The notes beneath the pieces were generated by a model. It was given only the letters and a program-made list of their open reading frames with translations. It did no database searches and was not told where the DNA came from. A stretch of DNA of 64,000 nucleotides from Syntrophomonas sp. DTU019 (GTDB lineage Bacteria; Bacillota; Syntrophomonadia; Syntrophomonadales; Syntrophomonadaceae): assembly GCA_913757435.1 (NCBI GenBank), contig CAJYDM010000001.1:310001-374000 (forward strand). Direction: 5' to 3'. The position numbers were made by a program, and so were the translations under genes. Shown one piece after another: positions 1-64,000 of this stretch (positions are counted from its first letter, which is position 1; each line of letters begins with the position of its first letter).

Positions 1-153
1 AGCCTAAGATTTAACAACAAATTTACCATGTTCTTATGATTAGACTAGCGAAATTCCTATTACCCATCCCGAAAAAAGTAGAAATTTTGTTTGATGGACC
101 ATTTTGGTGCAGGATTTATGGCAACATTGTTGAATAATGTAAATTGATAAGTG
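1..153. other. 5' edge of window, no gene seen
   Basis: No convincing gene is visible here. A minus-strand open frame that crosses into the downstream RNA element has no ribosome binding site and is treated as chance. The stretch is presumably the promoter region for the RNA leader and transporter operon that follow. Confidence 0.4.
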
Positions 154-255
154 AATATACTCCGATCCTTTGAGCCTAAAGTGCCAACCAAGGTTCTCAG
201 GACGATAGGGTAGGTCTGGAAACGGGTCTGCCTCCCGTTGGAAAGGAGTGGGCTG
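154..255 (+). promoter_or_regulatory. probable Moco/Tuco riboswitch aptamer
   Basis: The leader contains an ACTCC strand (159-163) that can pair with GGAGT (245-249). It also carries the blocks GTGCCAACC, GGTAGGTCTGGAAAC and CCTCCCGTTGGAAAGGAGTG in the order I recall for the Moco RNA motif (molybdenum or tungsten cofactor sensor). A perfect terminator hairpin follows about 85 nt downstream and precedes the first gene, as expected for a transcription-attenuation platform. The downstream genes encode a FecCD-type importer, and that family includes the molybdate/tungstate transporter MolABC. The call is from memory of the consensus; a covariance-model search would decide it. Confidence 0.65.
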
Positions 256-336
256 AATCGAAACCGCGATCACAGGGTGCTGTTTTTGTCATTGCACTAT
301 TATGATCAGGTTTTGGGATGCTATTAGGTAGACACT

Positions 337-366
337 AAACCCGGCAGCTCCTGCTGCCGGGTTTTT
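337..366 (+). terminator. intrinsic terminator, probable riboswitch expression platform
   Basis: An 11-bp perfect stem (AAACCCGGCAG at 337-347 with CTGCCGGGTTT at 354-364) encloses a 6-nt loop and ends in a T-run. It lies between the riboswitch-like RNA and the first transporter gene, so it probably makes transcription of the operon conditional. Confidence 0.8.
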
Positions 367-446
367 CCGTGCAGCAGGAGCGCAGTATGAGATTAGTGCA
401 CTTGAAATACATGCGTAGACCGAGGAGAAAGAAGGGGGCTGAAACT

Positions 447-1037
447 ATGCAGAGGTGGTTGTTAAGCGTAGCCATAGCTTTGCTTGGCGTGTTAATCCTG
501 GGAGTGGGGATGGCATCAGCAGCAGAGGCAGGTGGGAGTGGAAGTGGGGCATCATCCGCATTTGCACTGGTTTCCTCATCGATTCCTGACGGCGCCCATG
601 ATGTGCTGCCTGATAGTCAGATACAGCTGAAGTTTTCTAAGAATGTCACCAACATAACTGTTAAAGAAAACAATCAGTCTTGTTTTTCAATGGTTGATAA
701 CCTGGGAAACAATATAGCTTTGAATGTCATTATGGCAGATGACCAGTTGGAGAGAGATAAGAGAAACGACATCGTTATTGCACCGGTCAACCCTCTAAGT
801 GAATCCAGGCTGTACACTCTGACCATCAGTGAAAACCTGACCTGCAAGAACGGCCAAACCTTGGAGAAGCCGCAAACTATTACTTTTTCAACCATAGGAT
901 ATGAATCAAATCAGGCTACAACTCTGCCCGGAACGAGTCAAACCGAGAGCAGTATCGCAAATAAATATCTTTGGCCAGTGACAGGGTTGGTAGTGGTATT
1001 GGTTCTGGGTTGGTTCTTACTGAAGAGAAAGCGCTAA
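447..1037 (+). CDS. exported, membrane-anchored Ig-like (Big_5-type) protein
   Basis: This 196-residue protein starts with a signal peptide (MQRWLL, then a long hydrophobic run ending near MASAAEA). One SbsA/Big_5-like Ig domain follows at about residues 45-150, recognisable from the pattern SIPDGAHDVLPDSQIQLKFS and the later ITFS strand. The C-terminus has a single membrane helix with a basic tail (LLKRKR). The start at 447 is preferred over an upstream ATG at 369 because GGGGG lies about 10 nt before it and the signal peptide begins there. It is the first gene after the Moco-like riboswitch and sits 15 bp before the permease gene, so it may be an accessory surface component of the importer. 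Its specific role is unknown. Confidence 0.75.
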   Translation: MQRWLLSVAIALLGVLILGVGMASAAEAGGSGSGASSAFALVSSSIPDGAHDVLPDSQIQLKFSKNVTNITVKENNQSCFSMVDNLGNNIALNVIMADDQLERDKRNDIVIAPVNPLSESRLYTLTISENLTCKNGQTLEKPQTITFSTIGYESNQATTLPGTSQTESSIANKYLWPVTGLVVVLVLGWFLLKRKR

Positions 1038-1052
1038 GACACGGCATAATCG

Positions 1053-2075
1053 ATGAAAAGCAACAAAATTAGCAAAAAACTATTATTTAGCGCCTGCATA
1101 TGTATACCTGTGGTGCTGGTCTTTGTCTCCTTATTCATAGGACGATATCCCCTTTCGCTGACCGAGGTGGTGACAATTCTTCAGTCAGGGATAAATTCAA
1201 CCACCCCGGGGGTTTCTTCCATAAAACATGCTGTAGTATGGGATATGCGTATGCCCAGGGCTCTTATGGCACTGACAGTGGGTGGCGCTTTGGCGGTCAG
1301 CGGCGGGGCGCTGCAGGGTGTATTCAGAAACCCCTTAGTGGATTCTGGACTCCTGGGTGTCAGTTCCGGGGCTGGTTTTGGTGCCTGTCTGGCTATCATA
1401 TTGTTTGACAACATTTTATTTACTTATATTTTGGCCTTTGCTTTCGGCATATTAGCTGTTGTTTTAAGTTATGTCACTGGAAAGATATATAAGACTGCTC
1501 CCACCGTTACTCTAGTTCTGGGTGGGGTAATAATTTCGGCAATATTTGCAGCCCTGATATCTTTCACCAAATATGTGGCTGACCCTTATGAACAGCTTCC
1601 CGCCATTACCTTCTGGCTGATGGGAAGTCTCTCCCGGGCAAATTACCATGATCTGGCTATAGCCTTAGTTCCAATACTAATAGGTGTAACCGGTATTATG
1701 CTGATAAGGTGGCGAATCAATCTGTTATCTATAGGAGAACGGGAGGCAAAAACATTGGGAGTCAATACTGCTCTATGCAGAAATATCATCATTGCCTGCA
1801 CCTCTTTGGCTACCGCAGGGGCAGTATGCATGAGCGGTATTATTGGCTGGATAGGATTGGTCATTCCTCATATCGGCAGAATGATAGTGGGAAATGACAA
1901 TCGCATTCTGCTGCCGCTGTGCATAGCCCTGGGCGGGAGCTTCTTATTGATTGTAGACAATATCTGCCGCTCCCTGACTGAAGGCGAGATCCCCCTGGGG
2001 GTGCTGACCGCTCTTGTAGGCGGGCCTTTTTACATTTACCTGCTAAAAAAGACCAAGGGGGGTGGAGGATGGTAG
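1053..2075 (+). CDS. FecCD/BtuC-family ABC importer permease (likely molybdate/tungstate)
   Basis: A 340-residue polytopic membrane protein of the FecCD/BtuC family (type II importers). Visible family hallmarks are the N-terminal WDMRMPRALMALTVGGALAV block, the SGGALQGVFRNPLVDSGLLG segment and the coupling region with GIIGWIGLVIPHIGRM. About ten membrane helices are expected from the hydrophobic runs. Classical substrates are corrinoids and siderophores, but MolB of the molybdate/tungstate system MolABC belongs to the same family. The upstream Moco-like riboswitch makes an oxyanion substrate the better guess. The ATPase gene overlaps its 3' end by 7 bp, indicating translational coupling. Confidence 0.9.
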   Translation: MKSNKISKKLLFSACICIPVVLVFVSLFIGRYPLSLTEVVTILQSGINSTTPGVSSIKHAVVWDMRMPRALMALTVGGALAVSGGALQGVFRNPLVDSGLLGVSSGAGFGACLAIILFDNILFTYILAFAFGILAVVLSYVTGKIYKTAPTVTLVLGGVIISAIFAALISFTKYVADPYEQLPAITFWLMGSLSRANYHDLAIALVPILIGVTGIMLIRWRINLLSIGEREAKTLGVNTALCRNIIIACTSLATAGAVCMSGIIGWIGLVIPHIGRMIVGNDNRILLPLCIALGGSFLLIVDNICRSLTEGEIPLGVLTALVGGPFYIYLLKKTKGGGGW

Positions 2076-2911
2076 CTGCTGTGCTTGAGGTCCAAGACCT
2101 GTATTTTGCCTATGATAACAACAGGAAGATATTAGATGGTATCAGTTTTTCCATAGGCCCGGGTGAAATAATGTGTATCTTTGGACCTAACGGCTGTGGA
2201 AAAACCACCATGCTTGACTGCATTCTGGGCCTTAACCGAGTGGAAAAAGGACAAATCTTCATTGAAGGCAGAAGCATATCGGATATGAAGATCGAGGAAG
2301 TAGCTAAATCCGTGGCCTATGTACCTCAAAAACATGAGCACACTTTCGGCTACACGGTCTTGGAAATGGTATTAATGGGCAGGACTGTTCATACCAATAT
2401 GTTCGATTCCCCAGGAGAAGATGACATTGTTGTTGCCCTGGACTGCCTCAAGAAAGTCGGTATGTACGGATTTAAAGATAGAGTTTTCAATAACCTCAGC
2501 GGCGGAGAGGTACAACTGGTTAAACTGGCTCGAGCGTTGGCTCAGCAGACCAATTTGATTGTCTTCGACGAACCTACCGCCCACCTTGATTTTCGACATG
2601 AACTGAATGTGATCAAGTATATGACCAAGCTTATCAAAGATAGCAATAACACGATGTCCATGGTCATGGCAACTCATTTTCCCAACCATGCCTTTTACCT
2701 GGAAAGCCAGGGGGTAAAGACCACCGTGGCGATGATGGAAAATGGCCGTTTCGGTGCCATAGGCAGGCCCGGCGAGGTGTTAAATGAAGATAATATGAGC
2801 AGGATCTTCAAAATTAGAACCAAGGTCTTTAAGAATCTCGAAAAGGATACTGTGCTTAATTATATGATCCCTTTAGATTTTAGTGACGGAGGACAATGGA
2901 ATGAATGCTAA
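2069..2911 (+). CDS. ABC importer ATP-binding protein (FepC/MolC-like)
   Basis: A 280-residue ABC ATPase that powers the adjacent permease at the inner face of the membrane. The Walker A motif GPNGCGKTT lies near residue 40, the Q-loop is VPQKH, the signature is LSGGE, the Walker B is LIVFDEPTAHLD, and the switch histidine is in MATHFPN. These match the FepC/BtuD/MolC group (COG1120). The start ATG at 2069 follows a GGTGGAGG ribosome binding site inside the permease gene, and the 3' end overlaps the binding-protein gene by 11 bp. Substrate assignment rests on the riboswitch and the neighbourhood. Confidence 0.92.
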   Translation: MVAAVLEVQDLYFAYDNNRKILDGISFSIGPGEIMCIFGPNGCGKTTMLDCILGLNRVEKGQIFIEGRSISDMKIEEVAKSVAYVPQKHEHTFGYTVLEMVLMGRTVHTNMFDSPGEDDIVVALDCLKKVGMYGFKDRVFNNLSGGEVQLVKLARALAQQTNLIVFDEPTAHLDFRHELNVIKYMTKLIKDSNNTMSMVMATHFPNHAFYLESQGVKTTVAMMENGRFGAIGRPGEVLNEDNMSRIFKIRTKVFKNLEKDTVLNYMIPLDFSDGGQWNEC

Positions 2912-4004
2912 TAAAATCATTGCCATGCTATTGATCTTGGTTAACCTGGTGTTAGTCTCTGGATGCTCGAGTAGCAAGCCAGTTATGACCACCTCCCCCC
3001 AGCATACTTACATAAAAGTCATCGATTGTGTGGGCCGAGAGGTTGAGGTACCCCAAAACCCTGACCGGATAGCCTGTCTTTTTGCGGTATCCGCGCATAT
3101 GATAGCTATGCTGGGAGACAGCAATAAAATCGTGGCTGTCTCTGAAGGCAACAAAAGGGACTATATGTTTTTAAACATTTATCCGGAGATTGAACAAGCC
3201 CGAACTCCCAAGGGCAATGGAAATTTCAACATTGAAGAATTGTTCAAAGACCCTGTCCCGGAAGTAGTCTTCTGTTATACTGATATAGTTCAAGACGCCA
3301 AGATGATGGAGAAAATTGAAAAGTTTGGTATCCCGGTCGTGGCTATTAGCTTTAAAACCATGCAAGAGCAGCAATACGCCATTTCGCTTTTGGGGCAGAT
3401 AATGGGCCGGGAGGAGAAGGCACAGGCTTATAACGATTACTATAATCACATAATCGAACTGGTCTCGCAAAGAGTCCAGGATATACCCGATAGTAGCAAG
3501 AAGACCGTTTACCATGCCATCAACGAACTGCTGCGCACCGATACCAAGGATTCTTTGCCCGCCAATTGGCTGCCCTTGACCGGTGTCAAGAACGTTGGGG
3601 TAAGCAGCGGTGACGCTGCCCAGAAGAACTTCATATCATTAGAACAGCTATCTTTTTTAGACCCAGAATACATCATCATCAATGGAGTTGATGTAAAAAA
3701 CTATATTGAGGCTTCGGAAAAACTGCACCATCTAACCGCATATCAAAAAGGGAACATTATTCTGATGCCGTTAGGTGTTTCAAGATGGGGGCATCCGTAC
3801 TCAATAGAGACACCCTTGGCCATACTGTGGACTGCTAAAACCATATATCCTGACCGGTTTACGGATATAGATATGCTAGAGGAGACAAAGTCCTTTTACA
3901 AGCAGTTCTTTAATTACGATTTGAGTGAGGATGAAGTGCAAAGAATCATGGAAGGAAAAGATTTCAAGAAAATTGTAGGAGGAGTAGATGCCAGGAGACA
4001 CTAA
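2901..4004 (+). CDS. periplasmic-binding-type lipoprotein of the FecCD importer (MolA/BtuF-like)
   Basis: A 367-residue substrate-binding lipoprotein. The N-terminus is a lipoprotein signal with lipobox LVSGC followed by a Ser-rich linker, so the mature protein should be tethered outside the membrane. The family III binding-protein core is recognisable from VIDCVGREVEVPQNPDRIACL, the long alpha helix typical of this fold, and the second lobe near FLDPEYIIING. The ATG at 2901 is chosen because GGAGG at 2888-2892 precedes it and the signal peptide starts there; an upstream GTG at 2883 lies on top of this site. Together with the two preceding genes it forms a complete importer. Confidence 0.9.
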   Translation: MNANKIIAMLLILVNLVLVSGCSSSKPVMTTSPQHTYIKVIDCVGREVEVPQNPDRIACLFAVSAHMIAMLGDSNKIVAVSEGNKRDYMFLNIYPEIEQARTPKGNGNFNIEELFKDPVPEVVFCYTDIVQDAKMMEKIEKFGIPVVAISFKTMQEQQYAISLLGQIMGREEKAQAYNDYYNHIIELVSQRVQDIPDSSKKTVYHAINELLRTDTKDSLPANWLPLTGVKNVGVSSGDAAQKNFISLEQLSFLDPEYIIINGVDVKNYIEASEKLHHLTAYQKGNIILMPLGVSRWGHPYSIETPLAILWTAKTIYPDRFTDIDMLEETKSFYKQFFNYDLSEDEVQRIMEGKDFKKIVGGVDARRH

Positions 4005-4088
4005 AGCAAAGCTGGCATCTACAGGTGTTAACCCCAAGCACCGCAATGTAGGAACAATAAGGTGCTATCAGGCAAAGGAGATAAAGAA

Positions 4089-4817
4089 ATGACTATTTAT
4101 ATTGCCATAGATGATACTGACAGTGTTGATATTGGGGCCACCGGCCAATCAGCCAATGCCCTGCGTAAAATTATTAAGGATAAGGGCTGGGGGGAGTGCC
4201 AGCCAGTAACCCGGCATCAATTGCTATTACACCCAGACATACCATACACCTCTCATAACAGTTCGATGTGCTTTGTTTTGGAGCACAGTCCGGTTGATGT
4301 ACAAGATCTCATCCGATGTGCAGCGGAATTTTTGGAGAATACCAGCGCACCGGGTTCTGATCCGGGACTTTGTGTAGCTGTGAGTACACAGATTAAGGAT
4401 GTTGAGCGCTTAATTGCTTTCGGCATTAAGGCCAAAAAAGAAATTGTATCCAAGCAAGAAGCCTATCAGACAGCAGAATATTGTGGTATTCATCTGTCCG
4501 AGCATGGGGGCACCGGACTGGGGATAATAGGTGCACTGGCCGGAGTCGCTCTCCGGATGACCGGAAACGATGGCAGATTTCAAGGGAAAATGCAGCTTAA
4601 AGAGAGCGGAGAACCCATGGCAATAGGGGAGGTAATTGAGAATACCGAAATTGATGAAGTACAGTCCATAGAGGGGCAGACTTTGAGGCCTGACGATATC
4701 ATTATTATCGGTGACAAGATAAAAACAGTTTTGCTGGATGGCAAACGCAAGCTGTTGGTGTATCGAAAAAACAATGCTTGGCATACCTGCACCAATAAAC
4801 ACCTGCAGGCGTATTAA
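4089..4817 (+). CDS. TiaS-like DDTDS-domain protein, paralog 1
   Basis: A 242-residue protein that begins with the strand and motif IAIDDTDS, followed later by LSEHGGTGLGIIGALAG. Both resemble the N-terminal part of archaeal TiaS (tRNA-Ile2 agmatinylcytidine synthetase), which has an IDDTDS motif and an HGGxGLxGALA loop. The protein is about half the length of TiaS and I see no OB-fold or zinc ribbon region, so tRNA modification is not implied. AAAGGAG at 4075-4080 lies 8 nt before the chosen ATG. It lies 84 bp after the importer lipoprotein gene and next to a diverged paralog, so a role tied to molybdenum or tungsten handling is possible but unproven. Confidence 0.7.
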   Translation: MTIYIAIDDTDSVDIGATGQSANALRKIIKDKGWGECQPVTRHQLLLHPDIPYTSHNSSMCFVLEHSPVDVQDLIRCAAEFLENTSAPGSDPGLCVAVSTQIKDVERLIAFGIKAKKEIVSKQEAYQTAEYCGIHLSEHGGTGLGIIGALAGVALRMTGNDGRFQGKMQLKESGEPMAIGEVIENTEIDEVQSIEGQTLRPDDIIIIGDKIKTVLLDGKRKLLVYRKNNAWHTCTNKHLQAY

Positions 4818-4852
4818 AGGCAAGTTTTGGCAGAGCGGAGGTATATGGAAAC

Positions 4853-5593
4853 TTGGAAATATTTGTAGGGATTGATGACTCCCGGCAACTCGACGGCTAC
4901 AAGGCTGGAGAAACCGCCTCCTTGTTGACCAGGGCTATAGAGGATAAGGGCTGGGGCAAAAGCAAGATACCCAGTCGTCACCGGCTTTATCCCAACCCTG
5001 TCATCGGTTATAAAAAGCACAATACCGCCCGTAGCTTTTCAGCTGACATCGATGAGCAATACTTGAATCCTTTTATAACTTATGCCTGCACTATGATAAA
5101 ATCCAATGTGGCTTCGGGCTGTAATGCCGGACTGGCTGTAGTGGTTCCTGAAAGGATGGTCAACCGCGATGACTTGATCAGCTATGCCTATCGGGTCAAA
5201 GAGGAACAGGTCAGCAAGGAAGAGTGTATGCAGTTGGCACAATGCCCGGGTATATATTTATTTGAACTGAGCGGCGACGGGAGGGGCGTAATCGGAGCAC
5301 TGGCAGCTGCAGGGCTGCGCTTGACCGGCAATGATGGGCAATTTAGAGGCAAACTGAAGCTGGGTCATGAAGAATATTATGTAGCCACAGTTAAGGAGAT
5401 AATAGATAAAACCTATGTCCAACAGGTCAAGAGCATGGATTTGGTGAGGCTGGAAGACGACGAAACGGTGCGCATGGGAGAAAAGGTAAAGGTGGTTTTG
5501 CTCGATAACCTCTATACCCTGATGGTTTTTCCCACTGACCTGGAAAACCCTAAATGGCAGACCAGTACCACCCACATGCTGCGCATGTTTTAA
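4853..5593 (+). CDS. TiaS-like protein, paralog 2 with altered DDTDS motif
   Basis: This 246-residue protein is a paralog of the preceding gene. The same blocks appear in the same order: VGIDDSRQLDG at the N-terminus (the acidic motif is DDSRQ rather than DDTDS), AIEDKGWGKSK, a Cys-containing LAQCPGIYLFE stretch and the loop GDGRGVIGALAAAGLRLTG. The start is a TTG at 4853, with GGAGG at 4837-4841; the nearby ATG at 4845 is in another frame and reaches a stop at once. The gene follows its partner by 35 bp, so both are probably made together and might form a heterodimer. Its function is not known. Confidence 0.7.
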   Translation: MEIFVGIDDSRQLDGYKAGETASLLTRAIEDKGWGKSKIPSRHRLYPNPVIGYKKHNTARSFSADIDEQYLNPFITYACTMIKSNVASGCNAGLAVVVPERMVNRDDLISYAYRVKEEQVSKEECMQLAQCPGIYLFELSGDGRGVIGALAAAGLRLTGNDGQFRGKLKLGHEEYYVATVKEIIDKTYVQQVKSMDLVRLEDDETVRMGEKVKVVLLDNLYTLMVFPTDLENPKWQTSTTHMLRMF

Positions 5594-5650
5594 GGGCAAT
5601 CTTAACATAATGCTACGACTTTTTATGCCTGAACTGGAGATGATTCACTG

Positions 5651-5854
5651 ATGTGGCTGGCAAAAAACAAGGATGAACGTGAGTTTACGGGCGGAAAGAC
5701 GGACTGGGAGGCGGCTGCCCGCATTGCCGAGCAGTGCTCTGGATTCGAACCGGATGACGAAGACGAACAGACAGCCGATGAGGCGGTGTCCTGTTATAAT
5801 TGCCGTTATCGGAGATGGACCGTGAAGTCTTTTTCTTGTTTGTTGCCGACGTAG
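5651..5854 (+). CDS. small acidic protein with CxxC and a third Cys
   Basis: A 67-residue protein with an acidic middle (DDEDEQTADEA) and a C-terminal SCYNCRYRRW...FSCL pattern, which could bind a metal or an iron-sulfur cluster. The start at 5651 follows GGAG at 5636-5639. It is the last gene of the importer/TiaS-like cluster, 57 bp after the previous stop. I do not recognise a named family. The position suggests a link to molybdenum or tungsten metabolism, for example as a cofactor-related chaperone, but this is inference. Confidence 0.55.
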   Translation: MWLAKNKDEREFTGGKTDWEAAARIAEQCSGFEPDDEDEQTADEAVSCYNCRYRRWTVKSFSCLLPT

Positions 5855-6216
5855 TTATAGGCTCGATGCTTCAGTTAGAGGTACGGCTCTCCCAGCGAAT
5901 TGCGTCTTGTGATGATTAGAAGCGATTTTTCCGCAGCTTATAGTTGTTAACCCCGACTTCATTTCTCAGCTACCATAATAAGCCGCCAAGATTTTTGCCG
6001 GTTATCGGGGGGCCATATCAAACCCTGCATCAGTCTTTGCTGGCACATCTTCAGCATGGCAGCGGAATAATCGCTGCCAAAGACCTTAAAACCCATCTTA
6101 ATTGGCAGCACCAGGTGCGGCCCGCGCAATACGACCACCTGCTATCCCTAGCTTAGGAGTGAGGCCAGGGGAGGCTGCTTCCGCCTTGGTTATCTGGTTA
6201 TTACTTGCATTAAAGA
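5855..6216. other. intergenic stretch without a recognised gene
   Basis: About 360 bases between the small Cys protein and the convergent acyl-CoA dehydrogenase gene. Short open frames exist, but they lack ribosome binding sites and recognisable motifs. The region may hold the 3' end of the importer transcript or a decayed gene. Confidence 0.4.
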
Positions 6217-6247
6217 AGGTGCGGTTCCAAACTTCAAAACCGCACCT
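6217..6247 (-). terminator. stem-loop, probable terminator of acyl-CoA dehydrogenase gene
   Basis: AGGTGCGGTT (6218-6227) can pair with AACCGCACCT (6238-6247). Read on the minus strand the stem is followed by TTCTTT, and it lies about 35 bp beyond the stop codon of the minus-strand gene. The T-run is imperfect, so termination may be partial. Confidence 0.55.
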
Positions 6248-6280
6248 CGAAGAGCGAAATTCTGTCTTGCAGTTTAATAA

Positions 6281-7420
6281 TTAGCGCAAGGCCGCGCCAG
6301 CGATGATCATGCGCTGGGCTTCGGAAGTGCCTTCACCGATTTCGGTCAGCTTGACATCGCGGTAGAGGCGCTCCACCTTGGCCCCGGTCATGAAACCATA
6401 CCCACCCTGGATCTGCACCGCTTTGGAAGTGTGTCGGCCGGCGCATTCTGAACAGAACAGCTTGGCCTTAGAAGCTGCCAGACTAAAGGATTTGCCTTCG
6501 TCCTTCAACCAGGCCGCGTACATATATAGGAATCTCGAGGCATCGACATCGGTGGACATATTGGCGATGAACCACTGAATGGCCTGCTGTTTAGCGATAG
6601 GCTTGTTGAACTGCACCCGTAGCTTGGAGTATCTCACTGATTCATCCAGACAAGCTTGGGTCATACCAGTGGCCATGGCAGCTATGCCTATACGGCCTAC
6701 ATCCAGCGCGCTCATGGCGATTTTAAAACCTTCGCCCTCTTTGCCCAGGACGCAGGAGGCTGGTACGGCACAATCCTTGAAGCCGACTTCAGAGGTCTGC
6801 GAACCTCTGACACCCATCTTGTCAAAATGTTTGCTCACGGTTAGCCCCGGGGTACCCTTAGGAATCAAAAAGGCGGTCATCCCCTTGGCACCGGCAGCAC
6901 GGTCGGTATAGGCGAAGGCCACGAAAACATCGGCGATTAAGGCATTAGTGATAAAAGTCTTGGTGCCGTTTAGTATGTATTCATCGCCATTTTTTACTGC
7001 TGTGGTGGTGGCAGCACTCACATCAGTGCCTGCACCCGGTTCAGTCAGAGCAAAGGCACCAATAACCTTGCCTGCTGCCAGACCGGGCATATACTGCTGC
7101 TTCTGTTCTTCGCTGCCAAAAGTGAGGATGGGGTGTCCTACCAGACCATAGCTGTATGAATGGAGGAATCCGGTGCTTCCGCAGGAGCGGGCCAATTCTT
7201 CAGTAACCATCATGGTGGTCACAAATTTCTCCCCGCCGCCGCCGTACTCGGTGGGATAAGAAATACCCATCATGCCCAGCTCTCCCAGCTTCTCAAATAT
7301 CTCTACAGGCTGACGGCAGTTGGCATCAATCTCTGCGGCTGCGGGTTCAACGTACTGCAAGGCGAACTCGCGAATGTTAGATTTGATAAGTTCCTGTTCT
7401 TCGGTGAGCTTGAAATCCAT
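6281..7420 (-). CDS. acyl-CoA dehydrogenase (butyryl-CoA dehydrogenase type)
   Basis: A 379-residue FAD flavoprotein of normal family length. It would oxidise an acyl-CoA to the trans-2-enoyl-CoA, or run in reverse in anaerobic butyrate or fatty-acid metabolism. Visible signatures are the N-terminal helix MDFKLTEEQELI, the flavin-contact motif AFALTEPGAGTDVS, and the C-terminal EIGEGTSEAQRMIIAG, which carries the catalytic glutamate region of short-chain enzymes. The start is supported by AGAGGTG upstream. The gene stands alone, without neighbouring EtfAB genes. An enoyl-CoA hydratase lies 13 kb away, and both fit beta-oxidation in a syntrophic or fermenting anaerobe. Chain-length specificity cannot be read. 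Confidence 0.93.
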   Translation of the reverse strand: MDFKLTEEQELIKSNIREFALQYVEPAAAEIDANCRQPVEIFEKLGELGMMGISYPTEYGGGGEKFVTTMMVTEELARSCGSTGFLHSYSYGLVGHPILTFGSEEQKQQYMPGLAAGKVIGAFALTEPGAGTDVSAATTTAVKNGDEYILNGTKTFITNALIADVFVAFAYTDRAAGAKGMTAFLIPKGTPGLTVSKHFDKMGVRGSQTSEVGFKDCAVPASCVLGKEGEGFKIAMSALDVGRIGIAAMATGMTQACLDESVRYSKLRVQFNKPIAKQQAIQWFIANMSTDVDASRFLYMYAAWLKDEGKSFSLAASKAKLFCSECAGRHTSKAVQIQGGYGFMTGAKVERLYRDVKLTEIGEGTSEAQRMIIAGAALR

Positions 7421-7740
7421 AATAACACCTCTTTCATCTTAAATCATACCAATACTTGCCATGACAAAAAGATGCTGAGACCGGCGAAATAAAGATATCT
7501 ACCTTTCAGTTTATCAGCACTCTTGTCCTATTTCCATATACAAATTCAGCGTCGATGTCCCTGTCAGTAGGGCTGACAGGGTAAATATCCCATTTTTATG
7601 GGGACTTGTGAAGATGTCCTCCCCGCCCGCTGGGGGTCATATCTGATAAAAATCGGGACCATTTTAGCTAATGGTATAATTTACCTGCAAAAGGCTATTA
7701 CTTCGCTTATAAATAATTGGTATAATTGAGTAAGGAAGTG
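7421..7740. promoter_or_regulatory. divergent intergenic region with hairpin and -10-like boxes
   Basis: The region separates the divergent acyl-CoA dehydrogenase and CarD-like genes. A 9-bp perfect stem (CCCTGTCAG 7559-7567 with CTGACAGGG 7573-7581) sits in the middle and could be an operator or an RNA hairpin. TATAAT hexamers occur at 7675-7680 and 7721-7726 facing the CarD-like gene, but neither has a good -35 box. No gene is seen. Confidence 0.4.
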
Positions 7741-7786
7741 TAGTTTCGATGGCGCAGCAATATCGGCCTTCGAAACTGCTTTTTTA
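7741..7786 (+). terminator. hairpin plus T-run upstream of CarD-like gene (attenuator-like)
   Basis: TAGTTTCGA (7741-7749) can pair with TCGAAACTG (7770-7778, one G-T pair), followed at once by a T-run (7780-7785). It lies between a TATAAT box and the CarD-like gene, 50 bp before the start codon, so it could attenuate that gene. Confidence 0.5.
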
Positions 7787-7837
7787 TTACTCTATAGGGA
7801 TTTTGAGAGGTCTGACCTTCGTAAAGGAGGATGCTTA

Positions 7838-8347
7838 ATGTTTAAAGTCAATGATTATGTGGTTTACGGCATGACCGGAGTATGCCAGATTTCCGCTATC
7901 GGCAAAGACGAGTATGATAAGGATAATGACACCCAATACTACGTTTTGACTCCGGTTTTCAGCAGCAATATGACAATCCGGGTTCCGGTGAACAGTAAAA
8001 AGCTGCATATGCGGCCGGTGATGACCAAAAAGGAAGTGCTGGCCTTGATAGCGTCTATGCCCGAACAGGAGACCCTGTGGACAGATGACGACCGGCAGAG
8101 AGCCGCCAGTTTTCAGACAGCACTCCGGTCCGGAAAAAGCGAAGAGTGGATAAAACTCATCAAGACGCTGCACACCGAAAAAGAATACCGCTCATCAATT
8201 GGCAAGAAACTCACCAAGACAGATGAGGATCTGATGAATAATGCGGAACGGCAGCTAAACCAAGAATTTGCCATAGCCTTGGGCATTGACCCAGAAGAGG
8301 TGCTGGACTTCATCCTGGAACATGTACCGAAAAAAGTAGAGGCTTAA
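7838..8347 (+). CDS. CarD/CdnL-family transcription regulator
   Basis: A 169-residue protein with the N-terminal CarD/TRCF RNA-polymerase-interaction domain. FKVNDYVVYGMTGVCQISAI (residues 2-21) is the typical barrel start, and the helical C-terminal half is normal for CdnL proteins. These proteins bind the RNA polymerase beta subunit and stabilise open promoter complexes, often at rRNA and housekeeping promoters. AAAGGAGG precedes the ATG by about 8 nt. The hairpin with a T-run in its leader suggests transcription attenuation. Which promoters it controls cannot be told from this window. Confidence 0.85.
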   Translation: MFKVNDYVVYGMTGVCQISAIGKDEYDKDNDTQYYVLTPVFSSNMTIRVPVNSKKLHMRPVMTKKEVLALIASMPEQETLWTDDDRQRAASFQTALRSGKSEEWIKLIKTLHTEKEYRSSIGKKLTKTDEDLMNNAERQLNQEFAIALGIDPEEVLDFILEHVPKKVEA

Positions 8348-8517
8348 GACAACATAAGGGCAATCCTGATACAACTTATGGCTGCATTTGTAAAAGCCCG
8401 CAGTAACGTCAATCATGTCATTTGAGGTTATCGCTGACCCCTATGCTTCTATAGACAAGATCCTCCAATTGTTATTTTTATGCCATCTGAAGGATTTCCG
8501 CTGTGATTATTACAGCT

Positions 8518-8545
8518 ATTTAAGAGGCCGGAAGGCCTCTTAAAT
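8518..8545. terminator. bidirectional terminator
   Basis: A 12-bp perfect stem (ATTTAAGAGGCC with GGCCTCTTAAAT) with a GGAA loop lies between the convergent CarD-like and FNR-like genes. The A/T-rich outer stem gives a short U-tract in either direction. Confidence 0.75.
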
Positions 8546-8561
8546 AATGCCTAACGATTGA

Positions 8562-9251
8562 CTAGACCAGGAGCAGACCATCTAAATTAAGAACTTCGAT
8601 CTTTCGGTGCGGTTTTTGCCTGATATATCCCGCTTCTTCAAACTCCGTTAATTTGCGGCTGATTGTTTCGGGAGTTGTCCCCAGGAAAGAAGCCAAGTCC
8701 CTTTTACGCATCGGCAATACAAACTCCAGCGGTGATTCTTCGCCGTCGAGACACTCAGCTATGAAAAGGGCCAGTCTGGTTTCGACCTTCTGAGTAGAAA
8801 CCCTGGTGGTTTGTGTCTCCGCTTTTTCCAGCCGACGTGAAAATTCCGCTAGGAACTTCAAAGAGATGGAAGGGAATTTCAAAAGAAATTTCTGTAAATT
8901 CGTGCGCGTAATCAGGCATACTTCGGTGTTCTCCACCGCTTCTGCATAAGCTTCATGAACAGACTCACTGAATAAGGCCAGTTCCCCCGTAAAATCCCCG
9001 GGACCCAAAAAACGCACTAATTGTTCCTTACCTGTTTCAGATAAACGATAAATCCTTATTTTCCCTCTCCTGACAATATAGAGCGAGTCTGATTGATCTC
9101 CAGCCCGATAGATGATCTCGCCCTTTCTGTATGACTCTGACTGAATCGCAGCTGCTATTTCAGCCATTTGCCAATCTTCGAGATGATTAAATATCGGCAC
9201 CAAATATACACATGACCGGTGTTCTTCAAAATCACACTCATGTTGGCTCAT
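8562..9251 (-). CDS. Crp/Fnr-family regulator with FNR-type recognition helix
   Basis: A 229-residue cAMP-receptor-like regulator. Residues about 20-130 form the cyclic-nucleotide-binding-type barrel (GDFTGELALFS), followed by the dimerisation helix and a winged HTH with recognition helix TTPETISRKL. That helix has the E..SR pattern used by FNR to read TTGAT half-sites. N-terminal cysteines at positions 6 and 14 could contribute to redox sensing, but the classical four-Cys [4Fe-4S] set is not complete here. The gene is 20 bp downstream of the P-type ATPase gene, so it is probably the last gene of that operon. Two boxes matching TTGAY-N4-ATCAA lie upstream of the operon and of scdA, which suggests autoregulation. 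Confidence 0.9.
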   Translation of the reverse strand: MSQHECDFEEHRSCVYLVPIFNHLEDWQMAEIAAAIQSESYRKGEIIYRAGDQSDSLYIVRRGKIRIYRLSETGKEQLVRFLGPGDFTGELALFSESVHEAYAEAVENTEVCLITRTNLQKFLLKFPSISLKFLAEFSRRLEKAETQTTRVSTQKVETRLALFIAECLDGEESPLEFVLPMRKRDLASFLGTTPETISRKLTEFEEAGYIRQKPHRKIEVLNLDGLLLV

Positions 9252-9271
9252 TTCAAATCTCCTGTCCCGCT

Positions 9272-11158
9272 TTATCCCAATCCGCTTGCTGCACGGTTTT
9301 TACTATTGAACCCGATCAATCTCATCGCATTCAGTATCACGATCAAAATACTGGCTTCATGGATAAACATCCCCGATGCCAAATGAACATAGTCCGATAA
9401 TACCCCAACCAAAAGGACAATGACAATGGCGACTGCAAAAAAGGTGTTCTGCTTCATGTTGCGGACCGTTGCCTTGGCAAGAGCGTAGGCATGAGAGAAC
9501 TGCATTAGCTTATCCGCCATAAGAACCACATCCGCTGTTTCCATGGACACATCTGTACCGCCTTCACCCATTGCCAGGCCTATATCCGCTGTTGCAATAG
9601 CCGGTGCATCATTGATCCCATCACCTGCCATTGCCACTACATGTCCGGCAGCTTTCAACTTTTTCACAAACTCCACTTTATTTTCTGGTAGTAATTCTGC
9701 TTGAAATTCATCTAACCCGAGCACATTGGCAACTAATTCAGCCGTGTGCCTATTGTCCCCGGTCAGCATAACCATTTTCTTGATACCATTCTGTCTCAAT
9801 TCCGTCAAAGCTCTATGAGCATCTTCACGAATCTCATCAGCTATAGAGAAGACCCCGGCAACATGGCCATCTACCGCCGCAAATATTGCTGTGTTGCCTG
9901 CTTTTTCACGCTTGAGGGCATAATTTGAGACCTCATCGCTAACTTGGATATTTTCAGCATCCATTAGCTTACGATTACCAATCGCTAGAACATAACCGTC
10001 AACTTGAGCCCTAATTCCATTGCCTTTAATAACTTCACCGTTCAATATTTCTCCTTCCAGGCTTAAATTTTTCTTATTGGCTTCCTTGACAATCGTTTGC
10101 CCCAGATGATGCTCCGAAATGGTTTCGGCTCTTGCCACCAATTTAAGCAATTCCTCGCTCCCCAGATTATTGAAGGTCTTGATATCTGTTACCTCTGGCT
10201 TTCCTTTCGTTAAGGTACCGGTTTTATCAAACACAATCGTATTAACCTTAGATAAACGATCCATCACTTCTCCACCTTTGAGAAGGACACCGTTTTTAGC
10301 ACCATTTCCGATTCCGGCCACAGTAGATACCGGTGCCCCGATGACTAGGGCACCAGGACAAGCAACAACCAGGAAGGTAATTGACAAATGAAGATTACGG
10401 GTAAGAGCAAACACAATTATGGATAAGACAACTACAGCCGGTGTATAGTAATTAGCAAACTTATCCAAGAATTTCTGAGTCTTTGATTTAGATTCTTGGG
10501 CTTCTTCGACAAGCTCGATTATTTTGGCAAAAGTAGTGTCATCCCCAACCTTTTCAGCGATAATTTCTATATAGCCGTTATCCACAATTGTGCCGCTATA
10601 AACCTTATCATCCGGTCCTTTTGAGGCCGGCACAGATTCACCTGTAATAGCCGCTTCATTTAATGTCGCTTTACCAGAAACGATACTGCCATCTACAGGC
10701 ACCTTGCCGCCAGAGCGGATAATGATCCGATCACCTTTCACAACTTCATCCACAGGTATGGTAAAATTTCCCCCTTCACGGATGACATCTGCTTCCTGTG
10801 GTGCCATATCCACAAGTGCTTTTAATGATGAACGGGTTTTTTCCAGCGTATGCGCTTCCAAGTAAGCGCCAAACAAAAACAAGAAGGTAACAATTGAAGA
10901 TTCGGTATATTCTTGAATATACAGCGCGCCAAGGACGGCGATGGTCACCAATAATTCTATACTAAAGGCGTTCATGCGCAACGCTTGGAAAGCCCTAATG
11001 GCGATAGGTATAATGGCGATTATGGTCGCCGTGAGCAGAGCCGGGTCCTTATAGCTTTCATATCCTACCAAAGGAAAAAGAAAACCAGAGACGATTAGTA
11101 TCCCGGAAATGGCCATAAGCTGATTTTTTAATTTATTAATATACTTAACCATCTTCAT
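9272..11158 (-). CDS. heavy-metal P1B-type ATPase with CPG membrane motif
   Basis: A 628-residue metal-exporting ATPase. The actuator loop has TGES (residue ~173), the metal-site helix has CPG at 267-269 in place of the usual CPC, the phosphorylated aspartate is D311 in DKTGT, and the hinge motif is GDGINDAP. No N-terminal HMA domain is present; the overlapping upstream gene encodes one separately, as if the domain had been split off. The C-terminal helix contains NAMRL, as in Zn/Cd/Pb-type pumps. Its position in an FNR-linked cluster with an iron-sulfur repair gene suggests a role in metal homeostasis during redox or nitrosative stress. The metal is not certain. Confidence 0.9.
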   Translation of the reverse strand: MKMVKYINKLKNQLMAISGILIVSGFLFPLVGYESYKDPALLTATIIAIIPIAIRAFQALRMNAFSIELLVTIAVLGALYIQEYTESSIVTFLFLFGAYLEAHTLEKTRSSLKALVDMAPQEADVIREGGNFTIPVDEVVKGDRIIIRSGGKVPVDGSIVSGKATLNEAAITGESVPASKGPDDKVYSGTIVDNGYIEIIAEKVGDDTTFAKIIELVEEAQESKSKTQKFLDKFANYYTPAVVVLSIIVFALTRNLHLSITFLVVACPGALVIGAPVSTVAGIGNGAKNGVLLKGGEVMDRLSKVNTIVFDKTGTLTKGKPEVTDIKTFNNLGSEELLKLVARAETISEHHLGQTIVKEANKKNLSLEGEILNGEVIKGNGIRAQVDGYVLAIGNRKLMDAENIQVSDEVSNYALKREKAGNTAIFAAVDGHVAGVFSIADEIREDAHRALTELRQNGIKKMVMLTGDNRHTAELVANVLGLDEFQAELLPENKVEFVKKLKAAGHVVAMAGDGINDAPAIATADIGLAMGEGGTDVSMETADVVLMADKLMQFSHAYALAKATVRNMKQNTFFAVAIVIVLLVGVLSDYVHLASGMFIHEASILIVILNAMRLIGFNSKNRAASGLG

Positions 11159-11385
11159 ATCTCCTCGTTTAGCTTTTTAAGCTTTACAGTGTGACCCCAG
11201 CTTAGAATCAGACCCTCTATATGCTCCGCATTTATCTTGGTCTCATCGAATTCCGCCCGAATCCTGCCCAGCCTCGGAAAAACCTGCACGGCCATGACAC
11301 CACCCGCTTGTGATAATTTAGCTTCAATCTGTTTAACACAACCGGGACAGTTCAGCGGTGTTATCTGAAACAAGGCTTTGCTCAC
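11155..11385 (-). CDS. stand-alone HMA metal-binding protein (CPGC motif)
   Basis: A 76-residue heavy-metal-associated domain protein with the ferredoxin-like fold pattern and metal motif NCPGC near residue 13. It would bind a soft metal ion and deliver it to the P-type ATPase or regulate the pump. The stop codon overlaps the ATPase start by 4 bp (ATGA), so the two are translationally coupled. The ATPase itself lacks an HMA domain, and this protein supplies it in trans. The promoter upstream carries an FNR-type box. Confidence 0.85.
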   Translation of the reverse strand: MSKALFQITPLNCPGCVKQIEAKLSQAGGVMAVQVFPRLGRIRAEFDETKINAEHIEGLILSWGHTVKLKKLNEEI

Positions 11386-11421
11386 CTATACTCCTCCCTC
11401 TCGTTTCCTCTTGCTGCACTA

Positions 11422-11463
11422 ATCATATTTCAAATCAGAGCATAAGCCATTGATCATAATCAA
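11422..11463 (-). promoter_or_regulatory. FNR-type box and -10 element of the metal-ATPase operon
   Basis: TTGATCATAATCAA (11450-11463) is a perfect TTGAT-N4-ATCAA FNR box. On the minus strand a TATGAT -10 element lies at 11427-11422, giving a start site near 11415. The box centre is then about 41.5 bp upstream, the class II activator position. It controls the HMA-ATPase-regulator operon. Confidence 0.8.
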
Positions 11464-11612
11464 GATTTCATTATAAAAACTTGACTCGCTGATGTCCCTT
11501 CAAGCGCACCAACGAGCCTTGGTTTTTCTATGCCTGTCACTCTTAAAACCCTATACTTATGATAGTATAAAACAAGCCAGGGTCTCATTTTGGACCATGG
11601 CGAATAGATAAA

Positions 11613-11834
11613 TCAAGAGCCTTTTGAGGCTATTACTGAATAACCTAAGTTTTCAATGGTAAGTTTCAATTTGTCGGCACTGGTTTGGGTATCATCAAAT
11701 TCCGTTTTCACCTTACTTGAGTTGAATAATACTTTTACCGTATCGACCCCTTTGGCCTTGGTCAATGTGGATTCGATTTTTTTAACACAGGTCGGACAGG
11801 TCAATGGCTCTAATTGAAATTCTGCTTTGGCCAT
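11613..11834 (-). CDS. second HMA metal-binding protein (CPTC motif)
   Basis: A 73-residue heavy-metal-associated protein with metal motif TCPTC near residue 13, paralogous to the HMA protein downstream. Together the two give the cluster two different small metal carriers for one pump. The start is preceded by a GGAG-type site. It is separated from the next gene by 227 bp that contain the FNR-type promoter, so it may have its own transcript. The metal bound is unknown. Confidence 0.8.
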   Translation of the reverse strand: MAKAEFQLEPLTCPTCVKKIESTLTKAKGVDTVKVLFNSSKVKTEFDDTQTSADKLKLTIENLGYSVIASKGS

Positions 11835-11967
11835 ACTGGGTTTTCACTCCTTCCATTTGATTTTCCTCAGATCCAGCGGTGTTCACTAATTGGTCAAAAT
11901 ATTCTATACTTATGACGATCTTCAGTTATTCTTCGCATTCATTACTGTACTGATTCTCATGGCGATA

Positions 11968-12663
11968 TTAGTAACGTTTGAATAGAACACTATTTTCTTT
12001 AGCGATATGAAGGAACACATCATCGGCTAACTCATGAAGCTTCTGATAAACCGTCTTAACTGTAGCACACGCATACTCTGGCGGCGTGAAATGGTCGGTT
12101 TCCTTGATCATACGCTTAATAATCCTTCCAGCACCATCGTGCTCACCTTCTAATTCGTTAATAAGTGATCGTATGGCTGCTAGATCTTCAGGTGTTTTAT
12201 CTCCCTTTAGCATTGCCGGGAAAAGTTCCTGCTCCTCTTTTGCAAAATGTTCCTCCAGTTCCAGCTTCAGTTCACTGAAGCTCCGATGCACCTTGAGCAT
12301 TAAGTCCTTGCCATGCTCATAATGGACCAGCAAAATCAAATTGACGAGCTTATCAAGCTCCTTCCATAAGGCACGTTCTGACAGATGATGAGTATCCAGG
12401 ATGAGGTCAATCAGTTCCTCATCAGACAATTCAGACACAGGCAGTTCCCGATTTGGTCTCGCTAAATAATCACTGTATGCGTTCTGTACCTCAGTGATGA
12501 AATCTGGGGTAAGGCCTGCTTCTATTATAGCTGACTCAAGGGAGCGATCCCCTTGGCAGCAGTAGTCAATTTGCAGTTCATTTAAGCGTGAAGTAATGGC
12601 GGGAAAAAAAGTTACAAGTTCGCCCAACTCGGTTTGGCCGTTAATTGTAATGGTTTGCCTCAT
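11968..12663 (-). CDS. scdA: iron-sulfur cluster repair di-iron protein (RIC/ScdA)
   Basis: A 231-residue RIC-family protein. The N-terminal ScdA_N domain has the typical LGELVTFFPAITSRLNEL region and the YCCQGD cysteine pair. The C-terminal half is a hemerythrin-like four-helix bundle with the expected His and Glu residues (LLVHYEHGKDL, ELEEHFAKEEQELFP, EGEHDGAG, DVFLHIAKEN) for a di-iron site. The family repairs iron-sulfur clusters damaged by nitric oxide or oxidants. GGAGGGAG precedes the ATG. An FNR-like box lies 72 bp upstream, matching known nitrosative or anoxic control of this family. Confidence 0.92.
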   Translation of the reverse strand: MRQTITINGQTELGELVTFFPAITSRLNELQIDYCCQGDRSLESAIIEAGLTPDFITEVQNAYSDYLARPNRELPVSELSDEELIDLILDTHHLSERALWKELDKLVNLILLVHYEHGKDLMLKVHRSFSELKLELEEHFAKEEQELFPAMLKGDKTPEDLAAIRSLINELEGEHDGAGRIIKRMIKETDHFTPPEYACATVKTVYQKLHELADDVFLHIAKENSVLFKRY

Positions 12664-12707
12664 TATACTCCCTCCTCCGCATCTGTTTTTCGTCTATCGA
12701 TACTCCT

Positions 12708-12748
12708 ATTCTAATTCATATCACAGAAAAAACCTTGACTATTATCAA
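12708..12748 (-). promoter_or_regulatory. FNR-type box and -10 element of scdA
   Basis: TTGACTATTATCAA (12735-12748) fits TTGAY-N4-ATCAA. On the minus strand a TAGAAT -10 box lies at 12713-12708, so the box centre falls about 41 bp before the predicted start site. This is the same geometry as at the metal-ATPase operon. Confidence 0.72.
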
Positions 12749-13075
12749 TTTTCCCAATTAAGGCCTCTCCAGTATTATTAGAGCCTTATTACCTACCCTT
12801 AATTACTATGAACCGGTACTAATGTATGATAGCTTGGGAGTAAATCCAGCTTTCTTAAATCATAGTCCAGGGGTATTCGAGTGCTGTATCGGCATTTACG
12901 CGTTCTCCGCCGAAACCCGTGATAAAAGAGCGCAGAAAGAAACCGAAATGAGAGGCCTAATCAATTTCGGTAAATAAAGCCCTTGACGCATTCATTAATT
13001 TAGGCAGTAAAATGTCTAAAGGTCAGCTATATTGGGCCTGTTTTAAGTTTTATCCGGACTGCGGCTTAGCCATAC
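12749..13075. other. intergenic region with hairpin, no gene
   Basis: About 330 bases between the scdA promoter and the end of the response-regulator operon. The only clear structure is ACCGAAAT (12942-12949) pairing with ATTTCGGT (12964-12971). On the minus strand it is followed by TTTCTTTC and may end the upstream two-component operon. Confidence 0.45.
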
Positions 13076-13732
13076 CTACTGCGAACCTATCAAGTTCTGT
13101 GCTCTTATCCAGTAACCGGCAGCCTCGGTGCGGTTAGAGACATTCAGTTTCTTGAATATGCTGCTGACATAGTTGCGCACCGTCTTTTCAGATATGCCCA
13201 TAACTTCAGCGATCTCACAGTTGGATTTACCCTGACTCAGTATTTCTATTATGGCTTTCTCTTTGCAGCTTAAATTACTTCCTTCGGCGGCAAGTTCACT
13301 ATCATTGCCGGAAATATTGTTAAAAACACCTTCGGTTACGGTAACATCCAGAACGCAATCGCCTTCATGAACCCGAATAATGTTTTTTATCAGATCAAGG
13401 CTGTCGATGTTTTTTAGCAAATAGCCATCCGCACCTGCCCGGATGGTTTCTATGACCATCTGGTTTTGCCTGAACGCCGTTAGAATAACGACTTTGATAT
13501 TGGGAAAGCGCCGTTTAATAGCCAGACATCCATTAACGCCGTCACCGTCCGGCAGCCTGAAATCAAGCAGTATCACGTCGGGATCCGTGTCTTGCAAAAT
13601 ATCGATTGCTTCCTGAAGGCTGCTGGCCTCTCCGCAAACTGAAATTCGGGAATCTGACTCCAAGATCAGTCTTAACCCGTCTCTGACTATATTGTGGTCA
13701 TCTATTAAAAACACCTTGATGCTCTGGCTCAT
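13076..13732 (-). CDS. NarL/LuxR-family response regulator
   Basis: A 218-residue two-component response regulator. The receiver domain has the acidic pair DDH near residue 11 and the phospho-acceptor D57 in LLDFRLPDGDG. The C-terminal LuxR-type HTH contains EIAEVMGISEKTVRNYVSSI. Its start overlaps the sensor kinase stop by 4 bp, so the pair is co-translated. The operon begins with apbE and also encodes the NusG_II and EcfT-like proteins, so it most likely controls the flavin/electron-transfer genes. Candidate binding repeats lie in the divergent promoter region. Confidence 0.93.
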   Translation of the reverse strand: MSQSIKVFLIDDHNIVRDGLRLILESDSRISVCGEASSLQEAIDILQDTDPDVILLDFRLPDGDGVNGCLAIKRRFPNIKVVILTAFRQNQMVIETIRAGADGYLLKNIDSLDLIKNIIRVHEGDCVLDVTVTEGVFNNISGNDSELAAEGSNLSCKEKAIIEILSQGKSNCEIAEVMGISEKTVRNYVSSIFKKLNVSNRTEAAGYWIRAQNLIGSQ

Positions 13733-15093
13733 GATACTGTTTCCTCCCAGGGTATTCTCAGTTCTATGCGAGTGCCTTTGAGCAGGGATTCAATTTGGAA
13801 AAACCCATTCGCCCTTTGAGCTCTTTCTTTCATAGAACGGATGCCGAAATGCTGTTTCAAGTTCAGGTCTTGATGGGAAATGCCTTTCCCATTATCAATG
13901 ATGGTGACATAAATAAAATCCGGGCTTCCTTCAAGCAATATTTCAGCATGATTCGCTTTAGAATGCTTGATTATATTGGTTACCGCTTCCTGGACAATAT
14001 AATAGATTTGGGTAGTCTTCTCCGGTAATATATTGCCGCTTAGATAAGGTGAGATCTTCCACTGCAGGGTTATTGTTATTTTCTGACTGTTGTTATATTT
14101 GTTAACCAGTTCCTCCAGGCTGTCTTTTAATTTGGTCAATTCGATCTCATCCAAAGCATTGACGGAAATAAACGCTCTGGTCTTGTTAATAGCTGTGGTG
14201 AGGTTTGACTTCACCTCTGCCAATACGTTCATTTGCAGAGCCTGATCGGGGCATTTGGATACATACTCAAGTTTTAGGCCAGTGGCATACAATTCCTGAA
14301 TAATGCTGTCATGTATCTCCAAACCCAATCTACCTCTCTCTTCCGCCGCTATCCTCATTTTTTCCAATTGGTACAGCCTTTCCTCCTGCTCCCAGCTAAA
14401 GGTGTCGATTACCTTGATAAGCAGAAGTACAATGATAAATCCAACTATGGCCTTAAAGGCAAGGGTCATATAGGAGAAATATTCTGGCACAAACAGGGTT
14501 TTTGAACTGAGCAAACCTTCTACAAAACCATACGCCAGTAAGACCAGGGCCAAATTCTGATACCTTCTCGATATTTCCACAGATTTGGCCTTAATCAAGC
14601 GGGCATTGAAATAAAGGGCTGCAGAACCTACAACACATGCGGGGATAGCCAGGAGGTATCGTACAGCAACCGTATTATACAGCTTGTTGGTCATATGAAA
14701 CTGAGTTCCATAGATAGTTATGAACAAATCGAAAAATAACAGATACAGCAAAAAACCAACCAGAGGCACCCGCAGTAAAATATTTTTGTATTTGTTTCGG
14801 ACCGGCAGCAACTCCAAGCCAAAATGCAACAAAAAAGCGAAGGATAAGGCCTTTAATATGAGATTAGCGTAATACACCTCAGTATGCAGGTAGGGATGGC
14901 ACAACTCCAGTTTGATTATCATGGTGACCCATTCACTGATACCGTGAGCTATTCCGAAAAAACCCAGATATTTCAATGACTTGATCAGGGGAACATTCAT
15001 TATTTTGGCATCTCTTTGTATCAGGGCAAAGATACCCATAATTATCATGGAGAATCCATACACAAGATATAGCATGAATTGAGTTATGGTCAT
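13729..15093 (-). CDS. membrane sensor histidine kinase (HisKA_3/NarX class)
   Basis: A 454-residue kinase. The N-terminal ~230 residues hold about seven hydrophobic segments, a membrane sensor domain without a recognised ligand fold. The HisKA_3 helix has the phospho-acceptor H261 in LEIHDSIIQELYATG. The ATPase domain has the N-box EAVTNIIKHSKA, the G-box DNGKGI and GIRSMKERA. It pairs with the NarL-type regulator whose gene overlaps its end, and its own start overlaps the EcfT-like gene. A membrane-embedded sensor next to quinone-linked redox genes could sense quinone state, but this is inference. Confidence 0.93.
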   Translation of the reverse strand: MTITQFMLYLVYGFSMIIMGIFALIQRDAKIMNVPLIKSLKYLGFFGIAHGISEWVTMIIKLELCHPYLHTEVYYANLILKALSFAFLLHFGLELLPVRNKYKNILLRVPLVGFLLYLLFFDLFITIYGTQFHMTNKLYNTVAVRYLLAIPACVVGSAALYFNARLIKAKSVEISRRYQNLALVLLAYGFVEGLLSSKTLFVPEYFSYMTLAFKAIVGFIIVLLLIKVIDTFSWEQEERLYQLEKMRIAAEERGRLGLEIHDSIIQELYATGLKLEYVSKCPDQALQMNVLAEVKSNLTTAINKTRAFISVNALDEIELTKLKDSLEELVNKYNNSQKITITLQWKISPYLSGNILPEKTTQIYYIVQEAVTNIIKHSKANHAEILLEGSPDFIYVTIIDNGKGISHQDLNLKQHFGIRSMKERAQRANGFFQIESLLKGTRIELRIPWEETVS

Positions 15094-15863
15094 ATGATAA
15101 ATCCATTCCCTTTTTCGATCATATAGAGCATAGTCATCAGTGCAGAGAGGCTGAGAACAGCCATCCCCTCAAGCCTGGTCATTCTGAAACTATAATCGAA
15201 TATATCCTCGGCGTTTACTTTTTCCACCAACGCTTCAATGCTGTCCAGCTTCTGAAATGACTCAACTAGTGAGGCTACAATAAGCTGTGATATTCCATTG
15301 AACTTGGCCTTGATTTTTTGCTGCTTTCCCCCCACCACCGCCCGGGCGTGGTCCAGAAAGCGAGTTTTCATATCCTCCCCGCTGCCTTTCAAGTCCATTA
15401 CAATGCACATAACAACCTTGAGGTAATCCTGAACCGGAACTTTCAATAGCTTCAAAGGCCATAATAGCTTATCCAGCAAACCCAGAAAAGTCGGCATGGG
15501 GGTGGTATAAATATAGAGCATGCTCACATACCAAATGATCAACAACCTAAATAATCTCAGAATTAACTCAGTAGTGTGCTGCTTGCTAACAAAGGCCGGA
15601 TCATTCGTCAGATAATAAAGCAATAGATTTATTGAAATACCGAAAAGATACGGGATCAATACAATAATGCAATAGGATGCGGCACTGAGCAATAAAGCGC
15701 GATATTGGACCCTCAACGCCATGGATATAAACAGCAAATAAACCACAAACAGCCCATAACTGATCTGCTTCTCGACATAAAACGGCAGCGCGGCCACTAC
15801 TATGGCCAGGAGGAATTTGATAGATCCATCCATTTCAGCGCAGTTACCTAATGCTCTGTTCAT
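15090..15863 (-). CDS. EcfT/CbiQ-like transmembrane protein
   Basis: A 257-residue membrane protein of the CbiQ/EcfT type. Five or six hydrophobic segments surround a cytoplasmic region with FLDHARAVVGGKQQKIKAKF, which resembles the coupling helices of energy-coupling-factor transporters. No ATPase genes are nearby, so it is not a complete ECF transporter. In other Firmicutes EcfT-like proteins occur with Gx/RibU-like proteins and ApbE in flavin-based extracellular electron-transfer loci, where they may help flavin export or membrane redox transfer. AAAGGA lies 7 nt before the ATG, and the 3' end overlaps the kinase gene. Confidence 0.75.
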   Translation of the reverse strand: MNRALGNCAEMDGSIKFLLAIVVAALPFYVEKQISYGLFVVYLLFISMALRVQYRALLLSAASYCIIVLIPYLFGISINLLLYYLTNDPAFVSKQHTTELILRLFRLLIIWYVSMLYIYTTPMPTFLGLLDKLLWPLKLLKVPVQDYLKVVMCIVMDLKGSGEDMKTRFLDHARAVVGGKQQKIKAKFNGISQLIVASLVESFQKLDSIEALVEKVNAEDIFDYSFRMTRLEGMAVLSLSALMTMLYMIEKGNGFII

Positions 15864-15873
15864 AGCTGATCCT

Positions 15874-16248
15874 TTAGTCCTTTAATATCCTGACAATAGT
15901 TCTGCTGGGCATGCAAATAGCCTGTTCACCAGGTTGAGTCAAGGTGCCGGTTTTGACACAAATCTTATCAGGGCAGTCAGCCTCTTTAAATCTTATTGAC
16001 CCCTTTTCAGCCACAATAGTCACCTCAATGCCGTCATCGAGAGTAATATACTGCGGGGCTTGCACCGTACTGAGGTCCAATTCCGCCACTTTGCTGCCAT
16101 TGCGGGTAACAACGGCTATAGATCGGTCATCAGGCTCGCCCTGGGCTGTTCCCGAGTTAAAGTAGAAACCGAGTGATGCCAGCACAAGTAATAGTCCCAA
16201 GGTAAATACAATAAGGTCGCCCATTTTCAATCTCTTGATTTTGTCCAT
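15874..16248 (-). CDS. NusG_II-domain exported protein
   Basis: A 124-residue protein with an N-terminal membrane anchor (GDLIVFTLGLLLVLASLGFY) and a single extracytosolic NusG domain II-like beta domain. It contains ADCPDKICVKTG and GEQAICMPSRTIVRI, including the conserved Cys residues of the family. Such proteins are repeatedly found with apbE and EcfT/Gx genes. Their biochemical role is not settled; a redox or flavin-transfer role is proposed from context. It lies 23 bp downstream of apbE and 10 bp upstream of the EcfT-like gene, in one operon. Confidence 0.85.
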   Translation of the reverse strand: MDKIKRLKMGDLIVFTLGLLLVLASLGFYFNSGTAQGEPDDRSIAVVTRNGSKVAELDLSTVQAPQYITLDDGIEVTIVAEKGSIRFKEADCPDKICVKTGTLTQPGEQAICMPSRTIVRILKD

Positions 16249-16271
16249 GTCTAATACCCCGCCTAAATCGG

Positions 16272-17333
16272 TTATGGCTGATAAACGTATCCGCTGCTCT
16301 CCCCGTGAAAATCGAAACTATCCTTTAACCCTTCAGTTACATAGACTTTTTTGTCAACAGTGATAAAAACCGCCTCAACTCCTCCGAATTGCCTGATTAA
16401 GTCCCTCCCCTTCTCCAATCCTAAAATATATACAGCGGTGTCTAATGCATCCGCATCTAAAGAGGAATCAGTTATCAGGGTCACGCTCATCAGATCAGAT
16501 TTGGCCGGATATCCCGTAAACGGGTCCAAAATATGATGATAACGGCGTCCGCTAGCGATGAAATAGCGTTGGTCGTCTCCGGCAGTCACAACTGCCTTGC
16601 TGATTACGTTGACGACTCCAATGTCCCTCCCCTTGTCCATCCCCTCAGGACGGGGATCGCGGATCCCCACTTTCCAGGGAGTACCGTCGGGCTTGCCTCC
16701 CAGAGTAACCACATTACCACCCAAATTGATAAAGGCTGATTGAATGCCATGCCGTTTGTATATTTCAATCACGGCATCACCGGCAAAACCTTTGGCAATG
16801 CCTCCGAGGTCAACCATTTGACCTTGGTTTTTAATCCTGGCGACATTATCATTGATCTCTATGTCCCGGTAATCGATAAGGGGCAGCAATTTATCCAATT
16901 CATCAGGTGAGGGAATATGTTCCCGGTCGCTTCCTATTCCCCATGCTTTTACCAGGGGGCCAACGGTGATGTCAAAGGCTCCGCCACTCATGGCGGACAC
17001 CTGATTGGCTTTGTTTATGATTCGCGTTGTGATCGGGTCAACCTGTATGGCCTTAATTCCGGCATTATTATTAAGCCTGTAAACATCTCCTCGAGAATCA
17101 TTAAATGTCAGCAATTGGTCCAACCTTTCGATCTCATGGGCAGCTTCACCGGCTGCGGCCTGACCGTTTGCCCCATATACCTTTTGAGAGATTACTGTTC
17201 CCATAGCAAAGGAATCGTGCTCAAACGCTTCTGCAGCACCCTGCCTGTCCGAGCCGTAGGCTGTAAATATCAAAACCACGGTGACCATAAACACCATCAA
17301 TGGTGTTAGCAATGTCAAGGGTTTACGCAACAT
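16272..17333 (-). CDS. apbE: FAD:protein FMN transferase (ApbE)
   Basis: A 353-residue ApbE protein that would covalently attach FMN to Ser/Thr in flavinylation motifs of exported proteins. An N-terminal signal or anchor helix (PLTLLTPLMVFMVTVVLIF) places it outside the membrane. Family motifs are FAMGTVISQKVYG, GAFDITVGPLVKAWGIG, VDLGGIAKGFAGDAVIE, AFINLGGNVVTLG and HHILDPFTGYPAKS. The ATG at 17333 is preferred over one at 17408 because it begins the signal sequence and follows a GGGGGGAGAAGGAG site. It heads the operon with NusG_II, EcfT-like and two-component genes. A probable target with a DxxSGAS motif is encoded divergently. Confidence 0.93.
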   Translation of the reverse strand: MLRKPLTLLTPLMVFMVTVVLIFTAYGSDRQGAAEAFEHDSFAMGTVISQKVYGANGQAAAGEAAHEIERLDQLLTFNDSRGDVYRLNNNAGIKAIQVDPITTRIINKANQVSAMSGGAFDITVGPLVKAWGIGSDREHIPSPDELDKLLPLIDYRDIEINDNVARIKNQGQMVDLGGIAKGFAGDAVIEIYKRHGIQSAFINLGGNVVTLGGKPDGTPWKVGIRDPRPEGMDKGRDIGVVNVISKAVVTAGDDQRYFIASGRRYHHILDPFTGYPAKSDLMSVTLITDSSLDADALDTAVYILGLEKGRDLIRQFGGVEAVFITVDKKVYVTEGLKDSFDFHGESSGYVYQP

Positions 17334-17647
17334 CACTCCTTCTCCCCCCTGCAAACGGATAGCTGCGCACTTCTTTACATCAGGCAGCTCCATTATTCTG
17401 TTATACATTTAATCTGGACTATTATAGTCATATATCTGATGCCATTTTAATCTCCAGCAGCCCGGTATTACAACCGGAAGTAAATGCCGGTATTGGTAAG
17501 AGTCAGCTGAATATTACACCATCCTTATTTAATGAACCAGCCTCGGGACAAATGTACCTGAGTTCGGGACATAATTCAGGATTTAAAATATTTCTCAGTA
17601 GTGTAAAACTCAATGTATCATATCAAATTTGATGAGGGGGATATTTA
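17334..17647. promoter_or_regulatory. divergent promoter region with direct repeats
   Basis: This region separates the apbE operon from the flavoprotein operon. TCGGGACA occurs twice on the plus strand, at 17543-17550 and 17564-17571, exactly 21 bp (two helical turns) apart, as expected for a regulator binding one face of the DNA. A 12-bp palindrome ATCAAATTTGAT (17622-17633) lies just before the ribosome binding site of the plus-strand gene. The neighbouring NarL-type regulator is the natural candidate binder, but no binding data exist here. Confidence 0.5.
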
Positions 17648-18355
17648 ATGTCAAAGCTTAAGGTCGTTTCTATGGTGGTTGCCTTAGTGTTGGTTGCAGT
17701 TTTAATTACCGGGTTCATCACCCAGCCCAAGGATTTTACCGTTTACAATGGACAAGCACAAACATCGATTTTCCGTGTCGGCCCCGGTAAAGATGCTAAC
17801 GGCGGACAAATTTACTCAATTAGCACGGTAATGGCTGACGCCACCTTTGACAAAGAAGGCAGAATCATCAGTGTACACTATGACGTATTGGAAGTTCTGT
17901 CTCCTAACGACGCCGAACATGAAGGGGTCCCGGTTTTCTCAGGCTGGCCCGGACAGGCTGGATATTTAACTGCTCCTGGCAGTACCAATGAATTAGCCGC
18001 TGAAGAAGTCAGTCAGTGGCGGACCAAACTGGAACGTGGCGACGAGGCTTACGGTATGAATATATCTGAACAGTATGCAGTATATGAAGAATTATTTAAG
18101 GGCAAAACCGTGGCTGAGGTTGAACAATGGTTCGCCAGAAATACCTCTGATAAGAATGGTCGTCCCTTAAAAGCCGAATCAACCGATCCTGGTGACCAAG
18201 CTAAATATGCTCAGCTCACCGATGCTGAAAAAGAGGCTCTGGCCGATGTAACCTCAGGTGCCAGTGTAAGTCTGAAAGACTCCCATGGCGATTTTATAGG
18301 TGCACTGAAAAAGGCTTATGACAACCGTATAGAGGTTAAAGTCCCGGCTAAATAA
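17648..18355 (+). CDS. exported FMN-binding-type protein with flavinylation motif
   Basis: A 235-residue protein with an N-terminal signal or anchor helix (KVVSMVVALVLVAVLITGFI) and an extracytosolic body. Near the C-terminus DVTSGASVSLKDSHG matches the ApbE target pattern (DxxSGA followed by S or T), so FMN would be linked to the final Ser of SGAS. The region SISTVMADATFDKEGRIISV resembles FMN-binding domains of the RnfG type. It would carry electrons outside the membrane. The gene is divergent from apbE, and the membrane and ferredoxin genes behind it form the same operon. GATGAGGGGG precedes the ATG. Confidence 0.8.
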   Translation: MSKLKVVSMVVALVLVAVLITGFITQPKDFTVYNGQAQTSIFRVGPGKDANGGQIYSISTVMADATFDKEGRIISVHYDVLEVLSPNDAEHEGVPVFSGWPGQAGYLTAPGSTNELAAEEVSQWRTKLERGDEAYGMNISEQYAVYEELFKGKTVAEVEQWFARNTSDKNGRPLKAESTDPGDQAKYAQLTDAEKEALADVTSGASVSLKDSHGDFIGALKKAYDNRIEVKVPAK

Positions 18356-18392
18356 GCAAGTCTCAACACGCATCCACAACTAAAGATTTGAA

Positions 18393-18438
18393 GAGGGTAT
18401 CCCCCACAAATGATTGCATTACGGGATACCCTCATTTT
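18393..18438 (+). terminator. stem-loop after the flavoprotein gene (partial terminator)
   Basis: GAGGGTATCCC (18393-18403) pairs perfectly with GGGATACCCTC (18423-18433), followed by ATTTT. It lies between the flavoprotein gene and the Gx-like gene and could reduce expression of the downstream genes relative to the first. Confidence 0.6.
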
Positions 18439-18478
18439 CGAGAAGGTTGTTGAGGTTCTTTTAGAAAGCAGGCCCAGT

Positions 18479-19039
18479 ATGAACAAGAATAGAAGATATG
18501 CGGTCATCATTATACTGGTTACCAATGCCATATTGATATCTCTGCTGGAAGCTATCATTCCGGTGCCAATACCGGTCCCGGGAGTCAAACTGGGGTTGGC
18601 CAATATCATCACCCTTTTGGGGCTGGTATTTCTTCCGGCCGCAGATGTACTGTTGATTGTTGCAATACGTTGTTTCGTGGTGGCGCTTCTCACCAGAGGG
18701 GTAATGATGCTGGCCTTCAGTGTGAGCGGGGGAATTCTTAGTGCGTTGATAATGATCCTGCTTTATAAAAGATTCTCGCCATATTTCAGCATCAAAGGGA
18801 TCAGCATAGCGGGTGCATTGATCCATAACACCACTCAAATCATGGTAGCCTCGTTGTTACTGGGCCAGTTGCTGGTCTTCTACTACCTCCCCATACTGCT
18901 GCTGTCAGCGCTCGTGACCGGTTATATCACCGGCAGAATCGGAGAGATTGCCATAGGTGAACTGATCAAAAAAGAAGTTTTCGATACTCTATCTATTCCT
19001 GAGGAGAGGAGATTGAAATGGATAAATCAAACCAATTAA
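18479..19039 (+). CDS. Gx transporter family / HepS1-like membrane protein
   Basis: A 186-residue membrane protein with about six hydrophobic helices. The block PVPGVKLGLANIITLLGL is the hallmark of the Gx/heptaprenyl diphosphate synthase component I family, which is structurally related to ECF S-components. The start at 18479 (MNKNRRYAV) is preferred because an upstream ATG at 18410 lies inside a transcription hairpin. The EcfT-like protein encoded in the divergent operon could be its partner. Families like this accompany ApbE and flavinylated proteins in electron-transfer loci and may move flavin or a quinone precursor. The 3' end overlaps the ferredoxin gene by 22 bp. Confidence 0.8.
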   Translation: MNKNRRYAVIIILVTNAILISLLEAIIPVPIPVPGVKLGLANIITLLGLVFLPAADVLLIVAIRCFVVALLTRGVMMLAFSVSGGILSALIMILLYKRFSPYFSIKGISIAGALIHNTTQIMVASLLLGQLLVFYYLPILLLSALVTGYITGRIGEIAIGELIKKEVFDTLSIPEERRLKWINQTN

Positions 19040-19674
19040 ACAAAATCAGCCGCCGCAGCTTATTAAAGATGGGCGCTTTGGCTGCCGGAGCGCTGGCTGT
19101 GGGTGTTTTACCCGGGCAAATTGCCGGGGCGGATCCCGATTCACCCAAATACCCCGAGCAATTAGGCTTTATGTATGACCAAACCAAATGCATCGGCTGC
19201 CGCAAGTGCGCCATTGCCTGTAAGAGTGCCAACAAATGGGAAGAAGGCGCCAAATGGCGTCGTGTCATGAGCGGTGCCCGGCCAGATGTTTATCTGTCCA
19301 TGTCCTGCAACCATTGCGAGAACCCGGTATGCGTTGCGGTATGTCCGGTCAAAGCATATAAAAAGCGCGATAAAGACGGGATCGTTATACATGACAAGGA
19401 GGTATGTGTAGGGTGTAAATATTGCCTCTATGCCTGCCCCTACCATGCTCCTCAGTATAGTGAAGCGACCGGCAGGATTACCAAATGCCATTTCTGCTAT
19501 GAACGCCAGGCTAAAGGCCAAAAACCAGCCTGTATAGAGGCTTGCCCCACTCAGGCGTTGACTTTCGGTAAACTGGTCGATCTACAGAAGACTCCGGGGG
19601 GTGTTGCGCAGATTCAATGGCTGCCGGCTCCTGAGCTGACCAAGCCCTCCCTGGTCATCATTCCGAAACAGTAA
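19018..19674 (+). CDS. TAT-exported 4x[4Fe-4S] ferredoxin (NrfC/DmsB-like)
   Basis: A 218-residue protein with a twin-arginine signal (SRRSLLK plus a hydrophobic stretch). Cysteine groups for four [4Fe-4S] clusters follow: CIGCRKCAIAC, CNHCENPVCVAVCP, CVGCKYCLYACPY and CHFCYERQ...CIEACP. This is the layout of NrfC, PsrB and DmsB electron-transfer subunits, which sit outside the membrane and link an NrfD-type quinone-reacting subunit to a partner. A GAGGAGAGGAG site precedes the start, within the end of the Gx-like gene. No catalytic molybdopterin subunit is encoded nearby, so the flavinylated protein is a likely partner. Confidence 0.92.
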   Translation: MDKSNQLNKISRRSLLKMGALAAGALAVGVLPGQIAGADPDSPKYPEQLGFMYDQTKCIGCRKCAIACKSANKWEEGAKWRRVMSGARPDVYLSMSCNHCENPVCVAVCPVKAYKKRDKDGIVIHDKEVCVGCKYCLYACPYHAPQYSEATGRITKCHFCYERQAKGQKPACIEACPTQALTFGKLVDLQKTPGGVAQIQWLPAPELTKPSLVIIPKQ

Positions 19675-19689
19675 GGAGGTACTGAGCAA

Positions 19690-20628
19690 ATGGATATATA
19701 CTGGCATTGGTTAGTGGTTATATACCTATTTTTGGGGGGCCTGGGGGCAGGTGCTTACCTGACTTCGTTTGCCGCCGAGATGGGCTGGCTTGGGGAGAAT
19801 TCCAGCCTTAGACGGGTCGGATACTATATTGGCGGACCTATAGTAGGAATCGGCACCTTATTATTGGTTTTCGATCTGGGGCAGGGGTTTTATAAGCCCT
19901 GGCTGTTGTGGAGACTGGTAACCAATCTTAATTCGGTCATGACCTGGGGAACCATAATTCTGGCGGTATTTATCGCAGTAGGCATGTTGAAAGGCTTCTT
20001 AACCTTTATCAACAGGCCTGTTCCCAGTGTGGTAACGTGGTCTGGAGTGGTACTGGCTATAGCCACCGCCGGTTATACCGGGTTTCTGATTTCAGTGATC
20101 GGCGCTATTCCCTTCTGGGATTCAGCTATAATACCAGTGATATTTTTTATCTCGGCGTTATCTACTGGTCTATCGATTACAGTGCTTTTGAGTTCCATTA
20201 TTGAAAAAGCATCATCAGAAAATAAAGGCCGGGAGGATTTGACCCATATCATCCTGATTGCTGCAGAATTGGTCGCGGTGGTAGCTTTTGTTGGAATCAT
20301 GGCTTCAGGAGTCAATGGCTTAGTAGCCCAGAAATCTGCAATCTTGCTTATTAACGGAAAATATGCGCTTTATTTCTGGGGCATATTTATCGGGTTGGGG
20401 TTAATATTCCCATTGGCAGTATATGCCGTTCAATATCTGCGCCATAGAGCCACAGAAGCAACCGTGGCAGTTGGCGGAAATGCTGATGGCCAAATGGAAG
20501 GACCCAGGCAAAAACAGTCGCTGTTGACCATGATCACCGATTTCTCAGTTCTAATGGGTGGCTTTGCCCTGCGTGCGCTTGTCATTTTCGCGGCTTTGCC
20601 AATATGGGATGGTATTAAGATTGGTTAA
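19690..20628 (+). CDS. NrfD/PsrC-family quinone-interacting membrane subunit
   Basis: A 312-residue membrane protein with about eight to nine helices, beginning with IYWHWLVVIYLFLGGLGAGAYL, the typical NrfD start. Members exchange electrons between a menaquinone pool and an external iron-sulfur subunit such as the one encoded 15 bp upstream. Only the NrfC and NrfD parts of a classical reductase are present. With the flavinylated protein, ApbE and the Gx/EcfT pair, the module looks like a quinol-linked extracytosolic electron outlet or inlet. Direction and substrate are unknown. The operon ends about 80 bp later at a hairpin. Confidence 0.9.
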   Translation: MDIYWHWLVVIYLFLGGLGAGAYLTSFAAEMGWLGENSSLRRVGYYIGGPIVGIGTLLLVFDLGQGFYKPWLLWRLVTNLNSVMTWGTIILAVFIAVGMLKGFLTFINRPVPSVVTWSGVVLAIATAGYTGFLISVIGAIPFWDSAIIPVIFFISALSTGLSITVLLSSIIEKASSENKGREDLTHIILIAAELVAVVAFVGIMASGVNGLVAQKSAILLINGKYALYFWGIFIGLGLIFPLAVYAVQYLRHRATEATVAVGGNADGQMEGPRQKQSLLTMITDFSVLMGGFALRALVIFAALPIWDGIKIG

Positions 20629-20706
20629 CTGAACAACCACGCACATTCAATAAGGGTCGTACAGTATGAGGTTAGAAGCACATCTTTAACCTGTACAAAA
20701 TGCTAC

Positions 20707-20755
20707 AGGGTCCGGCTTGGATAGGTAAGCTCCACGCCGAACCCTCATTTTTTTT
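20707..20755 (+). terminator. terminator of the flavoprotein-NrfD operon
   Basis: AGGGTCCGGC (20707-20716) pairs with GCCGAACCCT (20736-20745) with one mismatch, followed by CA and eight T residues. The 186 bases after it, up to the next start codon, hold no gene and presumably contain the promoter of the enoyl-CoA hydratase gene. Confidence 0.75.
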
Positions 20756-20941
20756 GTGAGACGCTGTTTACAACATTGTACTGCTGGATTTGTGGTCAGA
20801 CACTAAAAAGGATTTGTACTGAGACTGTCGTATATAGGGTAATACTAGGGAAAAACGGCGCCTTATTGAGTGTTGAGGACTAACCGTCTGCGTTGACCAC
20901 CGGCACCTGTTTTGGACTATTATTGGCGGAGGTGAACTACT

Positions 20942-21736
20942 ATGGGTTATCGGGACAAACCGTATAAAAATATCATTCTCACCATAAAAGACCAAATTGC
21001 CATTATTCAATTTAACCGCCCCCAGGCTCTGAATGCCTTAAACCGCGAATTGAGTGACGAACGCAACGAAATACTTGTTGGTATAGCGGATGATCCCGAT
21101 GTTAAAGCAGTAATACTGACCGGCGGAGAAAAGGCGTTTTGCGCCGGCGGAGATTTAGCTGCCTTTTCGAAATTTGGAGTCAATGAGGCCAGGGAACATG
21201 CCGAAAGAATCATGCGGGGGGAAAGACTGCTGTCCAACCTGCCCCAACCGACTATTGCCGCCGTGGCCGGACCGGCCCTGGGCGGAGGAATGGAAATGGT
21301 GCTGATGTGTGATTTGCGAATAGCAGCCGAGAATGCCAAATTCGGCCAGCCAGAGATAAATGTGGGCATCATGCCAGGTGCAGGTGCTACTCAGCGTCTG
21401 GTTCAACACACCTCCATATGCAAAGCCAAAGAATTGATATTATTAGGAGAGATCATCGATGCCCCTACGGCTTTGGATCTGGGGATAATTAACAAAATAG
21501 TCCCGCTGCCTGAGCTTATGGATGCCGCCCAAAAATGGGCCAAAAAGCTTGCTGCCAAGCCCCCGCTGGCCATGCGCATGGCCAAAACGGCCATCAATGC
21601 GGCCTGGAATTGCGATATCGAAACCGGCATGCGGCTGGAGGCAGACGCCTGGGCCATGCTGTATGGAACCCAGGATCAAAAAGAAGGTATGAACGCGTTT
21701 CTGGAAAAACGTAAGCCAGAGTTTAATGGTAGGTAA
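20942..21736 (+). CDS. enoyl-CoA hydratase/isomerase (crotonase family)
   Basis: A 264-residue crotonase of normal length, expected to hydrate trans-2-enoyl-CoA to 3-hydroxyacyl-CoA. The oxyanion-hole region CAGGDLAAF and both catalytic glutamates are present, one in ALGGGMEM and one in FGQPEINVGIMPGAGATQRL. A GGAGGTG site precedes the ATG. It stands alone between two terminators. It complements the distant acyl-CoA dehydrogenase in beta-oxidation or butyrate metabolism. The precise acyl-CoA substrate cannot be inferred. Confidence 0.92.
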   Translation: MGYRDKPYKNIILTIKDQIAIIQFNRPQALNALNRELSDERNEILVGIADDPDVKAVILTGGEKAFCAGGDLAAFSKFGVNEAREHAERIMRGERLLSNLPQPTIAAVAGPALGGGMEMVLMCDLRIAAENAKFGQPEINVGIMPGAGATQRLVQHTSICKAKELILLGEIIDAPTALDLGIINKIVPLPELMDAAQKWAKKLAAKPPLAMRMAKTAINAAWNCDIETGMRLEADAWAMLYGTQDQKEGMNAFLEKRKPEFNGR

Positions 21737-21810
21737 GTCACTTTCCTTTTGCCCATTTATATACTTCCACCAAGATTCTGAGCAACTATGTGCTACCCGA
21801 GAGTGGAACA

Positions 21811-21837
21811 AAAAAGACCCTGAGGGGTCTTTTTTTG
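21811..21837 (+). terminator. terminator of enoyl-CoA hydratase gene
   Basis: AAAAAGACCC (21811-21820) pairs with GGGTCTTTTT (from 21825), followed by further T residues. A strong intrinsic terminator about 75 bp after the stop codon. Confidence 0.85.
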
Positions 21838-21948
21838 TAGCTATATTATTACTAGGAGGCTCTCCATCCGGGGTTTATTACTGTAGGCATCAGACAGCAG
21901 GCTTTGCCTGCGTTTGGAGTCTGTGTGTGAACTAGGTTTCAAAAGCCA

Positions 21949-21971
21949 GAACCGTCCCCGTGTTTAACGGG
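21949..21971. repeat. small hairpin resembling REP-type repeat end
   Basis: GAACCGTCCCCGT is followed by GTTTA and ACGGGG, so CCCCGT can pair with ACGGGG over a 5-nt loop. Short GTCCCC-ended palindromes of this kind resemble REP elements of related Firmicutes. It lies at the 3' end of the minus-strand CbiT-like gene and could also serve as its transcript end. The call is tentative. Confidence 0.35.
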
Positions 21972-21976
21972 GTTGA

Positions 21977-22876
21977 CTATTGTCCTTTGCTGCTTCTTGC
22001 GGAGATTATCCAGGGGGATGGGAAGGGTTCCATCATCCTCTTGCTGTTTACCCGCGTTACCTCCACGCGAATGGCTTCGGTCCGCTCTAGACCGTTTTCC
22101 TTGAACAATGTCGGCAGCGAGGTCAAGACCTCGAAATCCAGGGTATAGATGACAAAATTCATAGCCGGGTTGACAGCCAGCAGACTTTTAATCTCGTCGC
22201 CGATCCTGGGTGACCCTACTATAAAGGCGATGTCCGGCACGGGCAGTTCATCCAAAATGTTATTATCCAAAGACTCCACGATGATAACATTATTGAGTCC
22301 GAATTTATCCACGTTACACTGCATGGTAGTCCGATCCTTGCGATCATATTCCACTGCAATCACACTGCCCTCGGCGGCCAAGATGGCGGCCTCCACCGCG
22401 ATGCTCTCCCCGGAGATGATGCATATGTTATCCTGATCCCCCAGGTTGAGCTTGTTCATTATGATAGCCCGCACTTCCCGGCATACATAATGGACTGAGC
22501 CCGGAGAAAAACGGCTGTTTTCCATTCCGATGTGAGTATTGGTGGCGGCATGGGGATTTAAAATCAACATAGCCGCAGAATAATTGATGCCGCGATGGAT
22601 CATGTCTGAGACTCTGTCGTGTTTGATCGGCCCGATTGGTTCGGACCCCTCATTGTACCATACTTCGCAGTCTCCCAGTTCGGCATTCCACATATCGTAG
22701 AATATTTCCGGGTGCCCGGCATCTACAAACACCAGGACGGCCCGATTGAACATAATGGTCGGAATCAGGTTTTTGTTCTTCCCGGTCATATCCAGCATCT
22801 TTAGTTTTGCCAGGTTGATATCAACGTTTTCCGAGAAATAATGCAGCCAGGACAAGATCATCTCATTGCTAAACAT
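21977..22876 (-). CDS. CbiT/CobL-like Rossmann protein with altered SAM motif
   Basis: A 299-residue protein. Its middle (IISGESIAVEAAILAAEGSV, then IAVEYDRKDRT and KFGLNNVIIVES) follows the layout of CbiT/CobL precorrin decarboxylating methyltransferases, but the glycine-rich SAM loop (D.GaGtG) is replaced by ISGES. The GPIKHDRVSDMI segment matches the substrate-side motif position before the fold. The ATG at 22876 is chosen because GGAGGAG lies just before it; a TTG at 22894 is an alternative. It is the fifth gene of the T-box-controlled oxidoreductase operon, 63-80 bp after the beta subunit gene. Methyltransferase activity is doubtful, and its true function is unknown. Confidence 0.6.
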   Translation of the reverse strand: MFSNEMILSWLHYFSENVDINLAKLKMLDMTGKNKNLIPTIMFNRAVLVFVDAGHPEIFYDMWNAELGDCEVWYNEGSEPIGPIKHDRVSDMIHRGINYSAAMLILNPHAATNTHIGMENSRFSPGSVHYVCREVRAIIMNKLNLGDQDNICIISGESIAVEAAILAAEGSVIAVEYDRKDRTTMQCNVDKFGLNNVIIVESLDNNILDELPVPDIAFIVGSPRIGDEIKSLLAVNPAMNFVIYTLDFEVLTSLPTLFKENGLERTEAIRVEVTRVNSKRMMEPFPSPWIISARSSKGQ

Positions 22877-22957
22877 GGTCTCCTCCACAGGCAAAACCTC
22901 CTTGTTATCAGGTGCCCTACCTACCTACCGTAATTATACTAGGATTTCCTAATAGAT

Positions 22958-23896
22958 TTAAGCACCACTACGCTCCAAGAGGCGCTCCCATCTCTGATCC
23001 ACATAGGCTTGAGCAGCTTCAATCATCCACTCATTGCCTTGTTCAAACATATGGCGGAACCGGCCCTGAGGGCGCAGGAAGTCCTCCACCGGCAACTTTC
23101 GCTTCGGCATATAGCTCAGATGCCACACCCCTTCCTCAACTTCAAAAAGGGGCCACACGCAGGTATCTACCGCCAACTTTATGATTTCGGCCAGTTTAGC
23201 CATGGGGTAATCCCATCCCCTGGGGCAAGGTGATAATACGTTCATGAAGCAAGGCCCTTCGGTATAGATCGCCTTATAGGCCTTGGTGTGCAAATCCTTA
23301 AAATTGCCCAAAGGGGCAGTTTGAGCCACATAGGGGATATTGTGCGCCACCATAATATCGGTTAAATCCTTTTTTTCCTGTTTTTTGCCCTGATTCTTTG
23401 CTCCTACCGGCGAGGTAGTGGTGCGGGCAAAGCGGGGCGTTGAAGACGAACGCTGAATGCCGGTATTCATGTAGGCTTCGTTGTCGTAACACACATACAC
23501 CATGTCGTGGCCCCGTTCCATAGCCCCAGAAAGTGATTGAAACCCTATATCATACGTTCCGCCGTCACCGCCGAAAGTTATGAATTTCACGGTCCCCTCC
23601 ACCTTGCCACGTCGTTTCAAAGCATTGTAGGCCGCTTCCACTCCTGAACAGGTAGCTGCAGAGTTTTCAAAAGCAGAATGAATAAAACTGTCCATATAAG
23701 CGGTGTAAGGGTACATAAAGGTGGAAACCTCCAGACAGCCGGTGGCATTGGTCACTACAGCCCGGTCCTCTTTGTTGAGGGCCCGCAGCACCCCGGCCAC
23801 AACCACTCCGGCCCCGCATCCGGCACAGAGCCGGTGCCCTCCCGTTAGACGGGGCGGTTTTTCTACTTCCTGTTTCAGATTGTATACCCTTTTCAT
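22958..23896 (-). CDS. porB: 2-oxoacid:ferredoxin oxidoreductase, beta (TPP) subunit
   Basis: A 312-residue thiamine-diphosphate subunit. It has the N-terminal HRLCAGCGAGV cluster-binding cysteines and the TPP/Mg motif GDGGTYDIGFQSLSGA, followed by VCYDNEAYMNTG, all typical of four-subunit pyruvate or 2-oxoacid oxidoreductases. These enzymes convert a 2-oxoacid plus CoA to an acyl-CoA and CO2 with ferredoxin as acceptor, or run in reverse as a synthase. The start overlaps the alpha gene by 4 bp. The isoleucine-type T-box upstream suggests that the substrate may be a branched-chain or 2-oxobutyrate-type acid rather than only pyruvate. Confidence 0.92.
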   Translation of the reverse strand: MKRVYNLKQEVEKPPRLTGGHRLCAGCGAGVVVAGVLRALNKEDRAVVTNATGCLEVSTFMYPYTAYMDSFIHSAFENSAATCSGVEAAYNALKRRGKVEGTVKFITFGGDGGTYDIGFQSLSGAMERGHDMVYVCYDNEAYMNTGIQRSSSTPRFARTTTSPVGAKNQGKKQEKKDLTDIMVAHNIPYVAQTAPLGNFKDLHTKAYKAIYTEGPCFMNVLSPCPRGWDYPMAKLAEIIKLAVDTCVWPLFEVEEGVWHLSYMPKRKLPVEDFLRPQGRFRHMFEQGNEWMIEAAQAYVDQRWERLLERSGA

Positions 23897-25083
23897 ACCA
23901 TGTCCTCCTTGGAGCGCTGTCCCATATGGGTATATACTGGACCGGTTTCGCCGGTGGCAACGATATCCGCCAGCCGCTTGAACACTTTTTCAATATCCTC
24001 TACCTTGGCATCGCGCCCGCCCAAACCATAGACGATGTTTATCACATAGGGGCGGTCTTTTAAGTCATACAAGGCACTGCGGGTCTCGGCAAATAAAGGC
24101 CCTCCGTTAGCTGAAAAACCCTCCGACTTGTCCATAACGGCTACAGCTTTAGGCCCCGCCAGGACCTGAGCCAGTTCTTCACACGGGAAGGGTCGGAAAA
24201 CTCTGATTTTGACCAGCCCGGCTTTTACACCCTGTTCGCGCAGCTTGTCGACAGCCGCTTTGGCAGTTCCGGCAGTTGATCCCATCAAAACCAGGGCCAG
24301 TTCAGCATCATCCATCTGATATTCTTCAAATAGACCGTAACTGCGGCCGGAGATCTTTTCAAACTCGGCGGCTACTTCCAATATGCGCGCCTTGGCCGCT
24401 TTCATAGCCTCAGCCTCTTGAACCTTGTGTTCCATGTAATAGGCGCTGATATCGTACGGACCTACCGCCAGGGGATTTTCTTTTTTGAGCAGGTAGTTTT
24501 CGGGATCATAAGTCCCCACGAAGGTGCGTACCGTTTCGGTTTCCAGAAGCTCTATGTTCTCTACCGCATGACTGGTTATAAAGCCGTCCATACAGGTCAT
24601 CACCGGAAGACGCACGGCAGGGGTCTCGCCGATGGGCATGGCCATTATAAAATTATCATAGGCCTCCTGGTTATTTTCGGCATAAATCTGAATCCAGCCG
24701 CTGTCCCTTGCTCCCATGGAATCAGAGTAGTCGTGGTTGATATTGATCGGGCCGGACAAAGCCCGGTTCACACAGGCTAAAGTGATGGGCAGACGGCATG
24801 ATGCCGCCACATACAAAAGCTCATACATCAAAGCCAGGCCGCAGGACGAAGTGGCGCAGACAGCCCTGGCCCCGGCGGCCTGGGCCGCGATGCAGACCGA
24901 CATAGAACTGTGCTCCGATTCGACGGCCACATACTCGGTATTGACCTCGCCGTTGGCTACATAAGCGGCAAAGTATTCAGGTATCTCAGTGGACGGCGTG
25001 ATGGGGAAAGCTCCCATAACATCGGGATTGATCTGTTTCATGGCATAAGCCACAGCCTCATTGCCGGATAAGCGGTCGCTCAA
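23893..25083 (-). CDS. porA: 2-oxoacid:ferredoxin oxidoreductase, alpha subunit
   Basis: A 396-residue alpha subunit with the N-terminal pyrimidine-binding domain (GNEAVAYAMKQINPDVMGAFPITPSTEIPE) and the conserved ESEHSSMSVCIAAQAAGAR segment. The transketolase C-terminal-like domain follows from about residue 250. The length matches porA and vorA. Overlaps of 4 bp with the genes on both sides indicate a tightly coupled operon in the order gamma, delta, alpha, beta. Substrate preference cannot be decided from motifs. The name porA follows the subunit architecture only. Confidence 0.92.
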   Translation of the reverse strand: MSDRLSGNEAVAYAMKQINPDVMGAFPITPSTEIPEYFAAYVANGEVNTEYVAVESEHSSMSVCIAAQAAGARAVCATSSCGLALMYELLYVAASCRLPITLACVNRALSGPININHDYSDSMGARDSGWIQIYAENNQEAYDNFIMAMPIGETPAVRLPVMTCMDGFITSHAVENIELLETETVRTFVGTYDPENYLLKKENPLAVGPYDISAYYMEHKVQEAEAMKAAKARILEVAAEFEKISGRSYGLFEEYQMDDAELALVLMGSTAGTAKAAVDKLREQGVKAGLVKIRVFRPFPCEELAQVLAGPKAVAVMDKSEGFSANGGPLFAETRSALYDLKDRPYVINIVYGLGGRDAKVEDIEKVFKRLADIVATGETGPVYTHMGQRSKEDMV

Positions 25084-25391
25084 CTGGGTACACCTCCGCT
25101 CACCATTGTGATCGCCCCCGGGAAAGGACAGACTTCCGCGCAGATTCCGCAGCCCTTGCAGTGCATATAATCGAAATCGAGACGCTTGCCACCCTTGACC
25201 GGAATAGCGCTGTCAGGGCAGAACGGTACACAAAGCATACAATGTTTACAAGCTTCCACAACAAATACCGGTGTATCGGTGCGCCAGGTACCGGTATTGA
25301 ATTCCCTGGCCGTCCCCGGTTCGTAAATCTCCCCGCCAGGGGTCAAATCCTGCCAGGGGGTTTGTTCATTTATATACTTGGCCCGAATCAC
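25080..25391 (-). CDS. porD: 2-oxoacid:ferredoxin oxidoreductase, delta subunit (2x[4Fe-4S])
   Basis: A 103-residue ferredoxin-like subunit with two complete [4Fe-4S] motifs, CKHCMLCVPFCP and CKGCGICAEVCP. It passes electrons from the TPP centre to soluble ferredoxin. The start is GTG at 25391, whose GTGA overlaps the gamma-subunit stop; the end overlaps the alpha start by 4 bp. Length and cysteine spacing are normal for PorD. Confidence 0.93.
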   Translation of the reverse strand: MIRAKYINEQTPWQDLTPGGEIYEPGTAREFNTGTWRTDTPVFVVEACKHCMLCVPFCPDSAIPVKGGKRLDFDYMHCKGCGICAEVCPFPGAITMVSGGVPS

Positions 25392-25972
25392 CCTATCTGC
25401 ACCTCCTCCATGGATTTCTTCAATGTCGCCATGTTGCCGTCTATTATCCCGGGTTTGGCGGCAAATTTATGTTGGAAGGATTCTTTCATATTGGCTAAAA
25501 AACGTTCCATTTCCAGAATTCCGCTCACTTTGACGGTAGCAGCCAGCATTGGGGTGTTGGGGAAATTGGCGCCCAGGTATTCTTCTGAAATGCGGCGCGC
25601 ATCAATGGTGCATACTTTACCATCCCAGCCCCTGAGCCTACGGCGCATCTCCTCAGGCGAACTGGGGGTGTTGATTATCACGGCGCCGTTGCTTTTCAGA
25701 CCCCCGGTAACATCGACGTTGTCCAAAAGGGTCTCATCTACCACCACCACATAGTCCGGGTAGTAGATATTGGAATGTATGGAGCAGCGTTGTTCACTTA
25801 TGCGGTTATATGCAGTAATCGGAGCCCCCATGCGCTCCGGACCATATTCCGGAAAGCCCTGTACGAATTTTCCCTCCTGCGCCGCCACATCCGCCAAGAG
25901 CAGGCAGGCCATTTTGGCTCCCTGTCCGCCCCGGCCGTGCCAGCGTATTTCCACCATATTATTACTTACCAT
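25388..25972 (-). CDS. porC: 2-oxoacid:ferredoxin oxidoreductase, gamma subunit
   Basis: A 194-residue gamma subunit that begins with EIRWHGRGGQGAKMACLLLA, the CoA/nucleotide-side signature of the family, and continues with GFPEYGPERMGAPITAYNRI. It is the first gene of the operon. The ATG at 25972 follows AGGAGGGAACAGCT, an excellent site, so the upstream start is kept. About 210 bases of leader separate it from the T-box terminator, so its expression should depend on the charging state of the sensed tRNA. Confidence 0.92.
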   Translation of the reverse strand: MVSNNMVEIRWHGRGGQGAKMACLLLADVAAQEGKFVQGFPEYGPERMGAPITAYNRISEQRCSIHSNIYYPDYVVVVDETLLDNVDVTGGLKSNGAVIINTPSSPEEMRRRLRGWDGKVCTIDARRISEEYLGANFPNTPMLAATVKVSGILEMERFLANMKESFQHKFAAKPGIIDGNMATLKKSMEEVQIG

Positions 25973-26184
25973 AGCTGTTCCCTCCTGTTGCTAAGATAGC
26001 TTGAGACGAAACCGAACCGGTTACATCATTTCCTTATAGGAAAGCGCGCTGTCAGTCCCTTCATGGACGGTTTAAAGCTTTGCCCAAGCAATTGACAAGT
26101 GTTCGCCAGTGCAGATACGCTTTGGCGACACCGGCTTACATGCCATTTTGAATCTATCAATTGAACCAACTTTCAAAACTAAAA

Positions 26185-26437
26185 AGGCTTTCGTCCCGTA
26201 AAGGGACGAAAGCCTGAAAAGACATTCGCTATACCACCCATTAGTACGACATACCATCATATGCGTTCCCGCTTACGGGGGAAAACCGTCGGAGCCTACT
26301 GGATTTCTCGTTCGGTCCGCAGCTCAGGAGTGATCTTCGGGTTCAGACTACTGGTACCGGGCTTGCACCGTCCCCGGCTCGCTTCGACGTTCAACTGCAA
26401 CCTACTCTCTCCGTCAATGCCTTTGAAGATTTGAATT
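26185..26437 (-). promoter_or_regulatory. T-box riboswitch, probable isoleucine specificity, with terminator
   Basis: On the minus strand the leader has the stem I base GGAGAGAGTAGG, the distal loop block GGTGCAAGCC, the specifier region CCGAAGATCACTCC, and the T-box GGGTGGTATAGCGA (within 26225-26242). A 13-bp terminator (26185-26215) ends in T residues. The UGGU bulge pairs with a tRNA ending ACCA (discriminator A). This supports the specifier AUC (Ile, 26334-26332) rather than the overlapping GAU (Asp), whose tRNA has discriminator G. The next gene downstream is porC, so the 2-oxoacid oxidoreductase operon appears to be controlled by isoleucyl-tRNA charging. Confidence 0.88.
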
Positions 26438-26443
26438 ACAATT

Positions 26444-26473
26444 AATATACTAAGGCGAGCCCGGTTTTGTCAA
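26444..26473 (-). promoter_or_regulatory. promoter of the T-box/por operon
   Basis: On the minus strand TTGACA (26473-26468) and TATATT (26449-26444) are separated by 18 bp, giving a start site near 26437, just before the T-box. It is a near-consensus housekeeping promoter, which leaves regulation to the leader. Confidence 0.75.
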
Positions 26474-26500
26474 TTGGTGTTCAGGAATTGCAAGTAAATG

Positions 26501-27157
26501 TCAGCAAAGCCGACCTCCACTTTGCTTGTTTTCATTGGCGTTTTCCTTAACAATGTATGTAGACCAAGTCGGGCTGTAATCAATATTAGCCTGATCGCCC
26601 CAAAGTGACCAACCAGGCCTTTTACCTCTTGCAAACAGTTCCAGGTAGGGGCCTGGACTACACGCCTCGATGATTGAGAATACTGCTTCAGGTTTACGCG
26701 AATGTTCCCTTTTACGTGACCGAATTAAATTGACTTGACTTCTGCCGGGCGCATAAGTCCTGGCGTTTTTACCCTTAATACCGAAGAGCAATATCTCGGT
26801 AACATTACGGAAGTAGAACCCTACGCCGCGACCGTCAGGTCCGCCATCTTTGCGAACTTTTTCCCAGATTAAATTGGTTTTGTAGTTGAATCCCCATGCA
26901 CGCATAACCGTAAGACCATCAGGCAAAAGGGCGTTTGGCACCCACAAGTATAGATGACATATTGGAGCGGCAAGTTGACTAACCGGTAACTCGATAATGC
27001 TTTGAAGCGGCATAGTTCTATACCTGTTCAGTCTTTTATGCTCTGGTGCCACTTTACCGGTACGGTTTTGGAATTGCCAAGGTGGATCAACTAAGATGGT
27101 ACCAAATCCTGTGATATCAAGGTCCTTGAACAGGACGGGAGTTTGCTGTAACACCAT
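26501..27157 (-). CDS. MT-A70-family adenine DNA methyltransferase, copy 2 of the R-M system
   Basis: A 218-residue MT-A70-family N6-adenine methyltransferase. The catalytic DPPW motif lies in FGTILVDPPWQFQNRTGK, and the SAM-side blocks YLWVPNALLPDGL and NLIWEKVRKDGG...GRGVGFYFRN follow. The ATG at 27157 is chosen because AGGGAGGAA lies just before it, not the longer frame to 27319. It is a close paralog of the next upstream gene. Two methyltransferases beside a nuclease suggest that the pair protects two strands or two hemi-sites of one recognition sequence. Confidence 0.9.
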   Translation of the reverse strand: MVLQQTPVLFKDLDITGFGTILVDPPWQFQNRTGKVAPEHKRLNRYRTMPLQSIIELPVSQLAAPICHLYLWVPNALLPDGLTVMRAWGFNYKTNLIWEKVRKDGGPDGRGVGFYFRNVTEILLFGIKGKNARTYAPGRSQVNLIRSRKREHSRKPEAVFSIIEACSPGPYLELFARGKRPGWSLWGDQANIDYSPTWSTYIVKENANENKQSGGRLC

Positions 27158-27327
27158 TTCCTCCCTCCATCCATTGAAAAATACATACTTGAGATAATTC
27201 CTGATTAAACGATAACATCGAACACATGTTCTGTCAATATTTAACTTTTGTATGCTGAAGGGTGGAGAGAACTGAAATAGTGAATTCGGAATAGGTAATT
27301 CACCTAAACCGTGGTGCACTGCGATAG

Positions 27328-27957
27328 CTATATATTGGCATATGTAGACCAGGTGGGATGATAGTCAATATTGGCTTGGTTGCCCCATACTGCCCAGCCA
27401 TCTCGTTTACCACGTGCGAATAGCTCTAAGTATGGGCCATTACTGCAGGCTTCTATTAAATCATAGAATTCATCAGGTTTTCTAGAATGCTCCCGTTTTT
27501 GAGTCCTAATCAGATTAACCTGTGTTCTCCCCGGTTGAAGCGTTCTGGCATTTTTTCCTCTGATTCCGAACAATAATAGCTCGGTCACATTCCGAAAATA
27601 AAAGCCTACCCCTCTACCATCAGGCTGCCCGTCTTTGCGGACCTTCTCCCACACCAAATTGGTTTTGTAACAGAACCCCCACGCTTTCATAACTTCTAAG
27701 CCCTCCGCCAGAAGGGCATTGGGAACCCATAAGTATAAATGACTTACCTCATCGGCAACAGACTCTACCGGAAGTTCCATTATGGACCTTAAAGACATGG
27801 TTTCATACCTGTTTAGCCTTTTATGTTCCGGTGCCATCTTGCCGGTTCTATTCTTGAACTGCCAGGGGGGGTCTGCTAGAATGGTTCTGAATTTATCTCC
27901 ATTACAGAACTCCAATAAAGCGAAGGCCTCTGGTGAGATTTGCTCGTTATTTTTCAT
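27328..27957 (-). CDS. MT-A70-family adenine DNA methyltransferase, copy 1 of the R-M system
   Basis: A 209-residue methyltransferase with DPPW in FRTILADPPWQFKNRTGK and the same downstream blocks (YLWVPNALLAEGL, GRGVGFYFRNVTE, ELFARGKRDGW) as its neighbour. The ATG overlaps the stop of the nuclease gene by 4 bp. This overlap and the shared strand show that modification and restriction are made from one transcript. Duplication followed by divergence is likely, because the two proteins remain similar along their full length. Confidence 0.92.
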   Translation of the reverse strand: MKNNEQISPEAFALLEFCNGDKFRTILADPPWQFKNRTGKMAPEHKRLNRYETMSLRSIMELPVESVADEVSHLYLWVPNALLAEGLEVMKAWGFCYKTNLVWEKVRKDGQPDGRGVGFYFRNVTELLLFGIRGKNARTLQPGRTQVNLIRTQKREHSRKPDEFYDLIEACSNGPYLELFARGKRDGWAVWGNQANIDYHPTWSTYANI

Positions 27958-28610
27958 ACCCCGTCACTCTCCTGCTCTGACCAGTCTATTACCAACTTCT
28001 TCTTAATGCCCAACGCTAATACCGGGCATCCTCCATTACGTCTTGATTCAAGTCGAGGCACTAATTTCCCCATCCATGTTGTACTAGCGCCATATTTGTG
28101 CATTACCCCCAGGCTGCGAAATATATCATTGAGTTCTTCACAGCGAGTCACCAGAACACCAGCGCTAATTATTCCACAATCATGGAATGCCCGAAACGCA
28201 TATAAATCCCGGTCAAACGTCTGGTCCTTGCTATTCCACTCTAAGTCAAATGCCACTCTGTTTTTTACATAGTCGATTTTATGACCATCTATGAAATTGC
28301 TGATTCGTTTTTCTGTTACTTTACTTTGGCGCTTGCCAGAAGCACTCAGCTTGACTACCAAATCACCCTGAATTCGGGTTTCCAGCCAATTCAGTGGGCG
28401 CAGCAACTCAGAGAACTTCTTGGGTATTTTTGATTCATTGCCACCCGGGGCTGTAATTTCAGCAGTAGTTATTGAAAACTCAGTTAAAACGCCCATGAGT
28501 TCAATAAAATCGTTGCGGCATCCTTGTGATAATACCTCCGCAGCATGGTTATAATTGTATACCTCGTAAAGGTTACGCACTGGCTGTGGTATCAAATCTA
28601 ACCAATTCAC
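27954..28610 (-). CDS. BglII/BstYI-like type II restriction endonuclease
   Basis: A 218-residue nuclease-like protein. The order YNHAAEVL near the N-terminus, DYVKNRVAFDLEWNSKDQTFDRDLYAF in the middle, then GIISAGVLVTR and YGASTTWMGKLVPRLESRR resembles BglII/BstYI-family endonucleases, in which D...E.N/Q residues of the middle block bind Mg2+. Such enzymes cut sites containing GATC (for example AGATCT or RGATCY), which would fit m6A protection by the adjacent methyltransferases. It is the first gene of the operon. Recognition sequence cannot be read from the protein. Confidence 0.78.
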   Translation of the reverse strand: MNWLDLIPQPVRNLYEVYNYNHAAEVLSQGCRNDFIELMGVLTEFSITTAEITAPGGNESKIPKKFSELLRPLNWLETRIQGDLVVKLSASGKRQSKVTEKRISNFIDGHKIDYVKNRVAFDLEWNSKDQTFDRDLYAFRAFHDCGIISAGVLVTRCEELNDIFRSLGVMHKYGASTTWMGKLVPRLESRRNGGCPVLALGIKKKLVIDWSEQESDGV

Positions 28611-29162
28611 ACAAGAGCCTCCTTTGATAGCTATGCCTTACCACATTATATCAAGTATATAAACCAGGGTGGGAAGATAATCAGGAAATGCTCTCTTTGC
28701 GAACAGCTATTTAACCCTACCATTTACCCCTACACATCACCTGTCTGCAGTGAAACATCAGCGTCACCTGCCTCGGTAATAAGTACGACACCACCAAGGA
28801 TTGATATTAGCCTCAATAACGCCAATGGAAAATTATTTACGCTTCATAGATATGACGCAATTTGTGATTTAAAAACTCCATCAGGGGTATCTTGCTTGAT
28901 GAAGGTGCCCCATTCATGCTACTTATATATTGCACCTCCCATGCCTACCGCCTGCCCGCTTGCCAGGCTGCAGGATAACCTTACCAATAAGTACTCACTT
29001 ATGCCTGCGTTGATTTATTTGCCCATATTTACCAAAAGGTAGTAAATAATTTTAGGCGAATGTTATACATGGGGCTCAAGCCTTAATGGTCTAGTGTTTC
29101 ACATGAAACTGCGACCGAAAATTACTGTAGTCTTGTTGTACTGAATAAAGAAAGGAGATTCT
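28611..29162. other. 552-bp intergenic region, nothing recognised
   Basis: The region separates the divergent R-M operon and the cell-wall hydrolase gene. Small imperfect hairpins occur (for example CATCA...TGATG around 28888-28912), but I find no known riboswitch core, no gene with a good ribosome binding site and no clear repeats. It probably holds both promoters. A structured leader for the hydrolase is possible. Confidence 0.4.
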
Positions 29163-30401
29163 ATGCTGACACTACGCTGCAAGAAATTGGCTCTTTGGTC
29201 TTTGCTGGCTTTATTCATTTTCACTCTAATACCTTTGCCAGCGCAAGCCAGTGATTACGGAAACACAGACTTGTTACTAGGCAGTCAGGGTACTGCCGTC
29301 ATCGAATTGCAACGCGATCTTAACACCTTGGGCTTCTACACGCATAGTATAGATGGATCGTTTGGACCAAGGACTGAAGATGCGGTGATTAAATTCCAAA
29401 AGTCGAAGGGCCTTAAGACGGATGGTATTGTTGGTCGTATCACCAAGGCTGCTCTCAATGATGCCATGAAAACAGTCGGATCAGGTGATTACGGCACACG
29501 AGATCTTATACTGGGTAGCCAGGGCCATGCTGTTGCCCAATTACAGAAGGATCTAAGCAAATTAGGCTTCTACACCAATGCTGTAGATGGGGAATTTGGA
29601 CCTAAAACTCAAGATGCTGTAAGGAGTTTTCAAAACTCCCAGGGGCTAAAAACCGATGGGGTGGTCGGCTCGATAACCAAAAAAGCCTTGAATGAAGCCT
29701 TAAAGTGGATTGTGGTGCCTAAGTTGGCATCCTCGGCCAAGCTGCCCTCTGCAGCAAGTATAAGCCATTACAATAGCCATGAAAAACCGGTGGTTGACGC
29801 CTTCCGGGCCAAATATAACGGCAGCCCCGCACAGGCTCTGGTAGGCCGGGCTATATGGTACATGGAATACGGCTACATGAAGTATGGCCATACCAAATAT
29901 GCTAGCAGCGGTTACATCGACTGCTCAAATTTTGTTTCGCTGGTATATAAAGATTTCGGCTATACCATCACTTCGGCAGCCAAAAACTATGGCTCGGTGG
30001 GGACTAAAGTGGCGGGTGTTTATGCACAAAAAATACCCGGAAAGTCGACATACACTCTGGTTGGCACCGAAAAACTGAAGCCCGGTGACATCTTCACCTT
30101 CTGGAATTCTGATGCTCCAGCCAGGACACACATCGGTCACGTAGCCATTTATATGGGCGAAATCAACGGCAAACCGTGCATTATAAATACCTGTTCAGGG
30201 AACCCCACCGCGATTGGAATCGTCAACAATTTTTCCTACTGGTATGGGGAAAGCCTTATCGAGGTGCGCCGGGTTTTACCGTCCAGCGCGTACGTAGCAG
30301 GCAATAAATTCACTGACCAAGGACCGGTAATTCCATCTGTATATCAGATCAAGCCTGATAAACCGATTATATTGCCTAAGGGTCTTGGCACCGGCTTCTA
30401 A
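29163..30401 (+). CDS. exported NlpC/P60-like cell-wall hydrolase with two PG-binding domains
   Basis: A 412-residue secreted enzyme. A signal peptide ends near PAQASD. Two peptidoglycan-binding_1 repeats follow (about residues 35-95 and 105-170), each with the pattern LGSQG..V..LQ.DL..LGFYT..(I/V)DG.FGP.T.DAV..FQ...GLKTDG(I/V)VG. The C-terminal catalytic domain has the nucleophile Cys in YIDCSNFVSLVYKDFG and the His in THIGHVAIYMGE, so it likely cuts peptide bonds of peptidoglycan. It may act in growth or spore germination. AAAGGAG precedes the ATG. The gene is monocistronic. Confidence 0.9.
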   Translation: MLTLRCKKLALWSLLALFIFTLIPLPAQASDYGNTDLLLGSQGTAVIELQRDLNTLGFYTHSIDGSFGPRTEDAVIKFQKSKGLKTDGIVGRITKAALNDAMKTVGSGDYGTRDLILGSQGHAVAQLQKDLSKLGFYTNAVDGEFGPKTQDAVRSFQNSQGLKTDGVVGSITKKALNEALKWIVVPKLASSAKLPSAASISHYNSHEKPVVDAFRAKYNGSPAQALVGRAIWYMEYGYMKYGHTKYASSGYIDCSNFVSLVYKDFGYTITSAAKNYGSVGTKVAGVYAQKIPGKSTYTLVGTEKLKPGDIFTFWNSDAPARTHIGHVAIYMGEINGKPCIINTCSGNPTAIGIVNNFSYWYGESLIEVRRVLPSSAYVAGNKFTDQGPVIPSVYQIKPDKPIILPKGLGTGF

Positions 30402-30423
30402 AGAGTCCGCTTAGACCTCAGAG

Positions 30424-30462
30424 AAAACCCCGCTTAAACGCAAGATACAGCGGGGTTTTTTA
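30424..30462 (+). terminator. terminator of the hydrolase gene
   Basis: AAAACCCCGCT (30424-30434) pairs perfectly with AGCGGGGTTTT (from 30449), followed by TTAT. The stem and U-tract give a strong intrinsic terminator 23 bp after the stop codon. Confidence 0.88.
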
Positions 30463-30542
30463 TGTGCACTTCAGTTATGACATAGGACATAGGAAGCGGT
30501 TCTGTCCACCTTACGCTGACATCATACCATCCTCATGTTTGC

Positions 30543-31841
30543 CTAAGCTTTACAGACCTTTACCGCAGCTATCCTTTTTTCTTCCACTTCTTCAACTCTA
30601 AAAACCAGTTCGTTAAACTCTATGGTAGGATGCTCCCTCTTACCGGGTATTCGGCCTAATTGCCCGATTAAAAAGCCGCTTAAGGTGTCGTATTCATCGG
30701 TGGGGAGTTTTACTTTAAGATAATCCTCAACCTCATGCAGGCTGGTGGTCCCTTTGATAATAATAGTGTTATCATCAAGTCTCTTGAAAGCTTCATCATC
30801 TTCATCATATTCGTCCGAAATATTGCCTACTATCTCTTCGATCAAATCTTCTATGGTAACAATTCCTGCCGTTCCCCCGTATTCGTCAATCACGACCGCA
30901 AAATGAATATTCTGTTTCTGCATTTCTTTAAACAACTCATCATTTCTCTTGGACTCAGGGACAATATACGGCTTGCGGATCAAGCCTTTCAAATCAAAAC
31001 TATTTCGGTCGCCTTCATCAGAGAGTAAATAAACCAGGTCCTTGGCGTATAAAATTCCAATGATGTTATCGATGGTATCTTCATAAACCGGTATACGCGA
31101 ATATTGCTCTGTTTTTAAAAACTCCGTGACACGGCTCAGACTTGCCGTGACAGGCAAAGCTCCAATATCAGTCCGATGAGTCATAATGTTGGCTACCGTC
31201 TTATTGTTGAATTCAAAAACATTGTTTATCATCAGTTTTTCAAATTCATCAATGGCCCCCCTCTCTTCACCCACATCTACAAGCAAACGAATCTCTTCTT
31301 CGGTGACCATCTCATCCTCTTCATGCGGATCAATACCCAGTAATTTTACAAAATAGTTGGTGGACAGGGTGAGCAACTTAACAAATGGTGCAGTTATTAC
31401 GGATAGAACATTTAGAGGGCCAACCGCTAACATCGAGATTTGCTCAGCTTTTTTCATTGCCAGCCTTTTAGGCACTAATTCACCTAAAACCAGGGTAAAA
31501 TAGGCGAGGATTATGGTAATCAGTATTACGGAAATGGTCTTTAGCCAGGTCTCAGGAAGTGTTATCCCGGCAAGCTTTATTAAATTCACAAGTTTATCAG
31601 CAAAGGTATCTGATGCAAAAGCACTCGCCAAGAATCCTGCCAGGGTGATGCCTATTTGAATGGTGGCCAAAAAGCGGCTTGGTTCATCTAAAAGAGTTTT
31701 TATCGATTGGGCTTTTTTGTGGCCTTCCTCAGCCATTACCCTTATTTTGTTATCATTCAGGGAAATAAAAGCGATTTCAGAAGCGGCAAAAAAAGCATTC
31801 AGAATTATAAGAATTACTAAAAATAAAATTGCCGAAAACAT
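30543..31841 (-). CDS. CNNM/CorC-type transporter (DUF21-CBS-CorC_HlyC)
   Basis: A 432-residue membrane protein. An N-terminal DUF21/CNNM domain has about four helices (ILFLVILIILNAFFAASEIA is the first, and the PKRLAMKKAE motif is present). A CBS pair follows (about residues 195-335), and a C-terminal CorC_HlyC domain ends the protein. Relatives export magnesium or cobalt, or were called hemolysin-like. The ATG at 31841 follows GGAGGAAAAAG; an in-frame ATG at 31874 is less likely. Its leader can form two mutually exclusive hairpins, which would suit ion-responsive attenuation. Confidence 0.9.
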   Translation of the reverse strand: MFSAILFLVILIILNAFFAASEIAFISLNDNKIRVMAEEGHKKAQSIKTLLDEPSRFLATIQIGITLAGFLASAFASDTFADKLVNLIKLAGITLPETWLKTISVILITIILAYFTLVLGELVPKRLAMKKAEQISMLAVGPLNVLSVITAPFVKLLTLSTNYFVKLLGIDPHEEDEMVTEEEIRLLVDVGEERGAIDEFEKLMINNVFEFNNKTVANIMTHRTDIGALPVTASLSRVTEFLKTEQYSRIPVYEDTIDNIIGILYAKDLVYLLSDEGDRNSFDLKGLIRKPYIVPESKRNDELFKEMQKQNIHFAVVIDEYGGTAGIVTIEDLIEEIVGNISDEYDEDDEAFKRLDDNTIIIKGTTSLHEVEDYLKVKLPTDEYDTLSGFLIGQLGRIPGKREHPTIEFNELVFRVEEVEEKRIAAVKVCKA

Positions 31842-31872
31842 CTTTTTCCTCCATATGTGGGACATTGACAAC

Positions 31873-31931
31873 AAAAAGGCATAAAGCCCCGATATCTCAG
31901 GTAATCATAGCCTTTTTAATAACCGGGGCTT
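31873..31931 (-). promoter_or_regulatory. leader with two competing stems, possible attenuator of the CNNM gene
   Basis: On the minus strand four 8-nt blocks occur in the order AAGCCCCG, AAAAAGGC, CGGGGCTT, GCCTTTTT. Block 1 pairs with block 3 and block 2 pairs with block 4, so the stems interlock and cannot form as simple hairpins at the same time. The second ends in a T-run like a terminator. This could be a regulatory switch or an H-type pseudoknot. No known riboswitch core was recognised in the longer leader. Confidence 0.5.
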
Positions 31932-32282
31932 AACTGCTTGCCTATTATTAAGAAATTAAAGCTGGCCAGGGCCGAATATTTCGCAACCTATACCACTTAT
32001 TATTCACCTTATTGCCTTAATCAATAATATTATCATAATACATCTAAAAAAATGCCGAAATGCGTTTAAGTAGGCAAACTCAGCCTGCCGCCACACCTGG
32101 AAAAGAGATGTTTGATATCCAACCATTATGGCAGAGATAATCCTCCTTCACCATGCCTTACTGGCGGCCAGATCGGTCGAGCTGGCTGATAGTGTTTCTG
32201 CTATTTTCCAACCAATGCCGGCAGCAGCCAACTCAAAGGGGAGTTAATATGCTTGGAGATAACGGTAATAAATCAATGTATC
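31932..32282. other. intergenic region, upper leader of CNNM gene
   Basis: About 350 bases between the CNNM leader and the end of the DUF4386-like gene. It probably contains the CNNM promoter on the minus strand and further leader RNA. No gene with a ribosome binding site and no terminator was recognised. Confidence 0.35.
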
Positions 32283-33008
32283 CTATACTATCCTGAAGAG
32301 CCCACGGGCGACCATGACATACCATACTGCTATTAACAATACAGATACTATCGAGAAAATGAGGCCTATCGTTGGCAAATAGAAGGCAAGCCCCGTAATG
32401 CCTACCAGAATGCCCATCCAACCAGTTACTTTACCGAATACAACGCTCCGCAACATGACCGCACCGATTATTATCTTGGCAACGTATCCAAGGATATAGC
32501 CCACATGGAAAGCAGTGCCGTAGTAGGAAGCGAGCGCTGCCTCTCCTGCCGCCAGGAACATGGCTCTTTGTGCTTCTGTCACTGCGGCTGTATAACCCTG
32601 GCTGAGAAAAAGCATTTCAAAGGCTGTGTTCGATGTTAGGTGAAGCACTGTCCCGATCAAGGCTATAGCGGTAGCAATCACCATAGCAGAATGACCTGAC
32701 TGTCTTAGGGCAAAGTAAAGGGCGAGATAAAGCGGAATACCCAGCACAAGGCTGATAACGATTAAGAGATCCAGGCCGAGGAGCCCCAGCAGCCAGCTGG
32801 CCTGAAATCGGGTGAACCACTCTATGGCGGCGCCAGGTGCCCAACCGGGCGGCGTCCAGACCATGTGGGCAATGATAGCCATTATGATCAAGGCGACTGT
32901 GATCAAAGCGGCCGTTCCGCCAACTTTATTGAGACACCTCCATTGGTCAGTTGCGGTACCTAACTCGGACTCAGGCTTGTATTGATTCGTTTCTGAAGGA
33001 TGATTCAT
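32283..33008 (-). CDS. DUF4386-like six-helix membrane protein
   Basis: A 241-residue integral membrane protein with a hydrophilic N-terminal 30 residues and about six hydrophobic helices. The layout and motifs (LYLALYFALRQSGHSAMVIATAIALIG, and a Tyr-rich segment ASYYGTAFHVGYI) resemble DUF4386 proteins, which have no known function. The start is preceded by AAAGGAG. It seems to be a single gene, 80 bp downstream of the iron-sulfur fragment on the same strand. Confidence 0.7.
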   Translation of the reverse strand: MNHPSETNQYKPESELGTATDQWRCLNKVGGTAALITVALIIMAIIAHMVWTPPGWAPGAAIEWFTRFQASWLLGLLGLDLLIVISLVLGIPLYLALYFALRQSGHSAMVIATAIALIGTVLHLTSNTAFEMLFLSQGYTAAVTEAQRAMFLAAGEAALASYYGTAFHVGYILGYVAKIIIGAVMLRSVVFGKVTGWMGILVGITGLAFYLPTIGLIFSIVSVLLIAVWYVMVARGLFRIV

Positions 33009-33090
33009 GATAACTCCTTTCGAATCGTGCGTTCTTTTCCCGCTTCCCCAACGACAGAAACTATATCAGCCTTTGACTGCGTAGCGATAT

Positions 33091-33381
33091 TCACCAGATA
33101 CTGGCTGATTCCTTAATATTGGCACGGCTCTCAAGCCAAATCGCACCCTCCTTGCAAGTGGTGCGACAAATACCACAACCGTAACATTGACGCGGATCAA
33201 TGTCTACCTTTTTATCAAGTGCACTGTCAACTATTGCTCCGAATGGGCAAATACGCATGCCGGCGCGGCAGCCGCTGCATAGGGCAGAATCCACCCTGCC
33301 GACATACTCCGCCCTGAACAAGGCCGATGTATTGTGCTGTCTCGTGGCGCGCATGGCTTGCTTGTCTTGTACTCTGTCCAT
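33091..33381 (-). pseudogene. C-terminal fragment of a 4Fe-4S protein
   Basis: The 96-residue frame holds two ferredoxin-like motifs. The first reads CSGCRAGMRICP, lacking the third cysteine (Gly in its place). The second, CYGCGICRTTCKEGAIWL, lacks only the usual Pro. The ending SRANIKESASIW resembles the C-terminus of much longer 4Fe-4S proteins. There is no ribosome binding site before the first ATG and no N-terminal domain upstream, so this is probably the remnant of a larger oxidoreductase-type gene. A small functional ferredoxin cannot be excluded. Confidence 0.55.
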
Positions 33382-33453
33382 CGGTCGTGTAATGCGCTAT
33401 GGTTTATCTATATATCTTTCCCGCCACTGTTTCTCAATTTTACCATGCTCATC

Positions 33454-34584
33454 CTATATTTGCTCTGATAAGGAGTTTGTTCCGTTCAAAATGTCTTGCA
33501 TCAGCAATCCAATTGCCTTATCAGGCTGTTCAAACAACGGACTATGTGCTGAATTTTCAAAAGTATAGAATCCTTTTAACGGGGCTTGAATCTGTACGTA
33601 ATATTCTTTTTGCAAAGAATATAAACAAGTATAGTCATGCGCTCCCGCAAAGAAATAGGTAGGTATATCAAGCGACGGCACATGCTCAAAAGCGTTGAAA
33701 TGCTTGATTTCTTTAACAACGGCGGTGCTGCTGGCAAACGCTTTACCACGCCAAATATTGATCCGTTCCATCGGCGTATACACAGTACAACCTAAGGTTG
33801 GCAAGAAAATGCCTGTGATTACTGACCGCATATCGCGTGCAGTACCAACACCCAGATCATGCATGGCGGTATCTCGAAATGAGGAGGTAAAGTATCTTTC
33901 ATATGCTTGATCCGACGTGAAAATTGGATAGTCTTCAAATTTTTTGACCATCTTTTCGTTTCCTGCGGCACGGTACTGATCGCGCATATAGCTGTATGCC
34001 ATTTTTTCTGACTGGACTTGATTTACAATTTGTGCGAGAGAAATATACGCATGATAAAGTTCAGGGTTTTGTGCAGCCGTCTGAATACCGATGTAAGTTC
34101 CAAAAGAATGAGCCATTAGATAAATTTTATCCTGTCCAAAACGCTCACGCAGGTAGTCTGTAACTCCGATAACATCGGAAATGTATTGCTCTGTGGTCAT
34201 AGTATCAGCTGATGTATTTGAATTGTAGGATATGGAAGTGCCCCTGTACTCCAAAAAACAAACAACAAACTCGTTTGCAAGGCCGGTAGGATATTTTTGT
34301 TCCAGAAAAAATCCCGGTATGCCTGGCCCTCCGCTTAGAAACAGGATGACCGGTTTGTTTTCATCCTTCGCCATAATAAACATGCCAAGTGGATCCCCGT
34401 TGATGTCTATGAAAATCTTCTCAGAAATACTGCCAGACAAAACATTGCCACTGTCATCAAGAAACGGTTTTGTTTTTCCAAAACTTGGAGGCAGAGTTAA
34501 ACATGATACCATCACAATACAGAATATAACTGATGCAATAATCCACAACCTTCTGTTCCTCTTTTTCAATGATTTATTTTTCAT
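33454..34584 (-). CDS. membrane-anchored alpha/beta hydrolase
   Basis: A 376-residue protein with an N-terminal basic region and anchor helix (RRLWIIASVIFCIVMVSCL), then an alpha/beta-hydrolase domain. The oxyanion loop is FLSGGPGIPG, the nucleophile is the Ser of MAHSFGTYIG, the acid is the Asp of FAGAHDYTC, and the base is the His of ENSAHSPLFEQP. The GGPG form and length resemble proline-iminopeptidase-like hydrolases, but the substrate is not known. The gene appears to be monocistronic. Confidence 0.85.
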   Translation of the reverse strand: MKNKSLKKRNRRLWIIASVIFCIVMVSCLTLPPSFGKTKPFLDDSGNVLSGSISEKIFIDINGDPLGMFIMAKDENKPVILFLSGGPGIPGFFLEQKYPTGLANEFVVCFLEYRGTSISYNSNTSADTMTTEQYISDVIGVTDYLRERFGQDKIYLMAHSFGTYIGIQTAAQNPELYHAYISLAQIVNQVQSEKMAYSYMRDQYRAAGNEKMVKKFEDYPIFTSDQAYERYFTSSFRDTAMHDLGVGTARDMRSVITGIFLPTLGCTVYTPMERINIWRGKAFASSTAVVKEIKHFNAFEHVPSLDIPTYFFAGAHDYTCLYSLQKEYYVQIQAPLKGFYTFENSAHSPLFEQPDKAIGLLMQDILNGTNSLSEQI

Positions 34585-34808
34585 TGGCGAAGCCTTTTGC
34601 CCCCGACATCAGAACACCTTCCCCTAGCGGATTTAAGTGTTGAGCTAATACAATTATATCTTTCGTTCCGATGCTTTCACACTGTCAGGTAATAGATATC
34701 AAATGCGGCTAGAACCTTCCCAATTACGGCCGGATTTGAAATCCGTGAATAATGCCAAAACCATTGTAAATCCTAAACAATAGATTTGTTAAAGGAGGTA
34801 GGTTTTTC

Positions 34809-35012
34809 ATGAATCAACTTTCGACCAGGGAACTCCTGTATCTGGAAGATACCAGCAAGATGTTCGAATCAATCCAAAAGACATGCCAGCATGCCATGGG
34901 CGAATGCACTGATCCCCAGGTTAAAAGCCTCATCCAGGGCATGACAGGGCAGCATCAGCAGTGGATAATGAGTTCAGCTTCACTGGTTTCCGGCAGCAGA
35001 ACAATGCAGTAA
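34809..35012 (+). CDS. small CotF-like spore coat protein
   Basis: A 67-residue helical protein (LSTRELLYLEDTSKMFESI, with Gln/His-rich second half) that resembles the N-terminal half of coat-F-domain spore proteins. AAAGGAGG lies before the ATG. The next gene, 13 bp downstream, encodes a similar coat-like protein, so the two form a pair that would be laid down on the spore surface. The presence of this pair supports a spore-forming host. Confidence 0.7.
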   Translation: MNQLSTRELLYLEDTSKMFESIQKTCQHAMGECTDPQVKSLIQGMTGQHQQWIMSSASLVSGSRTMQ

Positions 35013-35025
35013 GGAGGAAGTTACT

Positions 35026-35295
35026 ATGTCAAAAGATATGGAATGGATGGGTATTCTCCTATATGAACACAAGCTGGCTGCCAGTATGCTGACCAGCGGA
35101 GTTCTCGAAAGTGCAGACCCCAAGGTAAGGCAGCACTTCAGCAGCCTTCTCAATCAGACTTTGGACCATCAGAAACAGATATTTGATTTAATGAATCAAA
35201 AAGGCTGGTACAAGGTGGAGCCAGCTCCTCAGGAAGAACTCAGCCGCATCAAACAAAGTTTCTCAACCATGCAGCAGCAGCAACAGCAGATGTAG
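35026..35295 (+). CDS. CotF-domain spore coat protein
   Basis: An 89-residue helical protein with the pattern MSKDMEWMGILLYEHKLAAS, then LESADPKVRQHFSSLLNQTL and a Gln-rich tail. This matches spore coat protein F domains, which have a ferritin-like helical layout. AAGGAGG precedes the start. It is co-transcribed with the small coat-like gene ahead of it. Expression is expected late in sporulation; no sigma-K-type promoter was confidently located. Confidence 0.8.
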   Translation: MSKDMEWMGILLYEHKLAASMLTSGVLESADPKVRQHFSSLLNQTLDHQKQIFDLMNQKGWYKVEPAPQEELSRIKQSFSTMQQQQQQM

Positions 35296-35342
35296 AGAGA
35301 ATATCATCGGGCTAGACCCAAAGGCCGACACCTCAATGTAGC

Positions 35343-35369
35343 AAAAAACCCGCCAGAAATGGCGGGTTT
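35343..35369. terminator. bidirectional terminator between coat and YdeI-like genes
   Basis: AAACCCGCCA (35346-35355) pairs with TGGCGGGTTT (35360-35369) around a GAAA loop. On the minus strand it ends with six T residues, and on the plus strand with TTTA. It serves both convergent operons. Confidence 0.82.
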
Positions 35370-35622
35370 AGACTTTCGCGTTATACGGCATCCCCATGTA
35401 AGCGTCACCGTTTCGTAGTTCATCAAGCATTTGCGCGAGTCTCTTTTGCCTGGTTTGCTCGCGTTTGCCTCGCGTAATCCATCCGATATAGTCGTTTTGC
35501 TGATATGGCGGGCGGGCCCGGTAACGCTCCCACATACTGCTGTGGTCCAGCGCTTCGACCACAAAATCGGGAATATCATATACTTGGCGAGTCATTCTGG
35601 AATTATCCAAATCGTTCTTCAT
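35368..35622 (-). CDS. short YdeI/OmpD-associated-type protein
   Basis: An 84-residue protein. The part YIGWITRGKREQTRQKRLAQ followed by MLDELRNGD is the C-terminal signature of the YdeI/OmpD-associated (bacteriocin-protection) family. Full members are about twice as long, so this is a stand-alone C-terminal domain or a shortened gene. It overlaps the upstream DUF1801-like gene by 4 bp (ATGA), which suggests that it is translated. The biological role is not established. Confidence 0.7.
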   Translation of the reverse strand: MKNDLDNSRMTRQVYDIPDFVVEALDHSSMWERYRARPPYQQNDYIGWITRGKREQTRQKRLAQMLDELRNGDAYMGMPYNAKV

Positions 35623-36032
35623 TTGTGCTTCTCCTCTACCTGCTGCACTCGCCAGCGGGTGATGTCGGCGATCAACTCATAGTCAATCGGTTTACCGAGC
35701 GGGAGTTGTATCGTTCCTTTGGAGGTCTTATAATCCTTCAAGCGCTCAGAGAATACACCCACCGCCTCGCCACCGGGGTAAATGCCGATATGCTTTTTGG
35801 CCGCTGCGAAGTGGATTAGGTTCTCGCCCTGCCAGAAGGTAGGCATCTGCCAGGAGATCTTCTCTTTGGCATTTGGCGCAGCAGCTCGAATGGTTTCACG
35901 AATTTGCCGCAACAGTGGCTGAACGTCCTCATCTTGAGCAGAGATGTAATCATCAATAGTAACCATCTTACCGCAATAATGGGCTTGATCGGTGTTTTTG
36001 AAACTGCGTCCGCATTTCGGGCATTTCCACAT
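35619..36032 (-). CDS. DUF1801 (YdhG-like) protein with zinc ribbon
   Basis: A 137-residue protein. The N-terminus MWKCPKCGRSF...HYCG has a zinc-ribbon-like C-x2-C...H-x-C set. The remainder is a DUF1801/YdhG-like domain (LRQIRETIRAAAPNAKEKIS, then MPTFWQGENLIHFAAAKKHI and IGIYPGG). DUF1801 proteins are related to the frataxin-like YdhG fold, without a firm function. Its coupling by overlap to a YdeI-like gene is common, since YdeI proteins often carry a DUF1801 domain in one chain. Here the functions appear to be split into two genes. Confidence 0.8.
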   Translation of the reverse strand: MWKCPKCGRSFKNTDQAHYCGKMVTIDDYISAQDEDVQPLLRQIRETIRAAAPNAKEKISWQMPTFWQGENLIHFAAAKKHIGIYPGGEAVGVFSERLKDYKTSKGTIQLPLGKPIDYELIADITRWRVQQVEEKHK

Positions 36033-36392
36033 TTTGGTTCTCCTTCTTGGTTTAGTATCTCCCAGTTTTTATTGTAAATCTGTTCTCAACCTTTTAAAAC
36101 TAATCAGGCGTAAACGATTGAACTATGGACTTACGCCACAAGTAAGTCCCGCCTTTTTTCGCACTTGGCGTCTACATACCCTCATGGCAATGAAGAGGCT
36201 TTTATCATTATTCCCGGGCACCACACCAAGGCAACCCATAATTGCCTACCAGCTGTTGGTACAGCAATCTGCGTATGGTTTCAACAATAGATGTCAATGG
36301 CCGTTTTTCGGCAAAGACGCGAACAGCCAGCGGCATCGACTCGGTTGTACAAACGCCTAGCCAGACTTGGATTCTTACGGTTTAAAATGCAC
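36033..36392. other. intergenic region, no gene recognised
   Basis: About 360 bases between the DUF1801-like gene start and the end of the PEP-synthase-like gene, both on the minus strand. Open frames on the plus strand continue as mirror frames of the PEP-synthase-like gene and are not believed. No clear terminator or known RNA was seen. Confidence 0.4.
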
Positions 36393-39215
36393 CTAAAGGA
36401 TTTCTACATATCCTTCTGTCCCGTTCACCCGAATCCGCTGTCTGTCTTTAATCAGCCTGGTGGCATTTTCCACTCCGACAACGGCCGGCAGGCCGTATTC
36501 TCTGGCAATTACCGCACCGTGGGTCATCATCCCGCCTACTTCCGTCACCAGGCCCTTTATGGATATAAAAACCGGTGTCCAACTCGGGTCGGTAAAAGTG
36601 GTGACCAAAATATCACCTTCCTCTATGTCGGCATTTTCCATTCTTAAGATGACCCGAGCCCGGCCTTCAATAGCGCCGGATGAAACCGGTATACCCGCCA
36701 AAGCCCCAGACGGAATTTTCGTGTTGTCGTATTCCCCTTGTACAACCTCCCCCTCGGAGGTCATAACCCGAGGTGGCGTTAGCTTCTCATAAAACTGGTG
36801 TTCCTCTTTTCGCCGGCTTATGATGCTGTAATCCAGCTGGTTGGTCCTAACCACCTCGCGGAGTTCTTTAAAAGACAGATAGTAGATATCCCCCTTCTCC
36901 CGGATAACTCCCTTCTGCACCAGCTTGTCGGCTTCTTTCAAGAGGGCTTGTTTGATAACCCAGAAACGTCCGATCATTAAATACTTGGGGTATTCCCGGT
37001 AGCCCGTGAAATTGCGCAGAAGGCTGATCATCCGCTTTGTCTTTTTGGCCTTTTGTTTGCCACCGGGCAGCTGTTTTAAACGGTTTATCAAATCCTCTTC
37101 CTTCTGCCTGGCTTCCAAGAGCCCCTGCTCGAATATGGTTTTATGGGCACCTGGCTCAAAGTTCCTGATATTGCTGAGAATCATGGGGACGAGCATAGTG
37201 GGCTGTTCGCTCCAGCGAGGCCTGGTGACATCGATCTCACCGGGACAGCGCATACCGTATTTCTCCAGATAATCTCGTATGGATTGGCTGACCGCAGTGC
37301 CGCCTTCCAATTTAGCCAGATCCTCAAAAAAAGTCTCGTTATGGGCCTGTTTAAAATACTCCATTACCGCCGGATACTGCCTGACCACGTCGGCTACATC
37401 CAACAGGGCCAGCCCCATTTCAGAGGTGACGTTGTGGGCTACCGACTGGGAAAGTGAATCTGCTGCACTCTTTTCGCCCAGCCACTTTTCCATGTACTTA
37501 TTGATCCAACTCACCGCATATACTCCTACATAAATCGCTGCCATGCCCTGCGCATCATACATGTCTGCTTTTAGTTGCTTATAAGCCTCTATAATAAAGT
37601 CAAACAGTTCCTCCCCGGACGACAGGTTGACAATCCTCTGCCGCAGGTTTCTAGTAGACTCCTCATTACGGGATATCAGAGATTCAACGATGGCTGCGTC
37701 GTTGCTGCGGTATATCTTGATAAACTGAACCGGCAAGGCCCAGGAGAAATACCCTGATCCCATTCTGAGGGCCCTTTCGCCGCGTGCTAAGGAGTTCATA
37801 AAGTCTTTGCGCTTCATTATGGTCTTGACGGCGTTAAGCGTGAGAGGGTCCATTTGGTTAGCCGCCATAAGTACCATTTTTCTTCCCAGGGGAGAAGCCA
37901 TATCATGAGCCAGGTCGATGAATAACCTTCCTCCGGCTTGAATTAGGGGAAAATCATCAAACCCTACCTGGAAAAATGATATCCCCAAGGGTTTCATTGC
38001 ATCGGTCATCATTTGCTGATGGCTGAAACACACATACACATGGTTTTTTCCATCCTGCACATCTGGTATAGGGTACAAGGTGGTAATAGGCCGGCTCTGC
38101 AAGATAAAAAAGCTACCATGAAGGTATGGGGACACACCTCCCGCGGAGGAATGTCCATTAAGGTGTGGGGACACACCTCCCGCGGAGGAATGTCCGCTAA
38201 GGTATGGGGACACACCTCCCGCGGAGGAATGTCCGCTAAGGAATGGGGACACACCTCCCGCGGAGGAATGTCCGCTAAGGAATGGGGACACACCTCCCGC
38301 GGAGGAATGTCCCCGTATAAGGCACCACTCGATGTCCTGGGGATAGCCGAAATGAGCCTCAATCTTTCGGCCCAGGCCTTCCAGCTGTAAAATCTGTTCG
38401 TAGCTCAGGGTCTGCATTTTCTGCCGGTCGGCCTCAATCTTCCACTCCTCCGTTCCTCCGCCATTTGAGGCAGAAACAGCCAGCTTCTTGGTCGAAATCT
38501 TCTTATCAATGATTCTGCCCTCACGGACCTTATAGATGTCCGGGTTTACCAGACCGGAGACCAGGGCCTCACCGAGCCCGAAACTGGCATCGATGGATAA
38601 TACTTTCCGGTTAGAGGTGATGGGGTCGGCAGTGAACATGATCCCCGCTGCCTCTGGAAAAACCATCTTCTGGATGACCACGGACAGGTGGACCTTGCGG
38701 TGATCGAAGCCGTTTTGGATGCGGTAGACTACAGCCCGGTCAGTAAACAGCGATGCCCAGCACTTGCTGATGTGTTTTAGTATGGAACCTTTTCCAATAA
38801 CGTTTAGATAGGTATCCTGCTGACCGGCAAAGGAAGCCGTCGGCAAATCCTCCGCAGTTGCGCTGGATCGTACCGCATAGGCATTATTTTCGCCGAGTTG
38901 GGCCAGATGATGAGAAACCTCCTTATCAATCCCTGGCGGAATCTCGGTGCTCTCGATGACCTGACGGATTATTGCGCTGATTTCGCCAATCCCTTCCCGG
39001 TTATCTGCTTTTAGCAGGGACAACTGATCCATCAGCGCGTTATACTCCTGGTTATTGCCAATAAGTTCCTTATACGCCAGGGTGGTAACGCAAAAGCCCT
39101 CTGGGACTTGAACTCCCTCAATTCTTGATAGCTCCCCCAGGTTGGCGCCTTTCCCCCCTACCAGGGCCAGCTTGGTCCTGTCGATGTCCTGAAAGCCGAG
39201 TACATATGAATTCAT
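36393..39215 (-). CDS. PEP synthase/rifampin phosphotransferase-like enzyme with repeat insertion
   Basis: A 940-residue enzyme with an N-terminal ATP-grasp PPDK_N domain (GGKGANLGELSRIEGVQVPEG; AVRSSATAEDLPTASFAGQQ), a long middle region and a C-terminal swivelling phosphohistidine domain (H899 in GGMMTHGAVIAREYG). Having the His domain at the very end without a pyruvate barrel matches rifampin phosphotransferases (about 870 residues) more than classical PEP synthase. Residues 301-365 are five copies of GHSSAGGVSP plus three variable residues, between DIEWCLIR and FFILQSRPITTL. Removing them restores the normal 875-residue length. The substrate is uncertain. A small gene lies just upstream. 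Confidence 0.88.
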   Translation of the reverse strand: MNSYVLGFQDIDRTKLALVGGKGANLGELSRIEGVQVPEGFCVTTLAYKELIGNNQEYNALMDQLSLLKADNREGIGEISAIIRQVIESTEIPPGIDKEVSHHLAQLGENNAYAVRSSATAEDLPTASFAGQQDTYLNVIGKGSILKHISKCWASLFTDRAVVYRIQNGFDHRKVHLSVVIQKMVFPEAAGIMFTADPITSNRKVLSIDASFGLGEALVSGLVNPDIYKVREGRIIDKKISTKKLAVSASNGGGTEEWKIEADRQKMQTLSYEQILQLEGLGRKIEAHFGYPQDIEWCLIRGHSSAGGVSPFLSGHSSAGGVSPFLSGHSSAGGVSPYLSGHSSAGGVSPHLNGHSSAGGVSPYLHGSFFILQSRPITTLYPIPDVQDGKNHVYVCFSHQQMMTDAMKPLGISFFQVGFDDFPLIQAGGRLFIDLAHDMASPLGRKMVLMAANQMDPLTLNAVKTIMKRKDFMNSLARGERALRMGSGYFSWALPVQFIKIYRSNDAAIVESLISRNEESTRNLRQRIVNLSSGEELFDFIIEAYKQLKADMYDAQGMAAIYVGVYAVSWINKYMEKWLGEKSAADSLSQSVAHNVTSEMGLALLDVADVVRQYPAVMEYFKQAHNETFFEDLAKLEGGTAVSQSIRDYLEKYGMRCPGEIDVTRPRWSEQPTMLVPMILSNIRNFEPGAHKTIFEQGLLEARQKEEDLINRLKQLPGGKQKAKKTKRMISLLRNFTGYREYPKYLMIGRFWVIKQALLKEADKLVQKGVIREKGDIYYLSFKELREVVRTNQLDYSIISRRKEEHQFYEKLTPPRVMTSEGEVVQGEYDNTKIPSGALAGIPVSSGAIEGRARVILRMENADIEEGDILVTTFTDPSWTPVFISIKGLVTEVGGMMTHGAVIAREYGLPAVVGVENATRLIKDRQRIRVNGTEGYVEIL
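38121..38315 (-). repeat. five tandem 39-bp palindromic repeats inside the PEP-synthase-like gene
   Basis: Units start at 38121, 38160, 38199, 38238 and 38277 and are nearly identical. Each contains GGGGACACACCTCC, then CGC, then GGAGGAATGTCC on the plus strand, an imperfect palindrome (GGACA/TGTCC and CCTCC/GGAGG pair). The last unit keeps the full TGTCCCC end. Because 39 is a multiple of three and the minus frame has no stop, the array is read as five peptide repeats. It resembles a REP-type palindrome that entered the gene and then amplified. Confidence 0.95.
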
Positions 39216-39248
39216 ACATATTCTCCTTCCATTTTGCCGGTATCAAGA

Positions 39249-39434
39249 TCATATATATTCTTCTTTGTAGAAGTTATTTTTAAGCAAATCCAAACACTCG
39301 TTCATTTCTTTGGATAAGGCATTATAATCGATTTCGCCCTCACCTGATAATTTAGTGCTATATCCCTCACCAATCCAGGTAAGCATCTTAACCAGCTTTA
39401 TATCAATATTGTCCTTGAACTTGGAGGTATCCAT
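39249..39434 (-). CDS. small hypothetical protein upstream of PEP-synthase-like gene
   Basis: A 61-residue frame (MDTSKFKDNIDIKLVKMLTWI...) with helical, charged composition and no recognised motif. It ends 34 bp before the start of the PEP-synthase-like gene on the same strand, so it could be its small upstream partner. No strong ribosome binding site is visible before the ATG, which lowers confidence. Confidence 0.4.
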   Translation of the reverse strand: MDTSKFKDNIDIKLVKMLTWIGEGYSTKLSGEGEIDYNALSKEMNECLDLLKNNFYKEEYI

Positions 39435-39814
39435 GCCATCAAAGGCAATTTTATTTCTAAAATCCTCGAGTCGAGAAAAGCGTATACCAAAAGATCAGTC
39501 GAATACAGATGAGCTGAGGTATTGAACAGTCAATCTGAGATGAAAAGAGGGTATTTGGACAAATTTAATTATATGGTGAAGGTAGCAAAGGAGCGGTGCT
39601 TCCATCCAATTGCCGGTATATCGTTTCCGTGCCAAAGGAGACTAACAATGCCATAAATACTAGATTGTTCGCTGCGATTCATAAAAACCTCTGCAGCGAT
39701 TGATATATAATAGGAGTGGAACATAATCAAAAAAGTTACAAAAATCGGATAATTTAAGACATTTATGTATTAGTGATATAAACGACCTATTAAGTAAAAA
39801 GAGGTGGATAATAT
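39435..39814. promoter_or_regulatory. divergent intergenic region before the exopolysaccharide locus
   Basis: About 380 A/T-rich bases between the minus-strand PEP-synthase-like operon and rfbA on the plus strand. It should contain the exopolysaccharide promoter. AGAGGTGGA just before 39815 is the rfbA ribosome binding site. I found no JUMPstart-like element, known riboswitch or gene. Confidence 0.4.
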
Positions 39815-40729
39815 TTGAAAGGAATAATTCTTGCCGGAGGCAATGGTACGCGCCTGTACCCAATAACACAATGCATATCCAAGCAATTATTACCGATATA
39901 TGATAAACCGATGATATATTATCCGCTTTCGGTGCTTATGCTGGCAGGTATAAGGGATATTCTAATTATTTCGAAACCTGATGAGATCCCCCGATTTAAG
40001 CAGTTATTAGGTGATGGAAACAGAATAGGAATATCATTTACATATGCTGAACAACATTCCCCCGAGGGGCTAGCCCAGGCATTCATTATCGGAGAACAGT
40101 TTATTGGGAATGAACCGGTAGCTATGATTCTAGGCGATAACATATTCTATGGGCAAGCATTCACTCCTATGTTAAGGCGTGCTGTTAAACGAGAAAAGGG
40201 TGCAACAGTTTTCGCATATAGGGTAAAGGACCCTCATCATTTTGGCGTGATAGAATTCGATGAAAAGAAGCGAGCGATATCCCTGGAGGAAAAACCCGCC
40301 GAACCCAAATCAGATTATGCCGTTACCGGCTTATATTTTTATGATAATAATGTAGTGCAAATCGCCAAAGAGCTGAAGCCTTCAGCCCGGGGCGAGCTTG
40401 AAATAACCGATGTAAACCGTGTATATCTGCAAAATGATCTGCTCAATGTGGAAGTTCTGGGCAGAGGATTTGCCTGGTTGGATACCGGTACTTTTGATTC
40501 ATTGATTCAGGCAAGCCTATTTGTAGAAACCATACAAAATCGCCAAGGATTTAAAATAGCCTGTCTCGAAGAAATAGCCTATTATATGGGTTATATAAAT
40601 AAGGGTGAGCTATTATTACTTGGAGAATCGATGAAGAAAAATGATTATGGCCAATACCTTATAACCATAGCAAATAGTGGAATACGCCCTTTCTGGGGCG
40701 AAAAGATGCGCGAAAGTAGGCAATGGTAA
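39815..40729 (+). CDS. rfbA: glucose-1-phosphate thymidylyltransferase
   Basis: A 304-residue nucleotidyltransferase that makes dTDP-glucose from glucose-1-phosphate and dTTP. The nucleotide-binding start [18 protein letters not shown] is exact for the family, and [39 protein letters not shown] and the long C-terminal region are typical. The start is a TTG at 39815 with AGAGGTGGA upstream. It opens the polysaccharide gene cluster, and rfbB follows within 5 bp. Confidence 0.95.
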
Positions 40730-40733
40730 AATA

Positions 40734-41777
40734 ATGCACCAAAGACTTATTTACATACTTGTAACCGGAGGAGCCGGTTTTATCGGCTCAAACTTCATAC
40801 CGTATTTTTTAGGGAAATATCCCAACTATTATATCATTAACCTGGATAAATTAACCTACGCTGCTAATCTTGATAATCCAGAGAAGGCAGATAACCGTTA
40901 TCAACTGGTAAAAGGTGATATCTGCAACCGGGAGTTGCTGGAATACCTTTTTATGCAATATGACATCCGGGGCGTGATTCACTTTGCTGCCGAGTCACAT
41001 GTAGACAATTCTATTACTGATCCTGGTGTATTTATTAAAACCAATGTAGAAGGCACCTTTACCGTACTGGATGTAGCTCGCAATTATTGGATGGAATCTC
41101 CTGGTAAATATAAAGCCGACTATGAAGGATCACGTTTTCATCATATTTCAACCGATGAAGTCTATGGGAGTCTGGGAGAAATCGGTTTGTTTACAGAGCA
41201 AACTGCTTACGCACCGAATAGCCCTTATAGTGCCAGTAAAGCCGCATCAGATTTAATTGTACGAAGCTATTTTCAAACCTATGGGCTTAATACAGTGATA
41301 AGTAATAGTTCCAATAATTACGGCCCCCGCCAGCATAACGAAAAACTTATCCCCACTATAATTCGCAAAGCCCTTGCGGGAGAGATTATTCCTGTATACG
41401 GAAACGGCATGAACATTCGCGATTGGCTCTATGTTTTGGACCACTGTAAAGCCATCGACAGAGTATATCATCTAGGGCGTGCCGGTGAATCGTACAATAT
41501 CGGTTGCAGAAATGAACATAGTAACTTGCATGTTGTGCAAACCATCTGCGGTCTGCTCGATCAGGTTAAATCCGATAGATTGAAGACCATCGGCATCAAA
41601 AGCTTTGCAGAGCTGATCAGATTTGTCACTGATCGCCCCGGACACGACCATCGATATGCGATAGATGCTTGTAAAATAGAGACCGAACTGGATTGGAAGG
41701 CTGAGGAAAGCTTTACCAGCGGCCTCAAAAAGACAATTGACTGGTATCTGAACAGGGAGACCGAGGCAATTAACTAA
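40734..41777 (+). CDS. rfbB: dTDP-glucose 4,6-dehydratase
   Basis: A 347-residue extended short-chain dehydrogenase that converts dTDP-glucose to dTDP-4-keto-6-deoxyglucose. NAD binding is shown by VTGGAGFIGSNF, substrate handling by HFAAESHVDNSI, the catalytic region by STDEVYGSLGE, and the YxxxK pair by YSASK. RDWLYVLDHCKAIDRV is the later family block. The start ATG at 40734 gives a protein of normal length; a longer upstream frame is unlikely because it lies inside rfbA. rfbC and rfbD (rhamnose genes) are absent, so the keto sugar is probably aminated instead. Confidence 0.94.
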   Translation: MHQRLIYILVTGGAGFIGSNFIPYFLGKYPNYYIINLDKLTYAANLDNPEKADNRYQLVKGDICNRELLEYLFMQYDIRGVIHFAAESHVDNSITDPGVFIKTNVEGTFTVLDVARNYWMESPGKYKADYEGSRFHHISTDEVYGSLGEIGLFTEQTAYAPNSPYSASKAASDLIVRSYFQTYGLNTVISNSSNNYGPRQHNEKLIPTIIRKALAGEIIPVYGNGMNIRDWLYVLDHCKAIDRVYHLGRAGESYNIGCRNEHSNLHVVQTICGLLDQVKSDRLKTIGIKSFAELIRFVTDRPGHDHRYAIDACKIETELDWKAEESFTSGLKKTIDWYLNRETEAIN

Positions 41778-41821
41778 TCATGTTGCACTGGAATCATCGG
41801 AGCAAAAATCAGGGGATTTTT

Positions 41822-42955
41822 ATGAATCTATATTCAGGAAAGAATGCTCTAAGGCATATAAACCGCCGAGGTAAGTTGTCTATTCTAGGGATCAAATTGT
41901 TGCTGAAACAGCTAACTAAGGATATATTCAGCCAGGATACCAGTCTGGGAGAAAAGCTGTGGGCCTATAAACGTGGTTTCTTAAGCATGCGGGTCAAGAC
42001 TTATGGCATAACCGAAGCCAATTACCGTGACCATATTCCGGATTTCGATTACTATAGACTGCATCCTTTAAACGGTCAATACACCACATGGATCGATGAC
42101 AAACTGATAATAAAATATCTCCTGGCCCCCTTTGACCAGTATCTTCCCAGGTATTATTTCCTGCTAAATCGTAATGAATTGGCGAGGATGATGGACTGCC
42201 CGGATGATATTGCCCCTGATGTTGACGGTGTTATTGAGTTGCTCAAAAGAGAAGGTAATCTGGCCGTCAAATTGATTGCAGGATCTTTAGGGAAGGGCTT
42301 TTTCCGTCTGACCTATGAGGATAGTGCTTTTTATGTGAATATGAACCTGGTCACCTTGCCTGAGCTAAGAGATTTAGTGGGCAGGTTAGAAGGATATTTG
42401 ATTACCGAGTATGTGTTGGCCCACCCAACCCTTAAGGCCATTTATGGTGCCACCCCGAATACAGTGCGAGTCCAATTGATAAGGAATTCCGGAAATGAAC
42501 CAGCAACAATAATGGGCAGCTTAATACGATTTGGGACAAAACAAAGCGGTGTATTGGAGACTCCGTCTGCTGGCGGGATTTTTGCAGGAGTCAATCATGA
42601 AAACGGGAACATTTACAGACCTTACTATATATCTAACAATCGCCTTATAAGCATTAAATTTCATCCTGATACCAATGAGGACTTGGAGATAAACCTGCCG
42701 GGATGGCATCATTTGATAAAAACCCTTCAAGACATCTCGGATTATTTACCGCAAATCAGTTATGTCGGTTTCGACATAATAATGACCGATAATTCTTTTA
42801 AGATAATTGAACTTAATTCATTGACTTCACCAACTGTATTATCATATTATTATCCATTCTTACTTGAGGAGAATGCGGCCAGGTATTTCTTTGGTAAGTT
42901 TAAAGCCGCGCCAAAGCTTTTCAAGAGAATATTAAAAGATGCCAAGAATAGATGA
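41822..42955 (+). CDS. sugar-transfer-associated ATP-grasp protein
   Basis: A 377-residue protein of the ATPgrasp_ST type found in polysaccharide loci. LAVKLIAGSLGKGFFRLTY supplies the Lys and Gly-rich ATP-binding strands, and FKIIELNSLTSPTVLSYY supplies the acidic and Asn residues for metal binding. The ATG at 41822 follows AGGGG at 41811-41815. The family is thought to form amide or ester bonds on sugars or lipid-linked glycans. Coming right after rfbB, it may attach an acyl or amino-acid group to a sugar. Substrates are unknown. Confidence 0.75.
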   Translation: MNLYSGKNALRHINRRGKLSILGIKLLLKQLTKDIFSQDTSLGEKLWAYKRGFLSMRVKTYGITEANYRDHIPDFDYYRLHPLNGQYTTWIDDKLIIKYLLAPFDQYLPRYYFLLNRNELARMMDCPDDIAPDVDGVIELLKREGNLAVKLIAGSLGKGFFRLTYEDSAFYVNMNLVTLPELRDLVGRLEGYLITEYVLAHPTLKAIYGATPNTVRVQLIRNSGNEPATIMGSLIRFGTKQSGVLETPSAGGIFAGVNHENGNIYRPYYISNNRLISIKFHPDTNEDLEINLPGWHHLIKTLQDISDYLPQISYVGFDIIMTDNSFKIIELNSLTSPTVLSYYYPFLLEENAARYFFGKFKAAPKLFKRILKDAKNR

Positions 42956-42966
42956 AGGTAGCCTAA

Positions 42967-44166
42967 ATGAAAAGAATACTGTTATTAGGTGGCTCAAACC
43001 AACAGCTAGCGGTTATTAAGCATGTCAGATCACAAGGTTATCACACGGTATTATGTGATTATCTGCCAGACAATCCCGGGCAGTATTATGCAGACAGGTT
43101 TTATTGTGTAAGCACTACAAATCAAGAAGCCGTACTCGAAGTTGCTCAAAAGGAACATATAGATGGCGTAGTTGCTTACGCTTCAGATCCGGCTGCACTT
43201 ACTGCCGCTTATGTCTCAGAACAAATGGGCTTACCAGCTCATCCTTATAAGTCTATCGAAATACTCACCAATAAGGAGAAATTCAGGGCCTTTTTGAGGG
43301 AGCATGACTTTTGTTCACCAATAGCTAAAGGATACCAAACCATTGAAGATGCCAAAGCCGATTTGGCTAATTATCGATTTCCCGTGATCATCAAACCGGT
43401 CGACTCGTCGGGGAGCAAAGGCGTAAGCCTGCTTAACGATACCAAGGATTTGGAATCGACAGTCAATTCCGCGCTTTCCTTTTCCAGGTCGAAGCGCTTT
43501 ATTATCGAGGAATACGTTGAAAAGACGGGTTATCAAGTGGCTGGCGATGGTTTTTCCATTGAAGGGCAGCTGGTATTTCGCTGTTTTGCCAATGACCATT
43601 TCAATGGCGGCCTGGTTCCAATGGCAGCTAGCATTCCCTGCCAACATCCCCGGCACATTCAAGACAAAATCCACCGGGAAATCCAGCGACTGTTAACTTT
43701 GCTGGATATGAAAACCGGTGCCTACAATTTTGATATCCGTGTCGGCCAAGATGAAAAGGTATATCTAATGGAGATCGGGCCCAGGAATGGTGGTAATTAT
43801 ATCCCCCAGGTGACCAAGTATGCAACTGGTATCGATATGGTTGAATATACCGTAAAAGCCGCTTTAGGAGAAGACTGCACCACTGTCAAAATGGCTGAAC
43901 CTGACGGATGCTGGAGCTATTATGCAATCCACAGCAACAAAAGCGGCATCCTGAAAGACATATGGATAAAAGAAGAAATTAAAAAGGATCACATCGTCGA
44001 AGCTTATATACATAGCAAAATCGGCGATCACGTCCCCGCTTTTACAGATTCCAGAGCAGCCATCGGAATTTTGATTATGAGATTTGCAGCGGTTGACCAA
44101 ATGTTAGATATGTTGGACCACCCGGACGATTGGATCCGGGTAACCATTGAGGATGATCGCACGTGA
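42967..44166 (+). CDS. ATP-grasp ligase, first CPSase-like copy
   Basis: A 399-residue ATP-grasp enzyme. The N-terminal pre-ATP-grasp Rossmann-like domain starts KRILLLGGSNQQLAVIKH, the central lobe has FPVIIKPVDSSGSKGVSLL, and the metal-binding motif is EIGPRNGGNYIPQ. This is the ATP-dependent carboxylate-amine ligase layout. The following gene overlaps its stop by 4 bp. Together with the ATPgrasp_ST gene and a third ATP-grasp gene 1 kb downstream, it suggests several amide-forming steps in building the surface glycan. The acceptor and donor are not known. Confidence 0.85.
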   Translation: MKRILLLGGSNQQLAVIKHVRSQGYHTVLCDYLPDNPGQYYADRFYCVSTTNQEAVLEVAQKEHIDGVVAYASDPAALTAAYVSEQMGLPAHPYKSIEILTNKEKFRAFLREHDFCSPIAKGYQTIEDAKADLANYRFPVIIKPVDSSGSKGVSLLNDTKDLESTVNSALSFSRSKRFIIEEYVEKTGYQVAGDGFSIEGQLVFRCFANDHFNGGLVPMAASIPCQHPRHIQDKIHREIQRLLTLLDMKTGAYNFDIRVGQDEKVYLMEIGPRNGGNYIPQVTKYATGIDMVEYTVKAALGEDCTTVKMAEPDGCWSYYAIHSNKSGILKDIWIKEEIKKDHIVEAYIHSKIGDHVPAFTDSRAAIGILIMRFAAVDQMLDMLDHPDDWIRVTIEDDRT

Positions 44167-45140
44167 GGGAAATTGGGGGTTATTTAGGATTAGAAGCCAT
44201 CCATGGCAGCGAATACTATGGCGATCTGATCGCCCTTAATACAGGCAGAAATGCTCTTTTGTATTTACTGCGGGCTAAACAGATCAAAAAGCTATACTTA
44301 CCGTTTTATCTATGTAACTCGGTAAGCCAATTATGTATAAACCATAATTATGAAATCGAATATTACGGTATTGATGATCATTTTATGCCTAGATTTAATA
44401 AGCTCCTTACAGATAACGAATACCTGTACGTAGTGAACTATTTCGGGCAATTGACGGCGGAGAGGATTCTTGGTCTAAAAGAGCAGTTTATTAGAATCAT
44501 TGTGGATAATTCCCAGGCCTTTTTTCAAAGGCCCTTGCCAGGAATCGATACTATATATTCCTGCCGGAAGTTTTTCGGGGTGCCAGACGGTGCGTACCTG
44601 GCAACTGAGGTTTCGTTATCAGATAACCTGGAAGTTGATGTCTCCTATAAAAGGATGTCGCATATTTTAGGGCGTTATGAAGGGGCGGCGGCAGACTTCT
44701 ACGAGCAGTTTCGGCAGAATGAAGAGTCTTTAAAGACGGAGCCTTTGAGAATCATGTCCAAATTGACTCGCAATCTGTTAAGGGCGATTGATTATGAACA
44801 GGTGTGTCGCATCCGCAATGAAAACTATGCCTTTTTGGACAGTAAGTTGCGGCGACTAAATAAGCTGAAACCGATTTACCCGGAGGGACCCTTTGCGTAT
44901 CCGTTTTATGTTAAGAATGGTTCTGCAATCAGAAAAGGACTGGCCGATAAAAAGATTTATATCCCTTTGCTTTGGCCCAGTGTGCTCACCAACATACCAG
45001 TCGGAAGCATTGAATATGACTTTACCACTAATATCCTGCCCCTCCCTTGTGATCAAAGGTATAATCTTGAGGATATGAAACATATGTTGACCTGCATTGA
45101 AAAAGCTGTCCCAGGAAAGGGAGATAGGGATTGGATTTAA
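44163..45140 (+). CDS. atypical DegT/DnrJ-like PLP enzyme
   Basis: A 325-residue protein with a fold-type I PLP pattern. D115 in IIVDNSQAFFQ matches the pyridine-nitrogen aspartate, and K136 in YSCRKFFGVPDGAYLAT is in the position of the Schiff-base lysine. Other DegT hallmarks, such as the usual substrate loop, are weak, and it is shorter than typical sugar aminotransferases. The start is a GTG overlapping the previous stop. It is sandwiched between two ATP-grasp genes and may supply the amine or amino-acid donor used by them. It is distinct from the canonical DegT gene 3 kb downstream. Confidence 0.7.
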   Translation: MREIGGYLGLEAIHGSEYYGDLIALNTGRNALLYLLRAKQIKKLYLPFYLCNSVSQLCINHNYEIEYYGIDDHFMPRFNKLLTDNEYLYVVNYFGQLTAERILGLKEQFIRIIVDNSQAFFQRPLPGIDTIYSCRKFFGVPDGAYLATEVSLSDNLEVDVSYKRMSHILGRYEGAAADFYEQFRQNEESLKTEPLRIMSKLTRNLLRAIDYEQVCRIRNENYAFLDSKLRRLNKLKPIYPEGPFAYPFYVKNGSAIRKGLADKKIYIPLLWPSVLTNIPVGSIEYDFTTNILPLPCDQRYNLEDMKHMLTCIEKAVPGKGDRDWI

Positions 45141-46414
45141 GAGGCAAAAAACTACTGGTACTGGGGGGAACCAGGCTATCGGGTGAGATAATCAAACAAG
45201 CCAGGCAGCAAGGAGTCTGTGTTCTAGTGACTGATTATCTGGAGGATTCCCCCGGGAAAAAGATCGCCGATAAAAGTTTTATGGTTAGTACTACCGATGT
45301 TGGGGCAGTGGTAAAACTGCTGAAAGAAGAGCAGATCGATGGTATGATAACCGGATTCATTGATTCGATGTTACCATACTATCAGGAGATTTGCGAAAAG
45401 GCTGGGATCCCCTGTTATGGCACCAAAAAGCAATTTGAGTTGGCAACTAACAAAATCCAATTTAAAGAACTGTGTCAAGCCTTTGACATACCGACCGTTA
45501 AGGGCTATCGACTTCCATACCCGTTTGATTTGCACAGCCTGACCCAGTTAAGTTATCCGGTCTTGACCAAGCCTGCCGATAATAGCGGAGGAAGAGGTAT
45601 ATATATTTGCAAAGACGCGGATGAGCTGCTAATAAACCTGGAAAAATCCTTGTTATTCTCGCCTCGCAAAAAAGTACTGGTTGAAGAATATATGGACTGT
45701 AAAGAAGCAACCGCTTTTTATATCATTCAAGATGGTGTAGTCTGTCTCAGTTCAATGGCAGACAGACATGTTAAAAAAGTGCAAGAGGATACTATCCCCT
45801 TGCCGGTTGCCTATACTTTTCCCTCTAAACATCTGAAGCGGTATCAAGAAACACTCGACCCGATAGTGGTTAAGATGTTTGAGTCGATTGGAATGCGCAA
45901 TGGAGTAGTTTTTATACAGATGTTTGTGGGGGATGACAAATTTACCTTTTATGAAATGGGATATCGCCTGACTGGATCTTTGGAATATAAAATTATCTCC
46001 GCATTGAATGGCATTGATCCTCTGCAGATGATGATACATTTCGCTTTAACCGGATCAATGCATGATAAACCTATCAAACCCTTACTGAACCCGAACTATA
46101 AAGAATGGGGATGTAATCTCACCTTTTTATCGAAGCCGGGGACAATTGGAAAGATAATCGGTATAAACAGAATAAAAGCCTTAAAAGCAGTAATAGATGT
46201 GGTGCCGGCTTATGACGAAGGGGATACCATCCCGCTGTCAGCCCGGGGCACACTGAAGCAGGTGATCCTCAGAGTGTTTGCATCAGCGGAAAACCGGGAA
46301 AAGCTGGTTGATATCATGGATGAAATAAATCGATCTTTCCAGGTATTTTCGGAAGACGGGGAAAATATGCTTCTGGATGGGTTTGATACCAAGGAATTTT
46401 TAAATATATCTTAA
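45131..46414 (+). CDS. ATP-grasp ligase, second CPSase-like copy
   Basis: A 427-residue ATP-grasp protein. The N-terminal domain starts KKLLVLGGTRLSGEIIKQ, the ATP lobe has YPVLTKPADNSGGRGIYIC, and the metal loop is FYEMGYRLTGSLEY. It is homologous to the ATP-grasp gene encoded 1 kb earlier but clearly diverged. The TTG start at 45131 follows AAAGGGAG inside the end of the PLP gene. As part of the same transcript it may carry out a second ligation on the amino sugar or peptide branch. Confidence 0.85.
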   Translation: MDLRGKKLLVLGGTRLSGEIIKQARQQGVCVLVTDYLEDSPGKKIADKSFMVSTTDVGAVVKLLKEEQIDGMITGFIDSMLPYYQEICEKAGIPCYGTKKQFELATNKIQFKELCQAFDIPTVKGYRLPYPFDLHSLTQLSYPVLTKPADNSGGRGIYICKDADELLINLEKSLLFSPRKKVLVEEYMDCKEATAFYIIQDGVVCLSSMADRHVKKVQEDTIPLPVAYTFPSKHLKRYQETLDPIVVKMFESIGMRNGVVFIQMFVGDDKFTFYEMGYRLTGSLEYKIISALNGIDPLQMMIHFALTGSMHDKPIKPLLNPNYKEWGCNLTFLSKPGTIGKIIGINRIKALKAVIDVVPAYDEGDTIPLSARGTLKQVILRVFASAENREKLVDIMDEINRSFQVFSEDGENMLLDGFDTKEFLNIS

Positions 46415-46432
46415 GGTCGGTATTTATACACT

Positions 46433-47383
46433 ATGCGCAAAGAAATTAGCAAGTCTGTTTTGATCACTGGTGCCGGGGGGTTCCTGGGTGGAGCTTTAAT
46501 AGAGCAAATGTGCCGGCAAACCAATTATTCTATAATGGCCTTAACTTCAAAGCAAGAGAAACTTGTATCGCTTTATGGCAACAGAGTGCAATGCTTTGAT
46601 TGGGGTGATTTTAGAAACCAAAAACTGCCTTGGCACAAGTTTGATACTATCATCCATTGTGCATTTGCACGAAAAAACAGATCAGATCAGGATATAGCCC
46701 AAAGCCTCGACTATACCAATGAGTTGTTCGTCAATGCTGCAAAAAATAAGGTGCCAAACATAATAAATATTTCGTCTCAAGGAGTATATGGCCAGGCCTG
46801 CAAACCATTGTGGAAAGAAGATACGCCTGTTGCTCCCAGGAATACCTATAGCCTGGCTAAATATTCAACTGAGATTTTATTGAGAAATGCCAAACACCTT
46901 AGTGGTGGCACAACAAATATTACCAATCTGCGTTTAGCCAGTATAACCGGGGGAAAAGCCAACCTCCGGCCGGAACTGGTGTCTATACTGGTAGTTAAGG
47001 CATTAATGGCTGAAGATATCATTATCATGGGCGGGAAACAGGTGGTCTCCTATATTGATATTAATGACGCAGTCGACGGAATTCTGGCCTTATTGTGGTC
47101 TGATCCGGCAAGGTGGAAGCAGGTATATAACCTGGGAAGCAATCAGCAAAACAGTATCGTGCAAATAGCCAGCATTGTATTAGATACAGCAAAAGACTAC
47201 GTAGATAAACCAATCAAATTAATAATACAGCCTGCCGATACCGAGTTAATGGTGGGAATGGATTCAAGTTTATTTTTTGAAGATACCGGATGGACACCCC
47301 GATATAACATAAGGGATACCATAGCGTCCCTATTCAGCTACTTTACTAGGGAATCCAATATAAGAGAATGGAAAATGAGTTGA
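46433..47383 (+). CDS. NAD-dependent sugar epimerase/dehydratase
   Basis: A 316-residue extended short-chain dehydrogenase with VLITGAGGFLGGALIEQ for NAD binding, the strand INISSQGVYG and the YxxxK pair in YSLAKYSTE. The late block WKQVYNLGSNQ is normal. It could epimerise or reduce a nucleotide sugar from the dTDP pathway, for example to give a different configuration before or after amination. The exact substrate cannot be read. Confidence 0.85.
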   Translation: MRKEISKSVLITGAGGFLGGALIEQMCRQTNYSIMALTSKQEKLVSLYGNRVQCFDWGDFRNQKLPWHKFDTIIHCAFARKNRSDQDIAQSLDYTNELFVNAAKNKVPNIINISSQGVYGQACKPLWKEDTPVAPRNTYSLAKYSTEILLRNAKHLSGGTTNITNLRLASITGGKANLRPELVSILVVKALMAEDIIIMGGKQVVSYIDINDAVDGILALLWSDPARWKQVYNLGSNQQNSIVQIASIVLDTAKDYVDKPIKLIIQPADTELMVGMDSSLFFEDTGWTPRYNIRDTIASLFSYFTRESNIREWKMS

Positions 47384-47465
47384 CATGCGCGTGTGTTCGA
47401 AGGGTTTAGGATCGAGGATAATCCGTAATATGATCGGCTTCTAGTAAAATACGAAAGGCAAACCA

Positions 47466-48572
47466 ATGCATAAATATCAGCATGCTTGTATTCCAGTGAC
47501 AAAAACTGCCCTCCCCCCGATCCAGAAATATATACATTATATCGAGGGTATCTGGGAGCGGGGACAATTGACCAACAACGGCCCCCTGGTCAGGGAACTG
47601 GAGGGCGAGCTTCAATCATACCTGGGGGTCAGGCATTGCCTTTTGGTGGGCAGCGGGACTCAAGCCTTGCAGATTGCCATCAAAGCATTGCAGTTAAAAG
47701 GAGAGATCATAACCACTCCTTTCTCTTTTGTAGCTACCAGCTCGGCAATTGCGTGGGAAGGATGCCAGCCGATATTCGCGGACATCGACCCCCGCAGCCT
47801 ATGCATAAATCCGGCTAAAATTGAGGCATTGATAACACCTTCCACCAGTGCTATCCTGGCGACTCATATTTATGGCATCCCTTGTGAGGTGCAGCAAATA
47901 CAGGAAATAGCCGATAAACATCGATTAAAAGTGATCTACGATGGCGCTCATGCCTTTGGGGTCAGCTATAAAAAGCGACCTCTCCTGATTGCTGGAGATG
48001 TTTCGACCCTCAGCTTTCACGCCACTAAACTCTTCTATACTGGAGAAGGCGGAGCGGTTATCTGTAATGACGATGAGTTGGCGGCAAAGATGAAAAGGAT
48101 GCGTGACTTTGGCATAAATGGACCGGAAGCATTTTTTGATGAAGTAGGCATAAACGCTAAGATGTCAGAATTCCATGCTGCACTCGGTTTATGTGTACTG
48201 CCAACTGTGGGCCAGGCCATTGCCAGGAGACAATACATATGCTCTCAATACGACCATCACCTGGCGAATTGTGGTTTGACTCGCCCTCTGATACCTCCGG
48301 AAACAAATTATAATTATGCCTATTACCCGGTGTTGTTTAACAATGAAGCCAGCCTGAAAAAGGCCCAAAAGGCGCTCAATAATAACAACATATTTCCGCG
48401 TCGTTACTTTTATCCTCTGTTAAACAGGCTCCCTTATGTGAATTCATCCGAGCTGCCGGTGGCAGAAGACGTGGCGGGCAGAGTATTATGCCTTCCCCTA
48501 TATGCGGAACTTGAAAGCAATGATGTAGAGTACATATCGGATTTGATCAAACAATCAATTGCGTCTAAATAA
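47466..48572 (+). CDS. DegT/DnrJ/EryC1 sugar aminotransferase
   Basis: A 368-residue PLP aminotransferase. It has the family blocks LTNNGPLVRELEGELQSYLG, GSGTQALQIAIKAL, ATHIYGIPC, D159 in IYDGAHAFG and the Schiff-base lysine K188 in SFHATKLF, followed by GEGGAV. It would aminate the 4-keto group of dTDP-4-keto-6-deoxyglucose made by RfbA/RfbB, giving a Qui4N- or Fuc4N-type sugar. The ATG at 47466 follows a GAAAGG site. No acetyltransferase gene is next to it, which leaves the ATP-grasp enzymes as candidates for N-acylation. Confidence 0.92.
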   Translation: MHKYQHACIPVTKTALPPIQKYIHYIEGIWERGQLTNNGPLVRELEGELQSYLGVRHCLLVGSGTQALQIAIKALQLKGEIITTPFSFVATSSAIAWEGCQPIFADIDPRSLCINPAKIEALITPSTSAILATHIYGIPCEVQQIQEIADKHRLKVIYDGAHAFGVSYKKRPLLIAGDVSTLSFHATKLFYTGEGGAVICNDDELAAKMKRMRDFGINGPEAFFDEVGINAKMSEFHAALGLCVLPTVGQAIARRQYICSQYDHHLANCGLTRPLIPPETNYNYAYYPVLFNNEASLKKAQKALNNNNIFPRRYFYPLLNRLPYVNSSELPVAEDVAGRVLCLPLYAELESNDVEYISDLIKQSIASK

Positions 48573-48607
48573 CAAGAGTACCAGTCCTTAAATGCGGAGG
48601 GTTTTAA

Positions 48608-49582
48608 TTGGCCATTCTTGTCAGCATTACTTGCGTTACGTATAACCATGAAAAATATATTGCTGAAGCACTAGAGGGTTTTTTGATGCAGAAGACGGAT
48701 TTTCAATATGAAATACTGATCTATGATGATGCCTCAACCGATAATACCGCAAATATCATCAGATCATATAAAAGCCGATTTCCTGATATTATCAAGCCAA
48801 TATACCAAACCGAAAACCAGTATGCCAAGAAGCTTAAGAATAACACCACTTTTAATCTGCCCCGTGCGCAGGGTAAGTATATAGCTTTATGCGAAGGGGA
48901 TGATTATTGGACTGATCCTTTGAAACTGCAGAAGCAAGCTGACTACATGGAAGAGCATCCTGATTGCAGTATGTGCTTTCATGCAGTCCAGGTTGTTAAA
49001 CATGATGGCAAGCCAACCGGCAGAATAATAGCGCCATATAAAAACAACTGCATTGTGCCGATCGAAGACCTGATCACTGGAGGTGGCTTTCTTGGCACCA
49101 ACTCACTCTTTTTCCCTAAAAAATGTATGCAATCACCTCCTGAATTCTATTGGCGTGCCCCTGTTGGAGATGTTCCCTTGACACTCTATCTGGCCAGTCA
49201 AGGGTCGGTTTATTATCTTAACGATGTAATGTCATCTTACCGTACTGGTGTTGAAGGATCATGGACAAGCCGAATTTCAGCTTCGAACCAGAAAAAAAGG
49301 GAATTCAGACTGGCAATGATGGAAATGATAAATGAATTTGATAGATATACCAATTATCGCTATACCGAAAGTGTAAAAACACGCCAGGCCGAAAACGAAT
49401 TATTGCTTCTGCTTACCGAAGGAAATATTGCCAGGCTGAAGGAACCTAAATACCGGAAGTATTATGAGCAACTTGGGCTATATGTGGTGGCTTTGATTCT
49501 TTTATATAAATACTTTCCAGGGCTCTACGAAAAGTTGCGTATATTCAGAAAGCACATAGTATCAAAAATGGCAGTTAAGTAA
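48608..49582 (+). CDS. family 2 glycosyltransferase
   Basis: A 324-residue GT2 enzyme. The GT-A fold begins with VSITCVTYNHEKYIAEALEG, the nucleotide-binding DxD-like region is ILIYDDASTDNT, and the acceptor part has CEGDDYWTDPLKLQKQADYM. A short C-terminal hydrophobic region is present. The TTG start at 48608 follows TGCGGAGGG. It would add one sugar during assembly of the lipid-linked repeat unit. The sugar is not known. Confidence 0.9.
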   Translation: MAILVSITCVTYNHEKYIAEALEGFLMQKTDFQYEILIYDDASTDNTANIIRSYKSRFPDIIKPIYQTENQYAKKLKNNTTFNLPRAQGKYIALCEGDDYWTDPLKLQKQADYMEEHPDCSMCFHAVQVVKHDGKPTGRIIAPYKNNCIVPIEDLITGGGFLGTNSLFFPKKCMQSPPEFYWRAPVGDVPLTLYLASQGSVYYLNDVMSSYRTGVEGSWTSRISASNQKKREFRLAMMEMINEFDRYTNYRYTESVKTRQAENELLLLLTEGNIARLKEPKYRKYYEQLGLYVVALILLYKYFPGLYEKLRIFRKHIVSKMAVK

Positions 49583-49681
49583 TATATCGCGAGAGGGCAA
49601 GCCGCCAGTACAGGGCGGATACCAAGTGGCAAGACTTGTGGCGTTAGAGAACATAGCAAGTTTGTAGGGTGAGGGAGAACA

Positions 49682-51205
49682 ATGAATCATGCTTTAGACA
49701 AAATCGAGACCGATTTCGATACTGCTCGTCAAAACGCTCCCAGGACGAAACCGGCCATCGGGACCAACCGGCCCTGGCTTAAGACTCTGGCTGTGTTTGG
49801 CATGTTAATAACAGATATAGCAACCCTGCTCCTGATATTTTGGATCAGCCTGCAGATAAGACTGTACATACTGCCAAGGTTTGCTGATATCTTCCCCGCG
49901 CAGATCCCCCCGGATCTATCCGCCAAGGTTTGGTGGGTGATACTGATAACAATAATATGCATTGCCTATGAGAAGCTGTATACCCGAAGACTTACCTTCT
50001 GGAGGGAAACAAAAAGGCTGATAGCGGCAGTTTCGCTGGCATTTCTGTTGATGCTGGCGGCGGTTTCGTTGACCAAGATGGGTGGAGAAGTTTCCCGAAC
50101 AGTAGTGGTTACTGCGTATGGGCTCAGTTTGATAATATTGCCTATAAGCAGATACGCTGCAAAAACGTTGTTAGCGCGGCTTAAGATATGGCATGAACCG
50201 GTAATTATCATAGGTTCAGATCCAGTTGGCCGAGAAGTGGCCCAGGCTTTGATCAAGGACCGGTATGTGGGTTATGCCCTGGTGGGATTTGTCGATAACA
50301 ACGGTCAACATGCTCCGGTGATGGTTAACGGGCGGGAAATACCACTATTGGGACAGGTGCAGGATATAGCGCAAATACTACACCAAACCAGGGTTAAAAC
50401 CGCCATAATTGCTATACCCCACTTGCCAGGAGGCGAACTTGTCAAACTGAATAACAGTTTGCAGCCCTATTTGCGTTCGATCCTAATTGTCCCCGACCTT
50501 TTGGGCATCCCGGTAATAGGCGGAGAAGTTGATTATTTCTTTGATGAACAGATCCTGGCGTTTCGCACCCGCAATAACCTGGCCAGCCGCATCAATATTA
50601 TCGCCAAACGTTTATTTGACATATCCGTGGGCTCCATAATGCTCCTAGTCATGCTGCCGTTAATAATCGGTCTGGCTCTGGCAGTGCGGCTGGATTCAAA
50701 GGGAACCGCACTGTATATGGGACGACGGATCGGCAGACATGGACGAGAATTCAGGTGCTATAAATTCAGAACCATGTTTATGAATAATGATGAGATATTA
50801 GAGGAATTCTTGCATGACAATCCTGAAGCGTTGGAGGAGTGGCAAGTATATGCCAAAATCAAAGGGGATGATCCCCGGGTAACCAGAGTCGGCAAATGGT
50901 TGCGGAAGTTCAGTCTGGACGAACTTCCGCAACTAATAAATGTGCTCAAGGGTGAAATGAGTCTGGTCGGCGCTCGTCCCTATTTGCCCCGCGAAAAGGA
51001 AAACATGGGCGTGTATGTTGATACTATTCTGCTGGCGAATCCGGGCATTACCGGTTTATGGCAGGTAAGCGGCCGAAATGAAATTGATTTTGCCGGCAGA
51101 CTAAAAATGGAAGCGTGGTATGTCCGCAATTGGTCGATGTGGCTGGATATTTCCTTGTTATTTCGAACCGTAGGCGTGGTCTTAAGCAGAAAAGGGGCCT
51201 ACTAG
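49682..51205 (+). CDS. WbaP-like polyprenyl-phosphate hexose-1-phosphate transferase
   Basis: A 507-residue initiating sugar transferase. The N-terminal half has about four hydrophobic helices and a CoA-binding-like Rossmann region ([18 protein letters not shown]). The C-terminal catalytic domain begins at [14 protein letters not shown] and includes [44 protein letters not shown] and [14 protein letters not shown]. It transfers hexose-1-phosphate to undecaprenyl phosphate, the first membrane step of the exopolysaccharide. The region 49583-49681 before it holds small hairpins but no known RNA. Confidence 0.93.
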
Positions 51206-51220
51206 CAAGGAGCAGTCTTT

Positions 51221-51427
51221 ATGTGCAGTGCTATAAAAGGTATGTTGAAAATTCCGGGCCGCTATGAAATACAGATTACCGATATTGAGTATAGTGGGCG
51301 TATTGATATGTGGTTTGAATACGGACATATTCAGGTTTTAGGGGTCATTGACAACATTGGCTCTGGGGTTTTAAGACAAGGCCAACTGGGAGTTAATATG
51401 CCTGGGAATAACGGAAATATAAAATGA
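51221..51427 (+). CDS. small unknown protein in the exopolysaccharide operon
   Basis: A 68-residue frame (MCSAIKGMLKIPGRYEIQIT...) with a predicted beta-rich composition and a Gly/Asn-rich tail. AAGGAG lies 7-8 nt before the ATG, and its stop overlaps the MurJ-like start by 4 bp (ATGA), so translation is well supported. I recognise no domain. Its place between WbaP-like and flippase genes suggests a small accessory factor of the polysaccharide machinery. Confidence 0.6.
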   Translation: MCSAIKGMLKIPGRYEIQITDIEYSGRIDMWFEYGHIQVLGVIDNIGSGVLRQGQLGVNMPGNNGNIK

Positions 51428-52965
51428 GCAAGGCCATAAAGAATACCATCCTCATATCTGCTGGCACCACCTTAAGCAAAATCTTGGGCTTCATTCGCGA
51501 AATGGCCATAGCAGCTTTTTTTGGTGCTTCTTACCTGGTAGACGCCTATCTGGTGGCACTTATAATTCCCCAGGTGTTGTTTTCTGTGATCAACAATGCC
51601 TTAACCACTACGGTCATACCTTTAGTTACCGAGTACAAACATAAAGAAGGACTGAAGTCGGTATTAAGCTTCCTGAACACGGTTACGGCGGTAATGGTGA
51701 TATCCTTGGCACTGCTTATCGTAGCCGGGGAATTCCTGGCTGAACATATTGTCGGGTTGCTGGCTCCCGGGTTTAGCGGTGATGCATTTCAATTAACGGC
51801 AGCTTTAAGCCGGATCATGTTTCCCGCTATGTTGTTTATGGGCCTGGCCGGTTTAAGTGTGGGGATTCTGCAAAGCCAGAAGCGGTTCTTATACCCATCT
51901 ATTATTGGCATCCCCAATAATCTGATTATCATTGCCTCGGTGTTTGCCCTGGGGGGTATATGGGGAATTAAAGGTTTGGCAGCAGGAACGCTGATAGGTG
52001 TTGTAGGTCAATGGCTGTTTCAAGTACCCGATCTGCGCAAGGCCGGGTTCAAGTTTAAGCTGCAAATGGATTTTTCACACCCCGGTTTTCGAAAAATGGG
52101 GCTTCTTATCATTCCGGTGATCATCGGCTCCGGAGCGAGTCAGCTGAATTTGGTGGTAGATCGCCTGTTAGCTTCCGGTCTGGTGGAAGGCAGTATCTCG
52201 GCATTGCATTTTGCTCACAAGTTAAATACCCTGGTATTCGGGATCATAGCGGTAGCGGCCGCCAATGCCATGTATCCGGAATTTGCCGAAGCAGTTGCCC
52301 GGCAGGACTACAAGGGTCTCATCAATTTGATCAAGCGGTCTCTCACCGGACTACTGCTAGTCATCCTTCCTTTCACGGTGGGGATGATCCTTCTTAGGGA
52401 ACCTATTGTGCGCTTAGCTTTTGAACGGGGGGCATTCAATACGGAGGCAACTGCTCTGACCGTTACGGCATTATTGTTCTATGGTTTGGGGCTGCCGGCC
52501 CTTTCTTTAGGCCAAATCCTGCTGCGGACTTTTTACTCTCTGCAGGACACGATGACTCCCATGATTATCGGAATATTTTCAGTCGGGCTGAACATTGTTT
52601 TGAATCTGATCCTGGTCAGATACATGGCTCATGGAGGCCTGGCTTTGGCGAGTTCGATATCCACCACAGCAAGCTGTATATTGTTGTTATGGTATCTGCG
52701 CAAGAAAATTGGTCGTCTGGGCGGACAGGAATTATTGCTAAGTGGAGCTAAAATGACCCTGGCTACCGGTATAATGGGCATTTTGGTTCTTTGCTTTTAT
52801 AATTTTCTATCTTCACGCCTTTCCGCAGGAATGATCGCCGATCTGATAGTCTTGGGCTGCTGTGCTTGTGTCGGTGCAGGGGTGTATTTCAGTATTGTTA
52901 GAGTACTACGAATCAAAGAGTTTGATTGGCTCTGCGACAAGATCAAAATGAAATATCATTCCTAA
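51424..52965 (+). CDS. murJ: MurJ/MviN-family lipid flippase
   Basis: A 513-residue polytopic membrane protein with about fourteen helices. SAGTTLSKILGFIREMAIAA at the N-terminus is the MurJ signature, and the later block ARQDYKGLINLIKRSL is typical. The family flips lipid II, but copies in polysaccharide clusters may flip lipid-linked oligosaccharides, which would complete the locus because no Wzx is present. Its start overlaps the small gene before it. A second, housekeeping MurJ elsewhere in the genome would favour the polysaccharide role. Confidence 0.9.
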   Translation: MSKAIKNTILISAGTTLSKILGFIREMAIAAFFGASYLVDAYLVALIIPQVLFSVINNALTTTVIPLVTEYKHKEGLKSVLSFLNTVTAVMVISLALLIVAGEFLAEHIVGLLAPGFSGDAFQLTAALSRIMFPAMLFMGLAGLSVGILQSQKRFLYPSIIGIPNNLIIIASVFALGGIWGIKGLAAGTLIGVVGQWLFQVPDLRKAGFKFKLQMDFSHPGFRKMGLLIIPVIIGSGASQLNLVVDRLLASGLVEGSISALHFAHKLNTLVFGIIAVAAANAMYPEFAEAVARQDYKGLINLIKRSLTGLLLVILPFTVGMILLREPIVRLAFERGAFNTEATALTVTALLFYGLGLPALSLGQILLRTFYSLQDTMTPMIIGIFSVGLNIVLNLILVRYMAHGGLALASSISTTASCILLLWYLRKKIGRLGGQELLLSGAKMTLATGIMGILVLCFYNFLSSRLSAGMIADLIVLGCCACVGAGVYFSIVRVLRIKEFDWLCDKIKMKYHS

Positions 52966-53193
52966 AGCCAAAAATAAACCAGGTGATACCCGGCAATCAG
53001 TTAGGAAGCATGGAATAAAAAACAGTTTAGTCTCATGGTATAATATGGTAGTAGCAAACACAGCCCCAACCCGAGCCGCTATGGCATAGCAGACACCTTT
53101 TTGGTGGCATGCTTTTTCTTACCCTGCACCATTTCATGTATCAGCCACAATACGCCTCCCGCGTTGTCACGTCTATTCTATTACCTCAGTGAC
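52966..53193. other. end of exopolysaccharide locus, no gene recognised
   Basis: The bases after the flippase gene contain a TATAAT-like box (53039-53044) and several short open frames in both directions without supporting sites. This is the boundary between the exopolysaccharide locus and the mobile DNA nest. Confidence 0.35.
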
Positions 53194-53450
53194 CTATGCC
53201 CTTGCGGTCGTGGCATCAACGAATACCTCCACAACGATATAGACCATAATGGAACCAAAGGCTCCTGCCACCACCTGCGCCATGGTGTTTTCGCTCACAT
53301 TGCTGACCACCAGACCGGCACTGTCCAAGGCGGCTAGCAGCGCGGAATTTGCAGTTGGAGAAAAATAGTTTTCTGAGTATATCAAAGTAGTATTAAAATC
53401 TTTTAAATCTCTTCCAGCGCTACTTGTCGGATAAATGTAATGCCCCCCAT
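53194..53450 (-). pseudogene. 3' fragment of an unknown gene cut by IS3 copy 1
   Basis: About 85 residues of open frame on the minus strand end at 53194 with ...SIMVYIVVEVFVDATTARA. The composition (Ala/Val-rich with a hydrophobic run) looks like a real protein, but the frame runs straight into the IS3 element, and I recognise no family. The missing N-terminal part is not found on the other side of the element. A chance open frame remains possible. Confidence 0.3.
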
Positions 53451-53506
53451 TGTCAAGACACGGAAAATGGATTTCTAAGTTAATCTCCTTTCTTGTTTTG
53501 ATATAA

Positions 53507-54289
53507 TCAGGCAGCTTGGGCAAACTGGCCATGATAAACCTGAGCCGGGCACAAGTCTCCGATTGAGGAATGAGGCCGGTATGTATTGTACTCGTGAATA
53601 TAGCTGTTAATCGCTTTTCTTAGCTCTCTGGGACTCTCAAATTCATTTATGTAGATCAGATCGTATTTTAGAGTTCTAAAGAATCGTTCGGTTCTGACAT
53701 TGTCTAAAGCCTGGCCTTTGCCATCCATTGATATTTTGACCTCGGCTGCTTCCATAAGTTTGATGTAGTCAGAGTTAGTAAAATGGCTTCCTTGGTCGCT
53801 ATTGATTATCTCGGGTTTATGCTTGCTCAGTGCGCGCTTTAAGCATTCCATGACAAATGACTTTTCTAGGGTGTTTGAGAGTTCGAAATCAACGATGTAT
53901 CTGCTGTGCCAATCAATTATGATAAATAAATACATGAACCCTTTTTGCATTCGGATATAGGTGATATCAACCCCCCAGACCTGATCCGGACGCACAATAC
54001 TAAGATTTCTAAGAAGATAGGGGCGGATATATTGAGCATGATAGCGTTTACTAAGATTAGGCTTGGGATATATGGTGTAAATGCCCATGACCCTCATCAT
54101 TCTGCGGATCTTCTTGCGGTTAACTAAGATTTCATCGTCGCGCCGGATTATCTTCGTGATTGTTCTATAGCCCCAGGTGGGGTGAGCAGTGTGTATTTCA
54201 TCGATTCTGCGCATGATGAGCAAGTCGATGTCAGAAATGGCCTTCTCTTTTGGAGGATCACGATAAATACTGCTGCGGTTAATGCCCAA
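53507..54289 (-). CDS. IS3-family transposase OrfB (copy 1)
   Basis: The catalytic half of the transposase, 260 residues from a TTG start. The helix-turn start GINRSSIYRDPP, the DDE residues in WGVDITYI, NSDQGSHFTN and ERFFRTLK, and the C-terminal YNTYRPHSSIG are typical of IS3 integrase cores. The frame continues upstream without a stop to the A9 tract on the minus strand. It is probably made as an OrfAB fusion by -1 frameshifting there, giving the classical ISRQAELLGINR region. Confidence 0.92.
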   Translation of the reverse strand: MGINRSSIYRDPPKEKAISDIDLLIMRRIDEIHTAHPTWGYRTITKIIRRDDEILVNRKKIRRMMRVMGIYTIYPKPNLSKRYHAQYIRPYLLRNLSIVRPDQVWGVDITYIRMQKGFMYLFIIIDWHSRYIVDFELSNTLEKSFVMECLKRALSKHKPEIINSDQGSHFTNSDYIKLMEAAEVKISMDGKGQALDNVRTERFFRTLKYDLIYINEFESPRELRKAINSYIHEYNTYRPHSSIGDLCPAQVYHGQFAQAA

Positions 54290-54332
54290 AAGTTCGGCCT
54301 GTCGGCTGATGGTAAGGGCTGAATCACTGAAA

Positions 54333-54656
54333 TCAACGCATTTTTTTCTTCCAGTCAGGTCCGAGGATTTGTGTAGATTTTTTTTTCAACCAGTCTACCT
54401 CATAGGTAAGCTGGCCTACTTTACGCTCAAGTTCAGCGATATGCCCTTTGCTTTGTTCGAGTTCTTTTTCGGCTTCAGAAGGCCCTTTCTTAAATAACTC
54501 AGAAGCTCGTTCGAGGAACTCTTTCTTCCAGCGGGAGATAACCACCGGACTGATCTCGTACTTGGCGGCGATTTGATTGACTGTCTCTGCCTCTGAGAGA
54601 ATCTCCAAGACAACCTTGGCTTTGAATTCTGGCGTGTAGTTGTTTCTTGCTTTCAT
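54333..54656 (-). CDS. IS3-family transposase OrfA (copy 1)
   Basis: A 107-residue DNA-binding protein with an N-terminal HTH of the IS3 OrfA type (YTPEFKAKVVLEILSEAETV; VISRWKKEF) and a C-terminal leucine-zipper-like coil. The ATG at 54656 (MKARNNYTPEF) is preferred to an upstream ATG. The gene contains a nine-A tract (plus-strand T at 54378-54386); a -1 slip there moves ribosomes into the OrfB frame. Confidence 0.9.
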   Translation of the reverse strand: MKARNNYTPEFKAKVVLEILSEAETVNQIAAKYEISPVVISRWKKEFLERASELFKKGPSEAEKELEQSKGHIAELERKVGQLTYEVDWLKKKSTQILGPDWKKKMR

Positions 54657-54794
54657 GATGATAGTATAACTTAGATTTGAGATTTGTTGTCTCACCCTAT
54701 GGGAGCATTATAGTTACCGCTTCAAACAAGCCCTCGCCAAACAGGCTTCTTCCTCTATTTTGCAAAAGTCAGGAAAAACAATGATATCCAGACG

Positions 54795-55170
54795 TTGATT
54801 CAAAAATACTTCTTGCAATGGTTGATGGCTCAGCGGAATGTGTCGCCGGAAACAATCAAATCCTATAGGGACACGTTTCGCATTTATTTCAGATATAATG
54901 AAACGTGTTGTGGCGTAACCCCATCCGAAATGTCTATCGCCCAATTTGACGTGGATCACATTTTGGGGTTCTTATCTTACCTGGACAAGGAACGGGGTAA
55001 CAGCCCCAAGACTGTCAACAGCCGACTCGCAGCTCTGCATAGTTTCGTCAAGTACATGATCTTCCAATTGCCTGAGTACAGCGGACTGCTCAACAGGAGC
55101 CTGATGGTGCCGTTCCGAAAGACCGTGAAGCGGCAGATGGAGTTTCTGACGGAGGAAAGGTCAACACTTT
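54795..55170 (+). pseudogene. 5' part of a tyrosine recombinase (recombinase-trio type), cut by IS3 copy 2
   Basis: About 125 residues from a TTG start carry the SAM-like N-terminal core-binding domain of phage-integrase-type recombinases (FLQWLMAQRNVSPETIKSYR, then LSYLDKERGNSPKTVNSRLA). Homology stops at FLTEE, where the IS3 element begins, so the catalytic domain is lost. The preceding reading frame ends in TGA overlapping this start (ATTGA context), as in operons of three recombinases. The frame fits the last member of such a trio. The element is inactive. Confidence 0.75.
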
Positions 55171-55183
55171 TTCGGACAATTAT

Positions 55184-56020
55184 CTAAGCAACACTTTGTA
55201 GATCCCGGTTTTGCAATGATTTCAGGTATTCAATTGGACTGAGGTACCCCAGTCGCTTCTGGACCCGCTGTCGGTTATAAAACACCTTAATGTATTCAAA
55301 GACGGCCTGGCGGGCCTGTTCCCTGGTCGGGTAAAAACGCCAATGAATAATTTCTTTTTTCAAGATCGAGAAGAAACTTTCGCTCCAGGCGTTGTCTCCT
55401 GGTTTGCCTACTCGGGAGAAACTTTGCTGCCATCCGTAACCAGCCACCTGAGCCATTGTTTTATCGGCCGTGTATTGACTACCACGATCACTATGAAATA
55501 TGGTTCCAGCAGGTAAATGCCAGTAATCCTGAACTGCTTTTAGTGTACGCTGAACCAGCTCTGCTTTCATGGTTTCTGACTGGCATGAAGCTAGTACCGT
55601 ATTGGTTTTGACGTCCCGAATCTGGCACAGATAGTCGAAACCCTCGCCAGTACGTATGTAGCTGATATCACTTGAAATAACCTGAAAAGGTTTGTTAATT
55701 TCCAGACCGATAGTCAAGTTTTTATACACATCGCTACGTGCCTTCCGGCTATCGGTCAACGATCGCTGCCTGCGCCTGCAGTGACAGGATTTAAGTCTTT
55801 TTTCCTCCGTGATTTGTTTTACTACCTGATATGATGCAGTTTGTCCATCGCGGCGAAGGATGCCGCATATACGCTCAACTCCATAGGTCCCCTTCCCGGA
55901 CTCGAAGATCGAAATGACCTTCTGGGTTAGAGAATCTTTCTTCTGTTGGCGGCTTTCTCGTTCCTGCACCCAAGTATAATAACCAGAGGTTGAAACGCCT
56001 ATAATTCTGGCCCACTTCAC
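55184..56020 (-). CDS. IS3-family transposase OrfB (copy 2)
   Basis: A 278-residue integrase-core transposase. An N-terminal HTH_21-like region (GTYGVERICGILRRDG) is followed by the DDE residues in VISSDISYIRTG, FHSDRGSQYTADK and AWSESFFSILKKE, and the C-terminal block FYNRQRVQKRLGYLSPIEYL. It is in a different phase from OrfA, and an A6 tract near the end of OrfA (before CAAAAG) could allow -1 frameshifting to make OrfAB. Confidence 0.93.
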   Translation of the reverse strand: MKWARIIGVSTSGYYTWVQERESRQQKKDSLTQKVISIFESGKGTYGVERICGILRRDGQTASYQVVKQITEEKRLKSCHCRRRQRSLTDSRKARSDVYKNLTIGLEINKPFQVISSDISYIRTGEGFDYLCQIRDVKTNTVLASCQSETMKAELVQRTLKAVQDYWHLPAGTIFHSDRGSQYTADKTMAQVAGYGWQQSFSRVGKPGDNAWSESFFSILKKEIIHWRFYPTREQARQAVFEYIKVFYNRQRVQKRLGYLSPIEYLKSLQNRDLQSVA

Positions 56021-56070
56021 TTTGGCGTATTTATTCTGATTCTCAATAAACTGATAATATTCAGTCGTGC

Positions 56071-56352
56071 TTACTTTTGATTTTTTGCGAAGAAGGCCGT
56101 GGCTTTTTTTAATATGTAATTTTCCTCCTCAAGCTCCGCTATCCGGCTGCGTAATTCGCTCATTTCGTCTTGTTGCTGGGCTATTTGTGTTTTGTCACCG
56201 GCTGGTGTGTATTTCTGACGCCAGCGATATATCATATTCTTAGTAATGCCTAGACTATCAGCTACTTCAGTGACGGTTCGCTCGCTGGTATAGCTCATAC
56301 GTACTGCCCGTTTCTTGAATTCTTCATCGTATTTCCTGCGTTTTGTTGACAT
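56071..56352 (-). CDS. IS3-family transposase OrfA (copy 2)
   Basis: A 93-residue protein with the HTH pattern KYDEEFKKRAVRMSYTSERT and SLGITKNMIYRWRQKY, then a C-terminal coiled coil (ELRSRIAELEEENYILKKA) used for dimerisation. It has a normal length and precedes OrfB on the minus strand. AAAGGAG lies shortly before the ATG. Confidence 0.92.
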   Translation of the reverse strand: MSTKRRKYDEEFKKRAVRMSYTSERTVTEVADSLGITKNMIYRWRQKYTPAGDKTQIAQQQDEMSELRSRIAELEEENYILKKATAFFAKNQK

Positions 56353-56402
56353 TTTGATAAGCTCCTTTTCTGTTAACTGTATCTTATCAAACTGTCCGAA
56401 AT

Positions 56403-56840
56403 TATATCACCCACCCGTATGACCTTAAGGCAAATCAGGAAACGTTAATCTCCGGTGGCAGTTTACAGGAATCCAGCCCGGCGATATACGGTGACAATAT
56501 CGTTTGGGAGGACCGAAATAATGGCTCACTGGATGCCGATATTGTTCTGTACGATTTAAACAAAAAGGAAAAGAAATGGATTACCAGAGATAAATATTCG
56601 CAGAGAAATCCCCGAATATTTGACCATTATCTGGTCTGGATGGATGAAAGAAGAGGGTCATCTTCGACTGATGTATTTGAAAACGGAAAAGCCCCCAACT
56701 CAGATATTTTTATGTATGATTTGAGTACAGGAATGGAGACTCTGATGACAGGAAATGAACCGCAAATATTACCCGATATATCGTCAGACTGGCTTGCGTT
56801 TGTCACTTCCAGCGAGATTAATCCTGTTATAGAGTTTATT
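56403..56840 (+). pseudogene. beta-propeller protein gene broken by IS3 copy 2 and a transposon
   Basis: The frame at 56403 is open and reads Y-W-D repeat-like text (SPAIYGDNIVWEDRNNGSLD, IVLYDLNKKEKKWIT, NPRIFDHYLVWMDERRG, IFMYDLSTGMETLM). This looks like TolB-type or surface beta-propeller repeats with a period of about 45-50 residues. The 5' part is removed by IS3 copy 2. The 3' end is split by the 3-kb transposon: after the duplicated TTTATT the frame resumes at 59852 with N-Y-K and a stop (TAA 59861-59863). The gene is therefore inactive in its original form. Confidence 0.75.
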
Positions 56841-56942
56841 TGTTACTGCCACCCCATAATGTCCGGTGATAGACGGTGTAATTTGGCCAAAAGTTGACGG
56901 ATGTGCTGACCGTTTGGGCAGCCCCTTAAGGGGCAGGGAGAA

Positions 56943-57743
56943 CTAACTCAATTCTCCCTGAACAACTAGCTTAACCATATGATCATCAATAATGTTACGT
57001 TTGTTCTGAGCTCCATAAAGCAGACAATGAGTGCAGACCTTGTTAACCATTCGCGCTGCTCCACTTGAAAACTTGAATATCTCATCAACAGCGTTATCAG
57101 AGAAAATATCATGTTCGGCACCGGCATAAGCCAGGTGTCTTTTTACATATTCGCCAACCTGAGAGCGATCCAGGTGAGGCAGCTTGCATTGTATGTCGAT
57201 GCGTTGCCTGATGGCCGAATAGGACTGAAGCTTAAGCCTATCCCAGAGTTCATTCTGGCCTACCAGAATCAAAGCCATCGGGCTTTTGGCGTCCATTTTG
57301 AAATTCAACAGGAACCTGACTTCTTCCAACATCTCTTTGTCCAATAGATGGGCTTCATCCACGATAACCACGGGCTGCAGGTGGTGGATACCCTGCATCA
57401 GTTCGATCTCTTTATGTAGTTGCCGTTTAGCGTCTCCCCGGTAGAATTTAGCCTCACAGCCCAATTGCTCTAATAGGCCTTTGTAGAAATGCCGAGGTGT
57501 TAACTTGGAATCAGCCAAGTACATCACCATATACCGAGATGTGTCCAGGATTTCTTTAAAGCACCTTATGGTAGTGGTCTTACCGGTTCCACAGTCTCCG
57601 GTTAATACTGCAAACATCTGCCGCTGGGCGGTGTACTCAAGCCTCCCCAGGGTTTCTTCCAGCAGGTGTGACTGATACAACTGATCAGTGGGTATATCCC
57701 TGGAAAAAGGTGTCTTTTGGAGACCATAGAAACTTTCAAACAT
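56943..57743 (-). CDS. ExeA/MuB/TnsC-like AAA ATPase
   Basis: A 266-residue AAA ATPase with Walker A TGDCGTGKTT near residue 50, Walker B VVIVDEAHLL and sensor region LILVGQNEL. The start ESFYGLQKTPFSRDIP is typical of ExeA-like proteins. In Tn7/Mu-like transposons such ATPases bind target DNA and recruit or activate the transposase. It overlaps the transposase gene by 8 bp and is the last gene of the element. Confidence 0.9.
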   Translation of the reverse strand: MFESFYGLQKTPFSRDIPTDQLYQSHLLEETLGRLEYTAQRQMFAVLTGDCGTGKTTTIRCFKEILDTSRYMVMYLADSKLTPRHFYKGLLEQLGCEAKFYRGDAKRQLHKEIELMQGIHHLQPVVIVDEAHLLDKEMLEEVRFLLNFKMDAKSPMALILVGQNELWDRLKLQSYSAIRQRIDIQCKLPHLDRSQVGEYVKRHLAYAGAEHDIFSDNAVDEIFKFSSGAARMVNKVCTHCLLYGAQNKRNIIDDHMVKLVVQGELS

Positions 57744-59091
57744 GCCCTTCGCCCTCCTTGCTTACTGAACGATAGGAAACGGCGGGGGTATAGTTGTCTT
57801 TGCGCTCCTGGTGCTTAATAGCTGCTGCTTGGAGCAGCCTTGATGAATCAGTGGGTTCTTTCTGCATGAATTCGGGTAAGGGCGGTCTCTTACCCGCCCG
57901 TTCTCCAATCACCAGTTGCCGGGCTTTAAAGGGCTGGTGTCCTTCATATTCGATGGTAAGTTCACTAATATCTGCCGGATCGAAGATGACATCGACTTTG
58001 CAGCCGATAAAAGTCAGACCTACTTCGTATTTTCTGCTTTCAAAGCTGATACAGCCTGATTTATCTACCTTTCTTTCCTCACAGTGCATAAATGCACTGG
58101 CTAGTATTTCCGGATCAAGGTATTTCAAGGTCTTACGGTCACTCTGGTATGCCACTGCCGGACTAAGCTCACCCTCTATTCCGGAATGAGGCTTGTGCTG
58201 GTAGCATTCCTCCAGCCAGACTGTGAACAACTGATTTAATCTGTCTAAGGTTTGTGGTTCCTCTAATCTGGCCTCTGCTAAAAATGAGTCAACCACCCGG
58301 TTAAAACGTTCAACTTTGCCAGTGGCTTCGGGGGAATAGGGTTTTGCAAACAGTAGCCTGATTCCCATCTTGGCACAGGCTCGATTCATCCATTTGTTGC
58401 GGTACTGACCGCCGTTATCAAAGTATACTTTTTCCGGAACGCCGTATTTTAGGATGGCTTTCTTGAAACAGTCTTCAACAATTATTTGGTCTAATACCGG
58501 GTAGAACTCACCATGCAGAATGAAGCGAGTAGCGTCATCCACAAATGTAACCAGGTAGACTTGCTTCTTTTTACCTTCCTTGCCGATGGGCAGGTAGGGC
58601 CCGTATTTTATGTCAGAATGCCAGAGCTGGTTACGGTATTTCTGCTGATAACGTCTGGCAGCTACACCGGTACCGGTATACATGCGCATTTGCCGACTAC
58701 TGTAACCTCTCTGGGCTAACTTTTCCTGCAGGGTGCTACGCTTGATCTGTCCTGGCTGAACTAAGCCCTCCCACTCCATGATCTGAATGATTTGGGATAT
58801 GCTGCGACTGGGTACTTGGCGGCGCAGCAATATGGCCTGCTCCAGGACGTTAATGGGAACTGCTTCTTCGCTACACCGTTTGCCTCTGCCTTTGGGCTTT
58901 AGTCCGTTAAATCCTTCTTTCCTGTACAGGTCTAGATACCTGCGTAAGGTGCGCTCGGATATCCCGGTCTGTTCACATATCCGGGTTTTGATTACCTTAG
59001 CCTGTCCGGCATCCAGGCCTTCAGCAAGGAGTGGGGCCAGCATATGCACCCGCTGGGCCGCTATCTCTTCTGCCTTCTTGTCATTTCTCAA
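57736..59091 (-). CDS. DDE transposase with Mu-type C-terminal domain
   Basis: A 451-residue transposase. The N-terminal part has HTH modules (TGISERTLRRYLDLYRKEG), the catalytic core has WHSDIKYGPY, YFDNGGQYRNKW and EATGKVERFNRV (D, D, E), and the C-terminal beta-barrel-like part (RKVDKSGCISFESRKYEVG) matches Mu/IS481-type transposases. The TTG start at 59091 follows AAGGAGG. With the neighbouring ATPase it forms a TnsB/TnsC- or MuA/MuB-like pair. Confidence 0.92.
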   Translation of the reverse strand: MRNDKKAEEIAAQRVHMLAPLLAEGLDAGQAKVIKTRICEQTGISERTLRRYLDLYRKEGFNGLKPKGRGKRCSEEAVPINVLEQAILLRRQVPSRSISQIIQIMEWEGLVQPGQIKRSTLQEKLAQRGYSSRQMRMYTGTGVAARRYQQKYRNQLWHSDIKYGPYLPIGKEGKKKQVYLVTFVDDATRFILHGEFYPVLDQIIVEDCFKKAILKYGVPEKVYFDNGGQYRNKWMNRACAKMGIRLLFAKPYSPEATGKVERFNRVVDSFLAEARLEEPQTLDRLNQLFTVWLEECYQHKPHSGIEGELSPAVAYQSDRKTLKYLDPEILASAFMHCEERKVDKSGCISFESRKYEVGLTFIGCKVDVIFDPADISELTIEYEGHQPFKARQLVIGERAGKRPPLPEFMQKEPTDSSRLLQAAAIKHQERKDNYTPAVSYRSVSKEGEGHV

Positions 59092-59140
59092 TGCTCAAGC
59101 CTCCTTTTTAAGCTTTAACATTGAGTTTACCTTTACACTT

Positions 59141-59647
59141 TTATGGACAAAACGCTGAACGGGTATGTGACCATAAATTTAAATTGGCTATGGGTTTGAC
59201 AACTCTGGCCAGCCAACCGGGTGCATCTCCTACATGCTGCCAGATCCTGTGGAGCTTGGACGGGGGAAGGCTGGATAAACCTCCCACAGATTCCTTTAGA
59301 TCATACCTTAGGATTATTGATGTCAGGCAACTCTGGAAGTAGTCAGCTCTTTCAAAAAACCAGTTCTGCCACCGCTTAAGGGTAGACTCATCTGCAATTA
59401 CACTCATCTGTCTTTCCTCGGTAATTGTAGTTTCTATACTCTCCCGCACATGGTGTTTGTAAGGAACTAATATATCCGGAAGTTCATGATGAATCCTTTT
59501 GCAGTCAACACATCTCAGTCTACGAATACTCAAAACTATCTTGTTTCCATGGGTATTGATACAGCTTCTTTTGCGGCTGCCTATCACCTTTAATCCCCCG
59601 CTGCAGCAGGGACAAGGAATCTGCTCCAAGCTCCTAACAGAAAACAC
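59141..59647 (-). CDS. DUF6431-like zinc-ribbon protein of the transposon
   Basis: A 168-residue protein with zinc-ribbon-type cysteine pairs PCPCCSGG near residue 13 and LRCVDCKRIHHELP near residue 46, followed by helices. The pattern matches DUF6431 proteins that commonly precede such transposase-ATPase pairs in Firmicutes. It may bind transposon ends or select the target site, as TnsD/TniQ do, but sequence alone does not show this. The frame starts at a GTG at 59647, and a TTG shortly inside with AGGAG is an alternative start. Confidence 0.8.
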   Translation of the reverse strand: MFSVRSLEQIPCPCCSGGLKVIGSRKRSCINTHGNKIVLSIRRLRCVDCKRIHHELPDILVPYKHHVRESIETTITEERQMSVIADESTLKRWQNWFFERADYFQSCLTSIILRYDLKESVGGLSSLPPSKLHRIWQHVGDAPGWLARVVKPIANLNLWSHTRSAFCP

Positions 59648-59974
59648 CCTTGGAAGGGTTCTCTATCAGCTCATATTTTGATACAATAACCATACTTGGT
59701 GTGGACGTCTCTGGTGCTTCTGTTGGTCGCATTAGCACATTTATACAGAGGCGTCTTTCCTTTCTGTATAATATGGTCATTATATCCAGCTATTTTTGGT
59801 CAGGCAACTCCGTCAGCTTTTGGACGGGTTAGGTTGGCTTTAACATTTATTAACTATAAATAAGATCATTTGTCGCCGAAAGCCATAGTCTAGGAGTTCT
59901 CTGACATTGCTCCAAATACTTTGTTTCACGAGGGCTTTATAGTTAATTGATCTTTGAAAGGGGAAAGACAAGTC

Positions 59975-60262
59975 TTGAAACGATTGGGGATTGGAACAGG
60001 AATCTTTTGCGTAATCAGTATAGTCGGGCTAATTGCTGATGATGTGCAGTTAATTATTAATTTAGCTAGTGGAGCAGCTTTGGTGCTCCTAGCGTTGGCT
60101 GTTGTTTTTTCAGGCAGTCTCGGAAGTGGAGATAGGATTAGAGCGAACTATGGGCATGAAGACAATCAGGAACGTCAACGTAGAAACCAGTGGACATCGT
60201 CTTTGTTACTCATGGCTATACCCAATATATTGGGGGCTATGATATTGTTCTCCTGCTCATAA
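59975..60262 (+). CDS. small DUF5316-like membrane protein
   Basis: A 95-residue protein with three hydrophobic segments: IGTGIFCVISIVGLIADDVQ, an Ala/Leu-rich middle and MAIPNILGAMILF at the end. The middle loop is polar with an Arg/Gln-rich stretch. Length and layout match DUF5316 proteins of Firmicutes, which have no known function. The TTG start at 59975 follows AAAGGGGAAAG. It is a single gene in the mobile-DNA region. Confidence 0.65.
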   Translation: MKRLGIGTGIFCVISIVGLIADDVQLIINLASGAALVLLALAVVFSGSLGSGDRIRANYGHEDNQERQRRNQWTSSLLLMAIPNILGAMILFSCS

Positions 60263-60436
60263 TTAGCTTTAAAAGGTTTTGGACGAGCTACCCATTATCC
60301 AGCTGTGAGGCATTGCCCAGTTCAAGCAAACAGCATATTAGGCTAATAACACGAAGCCCGGATATAAGTTATGAAATACTAATTAGTTAATATTAAGTAC
60401 GCACAGATTGTTAATGATACGTAGCTTTTTAATAAC

Positions 60437-60652
60437 TTATTTATCGTCAGTGTTTTTTGGTTGAAGTAATAGTATTAAGCTATCCAACTTATTAAGTAAC
60501 TGCGTTCTGTAGCCGTTTTGCTTCTGAAGATACCAAAATATTAGTACCACAATAGCAATCGGTATCAATATGTTTAGTAGTGACCAAAAGAAAACAAAGT
60601 AATTTGGGAAGTCAGGGGGGCTACCCACAGGCTGGACAATAGAAGTATTCAT
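60437..60652 (-). CDS. small single-pass membrane protein
   Basis: A 71-residue protein with a hydrophilic N-terminus, one transmembrane helix (LLNILIPIAIVVLIFWYLQK) and a polar C-terminal tail. The ATG at 60652 follows GGAGGTTATTGGA, a strong ribosome binding site, so expression is likely. I recognise no family. The neighbours are mobile genes and a DUF5316-like gene. Confidence 0.6.
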   Translation of the reverse strand: MNTSIVQPVGSPPDFPNYFVFFWSLLNILIPIAIVVLIFWYLQKQNGYRTQLLNKLDSLILLLQPKNTDDK

Positions 60653-60829
60653 TCCAATAACCTCCGGAGTTAACTTATTTAAATAACTATAACTTATTTT
60701 ACCACAATCACTAATGTGAGACTTTTGCATAATAGCAAAAATCACGTTCTTTGAAACTACAATATGGTATTAGAGCATAAAAACCAGTTGAATTTTGGTT
60801 AATTATGCCTTTAGTATCAACAAGGTTAC

Positions 60830-62212
60830 TGGATTTATCTTAAAATGAACAGATTGACCCCTTTCCTTTAAAAACCTTAATATCTGCTTACTTTATGCAG
60901 CTATATCTTCAGATGATTTGGCTTTGTTTACCGCAACAACCGAAGCAATCATGGTAATAACACTCAGGTATGCATGGGTTTTAACCTTTTTAATACCTCG
61001 TACATTAAGTCCGGTTTCAAGTCCCAGATGCTCCTTTAAGCGCCCAAAACATCGCTCTACGCTGGTTCTCTTGTTGTATAGCAGCTTCCAGTTTGAAGTG
61101 CCTCGATGAGGCACTGTGAATAACCTGGAATCTTGTCTAGCTCTGGTTTTAACAACCATCCCATAATTGCTATCTGAGCACCAGGAGGAACCAAAAGGAC
61201 AGTCACATTTGCCCATAACATGAGGGCATCGGAATTTGTTAACCCCATTGCTGCCGCCCCAATAAGCCATGCGGTATCCCGCTGAACATATGGGGGTTGC
61301 ATCCCAATCCAGACCTTCTGGGGGCTCCTTTGCTCCTCGGTGATTTAGTGGTATTATTGCCTGTGCCTTGTAATCCTTGCGGATTAGTTCGTATATTGAC
61401 TTTTGATCATAACCGGCATCCATGAGATAATACTGGGGTTTACTGTTTAAGTTGTTACTGCATTCTTCAAGGATGCTTTCGGCCATTATTCCATCGTTGG
61501 TACTGGCTGGGGTTATGCTCAATGCTACGGGTAATTCAGATTTAACGTCAGTAGCAATATGCAGCTTGTAACCAAACCAGGTTATCTGGTTACCATTGGT
61601 ATCTAGCTTGCTGCCCCAGTTAGCTGATTGACCATCGTCTTTAATATTTTTACGTGGAACTGACTTCTCATTGGCATCTACTTTAGAAGCATCTATGGCA
61701 ATGGAACTGGTATCAATCAAACCCATGGATTCAGCCGTTGTTACTTGTTTCTTAAACAGTTCACGAAGTACTTCTGACTGAGTCAATCGCTCATAGAAAC
61801 GGCTAAAGGTAGCAATGCTGGGCACTTTACCAAAAACATCAAAGCCACAGTTATACCTGAGTACTGGATCATGGGTAAGACGTTCCACTAATTCAGTAAA
61901 TGTAGCCATATTGTAAACACGCATTGCAATTAATGCATTGAGCTTGCTCTCAAACGGGTAACCAGTTGGCCCTCTATGTTGTTTGTTCTCTTTGTCAAGA
62001 ACCGTAATAACGTCATCAAAATCGAGGGTGGCTAGAACTATCTCTAATCTTGACCGGGGCTGCAAATTTATTGCATCCTCAAAGGAAAATACGTATCCTT
62101 GCCGAATATTCATAGGTGACTTCCCCTTTCGTGTTTGTTTGGGTTTTGGTTTTGTCACCTTATAAATTCGGCAAATACGGGGGTGAAGTCCTTTTATTGT
62201 CCTCAAAAAATC
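60830..62212 (-). mobile_element. IS1182/IS5-like insertion sequence (ends approximate)
   Basis: The transposase gene is flanked by GGATTTATCTTAAAATGAAC at the left and, on the opposite strand, GGATTTTTTGAGGACAATAA at the right. They share GGATTT, and further in both have an ACCCC block, an imperfect inverted repeat. No target duplication was identified, so the ends are tentative. Confidence 0.5.
60893..62113 (-). CDS. DDE transposase (IS1182/IS5-like)
   Basis: A 406-residue transposase with an N-terminal DUF772-like region (ESKLNALIAMRVYNMATFTE) and the catalytic DDE pieces SIAIDASKVDANEK, YLMDAGYDQKS and TSVERCFGRLKEHLGLE. A Cys-rich insertion with CPHVMGKCDCPFGSSWC lies before the last block. 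The ATG at 62113 is chosen because AAGGGGAAG lies before it; the frame extends further upstream. The gene appears intact. Confidence 0.9.
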   Translation of the reverse strand: MNIRQGYVFSFEDAINLQPRSRLEIVLATLDFDDVITVLDKENKQHRGPTGYPFESKLNALIAMRVYNMATFTELVERLTHDPVLRYNCGFDVFGKVPSIATFSRFYERLTQSEVLRELFKKQVTTAESMGLIDTSSIAIDASKVDANEKSVPRKNIKDDGQSANWGSKLDTNGNQITWFGYKLHIATDVKSELPVALSITPASTNDGIMAESILEECSNNLNSKPQYYLMDAGYDQKSIYELIRKDYKAQAIIPLNHRGAKEPPEGLDWDATPICSAGYRMAYWGGSNGVNKFRCPHVMGKCDCPFGSSWCSDSNYGMVVKTRARQDSRLFTVPHRGTSNWKLLYNKRTSVERCFGRLKEHLGLETGLNVRGIKKVKTHAYLSVITMIASVVAVNKAKSSEDIAA

Positions 62213-62471
62213 CCAATATATCTGGGCTAATTAATATGCAAAATCCTCATGTACTAATTTATTTTATTTCAGAGTAATCCCGTTTTCTTATATTCTTAAT
62301 AAGGTTAATTGTTGGAAAATTTATTTATCTACTTTTATTTCAGTTATGCAATTTATTTTTGGGTATATATTAATTACAAGTTTTTATAAAGAAAACAGCG
62401 ATTAAGCGGAACTTCGCGTTATCCATTAAAATGGGGATTGAATTGTTGATAGATTAAAGGGGTTGATTATA

Positions 62472-62990
62472 GTGGAAATATCTTCGAGGGTTTTATTACG
62501 AATAGGATTGCAGATCGTTGGGGTGGTAACAATTATTACTGGCATTTGTCATACCATAGCAACCTGGGGAAATCTCCCTTCCAATCAGGGAATGATGCCC
62601 ATGGGCATAATGGTGGTAAGTATTTTAATCCCTCTAGTTACCCTTGCAGCAGGAGTATTCCTAGTTTTTGGCACAAAATCGTTAACAGAAAAGCTTTACC
62701 CAGAAGAAGAAGAAAAAATGGATTCATCCCAGAATATTTTCAGCTTGGCCATGAAAATAACGGGTGTGGTCTTACTGGTCACAGCTTTACCTGATGCGGT
62801 ACAGATATTGTCCTATGCAATATACATAAAAGCCTCCAGCCCGGTAATAAACAATTCAGTACAGTTCCAATTCATCTATACAAAACTTGTCTCAACATTA
62901 TTATATTTTGTCTTTGGTTGGTATTTACTCCAAGGCGGGCAGTTGTTTGTACGGTTGGCATTTCATCATGCCCAGGATAAAAAAGCTTAG
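62472..62990 (+). CDS. four-helix membrane protein of unknown function
   Basis: A 172-residue membrane protein with about four hydrophobic segments (IGLQIVGVVTIITGICHTIA is the first) and an acidic linker (YPEEEEKMDSSQ) in the middle. I do not recognise a family. The GTG at 62472 is preferred, with AAAGGGG about 8 nt upstream; a TTG at 62463 is an alternative. It precedes the exported two-domain protein gene by 127 bp. Confidence 0.65.
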   Translation: MEISSRVLLRIGLQIVGVVTIITGICHTIATWGNLPSNQGMMPMGIMVVSILIPLVTLAAGVFLVFGTKSLTEKLYPEEEEKMDSSQNIFSLAMKITGVVLLVTALPDAVQILSYAIYIKASSPVINNSVQFQFIYTKLVSTLLYFVFGWYLLQGGQLFVRLAFHHAQDKKA

Positions 62991-63117
62991 TACGTAATGG
63001 CGTGTGAATTAGTTTCCGGATGCATTGCATGGAATTTGCGGAACTCAACTAATTGGTCAAGAAAAGAAACCATGCGGCGTTTAGTGGATCAACAAAAAAT
63101 AAAGGGAGGACATACAT

Positions 63118-64000
63118 ATGTTCAACAAAAGATTTGTTATTACCCCAGCAGTTATAGTTTTTATCGGTTTACTCACGCTTTTTATTTGCATGCCTGTAGC
63201 TAATGCCTATCAGGAGGTAGGACTGCAATTAGAGGGAAGTATCATTGAAACTGATCCCGCTCCATTTATTAATAGCAACCGGGTTATGGTTCCTGTTCGG
63301 GAAATTGCTAATGCTCTGGGGGCTGACGTAAGCTGGAATGAGGAGAAACAGGCAGTAGTGGTTGCTCAGGGAGAATATCAAATGACCATGTTTATCGGGG
63401 AACGCCATGCTGCGGTTAATGGGAAAGACGTTCAGCTGGATGTTGCTCCTGTTATTGTTGAAAATCGGGCTATGGTTGCAGTTAGAGTTCTGGCGGATGC
63501 ACTACAGGTACCAATATCCTGGGATAGCGAAACTCAGGTAGTGAGTCTGGGTAAATTAGCACTGGTTGCAGGAAGTTCACTCGATTTTCCTCCATTTGAA
63601 TTCAAAGAGGATAGTGAGCTGCGTGGTTTTGATATTGATTTAATTAAGGCTATTGAGGAAGTGTCAGGAGAAAATATTATCGTCAAAGACATTAGCTTTG
63701 ACAGACTTATCCCATCTTTGCTGTCTGGACAGGTTGATTTAATCATTTCGGGGCTGACGATAATCGAGCCACGTCAGAAGATAATGGATTTTACTATGCC
63801 ATATTTTGATTACGGCGATATCATCCTGAGTACTAAAGGCAGGCCAAGTGACATAACACTTGAGGATTTGGCCGGAAAAAAAATTGCGTTCCAGCTTGGA
63901 ACTACTGGTCAGGAAATCGTCAGTTCGTTAGCGCAAAAACACCCCACTACACAGCCCGTGGTTTATGAGTCATTAGAGGAAGTTTGGGCTGCTGTAGAAG
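63118..64000 (+). CDS. exported protein with CuAO_N-like domain and family 3 solute-binding domain (partial)
   Basis: The frame from ATG 63118 (AAAGGGAGGACATACAT before it) is open to the window edge, giving 294 residues so far. A signal peptide ends near PVANAYQ. Residues about 40-145 form the copper-amine-oxidase-N-like repeat domain (RVMVPVREIANALGADVSW and RAMVAVRVLADALQVPISW), a cell-surface module of Clostridia. The remainder is a bacterial extracellular solute-binding protein family 3 domain (ALVAGSSLDFPPFEFKED, GFDIDLIKAIEEVSG, GLTIIEPRQKIMDFTMPY), which binds amino acids or similar ligands. The 3' end is outside the window. Confidence 0.88.
   Translation, partial: MFNKRFVITPAVIVFIGLLTLFICMPVANAYQEVGLQLEGSIIETDPAPFINSNRVMVPVREIANALGADVSWNEEKQAVVVAQGEYQMTMFIGERHAAVNGKDVQLDVAPVIVENRAMVAVRVLADALQVPISWDSETQVVSLGKLALVAGSSLDFPPFEFKEDSELRGFDIDLIKAIEEVSGENIIVKDISFDRLIPSLLSGQVDLIISGLTIIEPRQKIMDFTMPYFDYGDIILSTKGRPSDITLEDLAGKKIAFQLGTTGQEIVSSLAQKHPTTQPVVYESLEEVWAAVE

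Follow-up and report, generated by a model that had tools for sequence, protein, structure and literature searches.

The window, i.e., the whole stretch of 64,000 nucleotides that was analysed, carries between positions 13076 and 20628 a block of nine genes arranged in two divergent operons, which encode a NarL-type two-component system, an EcfT/FmnA-like membrane protein, a NusG_II domain protein, an ApbE, an exported protein with an SGAS motif (hereafter FMNb), an EetB-type PF07456 protein (Gx), NrfC and NrfD (Table 1). The original prediction had named these parts and this layout; all nine open reading frames were confirmed at their coordinates, and Pfam supports most of the families. Comparison with homologues indicates that the true starts of ApbE and Gx probably lie inside the listed reading frames, at about 17333 and 18479, respectively.

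Table 1. Genes and sequence features of the nine-gene block (positions of the window)
Feature	Position	Strand	Evidence
NarL/LuxR-type response regulator	13076..13732	-	Pfam Response_reg + GerE; orthologue in 4/4 nine-gene loci
Membrane histidine kinase	13729..15093	-	HisKA_3/HATPase_c; N-terminal half with ~5 hydrophobic segments
EcfT/FmnA-like membrane subunit, predicted FAD-exporter part	15090..15863	-	weak CbiQ match
NusG_II domain protein, one N-terminal TM	15874..16248	-	PF07009, E=3e-25
ApbE, FAD:protein FMN transferase, membrane anchored	16272..17408	-	PF02424, E=5e-89
Tandem GGGACA (spacing 21 bp), candidate binding site of the response regulator	17545..17574	+	kept upstream of the flavoprotein operon in 4/4 loci
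FMNb, exported membrane-anchored candidate flavoprotein, predicted ApbE substrate	17648..18355	+	N-terminal hydrophobic anchor; family conservation
Predicted flavinylation motif D200-V-T-S203-G-A-S206-V-S208 in FMNb	18245..18271	+	motif kept in 6/6 close family members
Ser206 of FMNb, predicted FMN attachment residue	18263-18265	+	within the SGAS motif
Gx, EetB-type PF07456 (Hpre_diP_synt_I)	18410..19039	+	Pfam, E=1.5e-41; EetB role from PMC9973259
NrfC-like ferredoxin, twin-arginine leader, 16 cluster cysteines	19018..19674	+	Fer4_11, E=9e-28
Quinone-binding membrane subunit of the NrfD/PsrC type, 8 predicted TM helices	19690..20628	+	PF03916, E=2e-32

All nine genes recur in each of four loci, from four genomes of two genera, in either a divergent or a colinear arrangement, and the genes for Gx, FMNb, NrfC and NrfD are tightly packed into a single operon every time, while none of the flanking genes is conserved in the one locus for which both flanks could be compared. 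A survey of co-occurrence had been proposed along with the original prediction, and among 54 genomes of the family the distributions of FMNb and of a close NrfD (69–74% identity) proved identical: FMNb occurs in exactly the four genomes that have this NrfD (4/4 vs 0/50; Fisher P=3e-6, or P=4e-5 without the genome studied here, both values ignoring the relatedness of the genomes). The nine genes are thus a real unit, and the co-occurrence of FMNb with the close NrfD is beyond chance. Note that a contig scan with a single NrfD query gave only two loci, and that the link of NrfCD to the flavin module rests on four loci of one family, which are related to each other.

Our results therefore support that a flavinylation module (ApbE, an EetB-type FAD exporter and one candidate substrate) is tied both physically and evolutionarily to NrfCD and to a two-component system of its own. 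The two could nevertheless be chance neighbours with separate functions, e.g., an FMNb serving iron assimilation beside an orphan quinone enzyme, as might be suggested by an orthologous module that lacks NrfCD (locus L028), by an NrfCD that lacks the module (locus L033) and by an isolated FMNb in Cetobacterium. Given the tight operon, a block that survives inversion and the matching presence and absence across the surveyed genomes, we regard this explanation as very improbable. Indeed, what L028 does establish is that the module and NrfCD are not obligate partners everywhere.

Concerning the module itself, ApbE is the only one in its genome and has an FAD:protein FMN transferase (7esa) as its closest solved relative. 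The EcfT-like and Gx/HepS1-like assignments made originally stood only in part, since the former is weak (CbiQ at 17.3 bits, below the Pfam cut-off of 25) and the pair is better read as the FmnA/EetB pair, which is needed for FAD export in Listeria and in which the PF07456 protein EetB is the FAD-export subunit (PMC9973259). The role shown for EetB in that study also led us to reject the PF07456 protein as a prenyl-diphosphate synthase subunit. The EcfT-like protein is 48–61% identical across five loci, one of them without NrfCD, and EcfA ATPases are absent from the nine-gene cluster. The NusG_II protein, which we take to be EetA, has three invariant cysteines (C92, C97 and C112).

FMNb had been described as an exported protein with an SGAS flavinylation site, of which the motif was upheld throughout the close family members, while membership of PF04205 was not: FMNb has no Pfam match, FMN_bind included, even at E=10. 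It is a single unit of 235 aa with a single domain and only one motif, a C-terminal D-x-x-SGAS-x-S. For a protein as long as FMNb, chance would give the pattern D-x-x-[ST]GA[ST]-x-[ST] ~1e-4 to 3e-4 times, and its sole occurrence in the window, among ORFs of at least 100 aa, is the one in FMNb. Searches of FMNb against Pfam, NCBIfam and PDB sequences gave nothing useful, profile-profile comparison with canonical FMN_bind (hhalign) returned 1% probability, and one homologue matches PF04205 weakly (E=0.33); a strong FMN_bind profile match was discounted, as it came only from the N-terminal FMN_bind domain fused to two homologues. It may be, then, that ApbE modifies another protein, with FMNb a partner of NrfC in a structural or binding role. 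This would agree with the missing profile match, with an AlphaFold model, built from two sequences and of low confidence (pLDDT 61, pTM 0.56), in which Foldseek found no significant match and no FMN-bind fold, and with the loss of the motif from two homologues, although these carry a fused canonical FMN_bind domain. However, the motif lies before the last helix with exactly the spacing and C-terminal position of canonical FMN_bind domains, and distant relatives of FMNb adjoin ApbE in 24 of 29 loci, so that we consider a non-flavinylated FMNb improbable. From its motif, FMNb is predicted to carry covalent FMN at Ser206.

NrfC and NrfD are an iron-sulfur protein and a membrane protein that as a pair usually accompany molybdenum enzymes. 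NrfD, the only one of its genome, has Ser82 (invariant) and Tyr129 at quinone-site positions, aligned with Ser87 and Tyr130 of PsrC, and the four-cluster NrfC has between its cluster cysteines a Tyr135 that matches the tested Y113 of QrcC (PMC8076601, PMC13059093). The TAT signal of NrfC (leader SRRSLLKMGA) is weak in Pfam, below cut-off; such a signal is found here and in the sister NrfC and in none of five Mo-linked relatives, which fits independence from a catalytic subunit. The absence of a molybdenum catalytic subunit, noted originally for this locus, extends to all four nine-gene loci. The other Mo enzymes of this genome are cytosolic-type or, if exported, have their own cytochrome b, and NrfCD was rejected as partner of the exported ones for that reason; it was also rejected as donor of the genome's NrfA, which is adjoined by an NrfH-like gene. 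In the phylogeny, the FMN-linked NrfDs form one clade (support 96/98), which lies among Mo-linked NrfDs and has as its sister (100/99) the NrfD encoded in a flavocytochrome-type operon (G007, L033). In the latter, NrfCD (52–59% identity) is accompanied by a tetraheme cytochrome c, an exported PF00890 FAD reductase and ResB/ResC-type cytochrome-assembly genes, with no flavinylation module alongside.

Altogether, we consider it likely that the nine genes encode a quinone-linked flavoprotein electron-transfer system, i.e., a menaquinol:flavoprotein oxidoreductase. The EetB-like and EcfT-like subunits would move FAD out of the cytosol, and ApbE, anchored in the membrane, would modify the exported FMNb with FMN at Ser206. 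NrfD would bind menaquinol on the outer side of the membrane, and the electrons would reach the FMN of FMNb by way of the four Fe-S clusters of NrfC, a protein exported on its own through TAT, both this transfer and its direction being proposed. FMNb would then be the carrier on the soluble side, where related NrfCDs have a cytochrome c or a Mo enzyme; flavin carriers in place of cytochromes are documented (PMC8238504). From FMNb, electrons would go on to an acceptor beyond the membrane, such as an extracellular oxidant, a partner cell, an electrode or an unlinked reductase.

Two rival schemes concern the role of FMNb and the direction of flow. First, FMNb may be merely an intermediate through which NrfCD feeds a soluble exported reductase encoded elsewhere (fumarate-reductase-like or other), as the company of the sister NrfCD suggests and as is known for FMN carriers that supply flavin reductases (PMC8238504, PMC9973259). 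This is a real possibility, though we would not favour it: the genome has no orthologue of the sister reductase, its best matches being partial ones, to what looks like a NadB and to an FAD_binding_2-type protein that lacks a leader, and no further enzyme gene travels with the block. Second, the flow could be reversed, with FMNb taking electrons from outside (a partner, a mineral or a low-potential donor) and NrfCD reducing menaquinone, as QrcCD does from periplasmic cytochrome c3; the homologous QrcCD reduces menaquinone electrogenically (PMC13059093). The quinone-site residues common to NrfCD and QrcCD say nothing on direction. The putative reductase of the sister operon, in contrast, implies outward flow. 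In addition, fatty-acid oxidation in Syntrophomonas-type metabolism yields excess menaquinol, and we judge the reversed direction unlikely.

Among described systems, the menaquinol:flavoprotein oxidoreductase proposed here resembles the flavin-based extracellular electron transfer (EET) of Listeria and Enterococcus (FmnB, EetB, FmnA, EetA, PplA, Ndh2, DmkA/B), a likeness that had been predicted and that was borne out for ApbE/FmnB and PF07456/EetB, and further for the EcfT/FmnA-like protein, NusG_II and the exported candidate flavinylated protein. However, none of the four loci has Ndh2 among the nine genes (an Ndh2 in the cluster being the operational definition; PMC8238504), FMNb has one flavinylation site where the PplA-like substrate has two, the cluster holds no DMK genes, and the quinone link is NrfCD with a dedicated two-component system. 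The NapH-like flavinylated systems (PceC and NosR types; PMC8238504) likewise lead from quinol-facing membrane and Fe-S proteins to an FMN domain, but NapH-like proteins belong to another family (PF12801), in contrast to the cofactor-free NrfD and external four-cluster NrfC found here. With PsrABC, DmsABC and related Mo enzymes the block shares homologous B and C subunits, which carry four Fe-S clusters and bind quinone, respectively, although here NrfC has its own TAT leader and the flavoprotein would replace the A subunit. As in QrcABCD and MccACD, the NrfCD pair would shuttle electrons between quinone and a periplasmic-side redox carrier, which here is predicted to bear covalently bound FMN and not hemes. 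The L033 operon has the nearest NrfCD outside the FMN-linked clade, likewise with a TAT-bearing NrfC, but it has a cytochrome, an FAD reductase and cytochrome-assembly genes where this block has FMNb, ApbE and the FAD exporter.

Flavinylation-based electron transfer is widespread, and the published survey names ten systems (RNF, NQR, Nos, Pce, EET, NapH-like, MsrQ-like, PepSY, DsbD and NQR/RNF-like), none with NrfCD (PMC8238504) and none seen by Pfam in the nine genes. A review of NrfD-like complexes does not mention a flavin carrier, and we found no literature description of a covalent-flavin exported protein wired to quinone via NrfC/NrfD. A quinol:flavoprotein link, if true, would thus extend both families, and for one conserved quinone module it would add a third type of partner to the Mo enzymes and the cytochromes. 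More tentatively, and with some doubt, NrfCD might be added as an eleventh class to the membrane electron-transfer systems that serve ApbE-flavinylated proteins; in fatty-acid oxidisers that live in syntrophy, it might let electrons pass directly from menaquinol to acceptors outside the cell or to partner cells, with no cytochrome involved. Since electron exit without hydrogen or formate is debated for Syntrophomonas-like butyrate oxidisers (PMC6093938), the block offers a concrete gene set for testing it. Note that the genome encodes no PF04205 protein.

Finally, concerning regulation, Rfam gave no match at the gathering threshold, and hence no FMN riboswitch at that threshold, and a simple scan for promoters gave no more than chance would. 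The tandem GGGACA element, which the colinear loci lack in front of apbE, had 0 matches in 100 shuffles and may serve as an operator, through which the two-component system would switch on the FMNb-Gx-NrfC-NrfD operon. That this two-component system is dedicated, as originally proposed, agrees with the presence of kinase and regulator orthologues in all four nine-gene loci, the histidine kinase being 60–66% identical in the other three.

Within the window, whose genome is 3.2 Mb in size and 100% complete, the two divergent operons described by the original prediction are present with the gene set noted there (table). ApbE and NrfD are each single copy in this genome, no PF04205 FMN_bind protein was found in it, and the closest named NrfD homologues come from Syntrophomonas MAGs. 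We hold it reasonably probable that the nine genes build and regulate a predicted menaquinol:FMNb oxidoreductase, FMNb being the exported candidate flavoprotein with the SGAS motif.

Coordinates and gene content of the island, its neighbours and related loci
Feature	Location	Strand	Content
Divergent operon pair	window 13076-20628		nine genes
Leftward operon		(-)	apbE, NusG_II, EcfT-like gene, histidine kinase, response regulator (Pfam + NCBIfam)
Rightward operon		(+)	FMNb (exported, 235 aa), PF07456, NrfC, NrfD (Pfam + NCBIfam)
FMNb	window 17648-18355	(+)	SGAS motif
NusG_II protein	window 15874-16248		C92, C97, C112
Genes adjoining island	window 8562-12663		Crp/Fnr-like regulator, P-type ATPase, RIC iron-sulfur repair protein
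ABC importer	window 1053-4004		FecCD-type, with periplasmic binding protein
Sister operon (G007)	L033:9635-13482		tetraheme cytochrome c (PF14537), exported PF00890 (FAD_binding_2) reductase, TAT-NrfC, NrfD, ResB/ResC-type genes
L054	G000:C3:126000-144000		TAT-exported molybdopterin enzyme, ferredoxin, TorD-like protein (by position), five-CXXCH cytochrome, cytochrome b, ResB/C-type genes
L056	G000:C7:70000-79000		adjacent NrfH-like and NrfA-like genes, ResB/C-type cytochrome-assembly genes
LysM fusions	L031:9312-10298; L032:9299-10282		FMNb homologues with N-terminal LysM and TGATMS motif
FMN_bind fusions	L029:9321-10373; L030:4024-5076		canonical FMN_bind + FMNb domain, FMNb motif degenerate

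The nine genes form a unit. In a family survey of 54 genomes by NrfD search and FMNb profile search, close NrfD relatives (69-74% identity) occur in three genomes besides the window's own, and FMNb in that genome and exactly these three; the two thus occur together in four of 54 genomes (Fisher 3e-6, a P value indicative only, the genomes being related). Within the two genera concerned, genomes without FMNb are also without the close NrfD, and vice versa. All nine genes are present in the four loci (in G438 on two contigs, with the break inside nrfC), in two arrangements set apart by which way the apbE-to-regulator half points: the window's genome and G003 have it divergent, G435 and G438 colinear. 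Over the 19 kb compared between G003 and the window, homology ends exactly at the nine-gene borders, and the genes adjoining the island are not kept with it in G003; beyond the G438 block only a weak ABC-ATPase match was seen, G435 and the other G438 contig offering little or no flank. In addition, a tandem GGGACA (21 bp between repeats) lies upstream of FMNb in 4/4 loci, is missing in front of apbE in the loci where that gene heads the colinear operon, and occurs once in the window (0/100 shuffles). It is the likely target of the response regulator.

FMNb ends with ADVTSGASVSLKDSHGDFIGALKKAY, and D-x-x-SGA-S/T-x-S is found in all six close family members (in one, A replaces the first S). Its position and spacing match those of the site in canonical FMN_bind domains (VDTVSGATYSS), and by chance 1e-4 to 3e-4 such motifs would be expected. 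Note that no FMN_bind profile match was found for FMNb, that hhalign against canonical domains gave 1%, and that a two-sequence structure model was too weak to place, so flavinylation of FMNb is likely but an FMN-bind fold is undemonstrated. Distant relatives (~350 aa) carry two repeats, resembling two-domain FMN-bind2 proteins (PMC11334425), and have ApbE nearby in 24/29 loci (few kb examined around each). Some of those beside ApbE (L078-L095 and others) show ELTSxVTI[TS] where SGA[ST] is expected, possibly a variant of the flavinylation site that has gone unrecognised, or else a site that has been lost.

The closest solved structure to ApbE is 7esa, an FAD:protein FMN transferase that stems from work on Listeria FmnB. 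The EcfT-like assignment stood in part, the protein being conserved across five loci with only a weak CbiQ match. Export of FAD to ApbE in Listeria depends on PF07456 (EetB) together with FmnA, an ECF-T protein (PMC9973259). The same paper counts 3,328 genomes in which eetB sits with eetA and 2,169 in which it sits with apbE. The three NusG_II cysteines are invariant in seven relatives, and a metal or redox role is possible for this uncharacterised EetA-type protein.

NrfD has eight predicted TM helices, and its Ser82 and Tyr129, invariant in ten relatives, align with PsrC Ser87 and Tyr130, the Ser87 counterpart being conserved in every quinone-interacting NrfD-like subunit (PMC8076601). NrfC has 16 cluster cysteines, two of which flank Tyr135, the position of QrcC Y113, shown to be essential (PMC13059093). 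A twin-arginine leader is present on NrfC in the island and sister operon and was not found on NrfC of five Mo-linked relatives; its absence there would fit co-export with a catalytic subunit that itself carries a TAT signal. On the NrfD tree, those of the four FMN-linked loci group together (96/98) with G007 as sister (100/99), both among Mo-linked NrfD. The G007 operon is an NrfCD-linked flavocytochrome-c-like respiratory system from the same family. Cytochrome and FMN domains substitute for one another in related reductases (PMC8238504). Most parsimoniously, this NrfCD lineage would have dropped its Mo subunit, acquired an independently exported NrfC and turned to soluble carriers, hemes in one branch and covalent flavin in the other.

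Within the window's own genome, to which this check was confined, no conserved catalytic subunit was found elsewhere; the remaining Mo proteins are leaderless or have their own cytochrome b (see L054). No good match to the G007 exported reductase was found there, the best being partial: a leaderless FAD_binding_2-type protein and an apparent NadB adjoining nadA/nadC-like genes (identities by reading). By its genes, L056 is a cytochrome c nitrite reductase locus in a Syntrophomonas-like genome; the NrfA-like protein was rejected as an NrfCD acceptor since the adjacent NrfH-like gene makes NrfCD unnecessary. FMNb could either reduce extracellular acceptors directly or feed an unlinked enzyme, and outward flow is favoured over electron uptake by the reductase gene of the sister operon. 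Passage to an unlinked enzyme and reversed direction are variants of the menaquinol:FMNb explanation, differing in final acceptor or direction, and our confidences in the rival readings do not exclude it.

No flavinylation joined with NrfD in this sense was found in the open-access literature searched, which is no proof of novelty. The syntroph 'Ca. Contubernalis alkaliaceticus' is reported to carry flavin-based EET genes, but these differ from the island in including Ndh2 and being scattered (PMC10608574). A locus of a different family, L028, holds NusG_II-apbE-Gx-EcfT-FMNb but no NrfCD, so other donors can serve the flavin module. L028 and the L029-L032 fusions narrow the claim: NrfCD would be the donor to the flavin module in the window's lineage and is not put forward as a universal partner. 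The LysM-bearing proteins are candidate cell-wall anchored flavoproteins, and both fusion types suggest cell-wall or envelope roles.
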